Shown: positions 1-46,593 of the stretch, piece after piece | Numbering within the stretch: position 1 is the stretch's first letter | Layout: each line of letters opens with the position of its first letter | From: Pseudomonadota bacterium | Lineage (GTDB): Bacteria; Pseudomonadota; Gammaproteobacteria; Steroidobacterales; Steroidobacteraceae | Direction of reading: 5' to 3' | Length of the DNA: 46,593 nt | Assembly: GCA_947459825.1 (NCBI GenBank) | Contig: CANHFH010000007.1 | Coordinates: forward strand, 1 to 46,593 | Made by a program: the position numbers and the translations under genes | Notes under the pieces: generated by a model | Told to the model about the DNA's origin: nothing | Databases searched by the model: none | What the model saw: the letters and a program-made list of their open reading frames with translations, nothing else

Positions 1-1167
1 CGAAGTGATCTTCTCGTCATGGTGGTGCGAAGCGAACGCACGCTGCACCACCGGCGCATGTCCCGCGAGGCGCAGACCGGACTCGGCGGGCGCATGCTCG
101 CAGAACACCGCGACCGTCCCGGCGCTCGGCATCTCGAGCACCGCGCCGCCGCCCTCGTGCGAGATGTCGATGCGATGCAGAGCGCGACCGGCCTGCAACG
201 CGCCGCCGCAGTCGATCTTCACCGCGTCCTCGGCGAACGCGCGCACGGCAGGCTCGATGCAAGCCGCGAGCGCAGCTTCGTCGCGGCCGCCGCAGGGCAA
301 CACCGCGACGCCGAGACCATCGCCATGGTCATGGCCGTGGTGATCATGGCCATGATCCCCGTGGGCATGATGCTCGTGAGCATGATGATCGTGGTCGTGG
401 TCGTGATGGTCGTGGCCATCATGGTCGTGGTGATGCGCGTGCGCGGCAGCCCCGGTGTGCAGTGCATGCCGACCGGCGGGCAGGTCGTAGACGCCCGCCC
501 ACTCGAACGGATACTGCGGCTCGAGGAAGGCGGCGTCGACGGCGAGCGCGCGCTGCAGGTCGAACGCACCCACGCCGAGCACGGCGTCGATGGGGATGTC
601 CGCGTTGCGCGTGCGGAACACGCGCGCCGTGGCGTTGATGGCGCGCACGCGGCGCTCGACGCGCTCCAGCGTCGCCTCGTCCACGAGGTCGGTCTTGTTG
701 AGCAGGATCACATCGGCGAAGGCCACCTGCTCACCCGGCTCCTTCATCTCGTCGAGGTGCCGCTCCATATGGCGCGCATCGACCAGCGTCACGATGGCAT
801 CGAGCGTGAACTGATGCTTGAAGTCGTCGTCGAGGAAGAAGGTCTGCGCGACCGGACCGGGGTCGGCCATGCCCGTGGTCTCGACGATGATGTGGTCGAA
901 GCGGTCGCGGCGCTTGAGCAGCTGGCCGAGGATGCGCAGCAGGTCGCCGCGCACCGTGCAGCAGATACAGCCGTTGTTGGTCTCGAAGATCTCCTCCTCG
1001 GCGCCGATGACGAGCTGGTGGTCGACGCCGACCTCGCCGAACTCGTTCTCGATGACGGCGATGCGCTTGCCGTGCTGCTCCGAGAGGATGCGGTTGAGGA
1101 GGGTCGTCTTGCCCGACCCGAGGAAGCCCGTCAGCACGGTGACGGGGATACGGTCCGTGGTTCGCAT
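1..1167 (-). CDS. COG0523/CobW-family GTPase, probable zinc metallochaperone (3' end beyond the window)
   Basis: P-loop GTPase of the G3E/COG0523 family, which loads or traffics metal ions in the cytoplasm. The ATG at 1167 gives the usual short N-terminus, with Walker [10 protein letters not shown] at about residues 14-22, the family metal-binding motif GCICC near residue 67 and the guanine-specificity motif NKTD. Between the GTPase domain and the C-terminal CobW domain lies a run of some 40 residues made almost only of His, Asp, Gly and Ala, typical of zinc-handling members. The frame stays open to the left edge, so the C-terminus is not in the window. It diverges from a Zur-like gene with only 24 bases between the two start codons. 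That supports zinc limitation as the regulating signal, although I could not identify a clear Zur box in the gap. Zinc specificity is inferred from the neighbour and the His-rich linker. Confidence 0.9.
324..446 (-). repeat. Degenerate short tandem repeat encoding a His/Asp-rich linker
   Basis: An imperfect 6-base-scale repetition of CATGGT/CATGAT/CGTGGT-like units on the plus strand. On the minus strand it encodes repeated His-Asp-His and His-Gly-His units inside the COG0523 GTPase. It is coding low-complexity sequence rather than an independent element, and is likely to vary in length between strains. Confidence 0.75.
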
Positions 1168-1191
1168 GATGGAGCCATGATACCGTAGGGC

Positions 1192-1701
1192 ATGGCCCAA
1201 GACCGCGCGCACCGGCACGCCGCCCATCAGCATGAAGGCCACGGCATCGGCCACGACCACGCCGCCTGCGTCGAGCGCGCGGTGGAGTCCGCCGTGGCCC
1301 TCTGCGACCGCCGCGGGCTCAACCTCACCCCGGTGCGGCGGCGGGTGCTGGAGCTCGTCTGGCGCTCGCACGGGCCCATCGGCGCCTACCAGATCCTCGC
1401 CGAGCTCGCCAAGGAACGCGACAAGGCGGCGCCGCCGACCGTCTACCGCGCGCTCGAGTTCCTGATGGAGGCGGGGCTCGTCCACCGCATCGATTCATTG
1501 AACGCGTTCATGGGCTGCGGCGAGCCGGGGCATGCGCATGTCGCCCAGTTCCTGGTCTGCCGCGCCTGCCACCGCGTCGTCGAGATCGACGATCCGGCCA
1601 TCAACCGCGCGCTCGCCGAGAAATCGCTCGCGATGGGCTTCCGCATCGAGCCCACCTCGCTAGAGATCAAGGGCCTCTGCGGCGACTGCGCCGCGGCCTG
1701 A
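1192..1701 (+). CDS. zur: Fur-family regulator, probable zinc uptake regulator Zur
   Basis: A 169-residue Fur-superfamily repressor that would bind DNA with zinc and control zinc acquisition genes. After a His-rich N-terminus (about residues 7-25) comes the winged-helix domain, with [12 protein letters not shown] and [10 protein letters not shown] as the recognition segment. The dimerisation/metal domain holds CGEPGHAH, then CRAC and a C-terminal CGDC that should form the structural zinc site. The CGxPGHxH-type start of the second domain resembles Zur more than Fur or PerR. It diverges from the His-rich GTPase gene, a common zur-linked pairing. The His-rich N-terminus could be an extension, but no better start codon lies before the helix-turn-helix. 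Confidence 0.85.
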
Positions 1702-1730
1702 ACCTCAACGCGCGTCTTCCAAGCGCGCGC

Positions 1731-2168
1731 TCAACGCGCGACCAGCACGATCCCCGCGACGAGCAGCGCGACGCCGACGAGGCGCATCGTGGTCACCGGC
1801 TGCTGCGCGAAACCGAGCAGCCCGTAGTGGTCGACGATGATCGAAGCGACCATCTGCCCGGCGACCGTCAGCGCGAGCAGCAGCAGCGCGCCGATGCGCG
1901 GCCCGGCGAGCGTCGCCACCGTGACATACATCGCGCCGAAGAGACCGCCGAACCAGGCCCAAGCAGGGGCGGCCGCGAACTGCGCGCGACCCGGCAGGTC
2001 GACGCGCAGCATCACGAACGCGGCGATCGCCACCGAGCCGACCAGGAAGTTGGCGAGAGAGCCGAGGAACGGGCTGCCGAGCGCGCGGCCCAGGGCGACG
2101 TTCATCCCGACCTGCAGGACGAGCCCCGCGCCGACGGCGAACGCGAGCAGCATGGTGCCGACTTGCAT
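1731..2168 (-). CDS. DMT-superfamily transporter of the DUF606/YdcZ type
   Basis: A 145-residue inner-membrane protein with four to five hydrophobic helices. Its repeated glycine-rich pattern (GMNVALGRALGSP, FLVGSVAIAAFV, GARIGALLLLALTVAGQ-like segments) is typical of the small DUF606 half-transporters of the drug/metabolite superfamily. The substrate is unknown. The ATG at 2168 is chosen because AGGAGA lies seven bases upstream and the protein then begins at the first membrane helix; the open frame continues upstream without coding character. The gene converges on zur with a 29-base gap and no obvious terminator. Confidence 0.75.
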   Translation of the reverse strand: MQVGTMLLAFAVGAGLVLQVGMNVALGRALGSPFLGSLANFLVGSVAIAAFVMLRVDLPGRAQFAAAPAWAWFGGLFGAMYVTVATLAGPRIGALLLLALTVAGQMVASIIVDHYGLLGFAQQPVTTMRLVGVALLVAGIVLVAR

Positions 2169-2209
2169 GGAAGGTCTCCTGTGAAGGTCCGCGACGGACG
2201 GAAAAGTGT

Positions 2210-2425
2210 CTACGGATGCAACTGACGACGCTGGCGGGACGCGAGCCATGCGCGACCGCGCGGGAAACGCAGCAGCAAGAGCACGGTCGACCAGAAGAGC
2301 CGCTTCTGCAACGGCACGCGACGCGGCGGGATGACCGCCGCAACCGCCGCGCCGACATCCTCGTGCACCGGCGGTGCCGGACGGACGGCTGGCGGGAGGG
2401 TCGAAGCGGCGTCGGACGCGGACAT
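2210..2425 (-). CDS. Possible small membrane-associated protein
   Basis: A 71-codon open frame filling the otherwise empty 303-base gap between the DUF606 gene and the GTG-started gene at 2472. It reads as a Pro/Ala-rich head followed by one hydrophobic stretch (FWSTVLLLLRF) and a basic tail, as in a small single-pass membrane protein. No clear ribosome binding site precedes the ATG and I recognise no family. If it is not real, the 2169-2471 gap holds nothing I can identify. Confidence 0.3.
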   Translation of the reverse strand: MSASDAASTLPPAVRPAPPVHEDVGAAVAAVIPPRRVPLQKRLFWSTVLLLLRFPRGRAWLASRQRRQLHP

Positions 2426-2471
2426 CGCCGCAGGATAGCGGTCGCGGCGCGCCTCGCGCTAGGCTAACCGC

Positions 2472-2993
2472 GTGAGCGGCATCCCCCAACATACCCGCCT
2501 GCTCGTCACGCGGTTGCTGGATGCGTATTGCGCTCGCATCTGCCCGCCGAGCGCGCGCCACGCCGTACAGGTGGGCTATCACTTGGGGTACGACACCGTG
2601 GTCCTCGAGGAACACCGCCGCATCCTCGGCATCGCGGGAACACGACGAGCCGTCCCGGTGGCGCGCCTGCGTTGGCGCGCGTCGGACGGTTCATGGACGC
2701 TCGAGCACGCCGATCCGTCGGGCGCCATGCGCCGCTACCGCCCGCTGCCCTCGAGCCGCAGCTTCCTCGCGCTGCTGCGCGAGTTCGATGCCGATCCCGC
2801 CGGGCTGTTCTGGGGCCGCATCGACGGCAAGAGCCTGCGCTGGTGCCGGTCGGAGGGGCGCTGCGCGCCCTGCGAGGCGCGCTACTGCGCCATCCTCGGG
2901 ACGGAGCCGGTCGCGGGCGGCGCTGCCGCGGAAACCGTCGTCGAGTCCACCGGCCTCAGCCACCTGAGCGACCGCACCGAGGTCCGTCGGTGA
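2472..2993 (+). CDS. DUF3024-like protein
   Basis: A 173-residue cytoplasmic protein with no predicted export signal. The middle shows the order expected for the DUF3024 family: VVLEEHRR, then VPVARLRW, a Trp-containing SDGSWTLEH strand, and the C-terminal FDADPAGLFWG motif. Function is unknown for the family. The C-terminus adds a small Cys-rich piece (CRSEGRCAPCEARYC, four Cys) that could bind a metal, which I do not remember as a family feature. The start is GTG; a TAGGCT hexamer sits six bases upstream, so the transcript could be nearly leaderless, but I see no convincing -35. Confidence 0.65.
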   Translation: MSGIPQHTRLLVTRLLDAYCARICPPSARHAVQVGYHLGYDTVVLEEHRRILGIAGTRRAVPVARLRWRASDGSWTLEHADPSGAMRRYRPLPSSRSFLALLREFDADPAGLFWGRIDGKSLRWCRSEGRCAPCEARYCAILGTEPVAGGAAAETVVESTGLSHLSDRTEVRR

Positions 2994-3075
2994 GACCGGC
3001 GTTCAGCGGGGTGCCGCAGGCTCCCCTGAGACCGTATCCTTGAAGAAGCAACCCCTCACCGAGGTCATACGCGCC

Positions 3076-4287
3076 ATGCCCAAGAAAGACACCAAGCTCG
3101 ACCGCCGTTCACTCCTCACCGGTGCCGCCGCCGCCGGCGTCGCCGCGCTCGCCGGCAAGGCCGATGCGCAGACCGCCGCAGCGCCCGCCGCGGCGTCCCC
3201 CACCGGCCTGCGCGCGCCCCGCGACGGCGAGATCAAGGCCGCCCGCGGCGGCAAGTACGAGTCGGTGCCGCTCAAGCAGGACTTCGTCAACGTCGCCGCG
3301 ATCCAGTCGCGGCTGCTCTCGGTCGACACCCGCGACAAGGCCCGCACCCTCAAGCGCAACATGGACCGCGTGCTGCGGCTCATCGACCTCGCGCAGAACT
3401 CGCCCGAGGAATGGGGCGGCGAGCGCCGCTGGGGCTCGAAGGTCGACCTCATCTGCATGCACGAGTTCCCGATTCAGGGCTTCCAGCCGTGGACGCGCAA
3501 GGAGCTCAACCAGATCGCCTTCGAGCTGCCGGGGCCCGAGGCCGCGGTCATCGGCGAGCGCGCCAAGCGCTACGGCTGCTACATCGCCTTCGGCTGCTAC
3601 GCCAAGCTCAAAGATTGGCCGGACCACATCATCAACATGTCGGTCATCGTCGGCCCGGACGGCGGCATCGTCGACCTGCAGTGGAAGGCGCGCAACATCC
3701 TGGGTCTCTTCGGCGACCAGGCGCTGATCGGCACCACCGTCTACGACGTGCTCGACCGCTATGTCGAGATGTACGGCTGGGACCGTACGATGCCGGTGGC
3801 GCGCACCGACATCGGCAACATCGCCATGACGGCGGTCGGCGCGGAGCCCACGCTCTACACCTGCCTCGGTCTCAAGGGCGCCGAGATCCTGATCATGTCG
3901 GTCACCGGCGGCAGCAACGCCGAGTCGGCGATCGCCACGGCGCGCGCCAACCGTCTGTACACGGTCGGCGTCGGCAACGCCGTCTCGCCCGACAACATCG
4001 GCTTCCCGGAGGCCTCGGGCACCGAGGACGGCGGCACGGTGATCGTCGATCCGCGCGGCACGACGCTCGCCAAGACCGACAACCACCACGAGGACATCAT
4101 CACCGCCCGTATCCCGATCGCGGACTTCCGCAAGACCCGCCGCGTGCAGGAGCTGCCGAAGGCCCTGCTGCTGCCGATCCTGCAGGCCTACGAGCCGGTG
4201 TTCCAGCCGAACGCCTTCGCGGGTGCGCTGCCCGCCACCTACAAGGAGGCCGGTGAGCTCGTCCGCAAGCGGATGGGGATGAAGTGA
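3076..4287 (+). CDS. Tat-exported nitrilase-fold protein (carbon-nitrogen hydrolase family), catalytic Cys apparently absent
   Basis: A 403-residue protein with a Tat signal (DRRSLLTG then an Ala-rich hydrophobic stretch to about residue 32). The ATG at 3076 puts the twin arginine ten residues from the start; an upstream in-frame TTG at 3040 is less likely. The mature part looks like the aliphatic amidase/formamidase side of the nitrilase superfamily. The catalytic Glu (E130 in HEFPIQGF) and Lys (K204 in WKARN) are visible. The third motif, which normally carries the nucleophile Cys five residues before the F/YPE element, reads MTAVGAEPT and has Thr252 at that place. It overlaps the following maoC-like gene by four bases. 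A paralogue lies at 21983. Amidase activity should not be assumed. Confidence 0.8.
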   Translation: MPKKDTKLDRRSLLTGAAAAGVAALAGKADAQTAAAPAAASPTGLRAPRDGEIKAARGGKYESVPLKQDFVNVAAIQSRLLSVDTRDKARTLKRNMDRVLRLIDLAQNSPEEWGGERRWGSKVDLICMHEFPIQGFQPWTRKELNQIAFELPGPEAAVIGERAKRYGCYIAFGCYAKLKDWPDHIINMSVIVGPDGGIVDLQWKARNILGLFGDQALIGTTVYDVLDRYVEMYGWDRTMPVARTDIGNIAMTAVGAEPTLYTCLGLKGAEILIMSVTGGSNAESAIATARANRLYTVGVGNAVSPDNIGFPEASGTEDGGTVIVDPRGTTLAKTDNHHEDIITARIPIADFRKTRRVQELPKALLLPILQAYEPVFQPNAFAGALPATYKEAGELVRKRMGMK

Positions 4288-4757
4288 GCGGCGCGGCGGA
4301 GGCGCTTGCATCGCTGCAGGCACGCATCGGGCAAGAGGTGCATGTCAGCGACTGGATGACGGTGACCCAGGACCGTGTCGTCGCCTTCGCCGATGCCACG
4401 GGCGACCATCAATGGATCCATGTCGACCCCGATCGCGCGCGGCGCGAATCGCCGTTCGGCGGGCCGATCGCCCACGGCTATCTGACGCTGTCGCTGCAGA
4501 TCCTGCTGCGCGGACTGACCGGCGCCGAGCAAGCGGTGGCGCCCGGAGTCCGGCAGGCCGTGAACTACGGCCTCGACCGGCTGCGCTTCCCGGCGCCGGT
4601 CCCGGTGGGCGCGCGCATCCGCGGCCGCTTCACGCTGCTCGAGGCCGCGCAGGTCGCACCCGGCGTCCTGCAGGTGAAGGAGCGCTATACGGTGGAGGTC
4701 GAAGGCAAGGACAAGCCCGCCTGCATCGCCGAAAGCCTCTATCGTCTGTACTTCTAG
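4284..4757 (+). CDS. MaoC-like (R)-specific enoyl-CoA hydratase
   Basis: A 157-residue single hot-dog domain protein of the MaoC/NodN type, expected to hydrate 2-enoyl-CoA esters in the cytosol. The hydratase motif is intact: ATGDHQWIHVD with the Asp41/His46 pair, followed by SPFGGPIAHGYLTLSL. Its GTG start overlaps the stop of the upstream nitrilase-fold gene (GTGA), so the two are translationally coupled. The dehydrogenase gene follows after 22 bases, suggesting a three-gene operon handling an acyl or hydroxy-acid intermediate; the substrate is not readable from sequence. Confidence 0.88.
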   Translation: MSGAAEALASLQARIGQEVHVSDWMTVTQDRVVAFADATGDHQWIHVDPDRARRESPFGGPIAHGYLTLSLQILLRGLTGAEQAVAPGVRQAVNYGLDRLRFPAPVPVGARIRGRFTLLEAAQVAPGVLQVKERYTVEVEGKDKPACIAESLYRLYF

Positions 4758-4779
4758 CGACCGCGGGAGCGCGACCACC

Positions 4780-5739
4780 ATGACCGCGGTCTTCCTGGAC
4801 TTCGCCACCGTCGGCCGCGACGGGCTCGATGTGACGGCGCTGCGCGCGGCGGCGCCGGGGCTCGTGCTGCACGACGACACCACGCCCGACGAGGTCGCCG
4901 CACGGATCGCCGGCCACGAGATCGTGCTGCTCAACAAGGTGCGCATCACGCGGGCGCTCATCGAGGGGTCGCCTTCACTGCGGGTCATCGGGCTCACCGC
5001 CACCGGCACCAACAACATCGATCTCGATGCTGCGCGTGGGCGCGGCGTCGCGGTGCGCAACATCCGCGACTACTGCACGCCCTCGGTGGTGCAGCATGTG
5101 CTCGGCGTGCTGCTGTACCTCACGCACCGTCTGCCGCAGTACGCGCGCGAGGCGGTGGACGGCACCTGGGCGCGGAGCGCGACCTTCGGACTCACCCACC
5201 ACCCCATCCGCGAGCTGCGCGGGCGCGTGCTCGGCATCGTCGGCTGGGGCGCGCTCGGCAGCGCGGTGGCGCGCGCCTGCGAGTCGGCGCTCGGCATGCA
5301 GGTGATCGTCGCCGCGCGACCGGGTGACGGCGCGCCGCAGCCCGGCCGTGTGCCGCTCGACGAGCTGCTCGCGCGCGCCGATGTGGTGTCGCTGCACTGC
5401 CCGCTCACGCCGCATACCAACGGCATGATCGATGCGCGCCGTCTCGCGCTGATGAAGCCCGACGCGGTGATCATCAACACCGCGCGCGGCGCGTTGATCG
5501 ATCCGGCGGCGCTCGCCGCCGCGCTGCGCGACGGACGGCTCGGCGGCGCGGCCATCGATGTGCTGCCGCAGGAGCCGCCGGTGGACGGCAGCCCGCTGCT
5601 CGACCCCACGCTCCCGAACCTCATCGTCACCCCCCACATGGCTTGGGCGGCCCGCGAGTCCCGGCAGCGCTGCCTCGACGAATTGGGGGCCAACATCGCC
5701 GACTGGCGGGCAGGTGGCGACCGCGGCAGGGTGGTCTGA
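4780..5739 (+). CDS. D-2-hydroxyacid dehydrogenase (glycerate dehydrogenase-like)
   Basis: A 319-residue NAD(P)-dependent 2-hydroxyacid dehydrogenase. The Rossmann motif GWGALG lies at residues 155-160. The catalytic set is complete: Arg236 in NTARGAL, Glu265 in LPQEPP and His286 in TPHMAWA. Overall spacing and motifs such as GLTATGTNNID resemble hydroxypyruvate/glycerate dehydrogenases (HprA-like) more than phosphoglycerate dehydrogenase, since there is no ACT domain. It is the third gene of the operon with the nitrilase-fold and MaoC-like genes. The exact substrate is uncertain. Confidence 0.87.
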   Translation: MTAVFLDFATVGRDGLDVTALRAAAPGLVLHDDTTPDEVAARIAGHEIVLLNKVRITRALIEGSPSLRVIGLTATGTNNIDLDAARGRGVAVRNIRDYCTPSVVQHVLGVLLYLTHRLPQYAREAVDGTWARSATFGLTHHPIRELRGRVLGIVGWGALGSAVARACESALGMQVIVAARPGDGAPQPGRVPLDELLARADVVSLHCPLTPHTNGMIDARRLALMKPDAVIINTARGALIDPAALAAALRDGRLGGAAIDVLPQEPPVDGSPLLDPTLPNLIVTPHMAWAARESRQRCLDELGANIADWRAGGDRGRVV

Positions 5740-5794
5740 GACCTACCGCTCGACGGTCCAGCATATCGCCGCGGTCCGGCCAGGCGTTCTGGGC

Positions 5795-5831
5795 TAAAAT
5801 GGGCGGCTGACTCCCGCCCCGTTTTCGGGGC
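5795..5831 (+). promoter_or_regulatory. Candidate -10 element and leader hairpin ahead of the RND operon
   Basis: TAAAAT at 5795-5800 stands out in the GC-rich gap and could be a sigma-70 -10 element, without a clear -35. It is followed by a perfect hairpin, GCCCCG-TTTT-CGGGGC at 5816-5831, just ahead of the adaptor start at 5855. The hairpin has no U-run after it, so it may lie in the 5' leader rather than end transcription from the dehydrogenase operon. Confidence 0.4.
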
Positions 5832-5854
5832 CTTTCCGCAAGGATGACGGACCC

Positions 5855-7003
5855 ATGCACCGCCCTGAACCGCTCGCGGGCCCGACCTCGGCCCTGAAGT
5901 CGCGTACACCTGCAGCGCTGGCGCTGCTTGCCTCCGCTTTGTTGGCCCTCGCCGGCTGCTCGAAGGGCGGTCAGGACGCCGGTGGTCCGAGCATGGGGCG
6001 CGGTGGCCCCGGTGGTGCCGGTGGTCCGCCGAGCGGACCGGGGATGGGCCGCGGCGGTCCGCCGCCCGCCACGGTGCTGGTGGTCAACGGTCAGGTCCGA
6101 CCTTTCGGCCCCTCGCTCGAAGCGGTCGGCACCGCGCTCGCCCGCGAGTCGGTGGACATCACCTCCAAGGTGGCCAACACGGTCACCGCGATCCGCTTCC
6201 AGGAAGGTCAGCGCGTCGCCGCCGGCTCGGTGCTGGTGGAACTCGACCGGGCGCAGACCGCTGCGGCGTTGGCCGAGGCGGAGGCGAGCCTCCTCGAGAG
6301 CCGCAACCAGTTCAACCGCGGCCGTGACCTGTCGGTGACGCAGGCGCTGTCGCGCGCGCAGCTCGACCAGCTCGAGACCGCGGTCAAGACGGGCGAAGCG
6401 CGCGTCGCCGCCGCACGCTCGCGCCTCGGCGACACGGTGATCCGCGCGCCCTTCGCGGGCCGTACCGGCCTGCGCCGCGTCAGCCTCGGCAGCCTCGTCA
6501 GCCCGGGCACCGTCATCACCACGCTCGATGATTCCTCGGTGATCAAGCTCGAGTTCACCGTGCCGCAGTCCTTCCTCGGCAGCCTCGAGCCGGGTCTGCC
6601 GATCGAAGCGCGCGCCGACGGCTTCGGCGACCGCGTGTTCGTGGGCAAGCTCACCACGCTCGACTCGCGCATCGACCCCGTCACGCGTTCTATCGCCGTG
6701 CGCGCAGAGCTGCCGAACGCCGACGGCGCCATCAAGCCGGGGCTCTTCATGACGGTCGGCCTGCGCGCCAAGACCACGCCGACGCTGATGATCCCAGAGG
6801 AGGCGCTGGTGCCCGAGCAGGGCCGCACCTATGTGTTCGTGGTGCGGGACGGCAAGGCGCAACGCGTCGAGGTCCGCACCGGCGGCCGCGAACCGGGCTT
6901 CGTGGCCGTGCTCGACGGACTCACGGCGCAGGACTCCCTGGTCGTGGAAGGTACACAGCGCGTGCGCGACGGCGGTGCCGTCGTCGCCAAGCCGCGCGCC
7001 TGA
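5855..7003 (+). CDS. RND efflux periplasmic adaptor (membrane fusion) lipoprotein
   Basis: A 382-residue HlyD/AcrA-type adaptor that would link an inner-membrane RND pump to an outer-membrane channel. The N-terminus is a lipoprotein signal with lipobox LAGC (Cys35), followed by a Gly/Pro-rich linker of about 35 residues. Then come the biotinyl-lipoyl half (VANTVTAIRFQEGQRVAAGSVLVELD), an alpha-hairpin (SLLESRNQFNRG...) and its return (VIRAPFAGRTGLRRVSLGSLVSPG). Beta-barrel and membrane-proximal domains end in VPEQGRTYVFVV-like strands. The pump gene starts 18 bases after the stop. No TolC-like gene is nearby, so the pair probably uses a shared channel. Confidence 0.92.
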   Translation: MHRPEPLAGPTSALKSRTPAALALLASALLALAGCSKGGQDAGGPSMGRGGPGGAGGPPSGPGMGRGGPPPATVLVVNGQVRPFGPSLEAVGTALARESVDITSKVANTVTAIRFQEGQRVAAGSVLVELDRAQTAAALAEAEASLLESRNQFNRGRDLSVTQALSRAQLDQLETAVKTGEARVAAARSRLGDTVIRAPFAGRTGLRRVSLGSLVSPGTVITTLDDSSVIKLEFTVPQSFLGSLEPGLPIEARADGFGDRVFVGKLTTLDSRIDPVTRSIAVRAELPNADGAIKPGLFMTVGLRAKTTPTLMIPEEALVPEQGRTYVFVVRDGKAQRVEVRTGGREPGFVAVLDGLTAQDSLVVEGTQRVRDGGAVVAKPRA

Positions 7004-7021
7004 CATCGGGACGGCCGCGCC

Positions 7022-10000
7022 ATGCACATCTCCGAGTTCTGCATCCGCCGCCCCGTCTTCGCCACGGTGCTGAGCCTGCTGCTCATCATCTTCGGCCTCG
7101 TCTCGCTCGAACGGCTCGCGGTACGCGAGTACCCGGACATCACCCGCCCGGTGGTCTCGATCACCACCAGCTACCGCGGCGCGTCCGCCAATGTGGTCGA
7201 GAACAAGATCACGCAGGTCATCGAGGACCGCATCGCGGGCATCGAAGGCGTGCTCAAGATCGAATCCGACAGCGAGGACGAACGCTCCAGCATCCGCATC
7301 GAGTTCGACGCCGACCGCAACATCGACGCCGCCGCCAACGATGTCCGCGACCGCATCGGCCGCGTGGTCGCGCAGCTGCCGCCCGAGGCCGATCCGCCGC
7401 AGATCAGCAAATCCGACGGCTCAGGCGAGTCGGTCATGTTCATGTCCTTCAACTCGCAGACCATGAACCAGCTCGAGATCACCGACTATGTCGAGCGCTA
7501 CCTGCTCGACCGGCTCTCGACGGTGCCCGGCGTTTCGCGCGCCGCCATGTCGGGCGCGCGCCGTGCCGCGATGCGCATCTGGATCGACCGTCAACAGCTC
7601 GCCGCGCGCTCGCTCACCGTCGGTGACATCGAGACCGCGCTGCGCCGGGAGAACGTGGAGCTGCCCGCCGGTCGGCTCGAGTCGCGTGCGCGCGAGTTCT
7701 CGCTGCGCACCGCCGTCGGCCTCGAGAACGAACAGGATTTCCGCGACCTCGTGATCGGCCGCGGCCCCGAGGGCCACCTCGTGCGCCTCGGCGAGGTCGC
7801 CGACGTGCGCATCGCCGCCGAGAACGACCGCACGCTGATGCGCACCGACGGCGAGGTCGGCGTCGGCATCGGCATCGAAGCGCAGTCGAAGGCCAATGTG
7901 CGCGATGTCGTGCGCGGCGTCCGCGCCGAGGTGGAGCGCCTGCGCCCGACCCTGCCCAAGGGATCGACCCTGGTGATCACCACCGACAACGGCCTCGCCA
8001 TCGAAGCGGCGCTCAAGGAGGTCCTGATCGCCGTCGCCTTCGCGTTCGCCTCGGTGCTGCTCGTCATCTACGGCTTCCTCGGCACGCTGCGCGCCACGCT
8101 CATCCCGGCGGTGACCATCCCGGTCTCCATCATCGCGGCGTTCATGGCGCTCTACGGCCTCGGCTACTCCATCAACGTGCTGACGCTGCTCGGCGTCGTG
8201 CTGGCGATCGGCCTCGTGGTCGACGACTCGATCGTGGTGCTGGAGAACATCCACCGCCGCGCCGAGATGCACGAGCCGCCGATCGTCGCCGCGGTGCGCG
8301 GCAGCCGTGAGATCGGCTTCGCGGTGGTCGCCACCACGCTGACGCTGGTCGCGGTGTTCGTGCCGGTGTCGTTCCTGCCCGGCGAGAACGGCCGGCTGTT
8401 CCGCGAGTTCGGCCTCACGCTCGCCGCGGCGGTGCTGTTCTCTGCGCTGGTGGCGCTGACGCTGACGCCGATGCTCGCCTCGCGCCTGCCGCGCGAGGAG
8501 GACATGCGCCACGGCCGCTTCGCGCAGGCGGTCGAACGCTTCTTCGCGACGCTCTCCGCGCAGTACGGCCGCCGGCTGCGCTCGCTGATGCGCCGCCCCT
8601 GGCTGATCGTCGGCTTCGTGCTCGCGCTGCTGCTGGTCGGCGCGCTCAGCTTCCGCAGCCTGCCGGCGGAGTTCGCGCCCGCGGCCGACGGCGGCCGCGT
8701 CATGGTGACCATCACCGGTCCCGAGGGCGCGAGCTTCGAGTACACCGAAGAATACGGCCGCAAGCTCGAGGAGATCGCGGCCAAGGAGATCGAGAAGGGC
8801 GACATCCGCCGCGTGACGCTGCGCATACCCGGCAGCTGGGACGGCGGTACCGGCTCGGTGAACTCCGCACGCCTCATCATCTCGCTCGTCGACTGGAGCG
8901 AGCGCAAGCGCTCGGCCCAGGAGGTCGCGGCCTCCTTCCAGCGCGAGGCCTCCAAGCTGCCCGGCGTCCGCGCCAGCACCATGGCGCCCGGCGGCCTGCG
9001 CGGCGGCTGGAACGTGCCGGTGCAGGCCGTCATCGGCGGCCCGGACTACGAGCAGCTCGCGGAGTGGTCCGCCAAGATGTCGCGGCTCGCCGAGGAGAAC
9101 CCGGGCCTCGTCGGCGTCGACGCGAGCTTCAAGCCGCGCAAGCCGCAGATCCGCGTCGCCATCGACCGCGACCGCGCCGCCGACCTCGGCGTTTCGCTGC
9201 AGACGGTAGGCCGTACGCTCGAGACCATGCTCGGCTCGCGCATCGTCACGACCTTCATCGACCGCGGCCGCGAATACAACGTGGTGCTGCAGGGCCGCTC
9301 CGACGAGCGCGCCACGGTCACCGACCTCACCAACCTGCAGGTGCGCTCCGACCGCACCGGTGAGCTCGTGCCGTTGTCGTCCATCGTGCAGCTCACCGAG
9401 ACCGCGGGTGCGACGCAGCTGAGCCGCTTCGACCGCCAGCGCGCGGTCGAGATCCGCGCGAGCCTCGCCGAGGGCTACCCGATGGGCGAGGCCATCAAGT
9501 GGTTCGAGCAGACCGTCGAGCGCGAGCTGCCGGCGGGCGCGACGCTGATGTGGGACGGCGACTCGGCCGACTACGTCCGCAGCGGCGGCCAGATGTGGAC
9601 GCTGCTGCTGTTCGCCGTGATCATCGTCTTCCTGGTGCTGGCGGCGCAGTTCGAGAGCTTCGTGCACCCGGCCATCATCATGGTGACCGTGCCCACGGCG
9701 CTGCTCGGTGCGGTGTTCGGGCTGCAGCTGCACGGCATGAGCATCAACATCTTCAGCCAGATCGCGGTGATCATGCTCATCGGCATCGCCGCCAAGAACG
9801 GTGTGCTGATCGTCGAGTTCGCCAACCAGCTGCGCGACCGCGGCATCGAGTTCGGCGAAGCGATCATCGAGGCGTCGGTGGTGCGCCTGCGGCCGGTGCT
9901 CATGACCAGCCTCTGCACGGCGTTCGGCGCGATCCCGTTCCTGTTCGCCACCGGCGCCGGCGCCGAGCAGCGCGAACCGATCGGCGTGGTGGTGTTCTAC

Positions 10001-10207
10001 GGCACGCTGCTGTCGGTGCTGCTGACGCTGTTCGTGGTGCCGGCGGTGTATTCGCTGGTCGCGCGGCGCACGCGTCCGGGACAGTACACATCGCGGCTCG
10101 TCGACCGGATGCTGGGCGGCAAGGGCCAGACGCCGGGCGAGGTCGGGACCGGCCCCGCGACGGACCCCACACCGGGCACCGCGACGGGTGCCACCGGCAG
10201 CGGCTGA
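7022..10207 (+). CDS. RND multidrug efflux transporter (HAE1/AcrB-like)
   Basis: A 1061-residue inner-membrane proton antiporter of the hydrophobe/amphiphile efflux type. The start ISEFCIRRPVFATVLSLLL is the typical first helix. The periplasmic porter domains follow, then the helix block with VVDDSIVVLENIHR (the Asp pair of the proton relay in TM4) and ATTLTLVAVFVPVSFLPG. The second half repeats this with an IGIAAKNGVLIVEFAN segment near the end. Length is normal for the family. The C-terminal 35 residues are a Gly/Thr/Pro-rich tail of low complexity. It forms an operon with the adaptor; substrates cannot be read from sequence. Confidence 0.94.
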   Translation: MHISEFCIRRPVFATVLSLLLIIFGLVSLERLAVREYPDITRPVVSITTSYRGASANVVENKITQVIEDRIAGIEGVLKIESDSEDERSSIRIEFDADRNIDAAANDVRDRIGRVVAQLPPEADPPQISKSDGSGESVMFMSFNSQTMNQLEITDYVERYLLDRLSTVPGVSRAAMSGARRAAMRIWIDRQQLAARSLTVGDIETALRRENVELPAGRLESRAREFSLRTAVGLENEQDFRDLVIGRGPEGHLVRLGEVADVRIAAENDRTLMRTDGEVGVGIGIEAQSKANVRDVVRGVRAEVERLRPTLPKGSTLVITTDNGLAIEAALKEVLIAVAFAFASVLLVIYGFLGTLRATLIPAVTIPVSIIAAFMALYGLGYSINVLTLLGVVLAIGLVVDDSIVVLENIHRRAEMHEPPIVAAVRGSREIGFAVVATTLTLVAVFVPVSFLPGENGRLFREFGLTLAAAVLFSALVALTLTPMLASRLPREEDMRHGRFAQAVERFFATLSAQYGRRLRSLMRRPWLIVGFVLALLLVGALSFRSLPAEFAPAADGGRVMVTITGPEGASFEYTEEYGRKLEEIAAKEIEKGDIRRVTLRIPGSWDGGTGSVNSARLIISLVDWSERKRSAQEVAASFQREASKLPGVRASTMAPGGLRGGWNVPVQAVIGGPDYEQLAEWSAKMSRLAEENPGLVGVDASFKPRKPQIRVAIDRDRAADLGVSLQTVGRTLETMLGSRIVTTFIDRGREYNVVLQGRSDERATVTDLTNLQVRSDRTGELVPLSSIVQLTETAGATQLSRFDRQRAVEIRASLAEGYPMGEAIKWFEQTVERELPAGATLMWDGDSADYVRSGGQMWTLLLFAVIIVFLVLAAQFESFVHPAIIMVTVPTALLGAVFGLQLHGMSINIFSQIAVIMLIGIAAKNGVLIVEFANQLRDRGIEFGEAIIEASVVRLRPVLMTSLCTAFGAIPFLFATGAGAEQREPIGVVVFYGTLLSVLLTLFVVPAVYSLVARRTRPGQYTSRLVDRMLGGKGQTPGEVGTGPATDPTPGTATGATGSG

Positions 10208-10225
10208 CGCCGGCGCTGCCGACCC

Positions 10226-10951
10226 TCAGATCGTCGGGTTCGGCAGCGCGTGGAAGGCGTGCCGCAGGCTCTCGCCCCACGCCGAACGGATCATCCGGAA
10301 GTAGTCGTCGTCCGCGTCGATGCGACGATGGGTCAGCACGCGCAGCGCGTCACGCCGCAGGCACACGAGGTCCAGCGGCGCCCCGACGCTGAGGTTGGAG
10401 CGGATCGTCGAATCCATCGAGATGAGCGCGCATTTGGTCGCCTCCGCGAGGCTCGTCGATCGGGTGATCACCCGATCGAGGATGGGCTTGCCGTACTTCG
10501 ACTCGCCGATCTGGAAGTACGGCGTGTCGTCGGTGGCCTCGATGAAGTTGCCGGCCGCGTAGATGTTGAAGAGCCGCGGCAGCTCGCCGCGGATCTGCCC
10601 GCCGATGATGAACGAAGCGTTGAAGTCGATGCCGTGCTCCTTGAAGGCCGCCGCATCGCGCTGGTGGACGACGCGCAGCGCTTCGCCGACCAGCACCGCC
10701 GCCTCGAACATGTTGGGCGCCGTATGGACGCTGTCGGCGTGGGGATCGACCGCGGCCTCGTGCAGCAGATGCACCACCGCCTGCGATACGGCGAGGTTGC
10801 CCGCCGTCATCAGCACGAGCACGCGGTCGCCCGCCCGCTCGAAGACATGCATCTTGCGGAAGGTGTTGACATGGTCGACGCCCGCGTTGGTGCGGGAATC
10901 GGCGAGGAACACCATGCCGGTGTCGAGCAGGGTCGCGACGCAGTAGGTCAT
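10226..10951 (-). CDS. Anbu, proteasome-like Ntn hydrolase
   Basis: A 241-residue member of the Anbu family (COG3484), a bacterial homologue of proteasome beta subunits and HslV. The protein starts MTYCVATLL; removal of Met would expose Thr2 as the family's N-terminal nucleophile. The following DTGMVFLADSRTNAGVD and NTFRKMHVF match the Anbu signature. It is the last gene of a four-gene minus-strand locus with the transglutaminase, alpha-E and ATP-grasp genes, the classic conserved Anbu neighbourhood, with nine bases to the upstream stop. These proteins are thought to work together in a peptide- or amide-modifying pathway that remains poorly defined. Confidence 0.93.
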   Translation of the reverse strand: MTYCVATLLDTGMVFLADSRTNAGVDHVNTFRKMHVFERAGDRVLVLMTAGNLAVSQAVVHLLHEAAVDPHADSVHTAPNMFEAAVLVGEALRVVHQRDAAAFKEHGIDFNASFIIGGQIRGELPRLFNIYAAGNFIEATDDTPYFQIGESKYGKPILDRVITRSTSLAEATKCALISMDSTIRSNLSVGAPLDLVCLRRDALRVLTHRRIDADDDYFRMIRSAWGESLRHAFHALPNPTI

Positions 10952-10960
10952 GCCACGATT

Positions 10961-11821
10961 CTACTGCTGGGCCTGCCGCTGCTGCAGCAGACGCGGGCGA
11001 CCCGCCGCGGTGCGGCGACCCGCGTCCGGCCCTGCGGAGACCGCGACGCTCGCCTCCATGGTCTCGGCCCCGCCCCCGCGACGCACGCCGCGCACCGGAC
11101 AAGCGTCGAGATAGTCGCGGCCCACCGCGATCCGGCAGTGGTGCGCCCCGCCCGGCCTGCCGTTCGTGACATCGAACGCATGCCAACAGGCCTCGGACGC
11201 CAGCCACACATCGACCCAGGCGTGGCTCGCGATGTGGTCATCACGATCGGTCAGCAGATAGCCGCTGACATAGCGCGCCGGGACGCCGAGCGCGCGGCAG
11301 CACGCGAGCATCACCTGCGCATGGTCCTGGCACACCCCGCGCCCGAGCGCGAAGGCATGCGCAGCGGTGTCCGAGACCGCGGTGACCCCCGGTACATAGT
11401 CCATCGCCTCGCGGACGGCCTGCGCCAAGCGCAGCACATCGTCGCGGTCGGGCGTACGCGACCCATGGCGCCGCGCGAAATCCCGCAAGGCCTCGTCGGC
11501 GGTCGTGAGCCGCGTCTCCGGCAGATACACCAACGGCGAGAGCCGGCCGCGGTCGCCGCTCACGGCGCCGATCACCGCCTCGGTCTCCACCACGCCGGCG
11601 ACGGCGATGCGGATCTCCTCGTGCGGTTCGTCGAGCGTGAGCAGATGCATGATGTTGCCGTGCGCGTCCAGCTGCTGCGTCCGCCGGCCCGGCGCCTGCA
11701 GGTCCCAGGACAGCACCCGCTGACCGGCCTCGGTGCGCGGCGTCAGGCGCAGGCTCTGCACGCTGTGGCGCGCCGGTCGGTCGTAGCGGTACACGGTCTC
11801 GTGGCGGATGTGCAGCAGCAT
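10961..11821 (-). CDS. Bacterial transglutaminase-like cysteine protease-fold protein
   Basis: A 286-residue protein of the COG1305 type: an N-terminal beta-rich domain (HIRHETVYRYDRP, LRLTPRTEAGQRV) followed by the transglutaminase-like core. The catalytic triad is visible as Cys164 (GRGVCQDHAQ), His200 (SHAWVDVW) and Asp217 (FDVTN). The ATG at 11821 is used because it gives the family's standard start; the same frame is open far upstream through the alpha-E gene but that part is antisense noise. It sits between alpha-E (five bases upstream) and Anbu, part of the conserved Anbu operon. It may cleave or form amide bonds rather than act as a true transglutaminase. Confidence 0.92.
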   Translation of the reverse strand: MLLHIRHETVYRYDRPARHSVQSLRLTPRTEAGQRVLSWDLQAPGRRTQQLDAHGNIMHLLTLDEPHEEIRIAVAGVVETEAVIGAVSGDRGRLSPLVYLPETRLTTADEALRDFARRHGSRTPDRDDVLRLAQAVREAMDYVPGVTAVSDTAAHAFALGRGVCQDHAQVMLACCRALGVPARYVSGYLLTDRDDHIASHAWVDVWLASEACWHAFDVTNGRPGGAHHCRIAVGRDYLDACPVRGVRRGGGAETMEASVAVSAGPDAGRRTAAGRPRLLQQRQAQQ

Positions 11822-11826
11822 GCCCG

Positions 11827-12771
11827 TCAGGCCTCCGACACGAGGAAGTCGTCGGCGATGCGCGCGCCGAGCCGCGAGGTGTCCACCAGGAACCGCGACA
11901 GGTAATCGCGCAGCCCGCGCGCGAAGGCGTCGTCGATGCGGCCGTACTGCAGCCCCGCGTGCAGCTCGCCCGCGCGCCGCAGCGTCTCGGCGGAACGGTC
12001 GTTGGCGACGCGTGCCAGCGTGCCGTGCACGCGCGCCATGCAGTGCCGCAGCGACCGCGGCATCGCCTCGCGCAGCACCAGCAGCTCGGCCACGCGGCGC
12101 GGCGTGATCAGGTCGCGGTACACCTTGCGGTAGATCTCGAAAGCCGACACCGAGCGCAGCAGCGCGCTCCATTCGTAGTAGTCGCCCGCCTCGTCGGCGC
12201 GCGCGGCGTCCTCGGCGAGCAGCAGGAAGCGTGCATCGAGGATGCGTGCCGTGTTGTCGGCGCGCTCGAGATAGGTGCCGAGCCAGGTGAATTCGAGCGC
12301 ATCGTCGGCGAGCATCGTCCCCTGGATGACGCCGCGCGCGAGGTGCGACCGGAACTTCACCCACTCGAAGAAATCCCCGGCGGCGCCCTGCGCGACCGCG
12401 CCCGGCCGGAAGCGCCGGAACTCCAGCCAGGTCGCGTTCAGCGTCTCCCAGGCCTCGGAGGTCAGCGTGCCGCGTACGGCGTGCGCGTTCTCCCGCGCCA
12501 ATCCGAGGCACTGGCCGATGCTGCCCGGGTTGCCGCGCTCGAAGGACAGCCACTCGATGGCCGCGGCCTGCGTCACCGTCCCGCGCGCCGCGAGGAACGG
12601 CTCGAGCTGGCCGACGGTTTCGAGCGTGGAACTCCACCGCCGCCGCACCGCGTCCTCGTCGCTGCGCAGCAGCGTCATGCGGCAGTTCACATCGAGCATG
12701 CGCGCGAGGTTCTCGGCGCGCTCCGTATAGCGGGCCATCCAGTACAGGTGGTCGGCGACACGGCTCAACAT
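11827..12771 (-). CDS. Alpha-E domain protein (Anbu-locus component)
   Basis: A 314-residue, largely alpha-helical protein of the alpha-E family (COG2307). The N-terminal [20 protein letters not shown] is the family signature, and the rest repeats helices rich in Ala, Arg and Leu. Its biochemical role is unknown; it almost always neighbours a circularly permuted ATP-grasp protein, as here. The ATG lies inside the last codons of the upstream ATP-grasp gene (seven-base overlap), indicating coupled translation. Confidence 0.92.
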
Positions 12772-14198
12772 CCGTCGTCCCTCGCCTCGAGCACCCAGGT
12801 GTCCTTGGTGCCGCCGCCCTGCGAGGAGTTCACGACCAGCGAGCCTTCGCGCAACGCGACGCGCGTCAGGCCGCCCGGCACCATCACCACATCCCGGCCG
12901 GAGAGCACGAACGGCCGCAGATCGACATGGCGCGGAGCGAGACCCGCCTCGACGAAGGTCGGACAGCTCGACAGCGCGAGCGTCGGTTGCGCGATGTAGC
13001 GCGAGGGGTCGGAGAGGATTCGGTCGCGGAAGGCGTCGATCTCGGCGCGCGAAGCGCGCGGCCCGATCAGCATCCCGTAGCCGCCGGCGCCGTGCACCTC
13101 CTTGACGACGAGTTCATCGAGGTGCGCCAGCGTGTAGGCGAGATCCTCCTCCCGTCGCAGCACGAAGGTCGGCACGTTGGCGAGCACCGGCTCCTCGCCG
13201 AGGTAGAACCGGATCATCTCCGGTACATAGGGGTAGGTGGACTTGTCGTCGGCGATGCCGGTGCCCACGGCGTTGCAGACCGTGACGCTGCCCTCGCGAT
13301 AGGCGGCGAGCAGCCCGGGCACGCCGAGCATGGAGTCGGGACGGAACGCGAGCGGATCGAGGAAATCGTCGTCGATGCGGCGGTAGATGACATCCACCCG
13401 CCGCGGACCCTGCGTGGTGCGCATCGAGACGACGCCGTCGTCGACGATCAGGTCCTGCCCCTCGACGAGCTCGATGCCCATCTGCTGCGCGAGGAAGGCG
13501 TGCTCGAAGTACGCGCTGTTGTGCGCGCCCGGGGTCAGCAGCACGACGGTGGGGTCGCGCACGCCCGCGGGTGCGACGCTGCGCAGCGTCTCGAGCAGCA
13601 GGTCCGGATAGTGCTCGACCGGCGACACGGGACAGCGCGCGAAGAGCTCGGGGAAGAGCCGCATCATCGCCTTGCGGTCCTCGAGCATGTAGGAGACGCC
13701 CGAGGGCACGCGCAGGTTGTCCTCGAGCACGAAGTACTCGCCCTCGCCCGCGCGCACCAGATCGACGCCGGCGATGTGGGCGTAGACATCCATCGGCAGA
13801 TCGATGCCCTGCATCTCGGGACGGTACTGGGTGTTGCAGAGGATCTGCTCGGCGGGGATGCGGCCGGCGCGCAGGATCTCCTGGTCGTGGTAGATGTCGT
13901 GCAGGAAGGCGTTGAGCGCGGTGACGCGCTGGCGCAGGCCGCGTTGCAGCATCTCCCATTCGGCGGACGGGATGATGCGCGGCACGATGTCGAAGGGGAT
14001 CAGGCGCTCGGTGCCGGTCTCGTCGCCGTACACCGCGAAGGTGATGCCGGCGCGGCGGAACAGCAGGTCGGCCTCCGCCCGCTTCTCGCGGATGCGCTCC
14101 GACGGGACCTCCGCGAGCCAGGACGCATAGGTGCGGTAATGCGGGCGGACCGACCCCCCGTCGGCATGCATCTCGTCAAAGATACGCGTCACCGCCAT
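12765..14198 (-). CDS. Circularly permuted type 2 ATP-grasp protein (Anbu-locus component)
   Basis: A 477-residue member of the COG2308 family, predicted ATP-dependent ligase joining a carboxylate to an amine. Recognisable segments include [15 protein letters not shown] near the start, [39 protein letters not shown] in short motif order, [18 protein letters not shown], and the permuted nucleotide-binding part [17 protein letters not shown]. The ATG at 14198 is preferred over one at 14240 because GGGAGG sits a few bases upstream. It heads the locus and would supply the peptide-like product that the alpha-E, transglutaminase and Anbu partners act on; that order of action is inference. Confidence 0.9.
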
Positions 14199-14281
14199 GA
14201 TCCCTCCCCGGTCGATGATAACCGAGCCGGGCCGGTCCATCGGGACGACGCGGGCGCACCAGAACGGTGCGGCAGGTCAGT

Positions 14282-14605
14282 TCACCAGATCTTGCCGCCG
14301 ATGTACTTGCCGGCGGCCGGCAGATGCGGGAAGTAGTCCACCGAGGCGAAGGCGCCGTGCACGAAATACGGGTCCTTCTCGATGATCTCGCGGGCGCGCG
14401 CGAGGCTTCTGGTGGCGAGGCAATAGAGGCTGCCCACGGGCTTCTGGCCGCCGTCGTCGTAGAGCGGCCCGGCTACGTTCAACTCGTCGAGCACGGTCTC
14501 GATGTAGGCCATGTGGTCCGCCGTGTGTTCGGCACGCACCAGCGCGCCCTTCGCACCGTCGCGGCAGATGACGACATACGCGGTTCTTTCGAAACGGGAA
14601 GACAT
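14282..14605 (-). CDS. YciI-like protein
   Basis: A 107-residue protein with a YciI/YCII-type ferredoxin-like fold: AYVVICRDG, RAEHTADHMAYIE with the conserved His, GSLYCLATRSLARAREIIEKDPY and a hydrophobic end. These proteins often bind small molecules or haem; the role here is unknown. The ATG at 14605 is preceded by GGGAGCG eight bases upstream, while the longer open frame to 14809 has no coding character and would overlap oxyR. The gene is oriented like the Anbu locus, 83 bases upstream of it. Confidence 0.8.
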   Translation of the reverse strand: MSSRFERTAYVVICRDGAKGALVRAEHTADHMAYIETVLDELNVAGPLYDDGGQKPVGSLYCLATRSLARAREIIEKDPYFVHGAFASVDYFPHLPAAGKYIGGKIW

Positions 14606-14727
14606 CTCGGATCGCTCCCGAAGGTCACGGAGAAGTACTAGGGTCAGGATACCAATCCACAGGACCTGCAGGTCAGGCCGCATGCCCCGCAGCCTCGACT
14701 CTGCGGTCGATTGATGCGATGATTTCG

Positions 14728-14742
14728 ATAGATGTCCTGTAT
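14728..14742 (+). promoter_or_regulatory. Candidate OxyR half-site upstream of oxyR
   Basis: ATAGATGTCCTGTAT fits the OxyR motif ATAGnTnnnAnCTAT at eight of ten fixed positions. It lies 48-62 bases upstream of the oxyR GTG, a reasonable place for autoregulation and for control of the coupled photolyase gene. A second half-site at the expected 22-base period is not convincing, so this is weak. Confidence 0.35.
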
Positions 14743-14789
14743 GGGCATCCGGGCGCATCGCGCCCCCGACCCGGCGGCAAGGAGGCTCC

Positions 14790-15686
14790 GTGGCCGACAT
14801 CAAGCTCAAGGACCTGCGTTACCTCGTCGCCGTGGCGGACACCGGCCACTTCGGTAAGGCGGCGGCGCGCTGCTTCGTCAGCCAGCCCACCCTCTCGGCC
14901 CAGCTGCGCAAGCTCGAGGAGTACCTCGGGGTCGACCTGGTCGAGCGGCAGCCGCGGCAGGCGCTGCTCACACCCGCAGGCGTCGAGGTGGTCGCCAGGG
15001 CGCGCCGCATCGTCGAAGCCAGCGACGAGGTGGTCGAGATCGCGCGCAGCCACCGTGACCCGCTCGCCGGCAGGCTGCGCATCGCCTTCCTGCCGACCAT
15101 CGGCCCCTACCTGCTGCCCTTCGTCGCGCAGCGTCTGCACAAGGCGCTGCCGCGGCTCGAGCTGATGCTGCACGAGCACCAGACCGAGCCGATGCTGGAA
15201 CGGCTGCGCGCCGGCGACATCGACATGGGCGTGCTCGCTCTGCCCGTCGAACTCGACGGCCTGCACGCCGAACCGCTCTACGACGAACCGTTCGTCGTCG
15301 CCATGCCCACCGCGCATCCGCTCGCCGAGCGCAAGCAGCTGCGTGCCGAGGACCTGCGCGGCGCCACCTTGCTGCTGCTCGAGGAGGGCCATTGCCTGCG
15401 CGACCAGGCGCTCGAGGTCTGCAGCCGCATCCCCATCAGCGAGAAGCAGGACTTCCGCGGCACCAGCCTCGAGACGCTGCGGCAGATGGTCGCGGCGGAC
15501 GCCGGCATCACGCTGCTGCCCGAGTTCGCGACGCGCGGTTCCTATGCGCAGTCGAAGGGCGTCGCGATCCGGCCGTTCTCGAAGCCCGTGCCGGTGCGGC
15601 ACATCGGCGCGGTCTGGCGCAAGAGCACCCCGCGCGGCGCGGCGTTGACCGCGGTCGCCAAGGTCATCAAGGAGTACACGGCATGA
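14790..15686 (+). CDS. oxyR: OxyR, peroxide-sensing LysR-family regulator
   Basis: A 298-residue LysR regulator. The N-terminal winged helix has FGKAAARCFVSQPTLSAQLRKLE. The effector domain holds the redox pair in the OxyR context: Cys202 in EEGHCLRDQAL and Cys211 in LEVCSR, nine residues apart as in the E. coli protein. This distinguishes OxyR from most LysR relatives and supports disulfide switching by hydrogen peroxide. The GTG start follows GGAGG by five bases. The stop overlaps the photolyase start (ATGA), so the two are translationally coupled. No catalase or peroxiredoxin gene is adjacent. Confidence 0.93.
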   Translation: MADIKLKDLRYLVAVADTGHFGKAAARCFVSQPTLSAQLRKLEEYLGVDLVERQPRQALLTPAGVEVVARARRIVEASDEVVEIARSHRDPLAGRLRIAFLPTIGPYLLPFVAQRLHKALPRLELMLHEHQTEPMLERLRAGDIDMGVLALPVELDGLHAEPLYDEPFVVAMPTAHPLAERKQLRAEDLRGATLLLLEEGHCLRDQALEVCSRIPISEKQDFRGTSLETLRQMVAADAGITLLPEFATRGSYAQSKGVAIRPFSKPVPVRHIGAVWRKSTPRGAALTAVAKVIKEYTA

Positions 15687-17098
15687 GTGCGACCCTGCTC
15701 TGGCTGCGGCAGGACCTGCGGCTCGCCGACCATCCCGCGCTGCAGGCGGCGATCGCGCGCGGCGCGCCGGTCATACCCGTCTTCATCTGGGCGCCCGACG
15801 AGGAAGCCCCGTGGGCGCCCGGCGCCGCCTCGCGCTGGTGGCTGCATCATTCTTTGACGGCGCTGCAGCGCGACCTCGAGGCCCGCGGTTCGCGCCTGGT
15901 TATCCGCGCCGTCGGCGCAGGCGGCACGGCCGGCGCGGCGGGCGGCGGCTCGACGCTGGAGGTGTTGCGCGCGCTGCTGCGCGAGACCGGCGCCACCGCG
16001 GTCCATTGGAGCCGTCGCTACGAGCCCGCCGTGGTCGCGCGCGACCGCATCATCAAGGACACCCTGCGCGCGGAAGGCATCGAGGCGCGCAGCTTCAACG
16101 CCGCGCTGCTGGTCGAGCCCTGGGATGTGCAGAACCTGAGCGGCAAGCCTTTCCAGGTGTTCACCCCGTATTGGCGCCGGGTGTCCGCGGACCTCGATCC
16201 CGGCAAACCCACGCCCGCACCGCGCAGCATCGCCGCACCCGCGAAGTGGCCGAAGACGCTCGCGCTCGACGCGCTCGACCTGCTGCCGAAGATCGCCTGG
16301 GACGGAGGCTTCGCGGAGGCTTGGCAGCCGGGTGAGGCCGGGGCAGCGGCCAACCTCGACAGCTTCCTCGAAGGACCGGTGAAAGGCTACGGCGACCGCC
16401 GCAACTTCCCGGCCGAGCGTGGCACTTCGCGGCTCTCGCCGCACCTGCATTTCGGTGAGCTCTCGCCGCGGCAGGTGTGGCATGCGGCGCCGGAATGGCG
16501 GACCAGTCAGTTCATGGCCGAGATCGGTTGGCGCGAGTTCGCGCACCATCTGCTGTGGCACTTCCCGCAGACCACCGATGCGCCGCTGCGCAGCGACTTC
16601 CTGCGCTTCCCTTGGCGCACCGACGCCGCGCATCTGCACGCCTGGCAACGCGGTCTCACCGGCGTGCCGATGGTCGATGCCGGGATGCGGGAGCTGTGGC
16701 ACACCGGCTGGATGCACAACCGCGTGCGCATGGTGGTCGGCTCGTTCCTGGTCAAGAACCTGCGCCTGCACTGGCTCGAGGGCGCCCGCTGGTTCTGGGA
16801 CACGCTGGTCGATGCCGACCTCGCGAGCAACACGCTCGGCTGGCAATGGTGTGCGGGCTGCGGCGCCGATGCCGCGCCCTACTTCCGCGTCTTCAACCCG
16901 GAGAGCCAAGCGGAGAAGTTCGATCCGGAAGGCGGATATCGTCGACGCTGGGTGCCTGAGGCGATGCCGCCGTCGACGGTCGGCCCTGCGACCATCGCGG
17001 CGCCCGGTGGGGCACGCGACCGCTACCCCGCGCCGATCGTCGATCTCAAAGCATCACGCGTGGCCGCGCTCGAGGCCTTCGCCAGCCTGCGCAAGTAG
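15683..17098 (+). CDS. phrB: Deoxyribodipyrimidine photolyase (class I, PhrB-type)
   Basis: A 471-residue photolyase/cryptochrome flavoprotein that would repair UV-induced cyclobutane pyrimidine dimers using blue light. The N-terminal Rossmann domain begins LLWLRQDLRLADHPAL. The FAD domain carries RLSPHLHFGELSPRQVW, GWREFAHHLLWHFP, the MRELWHTGWMHNRVRM core and NTLGWQWCAGCGADAAPYF, with EKFDPEG and RRWVPE at the end. All are standard for class I enzymes. The ATG at 15683 overlaps the oxyR stop; the open frame extends upstream inside oxyR but is a shadow. The 3' end overlaps the convergent membrane-protein gene by 45 bases. Confidence 0.94.
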   Translation: MSATLLWLRQDLRLADHPALQAAIARGAPVIPVFIWAPDEEAPWAPGAASRWWLHHSLTALQRDLEARGSRLVIRAVGAGGTAGAAGGGSTLEVLRALLRETGATAVHWSRRYEPAVVARDRIIKDTLRAEGIEARSFNAALLVEPWDVQNLSGKPFQVFTPYWRRVSADLDPGKPTPAPRSIAAPAKWPKTLALDALDLLPKIAWDGGFAEAWQPGEAGAAANLDSFLEGPVKGYGDRRNFPAERGTSRLSPHLHFGELSPRQVWHAAPEWRTSQFMAEIGWREFAHHLLWHFPQTTDAPLRSDFLRFPWRTDAAHLHAWQRGLTGVPMVDAGMRELWHTGWMHNRVRMVVGSFLVKNLRLHWLEGARWFWDTLVDADLASNTLGWQWCAGCGADAAPYFRVFNPESQAEKFDPEGGYRRRWVPEAMPPSTVGPATIAAPGGARDRYPAPIVDLKASRVAALEAFASLRK

Positions 17099-18280
17099 CG
17101 CCCCGCCGCCGAGCCAGGCCATCAGCAACACCGGCCACTCGAGCCATGCGTGCGCGCCTGCGGCGACCGCGTACCACTCGCGCGCCGCGGCGTGGTCGAC
17201 CAAGAAGAACGCCGCCATCACCGCGCTGGCGAGCAGAGCGAGCGATCGTGCTCTCTGCGGCAACGGCGGCCGGCCGCTGCGGCGCGCCTCGGCCTGCGGC
17301 AAGAGGTGGATCACGCTCAGATAGTGCGCGCACTGCGCCAGCACCAGTGCGGTGAGCAACGCCGGCAACAGCGCAGGCGTCGCCCCGAACGGCAGTTGCG
17401 AAGCGAGCGGCGCTGTCCCGGACGCGCCGCCCTGCGCGGTCGCTATCCAGGCCGCGAGACCGGGTGAGCCGATCGCACCGACGACCACCAGCACCGGCAG
17501 CGCCATCAGAGCCGTGACGCCCCACGCGACCGCGCGCTGCGTGGCATCCTCACGGGCGAGGTCCCACGCCAGCAGCAACGGCGTGAAGTTGTGGAGCAGC
17601 GAAAGCCAGAGCAGCGCGACGACCGGTTCACCCGCCGCGAGCAGCCCCGCCAGCGCCAGCGAACCTGCCGCGCCGACGAGACGCGCTGCGATGCCCGTGC
17701 CACGCGGTGCGCAGACGACGATCGCGCCGATCAGCGCCAGCGTCGCGATGTCGGAGGCCGCGACCCACAGCGACGACACCCACCCGACCGCAGCCGCGGC
17801 GCGCATCAGCGCCTGCAGCGCCAGCACCGCCCACAGCGCATGCCACCACCGCAGCGGCCAACGCGCGCCATAGCGGCTCTTCACGAAGGCCATCTCCCAG
17901 ACCACATGCGGTAGCCCGAACAGCGCGAGCGCGACGATGTAGAGCGGCACCGGCGCCATCAGCGCGAGACCTGCGGTGAACGAGGCGAGGTTGGCGGCCG
18001 TCGCGATGACGAACGCGCGCCGCGCATCGACGGGCAGCAGCAGACGCAGCACCGCGGCTTCGACCAGCACGACCGCCACCTCGATGATCGCGACGCCTTG
18101 GGCATATCCATCGGGCGACAGCGCGGCGGCGGCGCGCCAAGCGAACGGATGTGTGAGCAGCGATGCGGCGGCTGCAGCGGCGAGGATCCGCGGCATCCCG
18201 ATGACGGAAGGCCGCAGCAGCAGCACGACGACGAGACACTCGACGACGAGCGTCAAGACGAGTGCAGCGCCCTGACCCAT
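17054..18280 (-). CDS. Polytopic membrane protein with conserved-looking His positions, unassigned
   Basis: A 408-residue protein with about ten hydrophobic helices. The first third (VECLVVVLLLR, LLTHPFAW, VVLVEAAVLRLLL) looks like a small stand-alone membrane domain. The rest has His-containing segments at helix ends: GLPHVVWEM, LLHNFTPLLLAWD, CAHYLSVIHLLPQ, VDHAAAREWY and AHAWLEWP. The pattern loosely recalls Brp/Blh-type beta-carotene cleaving oxygenases, which use membrane histidines to bind iron, but the match is not good enough to name it. It converges with the photolyase, sharing 45 coding bases, and begins 27 bases after the stop of the Cys-rich exported protein's opposite neighbour region. 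Function unknown. Confidence 0.7.
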   Translation of the reverse strand: MGQGAALVLTLVVECLVVVLLLRPSVIGMPRILAAAAAASLLTHPFAWRAAAALSPDGYAQGVAIIEVAVVLVEAAVLRLLLPVDARRAFVIATAANLASFTAGLALMAPVPLYIVALALFGLPHVVWEMAFVKSRYGARWPLRWWHALWAVLALQALMRAAAAVGWVSSLWVAASDIATLALIGAIVVCAPRGTGIAARLVGAAGSLALAGLLAAGEPVVALLWLSLLHNFTPLLLAWDLAREDATQRAVAWGVTALMALPVLVVVGAIGSPGLAAWIATAQGGASGTAPLASQLPFGATPALLPALLTALVLAQCAHYLSVIHLLPQAEARRSGRPPLPQRARSLALLASAVMAAFFLVDHAAAREWYAVAAGAHAWLEWPVLLMAWLGGGALLAQAGEGLERGHA

Positions 18281-18307
18281 CGGTCCCGCGGCCTCAGGGA
18301 CGCCGCG

Positions 18308-18991
18308 TCACTGCCGGACTTTCTGCCACCAGGAGACCGGCTTGAGGTCGCGCACCACAGGCTTCGCCGAGATGCACTGCAGCACATCGCGCGTCGCCAC
18401 CTGCCAACCACGGAAGTAGAACCGCGGTGCGGACTCGGTGACGCGCGCGCAGACGCCCGCGTTGCGCACCGGCTTGCCGTCGACCGTCAACGCGGCCTCG
18501 CAAGCGGCACCGGCACCACGACCCGCGCAGAACCGGTCGTGCGGCAGCTCCGTCGGCGGCTTGCAGCCGTAGCCGCGCTCGAGTGCCACCGCGGCGCCCT
18601 CCGGCACCTCGCAGAAGTACGCCGGCAGCGAGAACCCGCCCGCGGGCAGTCCACGATCCATGGTCACCTTCGCAGTGCGCTCGCAGCGCAGGTCGATCTG
18701 CGTGCGCGAGGCGTCGAGCCCGTTGCGGCAGATCCCGGCGCCGCCGCCCGCGAGTGCATCGCCCGGCAGGGTGCAGGTGGCGCCGACGCTGCGCTTGGCG
18801 CAGAACTGGTCGGCGCGGTCGAAGGTCTTGGGGTTGTCGCGCAGCCGTTGTTCGGCCTCGCGCACGCCGGGCGGGATGACATCGGCACGAGCGACCGGTG
18901 CCGGCACCGCAGACGCCAGCACCGCGTAAAGGACCATCGCGAGCGGGAACACCGCGGCCACGGCCGACGCGGGACGGCCGCCGACACCCAT
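18308..18991 (-). CDS. Exported Cys-rich protein, unknown function
   Basis: A 227-residue protein with an N-terminal signal peptide (about residues 11-36, ending in APVARA). The mature part has ten cysteines in short repeated contexts such as DQFCAKRSVGATC, AGICRNG, LRCER, YFCEVPEG, YGCKPP, RFCAGRGAGAAC and GVCARV, suggesting two related disulfide-bonded halves in the periplasm. I do not recognise the family. The start at 18991 lies two bases past the acyl-CoA dehydrogenase stop, so it is probably the second gene of that transcript. A shorter start at the internal Met of the signal peptide is possible. Confidence 0.75.
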   Translation of the reverse strand: MGVGGRPASAVAAVFPLAMVLYAVLASAVPAPVARADVIPPGVREAEQRLRDNPKTFDRADQFCAKRSVGATCTLPGDALAGGGAGICRNGLDASRTQIDLRCERTAKVTMDRGLPAGGFSLPAYFCEVPEGAAVALERGYGCKPPTELPHDRFCAGRGAGAACEAALTVDGKPVRNAGVCARVTESAPRFYFRGWQVATRDVLQCISAKPVVRDLKPVSWWQKVRQ

Positions 18992-18992
18992 C

Positions 18993-20801
18993 TCAGATGA
19001 CCGCGGCGTCGACATCGAGCACGCTCGACGCACCGCCTTCGACCACGCGCGCGAGCGCATGCGCCTGCGGCAGCACATGCGCCGCATAGAACTGCGCCGA
19101 GGCGATCTTGCCGCGCAGGAAGTCCGCGTCCGCATCGCCCGCCGCGAGCCGCTTCGCGGCGATCGCGGCGGACTTCGCGAGCAGCCAGCCGCCGAGCACA
19201 TGGCCTGTCATCCGCAGCAGCGGCACGGAGACCGCGAACGCGCGCTCCGGCCCCTGCGCCCACGCGGTCAGCACGCTCCGACCCGCGCCGGCGAGCGCCG
19301 CCACGGCCTCGCGTGCGGCGTCACGCGCAGCGGCCACCGCCGCGGCGTGCGGCGAGCCCGCAGCGTCGAGCGCCGCGAGTTCGCGATCGGCGTCGGCGAG
19401 CAGCGCCGCCAGCGCGGCGCCGCCGTCGCGCGCGATCTTGCGGCCGATGAAATCATTGGCCTGGATGGCGGTGGTGCCTTCGTAGATGGTGGTGATGCGC
19501 ACATCGCGGTAGGGCTGCGCGGCGCCCGTCTCCTCGATGAAGCCCATGCCGCCATGCACCTGCAGACCGAGCGAGGCGAGCTCGATGCCGGACTCGGTGC
19601 TGCAGGCCTTGACCACCGGGATCAGCAGGTCGCCGCGGACCTGCGCGGCCGCGCGCGTCGTCTCATCCGCATGGCGCGCGCCGAGGTCGAGCTGCAGGGC
19701 CGCATACAGCGCCGTGGCACGCAGCGCCTCGATCTGCGACTTCATGGTCAGCAGCATGCGCTTGACGTCGGGGTGGTGGATGATCGTCGCAGGCGCGGCC
19801 GCCGAGGCGCCGACGGAGGCTCCGACCGGCTTGCCCTGCACGCGCGTGCGCGCCCATTGCGAGGCCTGCTGTAACGCGCGCTCGGCGACCGCATAGCCCT
19901 CGAGACCGACGGACAGCCGCGCAGCGTTCATCATGACGAACATGTACTCGAGGCCGCGGTTCGCCTCGCCCACCAGATAGCCGATCGCGCCTTCCTTCTG
20001 GCCGTAGGCCATGACGCAGGTCGGACTGCCGTGGATGCCGAGCTTGTGCTCGATGGAGATGGCGTGCACATCGTTGCGCGCGCCGAGCGCACCGTCCTCG
20101 CCCACCAGCACCTTCGGCACGATGAACATCGAGATGCCGCGCACACCCGGCGGCGCGCCGTCGATGCGCGCCAGCACCATGTGGATGGTGTTGGGCGTGA
20201 GGTCGTGCTCGCCCCAGGTGATGAAGATCTTCTGACCGAAGATCCGGTAACGGTCGCCGTCCGGGGCCGCACGGGTGCGGACGGCGGCGAGGTCGGAGCC
20301 GGCCTGCGGCTCGGTGAGGTTCATGGTGCCGGTCCACTCGCCGCTCACCATCTTCTCGAGATACAGCGCTTTCTGCGTCGGCGTGCCGAAATGCTCGAGC
20401 GCCTCGACCGCACCCTGCGTCAGCATCGGACAGAGCTTGAAGGAGAGGTTCGAGGCCGCCCAGAGCTCCTCGACGGCGACGCCGAGCACGCAGGGCATGC
20501 CCTGACCGCCGTGCTCGGGCGCGGCGCGCAGCGCGGGCCAACCGCCGGCGACATATTGGTCGTAGGCCGCCTTGAAGCCCTTCGGCGCGCGCACGCCTTC
20601 CGGCGTCCAACGCGCGCCGTCGCGATCGAAGGACTTGTAGAGCGGATCGAGCACGGTCTCGGCGAACCTGGCCGCCTCGCCGAGCACCGCGCCGGCGGTA
20701 TCCAAAGAATAATCCGCGTACGCGGGACAGCCCTGCAGAGCGGTCTCGCCGATGAGTTCGCGGAGGTCGAAGTCGAGGTCCTTGAGCGGTGCGCGGTACA
20801 T
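18993..20801 (-). CDS. Acyl-CoA dehydrogenase, DmdC-like (with C-terminal extension domain)
   Basis: A 602-residue flavin-dependent acyl-CoA dehydrogenase of the longer class that includes 3-methylmercaptopropionyl-CoA dehydrogenase. The N-terminal MYRAPLKDLDFDLRELI is characteristic. FAD-binding motifs MNLTEPQAGSDLAAVRTRA and ITWGEHD, the substrate-binding IEHKLGIHGSPTCVM and ARLSVGLEGYAVAERA follow. The catalytic Glu is expected in TTIYEGTTAIQANDFIGRK. After about residue 470 there is the extra helical domain of this class. The true acyl substrate is unknown. It is preceded by a LysR gene in the same orientation, 41 bases upstream. Confidence 0.93.
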   Translation of the reverse strand: MYRAPLKDLDFDLRELIGETALQGCPAYADYSLDTAGAVLGEAARFAETVLDPLYKSFDRDGARWTPEGVRAPKGFKAAYDQYVAGGWPALRAAPEHGGQGMPCVLGVAVEELWAASNLSFKLCPMLTQGAVEALEHFGTPTQKALYLEKMVSGEWTGTMNLTEPQAGSDLAAVRTRAAPDGDRYRIFGQKIFITWGEHDLTPNTIHMVLARIDGAPPGVRGISMFIVPKVLVGEDGALGARNDVHAISIEHKLGIHGSPTCVMAYGQKEGAIGYLVGEANRGLEYMFVMMNAARLSVGLEGYAVAERALQQASQWARTRVQGKPVGASVGASAAAPATIIHHPDVKRMLLTMKSQIEALRATALYAALQLDLGARHADETTRAAAQVRGDLLIPVVKACSTESGIELASLGLQVHGGMGFIEETGAAQPYRDVRITTIYEGTTAIQANDFIGRKIARDGGAALAALLADADRELAALDAAGSPHAAAVAAARDAAREAVAALAGAGRSVLTAWAQGPERAFAVSVPLLRMTGHVLGGWLLAKSAAIAAKRLAAGDADADFLRGKIASAQFYAAHVLPQAHALARVVEGGASSVLDVDAAVI

Positions 20802-20842
20802 GGCCCGATTTTAGCCTGACGGTCGGACCCGTGCGGCCGGGT

Positions 20843-21811
20843 CTACGCGGTCGGCGCAGGCGCGCTCTGCCCCGGCACCGGCTGCCCGGCGAGCGCCGGC
20901 ACCAGGTTCGCGGCGACGAATTCGACGAAGGCCTTGAGCCGGGCGTCTTCCGCAAGGGTCGCCGGGAACATCGCACAGAGCGGCGCCTGAGGGGGCAGCT
21001 CCCAGTCGGGCAGCACGCGTTTCAGCTTCTGCGCCATGAGCCCGGCGCGGCACAAAAATTCGGGCAGCAGACCGATACCCAGTCCCGCCGCCACCGAGGC
21101 GTGCAGCAATGCAGGGTCGTTGACCGCCAGCTTCGGTCGCACGGTGATCTCGGCCCGCCGGTTGCCGTGGGTGAGCCGCAGCACGACCAAGGGACCTGCC
21201 GCCGACTCCGGCGTCAGCAGCTCGAAGCGGTCCAGGTCCTCCGGCGCCCCGGGGATGCCGGCCTTCTGCAGATACGCGGGTGTCGCGCAGAGGATGGCGG
21301 GCGGCGTGCCGAGCACGCGGCAGACCGTGTCGGGCAGCGCGCCCTCGGCGGCGGGCGGCGGCGGTTCCGCGGCGCGCAGCACCAGATCACAGGTCGCGAG
21401 CGCGTCCGGGCCGACCTCGCCGAGTTCGACCTCCAACGGGATGTGCGGATGGCGCTCCAGGAACCGCGGCACCAAGGGCGCGAGCAGCACACGACCGTAG
21501 GTGGCGTCGGCGAGCACCCGCAGCGGCCCCTCGCGGGTCACGGCAAGCTCGACGGCTCGTTGCCGTACCTGCTCGGTGGCCTCGAGGATCGAACGGCACA
21601 ACGGCAGCAGTTGCTCCCCCACCGGCGTCAGCGTCAGCCGCCGCGTGGTGCGGGTCATGAGCGACAGACCGAGTTCCGCCTCCAGTTCCGAGACCGCCCG
21701 GCTGATACCGGCCTTGGGCACCTTGAGCGCCCGAGCGGCGGCTGTGAAGCCGTTGAGGTCGACCACCTTGGCGAAGACGGCCATACGGGCTGCAGTCCAC
21801 ATTTGAGACAC
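20843..21811 (-). CDS. LysR-family transcriptional regulator
   Basis: A 322-residue LysR protein: winged helix (VFAKVVDLNGFTAAARALKVPKAGISRAVSELE) and a periplasmic-binding-like effector domain. The effector is unknown. The GTG at 21811 is preferred because GAGGG lies seven bases upstream; an ATG at 21802 would also serve. It lies between the dehydrogenase, in the same orientation, and the divergent nitrilase-fold gene at 21983, so either could be its target. The C-terminus is a Pro/Ala-rich tail. Confidence 0.9.
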   Translation of the reverse strand: MSQMWTAARMAVFAKVVDLNGFTAAARALKVPKAGISRAVSELEAELGLSLMTRTTRRLTLTPVGEQLLPLCRSILEATEQVRQRAVELAVTREGPLRVLADATYGRVLLAPLVPRFLERHPHIPLEVELGEVGPDALATCDLVLRAAEPPPPAAEGALPDTVCRVLGTPPAILCATPAYLQKAGIPGAPEDLDRFELLTPESAAGPLVVLRLTHGNRRAEITVRPKLAVNDPALLHASVAAGLGIGLLPEFLCRAGLMAQKLKRVLPDWELPPQAPLCAMFPATLAEDARLKAFVEFVAANLVPALAGQPVPGQSAPAPTA

Positions 21812-21952
21812 CGGTGAGCCCTCGGATCTTTAGGGAGCGGTTATTGTTGCACCGGCGAGGCAAAAAAGCCAAGCCGTGGCGCTACCCCACCGCGCCGCGC
21901 CGAGGTTCCGCCCGGCGGTCACCCGGCTCGACCACCTGGCCTACACTGCTCG

Positions 21953-21968
21953 GGTCGGGATTCCGACC
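21953..21968 (+). promoter_or_regulatory. Inverted repeat just upstream of the second nitrilase-fold gene
   Basis: GGTCGG-GATT-CCGACC is a perfect 6+6 dyad ending 14 bases before the ATG, right ahead of the AGGAGG ribosome binding site. TACACT at 21943-21948 may be a -10 element. The dyad could be an operator near the start site or a leader hairpin; which cannot be told from one sequence. Confidence 0.35.
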
Positions 21969-21982
21969 AGGAGGAGACGCCC

Positions 21983-23185
21983 ATGCCCCGTAAGCCCCGC
22001 ATCACCACCCCCGACGGCCGAACGACGCTGAGCGAGGAGCTCTCGCGCCGCGGATTCCTCACAGGCGCCGGGCTCGCCCTCGGTGCAGCGACGACCGCGG
22101 TCACCACGCCCACCGCCGAAGCGGCGATGGGGAAGGGCCCGGATGCGCTCGCCGTCAGCCGCAACGGCAGCTACGCCACCGTGCCGCTCGCCAAGGACAT
22201 GATCCGCCTCGGCGTGATGCAGACGCGCGTGCGGCCGGTCGACGCGGCGAGCCCCGAGAAGGGCCGCCGCGAGAACCTCGACCACATGCTGAAGCTGATC
22301 GCCAACGCGCAGGAGTGGAACCCGCCGTCGGACATCCTCTTCTTCCATGAATTCCCGATCACCGGCTTCAGCTACGACTGGGACCGCAAGGACATCCTGC
22401 GGCTGTCGATCGAACTGCCGGGGCCTGAGACCGAGGCGCTCGGCGTCGCCGCGCGCAAGTACGGCTGCTACATCGTGTTCGGCTCGTATGTCCGCGACAA
22501 GGATTGGCCCGACCATGTGCTGTCGATCACCACGATCATCGGGCCGGACGGCCGCATCCTCGACAAGCACTGGAAGGTGCGCAACATCATGGGCGTGTTC
22601 CGCATCGGCCAGGCGCCGATCGAGCTCATGACCAGCACCATCTACAACAACCTCGACCGCTACATCGAGATGTACGGCGCCGACGCCGTGATCCCGGTGA
22701 CGCGTACGCCCGTCGGCAACATCAGCACCGGCGCGATGCAGCGCGAGCCGGAGCTCTTCCGTGCGATGGCGCTGAAGGGCGCCGAGATCCTGCTGCGCAC
22801 CGCGACCGGCAGCTTCATCCCCGCCGATATCCAGGCCACCGCCGTGACCAACCGCGTCTACACCGCCGTGTGCAACAACGCGGTGTCGCCCGGCAACCAG
22901 TTCTTCGAGGAGCCGGGCGGTTCCGGGGGCAGCGCCGTCTACGACCCCACCGGCAACCCGATCGCGATGGCGCGCAACGAGTTCGAGCAGCTGGTGGCGA
23001 CCAACATCCCCATCAAGGCCTTCCGCGCGACCCACAAGCCGCCCGATTTCGCCTGGGAGCTCTACGCGCCCGTGTACGCGCAGCATGTGCGCAAGTACCC
23101 GCCCAACAAGTTCGCGGGCAAGCTGCCCGCCGACCTGCGCGAAGCCGGCCGCTGGCTCAACGACCCGAAGAACGTCAACTGGTGA
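21983..23185 (+). CDS. Tat-exported nitrilase-fold protein, second paralogue, catalytic Cys apparently absent
   Basis: A 400-residue paralogue of the protein at 3076. The Tat signal is LSRRGFLTGAGLALG, with an unusually long 18-residue head before it. Glu123 (HEFPITGF) and Lys198 (HWKVRN) occupy the catalytic Glu and Lys positions. The nucleophile motif reads STGAMQREPELFRAMALKGAE, and Gly250 stands where aliphatic amidases have Cys. The following ALKGAEILL and TNRVYTAVCNNAV segments are otherwise amidase-like. AGGAGG precedes the ATG by about seven bases. It stands alone, divergent from a LysR gene. A catalytically dead or mechanistically different role outside the cytoplasm is plausible. 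Confidence 0.8.
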   Translation: MPRKPRITTPDGRTTLSEELSRRGFLTGAGLALGAATTAVTTPTAEAAMGKGPDALAVSRNGSYATVPLAKDMIRLGVMQTRVRPVDAASPEKGRRENLDHMLKLIANAQEWNPPSDILFFHEFPITGFSYDWDRKDILRLSIELPGPETEALGVAARKYGCYIVFGSYVRDKDWPDHVLSITTIIGPDGRILDKHWKVRNIMGVFRIGQAPIELMTSTIYNNLDRYIEMYGADAVIPVTRTPVGNISTGAMQREPELFRAMALKGAEILLRTATGSFIPADIQATAVTNRVYTAVCNNAVSPGNQFFEEPGGSGGSAVYDPTGNPIAMARNEFEQLVATNIPIKAFRATHKPPDFAWELYAPVYAQHVRKYPPNKFAGKLPADLREAGRWLNDPKNVNW

Positions 23186-23227
23186 CGGTGGCGTCGCCCG
23201 AGACCGACGCGCCTGCGTCGACCGCGC

Positions 23228-23950
23228 TCACTTCGTGGCCTTCAGCTCGCGGAAGACACGCTGCGCTTCCTGCCACTCGGCGTCGCCGTCGAAGTACTGG
23301 AAGAACGCCACCGCATGGTCATCGGGGTCGATCACCGCGAGCTCCATGAAGCGCAGCTGCGGCGTGGTGTCGGTGGCCGGGATCTCGTCGAGCGAGGGCT
23401 CGACCACGCGGAACCCCGCGTCCTTCGCGCGGCGGCGGATGCCGAGCAGATCGTCGGTCTCGAACAGCACCGTGAACGCGCGCGGACGCTGCGTGAAGGC
23501 GACCTCCATGTCCTTGACCTCCTGCAGCGTCAGGCCGCGCACCTCGTCGGAGGTGTTGAACATCGCCATGCGCTTGCGCGCACCCGCCGGGATGCCGAAC
23601 ATCTCGTATCCCAAAGATCTCGGGTCGCGGTTGTAGTAGGGCTCCACCGAGTAGAGTTCCAAGCCGATCACATCCGCATAGAAACGCACCGACCGCTCGA
23701 GGTCGCGCACGATGAGCAGCGGCCGTTTCACGCGCAGCATGCGGCCCTGCAGCGGCTTCTGGCTCCAGGTCCCTTCGCGGATGGGCGGCGCATCGGGGTA
23801 GAGCGCCGGGTCGTACCAGGGCTCTTTCTTCCAGTCGCGGCTCTCCTGCGCGGGCAGCGGGGCGGCGCACAGCGCACCGACGGCGAGCAGCGCAAGCGCC
23901 GCGGATCGCGTGGATCGTACGAGCACCCGCCTGATGCCGATCGCCGTCAT
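23228..23950 (-). CDS. Exported VOC/glyoxalase-fold protein
   Basis: A 240-residue protein with a signal peptide (about residues 1-35, ending APLPAQ). The mature part has a linker rich in Pro/Trp and one vicinal-oxygen-chelate domain: RPLLIVRDLERSVRFYADVIGLELY, VLFETDDLLGIRRRAKDAGF and FMELAVIDPDDHAVAFFQYF. Metal ligands of the glyoxalase type are only partly visible, so activity is uncertain, and export of a VOC protein is not common. The ATG at 23950 overlaps the stop of the CPBP gene by four bases, so they form a coupled pair. Confidence 0.8.
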   Translation of the reverse strand: MTAIGIRRVLVRSTRSAALALLAVGALCAAPLPAQESRDWKKEPWYDPALYPDAPPIREGTWSQKPLQGRMLRVKRPLLIVRDLERSVRFYADVIGLELYSVEPYYNRDPRSLGYEMFGIPAGARKRMAMFNTSDEVRGLTLQEVKDMEVAFTQRPRAFTVLFETDDLLGIRRRAKDAGFRVVEPSLDEIPATDTTPQLRFMELAVIDPDDHAVAFFQYFDGDAEWQEAQRVFRELKATK

Positions 23951-24714
23951 GACCGTTCCCCCCGTGCACGGAGCATGTGGCGACCATACACCGTGTGCAT
24001 CATGCCGCCGACGATGAGGTTCCAGCCGATGTGCAGCGCGACCGCAGGCCAGACGCTGCCTGTGCCGAGCGTCAGCGCGGCGGCGACGAGACCGAACACC
24101 GTGGTCCAGAACATCATCCAGCCGCCTTGCCAGGCGTGAGCGATCCCGAACAGCAGCGCCGACAGCGCCGCGGCCTGCCATGCCGCCGCTTCACCGCCGC
24201 CGAGCAGCAGCGCGAAACCGCCCGGCACCGCGAGGCGGTAGGTGATCTCCTCGGCCGAGGAGGTCAGCACCGCCATCATCCGGAACTGCGCAAGTTCGCG
24301 GGCGTCGCGCGGGGCGATCAGGCTCGCGCCGTAGCGGTAGACCGACCGCAGCCACGCTCGCTCACGGGCGCTCTGGTGCAGTCGCCGCTGCCACCGCGAC
24401 AGACCGAGCATCACCGCGGCGACCACCAGGAACGCCAGCAGTCCGGCGGCGCCATCCGGCCAGGCGTAAGCCGATACCCCGAACGGCGACGGGTTCTGCT
24501 GCACGAGCCACAGCGCGAGCGCGCCCAGCACCGACCACTGCAGGACGGCGCTGCGATAGGCGCCGGCCCGCGGCATCGAGAGCGATGAGAGCCGGCCCTC
24601 GCGCAGCATCTTGCGCTGCATATGGCCGAGCGGCAGCAAAGCGAGCGTGATGAACACCAACGCGGCCCAACCGAGGAAATAGAGCGGGCTCACGGGGAAT
24701 GAGGCAGTCACCAT
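23947..24714 (-). CDS. CPBP-family intramembrane metalloprotease
   Basis: A 255-residue membrane protein with about seven helices. It carries the CPBP/ABI (Rce1-like) motifs in order: SSAEEITYR (the EExxxR glutamates), FGIAHAWQG (FxxxH) and ALHIGWNLIVGG (third-motif His). These glutamates and histidines coordinate the catalytic metal. Substrates of bacterial members are mostly unknown. The ATG has an AAGG directly adjacent and could instead be replaced by the following GTG. It diverges from the padR gene across a 107-base AT-rich gap. Confidence 0.85.
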   Translation of the reverse strand: MVTASFPVSPLYFLGWAALVFITLALLPLGHMQRKMLREGRLSSLSMPRAGAYRSAVLQWSVLGALALWLVQQNPSPFGVSAYAWPDGAAGLLAFLVVAAVMLGLSRWQRRLHQSARERAWLRSVYRYGASLIAPRDARELAQFRMMAVLTSSAEEITYRLAVPGGFALLLGGGEAAAWQAAALSALLFGIAHAWQGGWMMFWTTVFGLVAAALTLGTGSVWPAVALHIGWNLIVGGMMHTVYGRHMLRARGERS

Positions 24715-24785
24715 CCTTAAATACCACCAAAAACAGTCGATTAGATGAAAAATCCCCCGGCTTTATGGGACCTCCTCTTTACTAC

Positions 24786-24816
24786 TTGACTTACAGTATT
24801 GCATGACCTACAATAC
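24786..24816 (+). promoter_or_regulatory. padR promoter with embedded operator dyad
   Basis: TTGACT (24786-24791), a 17-base spacer and TACAAT (24809-24814) make a near-consensus sigma-70 promoter. The predicted start site falls on or next to the GTG at 24822, so the transcript should be leaderless. The inverted repeat GTATTG-N9-CAATAC at 24796-24816 covers the spacer and the -10 element and is well placed for autorepression by PadR. Confidence 0.7.
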
Positions 24817-24821
24817 CGACC

Positions 24822-25220
24822 GTGGACGCCCCCGGTACCGACGACACCTCCCGCAAGTTCCAGCGCGACCTGAACGCCGGGCTCGTGGCGTTGGTGCTGC
24901 TCGGCGTGCTCGCCGAAACCGACGAAGACCTCTACGGCTACGACATCGCCAAGCGCCTGCAGCGCGTCCGTGACGGTGAGGCGCTCTTCAAGGAAGGCAC
25001 CATCTACCCGGTGCTGCGCTCGCTCGCCGCCTCGGGCTGGCTGTCGAGCCGCATCGTGCCGTCCTACTCCGGACCGCCGCGCCGCTACTACCGCATCACC
25101 GACGAAGGCCGCGCCGTGCTCGCACGCTGGCGCAGCGTGTGGCGCGACACCCGCGATTTCGTCGATCAGTTCACCGGCCCCGCCTCTCCAGAAATCTCAG
25201 CCACGGATCGCACGCCATGA
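24822..25220 (+). CDS. PadR-family transcriptional regulator
   Basis: A 132-residue PadR-type repressor: winged helix with LLGVLAETDEDLYGYDIAKRL, EGTIYPVLRSLAASGWL and the wing PPRRYYRITDEGRAVL, plus a short C-terminal dimerisation helix. The first 18 residues are an unusual hydrophilic extension. The GTG start lies eight bases after the -10 element and has no ribosome binding site, in keeping with leaderless initiation. The stop overlaps the start of the HAAS/sensor gene (ATGA), the usual PadR partner. Confidence 0.9.
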   Translation: MDAPGTDDTSRKFQRDLNAGLVALVLLGVLAETDEDLYGYDIAKRLQRVRDGEALFKEGTIYPVLRSLAASGWLSSRIVPSYSGPPRRYYRITDEGRAVLARWRSVWRDTRDFVDQFTGPASPEISATDRTP

Positions 25221-26164
25221 CCGCCGACACCACGCCTCGCAGCATCGACGACTACCTCGCGCAGTTGCGACGCGCCCTCGAGGGCGCCGACCGCGCGATG
25301 ATCCAGGACGCTTTGAGCGATGCCGAGGAGCACCTGCGCGCCGAGTGCGCCGCGCGTCCCGGCGAGAGCGAGGAAGCGGTGCTGCGCGCGATCGCCGGCA
25401 GCTACGGCTCGCCCGAAGATGTCGCCGCCGCTTACCGCGAGACCGAGCGCACCGTCCAGGCGGCGTTCGCACCGACCCGCCCGGCGGTGGCTGGCGCGTC
25501 GGCCGCTGCAGCCGCGTCGCAGCCCGGCGCGCTGCGCCGGTTCTTCGGCATCTGGGGCGACGCGCGCAGCTGGACCTCGCTCGTCTTCATGCTGTTGTCG
25601 CTCGTCACCGGCATCTTCTACTTCACGGTGGTGGTGACGGGTGTATCGCTGTCGCTCGGCCTCGCCATCCTCATCATCGGCGTCCCGTTCTTCGTCGCCT
25701 TCATCGGCTTCACGCGTGTGCTCGCGCTCGTCGAAGGGCGGCTCATCGAGGGCCTCACCGGCGAACGCATGCCGCGTCGCGCGACACCCACGGCACCCGG
25801 CGGCTTGCTCGCGCGCATCGGCGCGATGCTGCGCGCGCCGCGCACCTGGACCACCCTCGTCTATCAGCTGCTGATGCTGCCGCTCGGCACGGTGTACTTC
25901 ACCGTCGCCATCACGCTCGCGGCGCTCGGCCTCGGTCTGCTCGGCGGCAGCATCGTCGGCCTGCTGCAGGCGCTGGGGTTCGAGGTGGTGGACGGTTGGC
26001 AGACGAGCGTGGACGGCACGCCGCTGACCGGCCTCGAAGCGCTGGGCGTCGCGCTCGCCAGCCTCGTGATCGGCGCGCTGCTGCTCACCGCGATGCTGCA
26101 CCTCGCGCGTCTCGTCGGCCGCATCCACGCGCGGATCGCCAAGCAGCTGCTCGTCGCGGACTGA
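25217..26164 (+). CDS. HAAS (DUF1700)-type membrane protein with two sensor-like transmembrane units
   Basis: A 315-residue inner-membrane protein. The N-terminal 80 residues (SIDDYLAQLRRAL, IQDALSDAEEHLRAE, SYGSPEDVAAAYRETE) form the small helical domain that pairs with PadR regulators. Two related membrane units follow. Each starts with W(T)(S/T)LV and has a GTVYFTVA / GIFYFTVV pattern typical of the bacterial 'putative sensor' domain. The first ATG inside the longer open frame overlaps the padR stop. The pair probably senses envelope state and relieves PadR repression; the signal is unknown. Confidence 0.82.
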   Translation: MTADTTPRSIDDYLAQLRRALEGADRAMIQDALSDAEEHLRAECAARPGESEEAVLRAIAGSYGSPEDVAAAYRETERTVQAAFAPTRPAVAGASAAAAASQPGALRRFFGIWGDARSWTSLVFMLLSLVTGIFYFTVVVTGVSLSLGLAILIIGVPFFVAFIGFTRVLALVEGRLIEGLTGERMPRRATPTAPGGLLARIGAMLRAPRTWTTLVYQLLMLPLGTVYFTVAITLAALGLGLLGGSIVGLLQALGFEVVDGWQTSVDGTPLTGLEALGVALASLVIGALLLTAMLHLARLVGRIHARIAKQLLVAD

Positions 26165-26237
26165 CGAGAGGCCGCGACCGCTCGGAGGTCGCGTCGCAGG
26201 GGTAGAATCGCCTCACATCCTTCCGCGGAGCACCGCC

Positions 26238-27173
26238 ATGCGCAAACTTCCTCCTCTGTCCGCGCTCCTCGCACTGACGGTCTCGTTCACCGTCGCCCCC
26301 GCCCTCGCCGACGACGACCTGCTCGGCCCGGCCGCCACGCGCGAAGGCGATGCGGCCGTCGTCTGGAACACCAAACTCACCTGCGGCACCACGGAACAGG
26401 GCGTCACCCGCTACGGCATGTGGGAAGGCCGCATGTACAGCCGCATCCCCGGCGAGAAGGACCGCCACATCTTCGATGTCGTCGGCATCAACACCCGTCA
26501 GTGCGAGCGCCACAAGGACCCGGTGCGCGGCGAGGGCTATCGCAGCGTCTCGCGCGAGATCATGGTCTACCTCGACCCGGCGACGGGCGAGATCATCGAC
26601 AAGTGGAAGAACCCCTGGACCGGCGAGACGGTGGAGGTGATCCATGTCGCCAACGACCCGGTGAACATGCGCGCGCCCTCGTTCGCACGCGACGCCGACG
26701 GCAAGCCCGCCCGCGTCACGCTGCGCCAGTACGGCGACCTGCTCGTGTCCTCGCGCGAAGTGCCGCTCTTCTACGAGAACCCGCTCGCGGGCGCCTATCA
26801 GGACTACATCGGCGGCAAGTACCACGCGATGGAGATCTTCAACACCTTCTACACCGCCGCGGACTTCACCGCCCCGAAGGGACCGCGCATCGGCCCCTCG
26901 CGCATCTCGTGGCAGCGCATCTCGGGGCTCTTGCCCTGGATGCGCATGGGCGACCGTCCAGGTGTGATGATCTTCAACGCCACGGGCTTCTCCACCTTCG
27001 ACCGTGCACAGATCTCCCCGAAGCTCATGCAGATCCTGCAGACGCGCTATCCCGAGTACCTGACGCCGCCGCCGCTCGGCGATGCGCGTCCGAACGCCAC
27101 CACCTGGACCATCACCAAGAAGTGGATCGACGACCAACGCGCCAAAGAGAACCCCAAGGAGCCCAAGAGATGA
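26238..27173 (+). CDS. Exported DUF1838 protein
   Basis: A 311-residue protein with a signal peptide of about 24 residues (ending APALA) and a mature domain of the DUF1838 type. It is rich in Trp, Tyr and Gly-containing beta segments such as YGMWEGRMYSRIPGE, IMVYLDPATGEIIDKWKNPWTGE and SWQRISGLLPWM. The family has no established function. A 7+7 inverted repeat, CGCGACC-N7-GGTCGCG at 26173-26193, and a TAGAAT hexamer at 26203-26208 lie upstream and may form its promoter. The stop overlaps the DUF1993 start by four bases, and an aldo/keto reductase follows, giving a three-gene operon. Confidence 0.82.
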   Translation: MRKLPPLSALLALTVSFTVAPALADDDLLGPAATREGDAAVVWNTKLTCGTTEQGVTRYGMWEGRMYSRIPGEKDRHIFDVVGINTRQCERHKDPVRGEGYRSVSREIMVYLDPATGEIIDKWKNPWTGETVEVIHVANDPVNMRAPSFARDADGKPARVTLRQYGDLLVSSREVPLFYENPLAGAYQDYIGGKYHAMEIFNTFYTAADFTAPKGPRIGPSRISWQRISGLLPWMRMGDRPGVMIFNATGFSTFDRAQISPKLMQILQTRYPEYLTPPPLGDARPNATTWTITKKWIDDQRAKENPKEPKR

Positions 27174-27679
27174 GCGGATTGACCGTCCACGCCGCAACCG
27201 TCGGCGTCTTCGTGCCCATGCTGCAGCAGCTCGACAAGATGCTCGAGAAGGCCGAGGCCTTCGCCGCCGCCAAGAAGATCGACGCCGGCGTCATCGAAAG
27301 CCTGCGCCTCGCGCCCGACATGTTCGCGCTGTCGCGCCAGGTGCAGCTGACCTGCGACTTCGCCAAGAACGGCGCCTATCGCCTCGCCGGCATCGACCCC
27401 CCGAAAGTCCCCGACGATGAGAAGACGCTCGCCGACCTGCGCGGCCGAGTCGCGCGTACCCTCACGCTGCTCGAAGCGGTCACGCCGGAGAAGCTCGCGG
27501 GCACGGAGCAGCGCCACATCACGGTGCCGCTGCGCACGCGCACCCTCGAGATCGACGGCCTGCCCTACATCCAGCGTTGGACGCTGCCTAACTTCTTCTT
27601 CCATCTCACCACCGTGTACGCGCTGTTGCGCCAGGCGGGTGTCGAGCTCGGCAAGCAGGACTTCCTCGGAGGCGTCTGA
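27170..27679 (+). CDS. DUF1993 family protein
   Basis: A 169-residue mostly helical cytoplasmic protein: VHAATVGVFVPMLQQLDKMLEKAEAFAAAKK, then LAPDMFALSRQVQLTCDFAK and a C-terminal LPNFFFHLTTVYALLRQAGVELGK. These are the hallmarks of DUF1993, a DinB-like four-helix bundle with conserved histidines but no known activity. The ATG overlaps the DUF1838 stop (ATGA), and the reductase gene begins two bases after its stop. Confidence 0.85.
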   Translation: MSGLTVHAATVGVFVPMLQQLDKMLEKAEAFAAAKKIDAGVIESLRLAPDMFALSRQVQLTCDFAKNGAYRLAGIDPPKVPDDEKTLADLRGRVARTLTLLEAVTPEKLAGTEQRHITVPLRTRTLEIDGLPYIQRWTLPNFFFHLTTVYALLRQAGVELGKQDFLGGV

Positions 27680-27681
27680 CC

Positions 27682-28698
27682 ATGAAGCGGCGCAAGCTCG
27701 GCAGCCAAGGCCTCGAAGTCCCGGCCCTCGGCCTCGGCACCATGGCGATGACCGGCTTCATGGGCATGCCCGGGGTCTACGGCCCGACGGACGAGGCCGA
27801 GAGCATCGCGACCATCCATCGCGCGCTCGACCTCGGCATCGATCTCTTCGACACCGCCGAGATCTACGGCCCCTACGCCAACGAGACGCTGCTCGCCAAG
27901 GCGCTCGAAGGTCGTCGTGACCGCGCGCTGATCGCCACCAAGTTCGGCTTCAAGATCTCGCCGGAGGGCGGCATCGCAGGCGTCGACGGCCGGCCCGAGA
28001 ATGTGCGCCGCGCACTCGACGGCTGCCTGCAGCGCCTCGATACCGACCACATCGACCTCTGGTACCAACACCGCCGCGACCGCGAGGTGCCCATCGAGGA
28101 CACCGTCGGCGCGATGGCCGAGCAGGTGAAGGCGGGCAAGGTGCGGTTCCTCGGCCTCTCCGAGATGTCGGCCGAAACGATCCGCCGCGCCCACGCCGTG
28201 CATCCCATCAGCGCGGTGCAGAGCGAGTGGTCCATCTGGGAGCGCAACCTGGAGCAGCGCGCGCCGGACGGCGGACCGAGCATCATCGAGACCTGCCGTG
28301 AGCTCGGCATCGGCATCGTGCCCTACTCGCCGCTCGGCCGCGGATTCCTGGGCGGCCAGTTGCCCGACCCCGCGACGCTGCCGGCCGACGACTACCGCCG
28401 CAACGATCCGCGTTTCCAGGGCGAAAACTACGTCCACAACAAGCGGCTGCTCGACGCCGTCAACGCCGTCGCCGAGCGCCACGAGGCCAAGCCCGCGCAG
28501 GTCGCACTCGCGTGGCTGCTCGCGCGCGGCCCGGACGTGGTGCCCATCCCGGGCACCAAGCGCCGCAGCTACCTCGAAGTGAACGCCGGCGCCGTCCACC
28601 TGACGCTGACGCCCACCGACCTCGCCGAGCTCGACGCCATCGGGCCGGCGAGCGGCCCGCGCTACACCGAGCGCGGCATGGCAAGCATCGAGCGCTGA
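27682..28698 (+). CDS. Aldo/keto reductase
   Basis: A 338-residue NADPH-dependent aldo/keto reductase with the TIM-barrel signature. The catalytic tetrad is present: Asp57 and Tyr62 in LFDTAEIYG, Lys87 in IATKFG and the His of LWYQHRRD. The NADPH end reads VPIPGTKRRSYLEVNAGA. Sequence flavour is that of the YajO/IolS-like group that reduces varied aldehydes and ketones. It is the last gene of the DUF1838-DUF1993 operon. The alpha/beta hydrolase gene converges 28 bases downstream. Confidence 0.93.
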   Translation: MKRRKLGSQGLEVPALGLGTMAMTGFMGMPGVYGPTDEAESIATIHRALDLGIDLFDTAEIYGPYANETLLAKALEGRRDRALIATKFGFKISPEGGIAGVDGRPENVRRALDGCLQRLDTDHIDLWYQHRRDREVPIEDTVGAMAEQVKAGKVRFLGLSEMSAETIRRAHAVHPISAVQSEWSIWERNLEQRAPDGGPSIIETCRELGIGIVPYSPLGRGFLGGQLPDPATLPADDYRRNDPRFQGENYVHNKRLLDAVNAVAERHEAKPAQVALAWLLARGPDVVPIPGTKRRSYLEVNAGAVHLTLTPTDLAELDAIGPASGPRYTERGMASIER

Positions 28699-28726
28699 GA
28701 CAGAACGGCGACGGGCGCGACGCGCG

Positions 28727-29647
28727 CTAACGCGCGATCGCGCGCAGGATCTCGTCGGTGACGAGCGCCGGCTGCTCGTGCACGATCCAGTGGCTCGCCT
28801 CGGGCACGCGCACCACGCGCAGGTCCGGCACCCAGCGTTCGAGGCCGTCGAGCAGGCCCGGCAGCAACGCATGGTCCCACTCGCCCCACAGCACCGTCGT
28901 CGGCACGCGCACCGTGACGCGCTCGTCGGGGATGTCCATCTCGCCGACGCCCGGCCGCATCGGTGAGGCGCGGTAATAGTTGAGCCCGCCCTCGAGCCCC
29001 AGCGCCCAGTGCGCGCGGTACTTATCGCGCAGCGCGGGTGTGAGCCAGCCTGCGCCGCCGCCCATCTTCTCGAAGAACGGCCAGAGCCGCGCGTAGTCGT
29101 CGGCCGCGAGCAGCGCGGCGGCGTCGGGGCGGCACAGGAAGTTCATGTACGCGCTGGCGTCCTGCTGTACCGGATTCCGGCGCAGCTCTCGAAGGAAAGT
29201 GGCGGGGTGCGGCGAGTTGAGGATCATCAGCCGCTTGCAGAGGTCGGGACGCATCATCGCGAAGTTCCACGCCACCGCGCCGCCCCAGTCGTGCGCGACC
29301 AATAGATCGATGGGTGCGCCCGGCACGCTGTCCGGCGCACCGCCCGGCCCACCGGTGACGCGCTCGATGAGCGCGACGATGTCCTGCACCAGCGCACGCG
29401 CCTGATAGGCCTCCACCGCCGCGGGCGATGACGAACGCCCGAAGCCGCGCAGGTCCGGTGCGACGGCGACCGCCTTGCCGGCGAGCCGTCCCAGGATCTC
29501 GTCCCAGGCGAACGCGCCCTCCGGAAAACCGTGCAGCAGCAGCACGCGCGGGAGCGACGGCGGGGCGTAGACCGGCGCGTTGCTACGGCAGGCGAGCGTG
29601 ATGCCGTGCGGCAGCACGGCGTCGAAGGTGTGGAGGATGTCGCTCAC
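28727..29647 (-). CDS. Alpha/beta hydrolase, epoxide hydrolase/haloacid dehalogenase-like
   Basis: A 306-residue alpha/beta hydrolase. The oxyanion element LLLHGFPEGAFAWDE, the nucleophile elbow VAHDWGGAVAW with Asp as the nucleophile, LWGEWDHALLPG with the acid and EASHWIVHEQP with the catalytic His are all visible. The Asp nucleophile places it among epoxide hydrolases and haloalkane/fluoroacetate dehalogenases rather than esterases. It has a cap domain between the elbow and the acid. It starts eight bases upstream of the HigA antitoxin stop, on the same strand. Confidence 0.88.
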   Translation of the reverse strand: MSDILHTFDAVLPHGITLACRSNAPVYAPPSLPRVLLLHGFPEGAFAWDEILGRLAGKAVAVAPDLRGFGRSSSPAAVEAYQARALVQDIVALIERVTGGPGGAPDSVPGAPIDLLVAHDWGGAVAWNFAMMRPDLCKRLMILNSPHPATFLRELRRNPVQQDASAYMNFLCRPDAAALLAADDYARLWPFFEKMGGGAGWLTPALRDKYRAHWALGLEGGLNYYRASPMRPGVGEMDIPDERVTVRVPTTVLWGEWDHALLPGLLDGLERWVPDLRVVRVPEASHWIVHEQPALVTDEILRAIAR

Positions 29648-29654
29648 CGGACGA

Positions 29655-29948
29655 TCAGGCCGCCGAGAGCTTCAAGGACTCGACGCCTCGAAGGTCGACA
29701 TTGCGCTTGGCCTGCCATAGATCGTGTGCCTGCTGCAGGGCTAGCCAACTTTCAGCGCTGCGTCCGAGGCACTTGGCGAGGCGCAGCGCCATCTCCGGGC
29801 TGATGCCGCTGCGACCGGTGAGCACCCGGTTCAAGGTCGAGGGCGACACATCGAGCTTCGCGGCGAGCTCGCGACCGCTCAAGCCGTTGGGTTCCAGATA
29901 GACGGCGGAGATGAACTCACCGGGATGGGGCGGGTTGTGCATGGGCAT
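29655..29948 (-). CDS. higA: HigA-family antitoxin
   Basis: A 97-residue antitoxin with the HigA start [11 protein letters not shown] and an Xre-type helix-turn-helix ([40 protein letters not shown]), followed by the typical [14 protein letters not shown] tail. It should neutralise the toxin encoded immediately upstream and repress the pair. Its ATG overlaps the toxin stop by one base (TGATG). Toxin-first order is the normal order for higBA. Confidence 0.93.
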
Positions 29949-30226
29949 CAGTGGTAGTCCTCGTAGTCGAGAAGATATACATGACCATCATGGAACCCGA
30001 AGGTCAGCCGCCAGTTGCCGTCGACCCGGACAGACCACCGACCCTGCGCTGCCCCCTTCAACGGGTGGAGCCGGAAGCCCGGCACATCCATATCCCCCAC
30101 CGTCGTCGCTGTATCGAGCGCTGCAAGAAGCATCCGGAGACGGGTCGCGTGTCCCGGCTGTATGCCGGCAAGGCTTCCCGTCCCGTAGAAGCGTCGCAGG
30201 CCTTTGTGCCGGAACGATACAATCAT
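29948..30226 (-). CDS. higB: HigB/RelE-family toxin
   Basis: A 92-residue ribosome-dependent mRNA interferase of the RelE/HigB fold. [22 protein letters not shown] is the family start, followed by [29 protein letters not shown] and the catalytic C-terminal half with [17 protein letters not shown] and [10 protein letters not shown]. The longer open frame to 30340 has no coding character. The ATG lies inside a TATGAT hexamer that could also be the -10 element (see the operator entry), so the exact start deserves care. Confidence 0.92.
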
Positions 30227-30250
30227 AGCGCGTTGCGCGACACGCAACAA
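30222..30250 (-). promoter_or_regulatory. higBA promoter with operator dyad
   Basis: Read on the minus strand: TTGTTG (30245-30250), 17-base spacer, TATGAT (30222-30227). The spacer and -35 contain the perfect inverted repeat GTTGCG-N5-CGCAAC (30232-30248), the obvious HigA operator. TATGAT includes the higB start codon, so if this is the true -10, transcription would begin inside the gene; the promoter assignment is therefore less sure than the operator. Confidence 0.55.
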
Positions 30251-30491
30251 GTGAGGATGGCCCGTTCGCCCATCCCAGGGCCGTTCCTGCTCGCCGTAGA
30301 GCCGTGAGCCATACGGGACAAGCCTTGCATCATCCACCACGGAAAGCGACGGTCGAAATCGGCAGGATCATCCACAGATCCGCTTGGCAATTCTTTTCGC
30401 AACTTTGCCGTCCCCGTGCGTTGGCGCGTGGAATCCCGTCGGGCGTCCGTGGTCAGATGGACACATCCCGCCCCTCTTCGGAGACGAGCCC

Positions 30492-31079
30492 ATGAAGACC
30501 CTGAAGCCGCTGTTCACCGCCGTCGTCGTGTCCACGCTCCTCGGCGCCCCCGCCTTCGCCCAGTCGCACTCCCATGCCGAAGCGGCGCCGCCGCCGGAGG
30601 CGCAGTCCCGCCCCGATCGGCCGGATCGCCCCGATCGGCCGATGCGCGGCATGGACCGCGGCGGTGCGATGGGCCCGGAGCGCATGTTCGAGGGACTGGA
30701 CCTCACCGAGGCGCAGCGCACACAGCTGCGCGGCATGGCGGACGAGCACCGCACCGCCGTCGAGCCTCTGCGCGACCGCATGCGCACGGCGCAACAGACC
30801 CTGCAGAGCGTGCAGCCCGGCGACCCTGACTACGACACCAGGACCGCCGACGCACGCAAGACGCTGCAGGAAACGCGCAGCCAGATGCGCACCGAGATGG
30901 AGAAGTTCCGCAGCCGCACCGATGCCGTGCTCACGCCGGAGCAGCGCACGCAGGTCGAGGCCCGCCGCTCCGAGATGCGCGAGCGGATGGGAGAGCGTCG
31001 CGGCGAGCGCGGCGGCATGGAAAGCCGCGGTGGACGACGCGGCGAGGGTGCGGGCGGACGGCCGCGACGCGGCGGCTGA
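30492..31079 (+). CDS. Spy/CpxP-like periplasmic LTxxQ protein
   Basis: A 195-residue periplasmic protein with a signal peptide (about 23 residues, ending APAFAQ). An Asp/Pro/Arg-rich repeat (PDRPDRPDRP) comes next, then a helical domain bounded by two LTxxQ motifs, LTEAQRTQL and LTPEQRTQV. That is the signature of CpxP/Spy chaperone-like proteins and related heavy-metal sensors. The tail is Arg/Gly-rich (about 30 residues), giving a strongly basic end. The ATG at 30492 follows GGAG by about eight bases. It probably protects envelope proteins or responds to envelope stress. Confidence 0.82.
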   Translation: MKTLKPLFTAVVVSTLLGAPAFAQSHSHAEAAPPPEAQSRPDRPDRPDRPMRGMDRGGAMGPERMFEGLDLTEAQRTQLRGMADEHRTAVEPLRDRMRTAQQTLQSVQPGDPDYDTRTADARKTLQETRSQMRTEMEKFRSRTDAVLTPEQRTQVEARRSEMRERMGERRGERGGMESRGGRRGEGAGGRPRRGG

Positions 31080-31089
31080 ACGACGGCGC

Positions 31090-31554
31090 TCAGTCCAGCC
31101 GCTTCACCATGAAGACGTTGAACTCGGTGGCCTCGTAGTCGCCGAAAGCGCCGCACCACCCGAACCCGTTGTGCAGGTAGAGCGCGTGGGCGGCGTCGAA
31201 CGCCGCACCGGTGCCGGTCTCGAGATAGACCGCCGGATAGCCGCGCGAGCGGGCCGTGCGCAGGATCTCGTCGAGCACCACCTGCGCCACGCCCCGCCGC
31301 AGGAAGGGAGCGCGCGTGCGCATCGACTTCACCTCGCCTGTGCCATCGGGCAGGGCCTTGATGGCACCGCAGCCACAGAGCACCTCACCCTGCCACGCCG
31401 TGTAGAAGGTGATCTCAGGCCGGCGCAGCCCCTCGACCGCGAGCGCGTTGACATGACAGGCTGGTGAGTTCGCGTGCATGCCGGAGAGATGCTCCGTCAC
31501 GAGCGCCTGCACGACGGGCGAGGACAGGTCGTCGATGCGTACGGTGATGTCCAT
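31090..31554 (-). CDS. GNAT-family N-acetyltransferase
   Basis: A 154-residue acetyltransferase. The acetyl-CoA binding loop is in SMRTRAPFLRRGVAQVVLDEILRTA, preceded by GCGAIKAL and followed by YLETGTGAAFDAAHALYLHNGF. The flavour is of the YsnE/PhnO-like group. The substrate is unknown. The start at 31554 is five bases after the stop of the small membrane protein, so it is likely the last gene of the tight minus-strand cluster beginning at 33532. Confidence 0.87.
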   Translation of the reverse strand: MDITVRIDDLSSPVVQALVTEHLSGMHANSPACHVNALAVEGLRRPEITFYTAWQGEVLCGCGAIKALPDGTGEVKSMRTRAPFLRRGVAQVVLDEILRTARSRGYPAVYLETGTGAAFDAAHALYLHNGFGWCGAFGDYEATEFNVFMVKRLD

Positions 31555-31559
31555 GGATA

Positions 31560-31823
31560 TCAACGGTCCTCGCGGCTGATCAGCCCGAATATCGTCCACC
31601 CCAGCACGAGCCCGACCAGCGTGGCGACGAGGTCATCGGGATCGAAGAACAGCGCACGGCTCGACTGTTGGCCGAACTCCCACAGGATGAGACCTGCGCC
31701 GGCGGCGAGCGTGGTCCAGATGAAGCGCTTGCGGAGTGTCGTGTACGACGACACAGGTGAGGACTCGAGCCACATGCCGAGCACGACGATGCCGACGAGC
31801 ATGACGCGGATCGAGGTCTTCAT
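31560..31823 (-). CDS. Small VanZ-like membrane protein
   Basis: An 87-residue protein with three hydrophobic stretches: SIRVMLVGIVVLGMW, RFIWTTLAAGAGLILWEFGQ and DDLVATLVGLVLGWTIFGL. The FDPDDLVATLVG element resembles the end of VanZ-type proteins. Its ATG overlaps the stop of the decayed tfoX tail, an arrangement that suggests the two were once translationally coupled. Function unknown. Confidence 0.65.
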   Translation of the reverse strand: MKTSIRVMLVGIVVLGMWLESSPVSSYTTLRKRFIWTTLAAGAGLILWEFGQQSSRALFFDPDDLVATLVGLVLGWTIFGLISREDR

Positions 31824-32004
31824 CGCAGGGTCTTCTTCTTCGGCTTGGGCGGCGGCAACATCTACGCCGTCACGAGCAGCGCCGCGCGACGACCTTGCCG
31901 TCGAGATAGAGCGCGTACTCGCCGAACATCTTCCTCGAGGTGCGCCCCTTGCCGAGACCGGCCTGATCGAGGATGTATCGGACGGTGCCGGGTGAAGTGC
32001 TCAT
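31820..32004 (-). pseudogene. tfoX N-terminal-domain gene remnant with internal deletion
   Basis: From the ATG at 32004 the frame reads MSTSPGTVRYILDQAGLG, then RKMFGEYALYLDGKVVA, which is the start of a TfoX N-terminal-domain protein. It then runs into CS and a TGA at codon 45. A few bases on, in another frame, MLPPPKPKKKTLR ends with a stop overlapping the next gene's ATG; a Pro/Lys tail of this kind is how such proteins usually end. The roughly 50 codons that normally lie between are missing and the frame is shifted. It follows the META-domain lipoprotein gene by eight bases. I read it as a decayed gene, not a 44-residue protein. Confidence 0.7.
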
Positions 32005-32012
32005 GAAGCGGG

Positions 32013-32474
32013 TCAGGGCGATGATGCAGTGCGCTCGAAGGCCAAGGTCTCGTTGCCGCTCGCGTCATAGAGCACCAATTGCTGCCCGTCCACCTTGAGC
32101 GACCGCACATCATCGAGCAGCGCGAGATATGCGCTCTCGGCCCGCATCGCTGTCTTGTCGGTCGAAGCACGTCGCGTCGCGGTGATGCGCTCGGCGCGGA
32201 ACCGATCGCGGGCCGACGAGGTGTAATCACCGCTGTAGCGGTTCACACCGGCATACCCCGAGATGCGGCCATCGGCGAACGCTGCCGTGATACCTGTACT
32301 CGCGGGATCGACGGAACTCACAGACCATCCGATCAAGCGCCAGGACGAACCGGCGAGAGGGTCCTCGAAACCGGCGCATCCCGCGAGCGTCAGCAACGCC
32401 CACAAGACGATCGCCGGGCTCCGCAGGGCTCGTGTGGGTGGATGACCCGATCGAGGGTGGGACGACGGCGTCAT
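32013..32474 (-). CDS. META-domain lipoprotein (HslJ-like)
   Basis: A 153-residue protein with a hydrophobic signal ending in lipobox LAGC (about residue 33), then a META domain: LAGSSWRLIGW, ITAAFADGRISGYAGVNRYSGDY, and AESAYLALLDDVRSLKVDGQQLVLYDASGNETLAFERT. Such proteins sit in the outer or inner membrane and are linked to stress resistance in some bacteria; the activity is unknown. The ATG overlaps the stop of the small membrane protein upstream by four bases. Confidence 0.85.
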   Translation of the reverse strand: MTPSSHPRSGHPPTRALRSPAIVLWALLTLAGCAGFEDPLAGSSWRLIGWSVSSVDPASTGITAAFADGRISGYAGVNRYSGDYTSSARDRFRAERITATRRASTDKTAMRAESAYLALLDDVRSLKVDGQQLVLYDASGNETLAFERTASSP

Positions 32475-32791
32475 GGGCCAGCGCCTTCAGCGGTCCGTCG
32501 CCGCGGACGCTCGTCCTCGAACCACCAAAGGCTGACACCGTAGATCACGCCGCCGATGACCCACATGGCGATGTACAAGCCAACGCTTCGGGCGGTGACC
32601 GATGGCGAGAACAGGACCTGACCGAGAGCCATGCCGCCGAAGACCAGCGATGACCACAACGCCGCATGCTTGATGTGCACCGTGAAACCCTTCGGCGGGG
32701 CAGGAGAGACGCTGATGCCTCGTCCGTCGGGCATCGCCCGACCGATCTTGTCGGCAAGCGCATCTCCAATCTGGGACTTGTCGTCCGACAT
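32471..32791 (-). CDS. Small membrane protein, unknown
   Basis: A 106-residue protein with a hydrophilic head of about 45 residues and two hydrophobic segments (ALWSSLVFGGMALGQVLF and SVGLYIAMWVIGGVIYGVSLWWF) forming a hairpin. The ATG at 32791 is chosen because AGGAGG lies seven bases upstream; an in-frame ATG at 32809 precedes it. It is the second gene of the cluster that begins with the Sel1-repeat gene and overlaps the META gene by four bases. I recognise no family. Confidence 0.7.
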   Translation of the reverse strand: MSDDKSQIGDALADKIGRAMPDGRGISVSPAPPKGFTVHIKHAALWSSLVFGGMALGQVLFSPSVTARSVGLYIAMWVIGGVIYGVSLWWFEDERPRRRTAEGAGP

Positions 32792-32812
32792 ATCGGATCC
32801 TCCTGCCATCGG

Positions 32813-33532
32813 CTATCTCAACAGGTCCTGCACTTCGCCGATGCCGCGCTGTGCCCGCAGCGTCAGGGCCTTCGGTCTCGCCTGCCATCCGGCGGCGGCA
32901 GCTTCGGCCTGTGCGATCTGTGCGGACGACATGGTGCCGCGGATGGACTCGATGCTGGGCAAGATCCGCGGACGCATGGGCTCCGGCGTCAGACGCGCCA
33001 CGATCAGCATGTTCGTCAGCGCCTTGACCGGATCCTTCGGGACACCCTGCCCTCGCTGATAGGCGCCCGCGAGGTTGTAGGCCGCCTGTGCGTAGCCTTG
33101 CTCCGCCGCCGCCGTCCACCACTTCACGGCCTGCGGCCAGTCGCCCTTCTGCGCATGGCTGTTGCCGACATCGCTCTGCGCGAGCGAGTAGCCCGCCTCG
33201 GCGGCGACCGTCTTCGCGGCGAGCGCCTTGGCCTCGTCCACCTCGACCGCGCCGGGGAACTGCCCGGCGTAGTAGCAACCGACCTTGTAGTGGCCGAGCG
33301 CATCGCCGCCAGCGGCGGCGCGCTGGAACCAACCGAACGCGGCGCGAGGATCCTTCGCGGTGCCGATGCCGTTGTTGTAGAACATTCCGACGTTGTACTG
33401 CGCCGCGGCAGAGCCGCGCTCGCCGAGCGCGGTCAGCTTGCGGAGCGTTTCGGCGTCGGAAGCGTCGGCGTACGCCGACAAAGGCATCATGCAGAGCATC
33501 AACAGCGAGAGGAACCTGATCGGATGACGCAT
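32813..33532 (-). CDS. Exported Sel1-repeat (TPR-like) protein
   Basis: A 239-residue protein with a signal peptide (about 22 residues, ending SAYA) and at least three Sel1-like repeats: AAAQYNVGMFYNNGIGTAKDPRAAFGWFQRA, ALGHYKVGCYYAGQ and YAQAAYNLAGAYQRGQGVPKDPVKAL in short motif form. Such repeats form helical solenoids that bind proteins in the envelope. It heads the compact minus-strand cluster down to the GNAT gene. Confidence 0.85.
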   Translation of the reverse strand: MRHPIRFLSLLMLCMMPLSAYADASDAETLRKLTALGERGSAAAQYNVGMFYNNGIGTAKDPRAAFGWFQRAAAGGDALGHYKVGCYYAGQFPGAVEVDEAKALAAKTVAAEAGYSLAQSDVGNSHAQKGDWPQAVKWWTAAAEQGYAQAAYNLAGAYQRGQGVPKDPVKALTNMLIVARLTPEPMRPRILPSIESIRGTMSSAQIAQAEAAAAGWQARPKALTLRAQRGIGEVQDLLR

Positions 33533-33583
33533 GGAGGGCTCCGGATCGGATCGGCTTTTCAGGATATCACCGTGCAGGCGATG

Positions 33584-33922
33584 TCAGTCGCCGATGATTT
33601 CGTTGAGACCTTCGACCACCTGTGCCAGTTCTTCGGGCGAAGCACGCCCGAGCCGAGCGCCGATCCGCTCGACCGAAAGCGTACGGACCTGGCTGATCTT
33701 GACCCACGAGCGCTTCGGGAGGCGGCGATCGCCCAATTCCAGACTCAACGGGAACGCTGCGCGCGGTGTCTGGCTCGTCAGCGCCATGGCGATCACCGTG
33801 CCGGAGCGGTCGTTGAAGACATCGTGGCTGACCACGAGCACCGGACGCAGTCCGCTCTGCTCGTGGCCGCGGACCGGGTTGAGGTCCGCCCAACGGATCT
33901 CGCCCCTCAGTATGCGGGCCAC
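33584..33922 (-). CDS. MazF/PemK-family toxin
   Basis: A 112-residue endoribonuclease-type toxin: [27 protein letters not shown] is the family start, with the conserved Arg-Pro-Val core, then [11 protein letters not shown] and the C-terminal [13 protein letters not shown] with the catalytic-region Thr/Arg. The GTG at 33922 lies inside the end of the antitoxin frame (16-base overlap), which fixes the start; the longer open frame would run through the antitoxin. The two genes form the usual antitoxin-first pair. Confidence 0.9.
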
Positions 33923-34149
33923 GAGTCCAGTTCCTGCCCCAAGCCCTCTTCGGCCAACGACCGCTCCGCCTTCGGGTCGAGCTTCGCGCACTCGGCCGCG
34001 AGACGGCGGCGCTGCATCCGCGACAGCTTCTCCTCGACGGCGGCCTGGATGGCCCGGCTGCGGTTCGGGTAGACCTCCCTCGCGACGAGGTCATCGACGC
34101 TTTCGAGCGTCTCGCTGTCGAGCGTGATGGCGACCTTGACGGTGGTCAT
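33907..34149 (-). CDS. Ribbon-helix-helix antitoxin of the MazF/PemK-type pair
   Basis: An 80-residue CopG-like antitoxin. The first 45 residues ([39 protein letters not shown] in family order) form the DNA-binding ribbon-helix-helix, and the acidic/basic tail should wrap the toxin. It overlaps the toxin start. A dyad upstream of the ATG is a likely operator. Confidence 0.9.
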
Positions 34150-34166
34150 GACAGAGCTCTCATCGG

Positions 34167-34187
34167 AGTATTACAATTTATCATACT
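34167..34187 (-). promoter_or_regulatory. Candidate operator dyad for the MazF/PemK-type module
   Basis: AGTAT-N11-ATACT, with further symmetric A/T positions inside, lies 18-38 bases upstream of the antitoxin ATG in an AT-rich patch that also contains TATGAT-like hexamers. The position suits autorepression by the ribbon-helix-helix antitoxin. I could not fix the exact promoter. Confidence 0.45.
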
Positions 34188-34315
34188 ATGCACACATCTG
34201 TAGGCGAGTGCCACAAAGAAGGCCTGCCGTAGAACAGCGGCGATGATCGGGGCATCAAGCCGCGGATCCGGTCGAACGCACCAGAAATGCCCATATCGGA
34301 ACCCGTCGCCACCCC

Positions 34316-34735
34316 TCACTTGCGTGGCGTGCGATAGCCCCGCGCCCGCGCCTCCTCGAAGACCGCCGCGGCTTCCTGGGCCACCACCATCGTCTTGATG
34401 TCCCCGGGCGTGAGCGTGGCGAGCCACGCGCGGTACCGCGTGTCGTGCTCGGCACGCGCCTTCTTGAAGGCCGCGATCGCGGCTTCGCCGATGTTCCGCC
34501 GCCGCACCGAACGGGCGAAGATGGCGGCGAACTCCGCCGAGGTCTCGGCGGCGATGACGCGCTCGGTGTCGTACAGCGCCTTGCCCTTGAAGTTCGCCCA
34601 ATGGTTGACCGTGCCCCAGCTGTCCGGCCGCTTCAGCAAGCGGGCCACGAGGGCGCGTGTCCAACCGCGGTCGGCGAGCTGGGCGTGGTCGAGGTAGCGG
34701 ATGTCGTCGGGATCCGCGGTCGATTCATCGGTCAT
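34316..34735 (-). CDS. Hypothetical protein with helix-turn-helix-like N-terminus
   Basis: A 139-residue soluble protein. Residues about 13-65 (YLDHAQLADRGWTRALVARLLKRPDSW, then Y.TERVIAAETSAEF) match a small N-terminal module seen in many uncharacterised bacterial proteins, with the invariant RGWT. The rest is a charged helical domain. AGGAG lies eight bases before the ATG. No function can be assigned; it stands alone between two toxin-antitoxin modules. The flanking 34150-34315 holds only the antitoxin's upstream region. Confidence 0.7.
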   Translation of the reverse strand: MTDESTADPDDIRYLDHAQLADRGWTRALVARLLKRPDSWGTVNHWANFKGKALYDTERVIAAETSAEFAAIFARSVRRRNIGEAAIAAFKKARAEHDTRYRAWLATLTPGDIKTMVVAQEAAAVFEEARARGYRTPRK

Positions 34736-34870
34736 GGGCGCTCTCCTCGATCTGGATGATCACGACAGAAACAGCGCTGGCGACCGCTGATGGTCGCATG
34801 ACAGCCTTGTTTACAGCCCGAACGCCCGAAGCAGGCGGGAGCGGACCGGGCCGGCGCAGACATCCTCCAG

Positions 34871-34899
34871 TTGATTTATTGTATACGCGTATATACATT
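34871..34899 (+). promoter_or_regulatory. brnTA promoter with palindromic operator
   Basis: TTGATT (34871-34876), a 17-base spacer and TACATT (34894-34899) end five bases before the brnT ATG, so the message should have almost no leader. The spacer contains the perfect 12-base palindrome TATACGCGTATA (34882-34893), a natural operator for the BrnA antitoxin or the BrnTA complex. Confidence 0.6.
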
Positions 34900-34903
34900 A
34901 TTC

Positions 34904-35182
34904 ATGTCGTTCACTTATGACCCCCGAAAAAGCCGCAGAAGCATCGTCGAGCGCGGCATCTCCTTCGATCTGGCAGAGCGGTTCGAATGGGACCGCGCGT
35001 GGGTCGTCGAAGACCTGCGGCGCGACTACGGGGAGAGACGTTTCCGGGCCTTGGGCATGATCGAAGGCCGTCTGCACGCCTTGGTGTTCACGCCGCGCGA
35101 GGCGGTGGTCCACGTGATCAGCCTCCGTAAAGCGAATCATCGGGAGATCAGGAGATATGAAGCGCAAACCCTCGAAGAGTGA
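34904..35182 (+). CDS. brnT: BrnT-family toxin
   Basis: A 92-residue RelE-fold ribonuclease toxin: TYDPRKSRRSIVERGISFDLAERF at the start, DYGERRFRALGMIEGRLHALVFT in the middle and VISLRKANHREIRRYE at the end, which are the BrnT motifs with the expected Arg and Glu residues. The ATG at 34904 is the first that follows the promoter. It overlaps brnA by 26 bases, toxin first, as usual for this type. Confidence 0.92.
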   Translation: MSFTYDPRKSRRSIVERGISFDLAERFEWDRAWVVEDLRRDYGERRFRALGMIEGRLHALVFTPREAVVHVISLRKANHREIRRYEAQTLEE

Positions 35183-35480
35183 CCCCGCGCCCCGACGACG
35201 ACGCTCGGGTCGCTCCGGTACCGGTGTCAACCCGGAGTGGACGGAGACAGACTTCGCGCAAGCTAAACCGGCCGCTGAAGTGCTTCCCGATCTCGTCGGC
35301 TCCGAACGCGCCGAGCGTCTCCTGCGGCCTAGAGGCCGCCCCAAAACGGGCAACGCGCGCACGCTCATCTCGCTGCGGTTGCCGCCGGACACGCTTGCCC
35401 GTTGGAAAGCGACGGGCCCCGGCTGGCAGACGCGGATGGCCGACCTGCTCGGGCGGGCTGTGCGCCATCGCGCGGCCTGA
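35157..35480 (+). CDS. brnA: BrnA-family antitoxin
   Basis: A 107-residue antitoxin: a basic Arg/Lys/Pro-rich head, a toxin-binding middle (NPEWTETDFAQAKPAAEVLPDLV) and a C-terminal ribbon-helix-helix (RTLISLRLPPDTLARWKATGPGWQTRMADLL). The DNA-binding part at the C-terminus and the overlap with brnT match the BrnTA type II system. It converges with the S-adenosylmethionine synthetase paralogue, 27 bases apart. Confidence 0.9.
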   Translation: MKRKPSKSDPAPRRRRSGRSGTGVNPEWTETDFAQAKPAAEVLPDLVGSERAERLLRPRGRPKTGNARTLISLRLPPDTLARWKATGPGWQTRMADLLGRAVRHRAA

Positions 35481-35507
35481 GCCATCGCGTGCTGCGGCGA
35501 ACCGCCA

Positions 35508-36725
35508 TCAGGCTGCGGCACGCCGGTGCTCCGCAATCGGGGTCGCTACGTCCTCCCACCACGCCCCCGGTGCGGCCGGATGTCCCCAGCGCGCGAGTTC
35601 GCCCGTCACCAACGGGGCGTATTCGCTTTCGCGCAGCTGCGCGTGCATCGCGCGTGCGGCCGCGCGCGTGGAGGTGACGGTCAACCCCGCCGGCAGCGGC
35701 ACCGCACGGCCGTCGGCCCACACGCTGACGGACTCGGGCGCGATCGAGTTCGGGCGGTACTCGAGCCGCACCGTCACGCGCTGGCCGAGGCCGGCCTGCA
35801 CGCACTGCAGCGCGAGCCGGCGCGCGACCATGCCGCCGGCACGATCGGGCTTGTAGCAGTCCTTGCCGCTCCACGCGCCGCCGCCGATCGGTACGCCGGG
35901 TCCGTAGGCATCCATCACGAGCTTCTTGCCGGTGGTGCCGTTGTCGCCCGTCGGGCCGCCGCAAAGGAACATGCCGGCAGCGTTGAGGGTGAGGTCGGGC
36001 AGCGGCGCATCGGCGGTCATCGCACCGACGGCATCGTCGTCGGTCAGCGCGTCGCGCAGCGCCTGCTGCGCGTGGCGGCGCATCTGCAGCCAATCGGCAT
36101 CCACCGCATGGTGCAGCGACACCGATACGGACTGCGGTACGAAACGGCCGTCGGCATGCTCCTCGCCGCGCACGATCACCTTGCCGTCGGGACCGATCGG
36201 GCCCTGCGGATCGCGCTGCTGCAGCGTGTGCAACGCGCGCGCGATGCGCCGCGCGGTCCACAGCGCACCGGGCAGATGGCCGGTATCGGGCGTCGCCTGC
36301 GCATAGCCGATGCAGATGCACTGGTCGTCCGACAGATGCCGCAGTTCCTGCCAATCCTCGCCGCGCTGCTCGATACGCAGTGCGCTGGTGTCGATGTGCA
36401 GCGCCTCGGGCAGCGGATCCCAGCGGCCGCCGTAGCCCGCGGAGCGGTAGGTGTCGCGCACCCAGTCCGCGATGCGCGCGCCGATGTCGGGCAGGCGCAC
36501 GGTGTCGAATCCGATCAGCCCGGTCACGAACACGCGGTCGAAGGCGCAGGCCACCTCGATGCCGACCTGGCCGTAGGGGTCGAGGCGCGCCACCTCACCG
36601 ACGATACGATCGGCGATCGCATCGCAGAGTTTGTCGGGATGGCCGGGCAGCACCCACTCGGCGACAGTCGTATCAACAGCGGCGCGTGGGCTGCGGATGT
36701 CGCTCATGTCGTTCGTCGTGCTCAT
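35508..36725 (-). CDS. Divergent S-adenosylmethionine synthetase paralogue
   Basis: A 405-residue methionine adenosyltransferase-fold protein, predicted to make SAM from methionine and ATP. The signature motifs are present but altered. GHPDK is intact, with Pro instead of Glu just before the Gly. The usual GDQG loop reads DDQC. The P-loop-like GGPTGDNGTTGKK has Lys in place of the first basic Arg. GGGAWSGKDCYKPDR is intact. This is not the housekeeping MetK sequence. The ATG at 36725 gives the family start; GAGG lies about ten bases upstream. It follows the metallopeptidase-vWA frame by 14 bases, so they are probably cotranscribed. It may serve a special methylation or polyamine-type pathway, or work poorly. 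Confidence 0.8.
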   Translation of the reverse strand: MSTTNDMSDIRSPRAAVDTTVAEWVLPGHPDKLCDAIADRIVGEVARLDPYGQVGIEVACAFDRVFVTGLIGFDTVRLPDIGARIADWVRDTYRSAGYGGRWDPLPEALHIDTSALRIEQRGEDWQELRHLSDDQCICIGYAQATPDTGHLPGALWTARRIARALHTLQQRDPQGPIGPDGKVIVRGEEHADGRFVPQSVSVSLHHAVDADWLQMRRHAQQALRDALTDDDAVGAMTADAPLPDLTLNAAGMFLCGGPTGDNGTTGKKLVMDAYGPGVPIGGGAWSGKDCYKPDRAGGMVARRLALQCVQAGLGQRVTVRLEYRPNSIAPESVSVWADGRAVPLPAGLTVTSTRAAARAMHAQLRESEYAPLVTGELARWGHPAAPGAWWEDVATPIAEHRRAAA

Positions 36726-36739
36726 CGTTTCTCTTCCTC

Positions 36740-38089
36740 TTATCTTTTCCGGTCCAAAGGCGGGATGCGCATCACGGGCCAAGCGGGCACTGCGCAGAAA
36801 CGCCCGTCGCAGCCGTCGAGCAGCCCCACGCGCACCACCGGGCGCGCGTCGCGCAGTCGACGCAGCTGCCCCTCGGTGAGGCGTTGCACTTCGCCGTCGG
36901 TGACGATCACCGCGCGGCGGATGCGCTGCTGCAGCAAGTGCTCGGCGACGCAGGCGATGTCGGTGCCACCGTCGGAGCGCACACGGCCGGCGGCGAGATC
37001 GCGGCGGGTGAGCGGATGCACCACGGTCGAGAACCCGTACAGGGGCCAGCGCACGAGCTGCGCGGACTCGTTGACGGCCTGCAGCAGCACCTGCAACCAC
37101 GCCGCCATCGATCCCGAGACATCGAAGTACACGGCCACCTGCCCCGCCTGCTGCAGCGCGTGGTGCTGCGCCTCGATGTTCCAGAGCAGGGGCGTCGCAC
37201 CCATCAGCCGCTGCAGTTGCGCGCGCCGATCGCCGCCCTGCGGCAACGGCGTCAGCGACGGCACCGTGACCGTCTCGGGCAGCCACGGTCCGTTGTCGGC
37301 GCCGTTCGCCGTGCGTGCGAGCAGCGCGCGGATCGCCTGCCGCGCCGCAGCATGCTTGCGGAGCGGGTTCTGCACCCACTCGAGCGGGCCGCCGTCATCG
37401 GTGCCGCCGCGCCGCTCCACCATCGGCCAGCGCGCGACGATGCGCTGGACCTCGCGATGCAGGTCCGGGTCGGCGTGCAGCGGATCGCCCGTCGTCGACC
37501 CGGCCCGGTGATCGCCGAGCAGCCGGTGCCCGTCCACAGCCAGATCGATGGCGATGCCGTCGAGCGGCGCGAAGAGCTCGGTCGTGGTCGCGCCCTGGTC
37601 GTCGTAGAGCCGACGGTGCACATCGCCCAAGCGCCCCGCGGCGTAGCGGGGCTTGTCGGGCCAGCCGGGCGGCGGAGCGATCAGGCTCCACGCCCCCTCT
37701 GCGGCGGCCGAGGCCGAGAAGAACGAGGTGAACTACACCGACGGATGCAGCAGACAGAGCTGCGCGTTGATGATGCAGTCGAAGGCCCAGTTCGCGGCCG
37801 GTGTCGAGCGCGCGTACATCCGCGTGTGGCCGAGCAGTACATGGTAGAGCTCGTGCATCACGAGCATCGCGAGGTGCGCGTCCGTGCGGCAGCGCGCCGC
37901 CACGAAGTCCGGGTTGACGAGCATCACCGACCGCGCGCCGAGCGTGACCGCCGCGGTCGGGACCTCACGCGAGATCTCGATAGCGAGCAGCTGCAGCAGT
38001 TTGCCGAAGGCGGGATGACGCAGCGGCACGCTCTGACGGATGCGGTCGCCGAGCAGGCGCTCGCCGAGATCGACGGGTTCAGCGGCCAT
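36740..38089 (-). pseudogene. DUF2201-type metallopeptidase-vWA protein interrupted by one in-frame TAG
   Basis: Two open stretches in the same frame form one typical protein of about 449 residues. The N-terminal part (from ATG 38089) has the zinc-peptidase motif HELYH (residues 79-83) and NWAFDCIINAQL. The C-terminal part has a von Willebrand A-like metal site: DVSGSM, GGTDIA and VIVTDGE. Codon 119 is TAG (37733-37735), right after LLHPSV, and the frame continues with FTSFFSASAAAEG without any other stop to 36740. Family proteins are single chains of this layout, often next to a MoxR-type ATPase. Either a recent nonsense mutation, a sequence error or readthrough explains it; I list it as a pseudogene with that caveat. 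Confidence 0.75.
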
Positions 38090-38864
38090 ACGGTGTCCTC
38101 GGGGTCCAGAGTTCCCAGATGCCCGACGGCGACTCGCCCCGCCACAGGTCGAGCAACCGCGTGAGCGTCGGCGCGGGTGGGCGTCGTTCGTATCGCAGCG
38201 CGGTAGCCGGGTCCATGCCGAGGGGCGCACCGAAGCCCACCGCCGGCACCCACGCCGGCCAAGGCACGGCCTGCAGGCGCTCGGCCAATTCGCTGACGAG
38301 TGCGCCCTCGGGCAGGTCGGCCAAGCGGATGAGTTCGGTGCGCGGAGAGCGACGCTTGCGTGCCGAGGTAGCGGTCACGGCCTCGACCCGCGCCACCGCG
38401 ACCAAGGCCCGCGCGAGACCGAGCGGTGCCACGAGCCGCCCGTACTCATAGCCCATACCGAGGCGCGCGCAGAGCGCTGCAGGGAGATCCACCTGCGCGA
38501 AGCACAGCGCGTGCGAAAGCATCGCACCGCCGCCCGGTCCGACGGCGATCGTGCCGTCAGCGGCGCCCGTTGTCCGGGACGCGCCCGCGCCGGGCATCTG
38601 CGATGCAGTACCCGCTGCGGCCTGCGGCGCAGCGCCCTCCCCCCCATCGCGCTGCCCCAACCTCGGCATCACCACGGTGGAGCGCGGCGGAGCGCACATG
38701 TTCCCCCAGACGGCGACCACGTCTGAAGTGAGCAGCGCGGGGTTCAGCAACGCGGGGATAGCATCGCAGAGGCGCTCGGGTCAGGCGGCATGGGCGTCCG
38801 GCGCATCGAGATGAGAAAGCCCGTGCAGCCCGAGGGCCGACAGAAGGTCCGTACGCGTCGCCAT
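38079..38864 (-). pseudogene. Unknown gene interrupted by one in-frame TGA, upstream of the metallopeptidase-vWA gene
   Basis: The ATG at 38864 is preceded by GGGGAG at good distance. It opens a 27-codon frame (MATRTDLLSALGLHGL...) that stops at TGA 38781-38783. The same frame then runs on for 233 further codons to 38079, where it overlaps the next gene's ATG by 11 bases. The continuation begins PERLCDAIPALLNPALL and contains ALCFAQVDLPAALCARLGMGYEYGRL and a C-terminal SGIWELWTP. It has normal codon use and no family I can name; I see no Walker motif, although an ATPase is common at this place. The start signal and coupling to the next gene suggest a real gene with a single nonsense codon or recoding. 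Confidence 0.5.
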
Positions 38865-38982
38865 GTCGCCGCTCCCCACCGTCCACGCGCGCAGCGCAGG
38901 CGGCGCCGGACGGAGGGGGGCGCTGCCGACGCTTTAGCAGTATTTGTGGATCGCCCTGCAAGTTGTCGCTTAAGGAGGCGAT

Positions 38983-39013
38983 GAAAACAAAACGGCCCTC
39001 GAGAGCGAGGGCC
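38983..39013 (-). terminator. Rho-independent terminator (minus strand)
   Basis: On the minus strand, GGCCCTCG-CTCT-CGAGGGCC (39013 to 38994) is a perfect 8-pair stem with a four-base loop, followed by GTTTTGTTTTC. It can end either a short RNA begun at about 39136 or transcription from the small gene at 39300-39665. It lies 119 bases upstream of the ATG at 38864, so it may also work as an attenuator for that operon. Confidence 0.85.
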
Positions 39014-39136
39014 GTGTGCCTGCTGGTGTTGCGCCTGCTCCCGTGGAGCGGCGCCTCATCCCGGTTGACCCGGTTGCCACCTTGCCGCAGGACGGCAGGT
39101 TGGCGACAGGCAGGCAGCCTGTGCTCTGGATGACTC
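38984..39136 (-). ncRNA. Candidate structured leader RNA or small RNA
   Basis: A 150-base minus-strand segment lies between a good promoter and an intrinsic terminator and folds by eye into five helices. P1: TCATCC (39133-39128) with GGATGA (39061-39056), closing the 5' domain. P2: ACAGG with CCTGT (39122-39106). P3: GCCAaCCTGCCG with CGGCAaGGTGGC (39104-39076). P4: GCGCC..CTCC with GGAG..GGCGC (39054-39031). P5 is the terminator. P1 encloses P2 and P3 as in a three-way junction. No riboswitch class I know matches. It stands upstream of the operon ending in the SAM synthetase paralogue, so cis-regulation is a reasonable guess. A 50-codon open frame on the other strand (38981-39133) is the competing reading. 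Confidence 0.45.
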
Positions 39137-39141
39137 GTCAA

Positions 39142-39170
39142 AGCATACGGAACGGTTTTCCTGAGGGCAA
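39142..39170 (-). promoter_or_regulatory. Candidate promoter for the structured RNA
   Basis: On the minus strand TTGCCC (39165-39170), a 17-base spacer and TATGCT (39142-39147) resemble a sigma-70 promoter, with a start predicted near 39135. The remaining gap to the next gene, 39171-39299, shows nothing else I can identify. Confidence 0.5.
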
Positions 39171-39299
39171 GTCATCGACCACCACCGACCCCGTGATCGG
39201 CGTTCGTCGACTACGCCCTGCAGCGACCCGCAACGGCGCGATGCGGGGACGGTGCGGATGCTGTAGAGGAGGATCCTCGCCCGCGTGGCGGACCCGCGG

Positions 39300-39665
39300 T
39301 CAGCGGCCCCCGTTGCAGCGACTATCGGCGCAGATCAGGCCCTGGTTGCCCAAGTCCTCGCGGAACGCCCGCTGGGCCTGCTCCGCCGCCTCAAGTTCGA
39401 TCCGGGTGAAGCACTCGCTGCGCTTGATGCGAGTGCCAGCCGGGACCACTTGCCGGCAGTAGACCTCTTTGCCCTTGCGGAGACGCTTCTGGTAGCCCTC
39501 CGGGGGGACATATTCTTTGTTGTCGCGCGTCTGCGGCGCCTGGCTCACGACCGACACGGCCGACGGAGCGGCATCGGCCTTGGCCTGCCGCTCCTGCGCG
39601 CTCACCCATGGCACCGCTACGCACAACAGCGACACCGCCAACACCCGGATAGCTCGCTCGTTCAT
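39300..39665 (-). CDS. Small exported protein with Cys/Arg motif, unknown
   Basis: A 121-residue protein with a signal peptide of about 27 residues (ending PWVSA). The mature part contains the pattern VYCRQVVPAGTRIKRSECFTRIELEAAEQAQRA. A Cys-x-(10)-Gly-(S/T)-Arg-x(5)-Cys-x-Thr layout like this recurs in small uncharacterised secreted proteins of proteobacteria. The C-terminus adds LICADSRC, so four cysteines in all. AGGAGG lies ten bases upstream of the ATG at 39665. It follows the hydroxylase gene by 38 bases and may be cotranscribed. Confidence 0.72.
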   Translation of the reverse strand: MNERAIRVLAVSLLCVAVPWVSAQERQAKADAAPSAVSVVSQAPQTRDNKEYVPPEGYQKRLRKGKEVYCRQVVPAGTRIKRSECFTRIELEAAEQAQRAFREDLGNQGLICADSRCNGGR

Positions 39666-39703
39666 GGTCGTCCGACCTCCTCTGCTGTTCATCCCGCAGG
39701 CTC

Positions 39704-40858
39704 TCATGATAACCCTTCGCTCGATGACTGCACCGCCAGGTACTCGCTGACGGCGCGGCGCTCGGCTGCGTCCAGTTCCGGTCGCCAGACATCGAACAGC
39801 AGCACGACGCGGGTCTCGGTGCCGCGGTTCCATGCCTCGTGCTCGATGGAGTCATCGAAGATCAGGGTCTTGCCGTATCGCCATTCCCGCGTCTCCGATC
39901 CGACCCGCAAGCTGCAACCCGGCGGCGCCACGATGGGCAGGTGGCCGATGAGTCGGGTGTTCGTCATCCCGTGATGGGGCGGGATGTGCGCGCCCGGCTC
40001 GAGCACGGAGAACAGCACGGACGGCATGGCGCCGCTCGCCCCGGTGAGCGGCACGCGCGACAGCGCTGCCAAGGTCTGCGGGCACATCGCGGCGTTCTCC
40101 TCGATCAGCTCTCCCGACTTATAGATGAAGAATGCAGTCCATCGGGAGCTCCCGGCGATATCGACTTCGGCCACCTGTGGGCCATGGTCCTTCTCTACAT
40201 AAGGCTTCAAGCGGCTGCGATCCGCCAAAACGGCGAGCGCTTCGTCTCGGATGGCATCGGCCGCTGACTCGAGGTCGGCGACCCAAGGGAAGGAGGCCGG
40301 ATCGAAGAACTCGATCGCGGCCAATCCCGGGTAGTAGTACTGGAGCGGGCGTTGGGCATAGACCCGTCGCTCACCGCGAAGGATCGATAGGGACTGCAGA
40401 AATCGGGGCGGCGCCTCCGGAAGGATGCCCGCTGAAGTGAGCCGGGCTTCCACTGCGCGGGCCATGGCAGCAGCGTGGTCGCGCACGATGACCGCAGCGC
40501 GGTCAAGGTCGCGGACCAGCACGGGCGCTGCCTCGGCGAGGCGGGGGAGCTTCAAGGCGGTCGCGTAAAGGGCTACCGCTTCAGCGTGTCGTCCCCGGAC
40601 GCGCTGGCCATCGGCCTTGATCAGCAGAGCCGCCGCGTTGGCGGGTTGAGCCGCCAACACCGCGTCGGCTGCCGCCACCGCAGCCTCCCAGTCCTGGAGG
40701 TCGCGGGCCGTGTAGGCCAGACCAAGGTCGATATAGGCATGGCGCCAACCGGCGGACTGGAGCGCCTCGAGTCGCGCCCGCGCCTCCCGCGCACCACCGG
40801 ACGACCAGAGTCGGAAGGCGTCATCGATCTGGTTCCAGACGGATTGTGTCGGCGTCAT
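39704..40858 (-). CDS. TPR-aspartyl/asparaginyl beta-hydroxylase-type 2-oxoglutarate dioxygenase
   Basis: A 384-residue protein. The N-terminal 130 residues form three TPR-like helix pairs (ALQSAGWRHAYIDLGLAYTARDLQDWEAAVAAAD in pattern). The C-terminal 200 residues are an Asp/Asn hydroxylase domain: LQYYYPGLAAIEFFD, EPGAHIPPHHGMTNTRLIGHLPI with the first iron-binding His, and TLIFDDSIEHEAWNRG with the second and the Arg that binds 2-oxoglutarate nearby. It should hydroxylate Asp or Asn in a peptide or protein. It diverges from a TonB-dependent receptor across 162 bases; such hydroxylases recur beside receptors of this type, and a joint role in handling a peptide ligand is inference. Confidence 0.88.
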   Translation of the reverse strand: MTPTQSVWNQIDDAFRLWSSGGAREARARLEALQSAGWRHAYIDLGLAYTARDLQDWEAAVAAADAVLAAQPANAAALLIKADGQRVRGRHAEAVALYATALKLPRLAEAAPVLVRDLDRAAVIVRDHAAAMARAVEARLTSAGILPEAPPRFLQSLSILRGERRVYAQRPLQYYYPGLAAIEFFDPASFPWVADLESAADAIRDEALAVLADRSRLKPYVEKDHGPQVAEVDIAGSSRWTAFFIYKSGELIEENAAMCPQTLAALSRVPLTGASGAMPSVLFSVLEPGAHIPPHHGMTNTRLIGHLPIVAPPGCSLRVGSETREWRYGKTLIFDDSIEHEAWNRGTETRVVLLFDVWRPELDAAERRAVSEYLAVQSSSEGLS

Positions 40859-40876
40859 GTTGTTTTTTTGCCAAAA

Positions 40877-40965
40877 ATCTTTCGGGAAGATGAACAGTAA
40901 GTATACTGGCAGTGGCAGTTATGTTTCGCGAGTCGCCCTGGCCGGCGGATTGGTTGCCAAGCAAC
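40877..40965 (+). promoter_or_regulatory. Upstream region of the TonB-dependent receptor gene with dyads
   Basis: The divergent gap contains an inverted repeat ATCTT-TCGGG-AAGAT (40877-40891), a -10-like TATACT (40902-40907) without a clear -35, and a leader hairpin GTTGC-CAA-GCAAC (40953-40965). The dyad lies at the -35 position and may be a regulator site serving both divergent genes. Confidence 0.4.
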
Positions 40966-41020
40966 GAGTCCACTTGGCGTCAGAGCATCTCTCATTCCCC
41001 ACCGTTAGGAGTCGAATTGA

Positions 41021-43876
41021 ATGGCTAATCGAAAAATCGCCGACGCTACTCGGGCGATCTTGGCCGCCGCAGGCGCCGCCAGTATCGCACTGTCGGGCGC
41101 TCCCGGCATGGCTCAGGACCTCGAAGAGATCGTCGTCACGGGTACGCGCATCGCCAACCCCAACCTCACCTCGGCCAGCCAGGTGCTGGCGGTGGACTCC
41201 GCAGAGATCGCACTCAAGCAGATCGCTTCGGCCGAAGCGCTGCTCCGTGACCTCCCGGGCGTCGTCCCGTCGATCGGTCCGGGCGTCAACAACGGCAACA
41301 ACGGCGCGCAGACCGTGAACCTGCGCGGACTCGGTTCGGGCCGCAACGTCGTGTTGCTCGACTCGCGCCGCATCGTGCCGTTCGGCCTCGGCGGCGTCGC
41401 CGACACCTCGAACATCCCCATCGGTCTGATCGAGCGCGTGGATATCGTGACCGGCGGCGCCTCGTCGGTGTACGGCGCCGACGCGATCGCGGGTGTCACG
41501 AACTTCATCACCAAGCGCGATTTTGAAGGCGTGCAGATCGACGCCGGCTACCGTCAGACCGAAGAGAACGACGGCGAGGTCTTCCGCGCCAACCTGCTGA
41601 TCGGCGGCAACTTCGCCGACGGACGCGGCAATGCGGTGGTGGGCCTCGGTTACCAGGACAGCAAGCCTGTCCTGCAGGGCAACCGTCCCTTCGGTCTCTT
41701 CGCGCGTTCGTCGGTCACCGGCGGCGCCGGCGGCTCGAGCGCTGCAGCGCCGGTCGTGGTGGCGGGCGGCACGCTCGGCACCCTCCAGCTCAACGCGGGC
41801 GGCACCGCGCTGGTGCCGTTCTACGCGCCGTACAACTTCAACCCGCTGAACATCTACCAGACGCCGGTCGAGAAGTTCAACATCTACGGTCAGGCGAACT
41901 TCGAGATCAACGACAGCATCGAGGCTTACGGCCAGGCTTGGTCGACCAAGTCCCGGATCGTGTCGCAGATCGCGGAGTCGGCGTCCTTCTTCAACACCTA
42001 CCGCTTGCCCATCAGCAACCCCTTCCTGCCGGTCGGTGTCCGTAACCAGATCTGCGCAGGCTACGGCATCTCGCAGGCGGCGTGCGACGCGGCAGCGGCC
42101 ACGACCAACGCGAGCTCGGCCAACTACCGTGAAGTCAGCATCGGCCTGCGCCGTCGCTTCGTGGAGTGGGGTCCGCGCACCTCGACCTTCGAGAACGAGG
42201 CCTTCCAGATCGTCGGCGGCCTCCGCGGCGAGCTGCCGGCGGACTGGAGCTGGGACCTGAGCGCCCAGTACGGCGAGTCGGGTCAGGTCTCCACCATCGG
42301 CAAGTACGGTCTGTTCTCGCGCTTGCAGCAGGCGCTGCGCGCGACCAACACGACCACCTGCTCGGTCACCACGGGCGGCTGCGTGCCGATCAACCTGTTC
42401 GGCGCCCCGGGCAGCATGACCCAGGCGATGTTCAACTTCATCGACGCGACCTCCAGCACCCGTACGGACACCTCGCTGTCGGCGATCAACCTCACCTTCA
42501 CGGGTGACTTCGGCGACCTGAAGCTGCCGACCACGGACGAGCGCATCAGCAGCGCGATCGGCGCGGAGTACCGCGAGTACAACGCGAGCTCTGCGGGCGA
42601 CTTCCTGGGTTCGCAGCCGGGTGAGCTGCTGGGAGCGGGTGGTGCCGATCCGGCCGTCCGCGGCAAGTACGACGTGAGCGAACTCTTCGCCGAGTACCTC
42701 GTGCCGTTGGTCACCGATGCGCCGTTCGTGAAGTCTCTCACCCTGGAAGCGGGTCTCCGCTACTCCGACTACTCGACGGTGGGCGAGAGCACCACCTGGA
42801 AAGTCGGCGGTACGTGGGAGGTCAACGACAGCTTCCGGTTCCGCAGCGTGTTCCAGAGCGCGGTCCGCGCCCCGAACATCAGCGAGTTGTTCTTCCCGGT
42901 GCAGACCGGGCTGGCCAACCGCTCGTCGGATCCTTGCCAGGGCGCGGCGCCGACGACCAACGCGGCGCTGCGGGCGATCTGTATCGCCCAAGGCGCTCCG
43001 GCGGGCTCGATCGGCTTCATCACCGCTCCGGCGGCGGGCCAGATCAACACCACCAGCGGCGGTAACCGCGACCTCGCCACCGAGGAAGCAGAGACCCTCA
43101 CCGTCGGCTTCGTGTGGTCGCCGATCGACGATCTTACGCTGTCGGTCGACTACTTCAAGATCGACCTGACGGGCGCCATCTCGGCCCCGGCCATCGATGA
43201 CGTGGTCAACGGCTGCTTCGGCTCGTCGTTCAACCCGAGCCTCGAGTTCAACGCGGCTTGCTCGAACATCCGTCGCAATACGGTGGATGGCTCGCTCAAC
43301 GGCTCGCCGGCCGACGTCCTCGGCGTCGTGGTCGCCTCGACCAACCAGGGCGTGATCGAGACATCGGGCATCGACTTCGGTGCGGCCTACGGCTGGGACT
43401 TCGGTGACATGGGTCGCCTGAGCTGGAACCTGAACGCGACCTACACGTTCGAGAACAAGTTCCAGGCCACGCCTGTGTCGGTCAACCGCGATTGCCTCGG
43501 CTTCTACTCGATCAACTGCGGTAACCTGCAGCCCGAGCTGATCGCCAACCAGCGTGTCACTTGGACGTACAACGCGTTCGATGTCTCGCTGCGTCATCGC
43601 TATCTGGCCAGCACCTCGATCGAGCCGGCGCTGCGGGGTTCCTACCTCGCCGCGTACCAGGATATCGACGCGTTCAACTACTTCGACCTGACCGGCCGCT
43701 GGCAGGCGACGGAGCAGCTCAGCGTGATCCTGACCATCGACAACGTGACCGACAAGTCGCCGCCGGAAGTGGGCAACGACATCGGTCCGTCGGCGTGGAA
43801 CAGCGGCAACACCTACCCGACGGTGTACGACGCCCTGGGTCGTACCTACTCGCTGGGTGTGACGCTCAAGTTCTGA
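41021..43876 (+). CDS. TonB-dependent outer-membrane receptor
   Basis: A 951-residue receptor. A signal peptide of about 31 residues (ending GMAQ) is followed by the TonB-box-like LEEIVVTGTRI, a plug domain (LLRDLPGVVPSIG, NLRGLGSGRNVVLLDSRRI, ERVDIVTGGASSVYGADAIAGVTNFITKRDFEGV) and a 22-strand-type barrel. The last strand ends YSLGVTLKF with the C-terminal Phe. The long plug and barrel resemble the oar-/peptide-type or large substrate receptors common in Sphingomonas- and Steroidobacter-like bacteria; the ligand is unknown. It is divergent from the TPR-hydroxylase gene and ended by strong hairpins. Confidence 0.95.
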   Translation: MANRKIADATRAILAAAGAASIALSGAPGMAQDLEEIVVTGTRIANPNLTSASQVLAVDSAEIALKQIASAEALLRDLPGVVPSIGPGVNNGNNGAQTVNLRGLGSGRNVVLLDSRRIVPFGLGGVADTSNIPIGLIERVDIVTGGASSVYGADAIAGVTNFITKRDFEGVQIDAGYRQTEENDGEVFRANLLIGGNFADGRGNAVVGLGYQDSKPVLQGNRPFGLFARSSVTGGAGGSSAAAPVVVAGGTLGTLQLNAGGTALVPFYAPYNFNPLNIYQTPVEKFNIYGQANFEINDSIEAYGQAWSTKSRIVSQIAESASFFNTYRLPISNPFLPVGVRNQICAGYGISQAACDAAAATTNASSANYREVSIGLRRRFVEWGPRTSTFENEAFQIVGGLRGELPADWSWDLSAQYGESGQVSTIGKYGLFSRLQQALRATNTTTCSVTTGGCVPINLFGAPGSMTQAMFNFIDATSSTRTDTSLSAINLTFTGDFGDLKLPTTDERISSAIGAEYREYNASSAGDFLGSQPGELLGAGGADPAVRGKYDVSELFAEYLVPLVTDAPFVKSLTLEAGLRYSDYSTVGESTTWKVGGTWEVNDSFRFRSVFQSAVRAPNISELFFPVQTGLANRSSDPCQGAAPTTNAALRAICIAQGAPAGSIGFITAPAAGQINTTSGGNRDLATEEAETLTVGFVWSPIDDLTLSVDYFKIDLTGAISAPAIDDVVNGCFGSSFNPSLEFNAACSNIRRNTVDGSLNGSPADVLGVVVASTNQGVIETSGIDFGAAYGWDFGDMGRLSWNLNATYTFENKFQATPVSVNRDCLGFYSINCGNLQPELIANQRVTWTYNAFDVSLRHRYLASTSIEPALRGSYLAAYQDIDAFNYFDLTGRWQATEQLSVILTIDNVTDKSPPEVGNDIGPSAWNSGNTYPTVYDALGRTYSLGVTLKF

Positions 43877-43890
43877 TCCGACCGGCATGA

Positions 43891-43919
43891 GGTGGGGGGC
43901 GTTCACGACGCCCCCCACC
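43891..43919 (+). terminator. Strong hairpin after the receptor gene
   Basis: GGTGGGGGGCGT-TCACG-ACGCCCCCCACC is a 12-pair stem beginning 14 bases after the receptor stop. It has no U-run, so it may protect the message 3' end rather than terminate; a true terminator follows. Confidence 0.6.
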
Positions 43920-43938
43920 GCCTTCAAGGCAGAACGAA

Positions 43939-43965
43939 GCGGGCCCCTCGGGGCCCGCTTTTTTT
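43939..43965 (+). terminator. Rho-independent terminator of the receptor transcript
   Basis: GCGGGCCC-CTCG-GGGCCCGC followed by seven T is a textbook intrinsic terminator on the plus strand. Confidence 0.92.
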
Positions 43966-44005
43966 GTCCGCGCTCTGGGCGAGAGGGACGCGCCCAGTCG
44001 GGTGA

Positions 44006-44381
44006 CGAGGCGCGGCCTGCCGTGAGGCGCTGCGGCAGCCGGTGGTGCGCACGCTCGCTGCGGCACTGGTCGCGGGCGCGCTGCCGAGCCTCGCGCGGAT
44101 CGCGGTGTCGGCCGTGCTGACGGCGATCCTGTCGCTTGCGGTGCTGGTCTGGATCGGCACGCCGGCGCCGGAACGTCTGGCGACCCTGATGGGCAGCGAC
44201 CCGCTCGGCTGCATCCGCAATGTGGCGCTGTCGGCGCTGCCCGTAGCGGTCGGCAGCGTCGTCCGTTCCTTTGACCTGCACGGCGACCGGTATCCCCTTC
44301 ACGGCGGTCTGTTACACGGCGGGCATGGTCGTCGTGGCGGGCCTCGGCGCCCCGCTCGGACCACGGCTGCTGCGCTGGTGA
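44006..44381 (+). pseudogene. NrsF/DUF1109 gene remnant with internal deletion and frameshift
   Basis: The first frame (open from 44006) gives a hydrophobic segment (ARIAVSAVLTAILSLAVLVW) then GCIRNVALSALPVAVGSVVRSF, as in the first half of NrsF-type anti-sigma membrane proteins. After a +1 shift near 44270 the other frame reads LTCTATGIPFTAVCYTAGM, then VVVAGLGAPLGPRLLRW and a stop at 44379. GPRLLRW is the usual family end. The N-terminus and about 25 middle residues are missing and no single frame covers it. Intact relatives restrain an ECF sigma factor (SigF) and sit with copper/metal-stress genes. The rest of 43877-44490 holds only the two hairpins. Confidence 0.65.
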
Positions 44382-44490
44382 GCGTAGCTGCGCTGACCAT
44401 CGGAGGGCCTTCTCCCGACGTGCTGTAACGCTTCGCGGACCGCGGACGAATGGAGGAGGTGTATGTCCCTCCCCTTACGGAGTCCCTCCC

Positions 44491-44784
44491 ATGCGTTCCA
44501 TCCCCGCCCGTCTGTCCACCCTCGCCCGCACCGCGCTGCTCGCCGGTCTCCTCGGGGCGAGTTCATCCGCGCGGGCTCTCGAGGTCAAGCCCTTCAGCAC
44601 CGCAGCATTGGCAAGCGCCCAGAAGGCCGGCCGGCCGGTCGCGGTGCACTTCCATGCCGAGTGGTGCCCAAACTGCCGCAAACAATCGACCCTCGTGGTC
44701 TTCAAGGGCGCCACGGAGCGAGCACGCGTGGCCGGTGAGACCGACAGCGCGAAGCTCGCGGTAGCGTTGCGCAGCGCGCTCTGA
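44491..44784 (+). pseudogene. Exported thioredoxin-fold protein with an in-frame internal deletion
   Basis: A 97-residue open frame with a signal peptide (about 29 residues) and the start of a thioredoxin domain: VAVHFHAEWCPNCRKQ with the active-site pair Cys59/Cys62. It then jumps directly to STLVVFKGATERARVAGETD, the beta4-alpha4 end of the fold. About 35-40 residues normally lie between (helix 2, strand 3, the cis-Pro region approach). The frame is kept, so a short protein could be made, but it should not fold as thioredoxin. It lies between the NrsF remnant and the CcdA remnant, its natural partner. Confidence 0.65.
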
Positions 44785-44799
44785 CGGTCCGATCCCACC

Positions 44800-45172
44800 A
44801 TGCCCGTCAGCCTGACCCATGCCGGTCTGAGCCTCGCCGCCGGTGGCGCTGGGGCTGGGCATGGCGGGGTCGTTCGCCCTGATCGGCGTCGTGATCGGCG
44901 CCGTGGGTCCCGCACTGGGCATCGACACCGACCATGTGCCGGTGTTCGGAGCGTGGCTGCTGATCGCGATGGCGATCGCCTATGCATCCCGTGCCGGATT
45001 CCTGCGCGCGCGGGACAGGGTGATGACGCGAATCGGGACGATCAAGCGCGGCTTCGCAGCGCTGCTCGGTCTGATGGGCGTCGCGATCCTCGCGGGCTGG
45101 GATCAGGCGCGCGAAGCGCGCATCGTCGCCTGGCTGCCGACTTCATGGGTCGACCTGGCCGTGATGCTCTGA
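44800..45172 (+). pseudogene. ccdA/DsbD-type membrane gene remnant with internal deletions and frameshift
   Basis: The ATG at 44800 opens MPVSLTHAGLSLAAG, the expected start of a CcdA-like protein. The SPC-Pro motif helix that should follow is gone, and the frame shifts to VALGLGMAGSFALIGVVIG, then GIDTDHVPVFGAWLLIAMAIAY. A middle helix is also missing before KRGFAALLGLMGVAILAGWD and the C-terminal WLPTSWVDLAV. Intact CcdA proteins pass electrons across the inner membrane to thioredoxin-like partners such as the one upstream. Both genes are damaged in the same way. Confidence 0.65.
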
Positions 45173-45211
45173 CGGCGGGAGCGGTGACCGCGCACGCCCA
45201 CGGCGCTGCGC

Positions 45212-45595
45212 CTACCGTCGACTGCCGTCGCCGGGAGATCCGGCTCCGGCGGCGGCGGACGTGCGTGCAGCGATGAACGAGCGGACCATCATCGCCAGCA
45301 AGGCCGCGCTGAGCGCCAGCATGCCGACATTGACGCCGAGCGCGAGCGGGCTCATCTGCGCGGCACGGATCGCCAACGCGGCGGCCGGTGCCGATGCCCC
45401 GAGCAGCGCGACGACCGCGGCGACATGCATCAGATGACGGCGCGCGCCGGCGAATGCCAGTGCGAGCCCGGCCAACACCGCCAATGCGCCGCCGAAGAAC
45501 GCAGGCAGCAGTGCCGTCCGGCTGCCGGAGATCGCGAACGCACCCGCTCCGAGCGCGATGAGCAGGGCAGCGAATACAAGGGTCGGCTTCGGCAT
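45212..45595 (-). CDS. Small four-helix membrane protein, unknown
   Basis: A 127-residue protein with four hydrophobic helices (LVFAALLIALGAGAFAI, LPAFFGGALAVLAGLALAF, LMHVAAVVALLGASAPAAALAI and VNVGMLALSAALLAMMVRSFIAA) separated by short basic loops. I recognise no named family. The ATG overlaps the amidohydrolase stop by one base (TGATG), so the two are coupled. Confidence 0.72.
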   Translation of the reverse strand: MPKPTLVFAALLIALGAGAFAISGSRTALLPAFFGGALAVLAGLALAFAGARRHLMHVAAVVALLGASAPAAALAIRAAQMSPLALGVNVGMLALSAALLAMMVRSFIAARTSAAAGAGSPGDGSRR

Positions 45596-46593
45596 CAGTC
45601 TCTCCCAGGTGCTGTGATCTTGGGTGCGGCGACGAACGGCTTGATGCCGAGACGCGGATACACTTCGGTCGGCAGATAGAACACGCCGTCCTTGGCGACC
45701 AGCGATATCGTCTTGATCGCCTTGATATCGCGGGTCGGGTCACCGGGGATGAGGAAGAAGTCGGCCCGTTTGCCGCGCGCGATCGACCCGGTCGTCTGGT
45801 CGATGTCGAGGTAGCGCGCCATCTCGAGCGTCGCGCGTGCCAATGCCTCAGCAGGCGTGAACCCGGCCTTGACGAGCAATTCGAGTTCGCGGTGGTAGGT
45901 CAGGGATCCGCCGGTGTCGGTCCCGGTCACGATGAATATGCCCTTGGCATGCGCACGACGCAGCAGATCCATCAATTGGCCGAACGCCGCTTTGGCGCTG
46001 GCATCGCCACCGAAAGTGTCGGGGTTCGACCACGCCTGCTTGAGGTCGCGCTGCACGCCGATCGGCATGTTCGCGAAGTAATCGGTCGCGCCGGGAGCGA
46101 CGCTGCCGTCGCGGTTGAGCAGCAGGTTCTCGTGGATGCCGATCGTCGGATCCAGGGCGATGCCCTTGTCCTTCATCGCATCCAGCGTCGACTGGACCGC
46201 GGCGGAGTCGAGGTCCAGCCCCGACAAACGGCCGAGCGCCGTCAACCGGAACAGTGTCCGGGTGTCTTCCCCGGGCTTGATGATCCATCCGAGCGCCAAC
46301 TGGTTGATGTGCGTGATCTCGTCGTAGCCCGCCGCGATCATCGCGTCGGCGCTGGTGAAGGCGGGGACATGCCCCATGACCCGCAATCCCAGGCTGCGCG
46401 CCTCCGCGACCAATGCCGGCACCCACTGCGGGTTGACGCTGTTGTAGATCTTGATCGCCGTGAAGCCGCGCGCCGCGTACCAGCGGACGGCCTCGACCGC
46501 CCGCGCTTCGCTGTCGACGACGAAACCGTTGTTGGCGCTGAAAGGCGACTTGCCTTCGACGAAGCCGCTGCGCACGATCCTCGGTCCCGCCAC
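45595..46593 (-). CDS. Amidohydrolase family protein (5' end beyond the window)
   Basis: At least 332 residues of an amidohydrolase-superfamily TIM-barrel enzyme; the start lies beyond the right edge. Visible motifs are FTAIKIYNSV (with the Lys that may be carboxylated between metals), GHVPAF, ITHINQLALGW and VTGTDTGGS with the catalytic Asp. The beta-sandwich end GSIARGKRADFFLIPGDPTRDI follows. The N-terminal HxH metal motif is not in the window. The group includes imidazolonepropionase- and prolidase-like enzymes that hydrolyse cyclic amides or dipeptides; the substrate is not evident. Confidence 0.9.
   Translation of the reverse strand: MAGPRIVRSGFVEGKSPFSANNGFVVDSEARAVEAVRWYAARGFTAIKIYNSVNPQWVPALVAEARSLGLRVMGHVPAFTSADAMIAAGYDEITHINQLALGWIIKPGEDTRTLFRLTALGRLSGLDLDSAAVQSTLDAMKDKGIALDPTIGIHENLLLNRDGSVAPGATDYFANMPIGVQRDLKQAWSNPDTFGGDASAKAAFGQLMDLLRRAHAKGIFIVTGTDTGGSLTYHRELELLVKAGFTPAEALARATLEMARYLDIDQTTGSIARGKRADFFLIPGDPTRDIKAIKTISLVAKDGVFYLPTEVYPRLGIKPFVAAPKITAPGRD

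Follow-up and report, generated by a model that had tools for sequence, protein, structure and literature searches.

The SAM-I/IV riboswitch class has already been described (Weinberg 2010, PMC2864571; PMC6890682), and SAM aptamers are known to occur in series. The tandem-riboswitch review PMC9481103 counts 2 cases of SAM-I/IV followed by SAM-II, 7 of the reverse order and 44 SAM-II pairs, and its tandem bi-mechanism SAM riboswitches include SAM-II/SAM-V. Pairs of MoxR and vWA proteins such as NorQ/NorD equip an enzyme with its metal cofactor (PMC9976466). The leader described here lies on the minus strand of a 46,593-nucleotide stretch of bacterial DNA (hereafter the window), in front of an operon with MoxR-like, vWA and SAM synthetase-like genes, and it adds to the known, rare SAM-I/IV-then-SAM-II arrangement.

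Results

Identity and fold of the first element

The first element and its parts are as follows.

39015..39138, minus strand: SAM-I/IV aptamer (RF01725, model R1, pair counts)
39133-39129/39060-39056, minus strand: aptamer P1 (model alignment and pair counts)
39122-39118/39110-39106, minus strand: aptamer P2 (model alignment and pair counts)
39104-39076, minus strand: aptamer P3 (model alignment and pair counts)
39073-39070/39064-39061, minus strand: aptamer P4 (model alignment and pair counts)
39054-39051/39034-39031, minus strand: aptamer P5 (model alignment and pair counts)
39091-39087/39023-39019, minus strand: PK-2, P3 loop with 3' tail (pair counts)

In an Rfam scan, RF01725 (SAM-I/IV riboswitch) matched positions 39138-39015 of the minus strand over the full model length, with 44.6 bits against a gathering cut-off of 41.1 and an E-value of 0.0004 when the entire window is searched with every family. 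A genome-wide scan gave this match as the only one in the source genome, and RF01725 was present in 8 of 60 genomes, the source genome being counted in both numbers. A preliminary description of this DNA had recognised no known SAM riboswitch consensus and had proposed a covariance-model search against Rfam; that search named the class. Besides the known RNA class, the description had missed the 27-codon first frame, the stop in the DUF2201 gene and the second aptamer-like element, all described below. The idea of a new riboswitch class was dismissed, as Rfam names the RNA RF01725, and matches to Ms_IGR-5 and rpfG sRNA were set aside as below the Rfam cut-off.

All of P1, P2, P3, P4 and P5 are present in the window aptamer, as seen from the model alignments and from pair counts on an alignment that includes the window, and P2 is drawn in the R1 alignment as a single 5-pair stem with a closing pair. 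The preliminary description had folded P1 around two hairpins, whereas the aptamer fold has three inside it (P2, P3 and P4); the fourth stem-loop that it listed does exist and corresponds to P5.

To assess this assignment independently of the window, we used alignment A2 and model R1, made from 11 SAM-I/IV relatives with the named structure, the window excluded. R1 scored the window at 48.1 bits (E 2.6e-10), the runner-up place in the window reaching 8.2 bits, and in A2 91.4% of cells were paired, with 36 double-change cells versus 13.0 in shuffles. In alignment A10 (21 sequences including the window and its nearest relative, locus L171), which was fitted to R1 so that nested helices are favoured, 93.9% of cells were paired and 82 were double-change cells versus 21.5 in shuffles, and versions of the structure slid along the alignment paired at 33-45%. 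PK-2 is absent from R1, and on A10 it showed double changes in 6 of its 6 pairs, the helix being 84.5% paired with one outer pair mostly unpaired. Compensatory changes in relatives, which the preliminary description had suggested looking for, were thus found in the helices and in PK-2 alike. A base change in J1/2 of the window was considered as a sign of decay and dropped, because other SAM-I/IV loci vary at the same place.

These results show, at the level of sequence, that the first element belongs to the SAM-I/IV class with its helices and pseudoknot, and SAM is its probable ligand. It is improbable that a variant of the same fold senses a SAM relative instead. Rare SAM-I variants sense spermidine (PMC10853860), the operon includes an unusual synthetase, and the R1 score of the window is below that of most relatives (most 60-110 bits); however, its core bases (P1, P3 and the GA of J1/2) are those invariant in a 12-sequence alignment that includes the window, and the genes under control in relatives are methionine and SAM genes.

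Terminator and candidate antiterminator pairing

39142..39170, minus strand: promoter-like TTGCCC-17-TATGCT, just 5' of the aptamer (read from sequence)
38985..39015, minus strand: intrinsic terminator, 10-pair stem and U-rich tail (terminator scan)
39106..39126, minus strand: candidate antiterminator strand (J1/2-P2), complementary to 39023-39006 (PK-2 tail and terminator 5' arm)

The terminator of the preliminary description was recovered by the scan: a stem of 10 pairs at 39015-38992 is followed by TTTGTTTT, with 1 terminator found versus a mean of 0.2 in shuffles. The L171 leader also has a terminator, with an altered loop. The promoter-like pair fared less well, since TTGCCC (39170-39165) and TATGCT (39147-39142) are indeed present on the minus strand and agree by eye with 8 of 12 consensus bases (4 + 4), but a promoter scan with a minimum of 9 matches found none. 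The roughly 150 structured bases were borne out, as RNA 39142-38984 has a folding energy of -80.6 kcal/mol, compared with a mean of -62.6 (sd 4.7) over 200 shuffled versions, none of which was as stable (z -3.85). This minimum-energy fold is an alternative one, distinct from the aptamer.

If formed, the candidate antiterminator helix precludes P2 and PK-2 as well as part of the terminator. In the window the duplex reaches -22.7 kcal/mol with 12 pairs and a 2-base mismatch, 22 and 17 of 2000 shuffles being as good; in L171 it reaches -33.2 kcal/mol with 14 contiguous pairs, and shuffling either strand 2000 times gave no duplex as good. When pseudoknot and ligand energies are left out, the alternative fold beats aptamer plus terminator both in the window (-80.6 versus -62.7) and in L171 (-74.7 versus -53.8), and the minimum-energy fold of L171 retains the alternative helix and the terminator together.

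A pairing that excludes aptamer and terminator is the usual logic of a transcriptional SAM OFF switch. The complementarity itself is evident in the window, and the leader would switch in the OFF direction: with SAM bound, P2 and PK-2 would hold, the terminator 5' arm would be free and transcription would stop near 38985, whereas without SAM the J1/2-P2 strand would pair with the PK-2 tail and the terminator 5' arm, so that polymerase would read on.

The alternatives in which the RNA does not regulate the operon are highly improbable: a trans-acting small RNA, a 3' end belonging to the gene at 39300, or a protein encoded on the other strand. The terminator could close a short transcript and plus-strand frames do exist; nevertheless, the leaders of the window and L171, 85% identical over 268 bases, begin to resemble each other at P1, and the similarity runs to the operon side, away from the gene at 39300. 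Together with the covarying RNA pairs, this led us to reject the 3' end of that gene. The opposite-strand frame, which the preliminary description had weighed as a conserved protein, was rejected because L171 has single-base gaps inside the region that break the shared frame, and because the RNA pairs covary.

A SAM-II-like element between terminator and start codon

38913..38991, minus strand: SAM-II-like element (models R3 and R2; pair counts)
38982-38977/38955-38950, minus strand: P1 of the SAM-II-like element (pair counts)
38968-38965/38930-38927, minus strand: pseudoknot of the SAM-II-like element, loop to tail (pair counts)

A second element was found with R3, a SAM-II model trained on 21 RF00521 sequences, none of them from these leaders, and with R2, which additionally includes the first copies of loci L179 and L180 (see below). 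All E-values of R2 and R3 are rough because the calibration was short. For 38991-38913, R3 gave 15.6 bits (E 0.01, rough), the best in the window, with the next at 8.0; R2 gave 18.2 bits (E 0.002, rough), again the best match in the window. Over the whole loci of L171 and of L158, another relative, the best R3 match likewise fell between terminator and start, with 22.9 bits (E 3.9e-5, rough) and 17.4 bits (E 0.0011, rough), respectively. The post-terminator leader is as similar between the window and L171 as the aptamer is, and in the window this stretch also aligns with the second, SAM-II-like copies found in L179 and L180.

According to the pair counts, P1 and the loop-to-tail pseudoknot are present in the window. 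Across 11 related elements 94.3% of cells were paired, with 13 double-change cells versus 4.7, the number of pairs with a double change (4 versus 3.2 in shuffles) being not unusual. The window keeps CUUGC and GCUAAA, and has CUCCUUA where SAM-II has the conserved loop GAUUUG. These data indicate that the second element is related to SAM-II; we call it SAM-II-like, not a member of SAM-II, because GAUUUG is not kept and because Rfam RF00521 gave no match to it even at E 10. With part of the conserved motif lost, the window copy may be inactive. In relatives an element at this position, near the ribosome site, would likely limit translation as a second stage.

Genes of the window operon

38872..38913, minus strand: CCGTCC/GGACGG hairpin and Shine-Dalgarno-like GGGGAG (38877-38872), before the ATG at 38864 (read from sequence)
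38781..38864, minus strand: remnant of a MoxR-like AAA+ ATPase, 27 codons (similarity to the L171 ATPase)
38079..38699, minus strand: orf1, open frame of 206 aa, no known family (frame and domain scans)
36740..38089, minus strand: DUF2201_N and vWA gene with an in-frame stop at 37735-37733 (Pfam scan)
35508..36725, minus strand: MetK2, divergent methionine adenosyltransferase relative, 405 aa, open frame (Pfam, TIGR01034, tree)

The preliminary description had correctly placed a start codon with a ribosome binding site about 120 bases after the terminator (GGGGAG at 38877-38872, ATG at 38864). The frame that opens there is an ATPase remnant, whose LLSALGLHGLSHLDAP corresponds to LLSSLGLHGLSHLDAP in the L171 ATPase (543 aa). 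The DUF2201 gene matches PF13203 in its first piece (1.6e-7) and PF05762 in its second (3.1e-5, below its cut-off). Thus, as assembled, two genes of the window operon are broken, the ATPase being truncated and DUF2201 split, while the MetK2 frame is open. MetK2 (36725-35508), the divergent methionine adenosyltransferase that had been noted earlier, matches PF02773 (3.6e-19) and PF00438 (4.3e-12), with PF02772 below cut-off, and scores 140.8 bits against the MetK equivalog TIGR01034, short of its cut-off of 309.4. It retains the motifs HPDK, PDGK, GD and SGKD, which we take to be the active-site motifs of SAM synthetases. The canonical metK of the source genome lies on another contig (C63) and is followed on the same strand by a SAH riboswitch (RF01057, 53.9 bits, L160 3571-3647, minus strand).

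Our main reading, to which we give a probability of about 70%, is that the leader has the design of a SAM OFF gate in two stages, a SAM-I/IV terminator switch followed by a SAM-II-derived element; with the ATPase lost and DUF2201 interrupted, it would either still serve the synthetase or be on its way to a relic. The transcription-attenuating riboswitch of the SAM pathway proposed in the preliminary description is accordingly still the best reading, given RF01725, the covariation, the terminator and the exclusive pairing, with the reservation that the operon is partly broken. We regard it as unlikely, if less so than the two alternatives above, that the leader is already a relic, descended from a working tandem SAM riboswitch and, after the gene loss, regulating nothing that matters. 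The reduction of the ATPase to 27 codons, the in-frame stop, the missing part of GAUUUG and an antiterminator weaker than that of L171 all fit such a relic; a search of the source genome found no other ATPase copy, although, run without a positive control, it shows little. On the other hand, the SAM-I/IV helices, PK-2 and the terminator are retained, and the MetK2 frame is open with a pairwise dN/dS of 0.245 versus L171 (own script), a value that pools both lineages; the DUF2201 pieces gave 0.245 and 0.358.

A role in anti-phage defence was also considered and rejected, because a PADLOC scan of 6 operon proteins gave no convincing match: two of them had short AAA-type matches, 3 in all, the best at 2.4e-5 to mad8. 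Two type II toxin-antitoxin pairs adjoin MetK2 (window 33587-35477):

33587-33991, minus strand: PemK/MazF-like toxin (pair 1)
33910-34149, minus strand: ribbon-helix-helix protein (pair 1)
34874-35179, plus strand: BrnT (pair 2)
35157-35477, plus strand: BrnA (pair 2)

These pairs and the patchy operon hint at an acquired island.

Operon and leaders in relatives

The nearest relative of the window locus, L171, shares a contig of the uncultured bacterium Loclat_bin-11984 with L128. Its SAM-I/IV riboswitch (45.6 bits, Rfam) is followed by a MoxR-like ATPase (543 aa; AAA_5 2.1e-9), orf1 (269 aa), DUF2201_N/VWA_CoxE (463 aa), in which DUF2201 is intact, and MetK2. The operon coding DNA is 73% identical to that of the window in one 2424-base alignment, orf1 of the window being 43% identical to the L171/L128 relative and the two MetK2 proteins 75% identical. 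Past the operon, L171 also has a second, partial C-terminal copy of MetK2 with a stop (4730-4963).

More generally, relatives have an operon that opens with a MoxR-like ATPase, may include orf1, continues with DUF2201/vWA and in most cases carries a divergent SAM synthetase. SAM-I/IV has the ATPase as its first downstream gene in L171, L172, L158, L077, L032 and L178, and DUF2201 follows the ATPase in each; in L084 it is placed after another gene and a SAM-II match, and L025 has a 151-aa piece of it. MetK2 lies downstream in L171, L172, L158, L179, L180 and the window, while L157 has vWA and MetK2 on a contig that ends before any leader, and the L032 and L077 stretches end near DUF2201. No MetK2 was found in L178, where the sequence continues past DUF2201 to rRNA genes, which counts against a fixed operon. 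In a tree, 7 MetK2 proteins stood on one side of a branch (100/99) and 26 other SAM synthetases on the other, with long branches that make false joins possible. In L172 the ATPase operon lies behind a tandem pair of SAM-I/IV riboswitches scoring 73.9 and 64.5 bits, at 1469-1571 and 1658-1763, with a terminator-like hairpin after the first and a hairpin over the Shine-Dalgarno sequence after the second.

Loci other than L178-L180 give no measure of how the riboswitches associate with the operon, because they were found via riboswitch or MetK2; the measure is confined to those few found by a riboswitch-blind search with an ATPase alignment. It gave hits in 4 of 369 genomes of the class at E 1e-40 (G648, G437, G498 and G453), the G453 locus being cut by a contig edge. 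Of the three with upstream sequence, one has SAM-I/IV and two have SAM-II (one below cut-off). In G648 (L180) a SAM-II match (RF00521, 37.1 bits, cut-off 36) is followed by a terminator, a second, SAM-II-like copy (17.9 bits) and the ATPase; G437 (L179), of the same genus, has a similar leader with 29.0 and 15.8 bits, both below cut-off; and G498 (L178) has SAM-I/IV at 65 bits before the ATPase. A phylum-wide search found the ATPase in 0 of 398 genomes, among 3 candidates scored for each, and 72,556 plasmid records contained no relative at 1e-20.

The leaders thus combine SAM-I/IV with a SAM-II-like element (window, L171, L158), SAM-I/IV with itself (L172), or SAM-II with a SAM-II-like element (L179, L180). 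We tentatively suggest, as a possibility short of an even chance, that ATPase, orf1, DUF2201-vWA and MetK2 form an undescribed module for SAM homeostasis or a SAM analogue, in which the chaperone pair would serve MetK2, and that its two-level SAM OFF leader was assembled repeatedly from unrelated aptamers. That MetK2 might be the client of the MoxR/vWA pair is a guess.

Survey of SAM-I/IV loci

First genes, defined as the longest frame of at least 110 aa starting at most 600 bases after SAM-I/IV, could be called at 93 of the 117 loci; 88 of them were scanned. The families found among these 88 were homoserine O-succinyltransferase (11), Beta_elim_lyase (6), DUF3293 (6), SAM synthetase (5) and AAA_5 (5), which is consistent with a SAM switch. 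An order of SAM-I/IV, intervening gene and SAM synthetase recurs in L015, L081, L112, L120, L121 and L025, the intervening gene shown for L025 being DUF3293; in L015 and L081 a SAM-II match overlaps the synthetase start.

R3 was run on 100 sources, each chosen for an R1 match; not in this set were L116-L134, L011, L029, L053, which shares its contig with L158, and loci matching R1 weakly or not at all. At E <=0.1 it gave 13 matches in 12 of the 100 loci, L171 and L158 among them, 2 of the 13 being weaker than E 0.05. All 13 lie on the SAM-I/IV strand within 1.3 kb of it, 9 after SAM-I/IV (five at 13-56 bases) and 4 before.

A protein family with MGGEYLP-like and VVDEY-like motifs and no Pfam or NCBIfam match was seen downstream of SAM-I/IV in 6 of 118 stretches:

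L009 2595-3317, L010 6546-7193, L013 7417-8043, L014 7489-9102, L015 3327-3713 and L097: family with MGGEYLP-like/VVDEY-like motifs

Comparison with known systems

The window and its relatives provide new cases of a rare arrangement, with two unrelated SAM sensors in one leader, the worn second half of which Rfam misses. They also tie SAM sensing to an operon of unassigned function, so that the identity of the switch becomes a testable clue to the role of MoxR/vWA and synthetase in SAM metabolism, and the window seems to show a leader outliving its adjoining gene. In the open-access literature we found no publication on a MoxR/vWA/DUF2201/SAM synthetase operon or on a link between MoxR and a riboswitch, and the accessible part of the review PMC9481103 contained no mention of MoxR/vWA genes.

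With the SAM-I/IV class the first element shares P1-P5, P4 included, and PK-2 between the P3 loop and the 3' tail, and its P2 is drawn as unbroken; it differs in a score near the cut-off, an enlarged P5 and a P2 strand that is also the candidate antiterminator. The second element shares P1, the pseudoknot, CUUGC and GCUAAA with SAM-II (SAM_alpha, RF00521), but is below Rfam detection and has GAUUUG largely replaced. Like NorQ/NorD (PMC9976466), the operon pairs a MoxR-type ATPase with a vWA protein; it also includes DUF2201_N and a relative of SAM synthetases, and it lies downstream of SAM riboswitches. Finally, the leader resembles the tandem SAM riboswitches reviewed in PMC9481103 in having two aptamer classes in series, with a terminator at the first and the second near the ribosome site, and it differs from them in that its second aptamer is worn and its operon carries MoxR/vWA genes.
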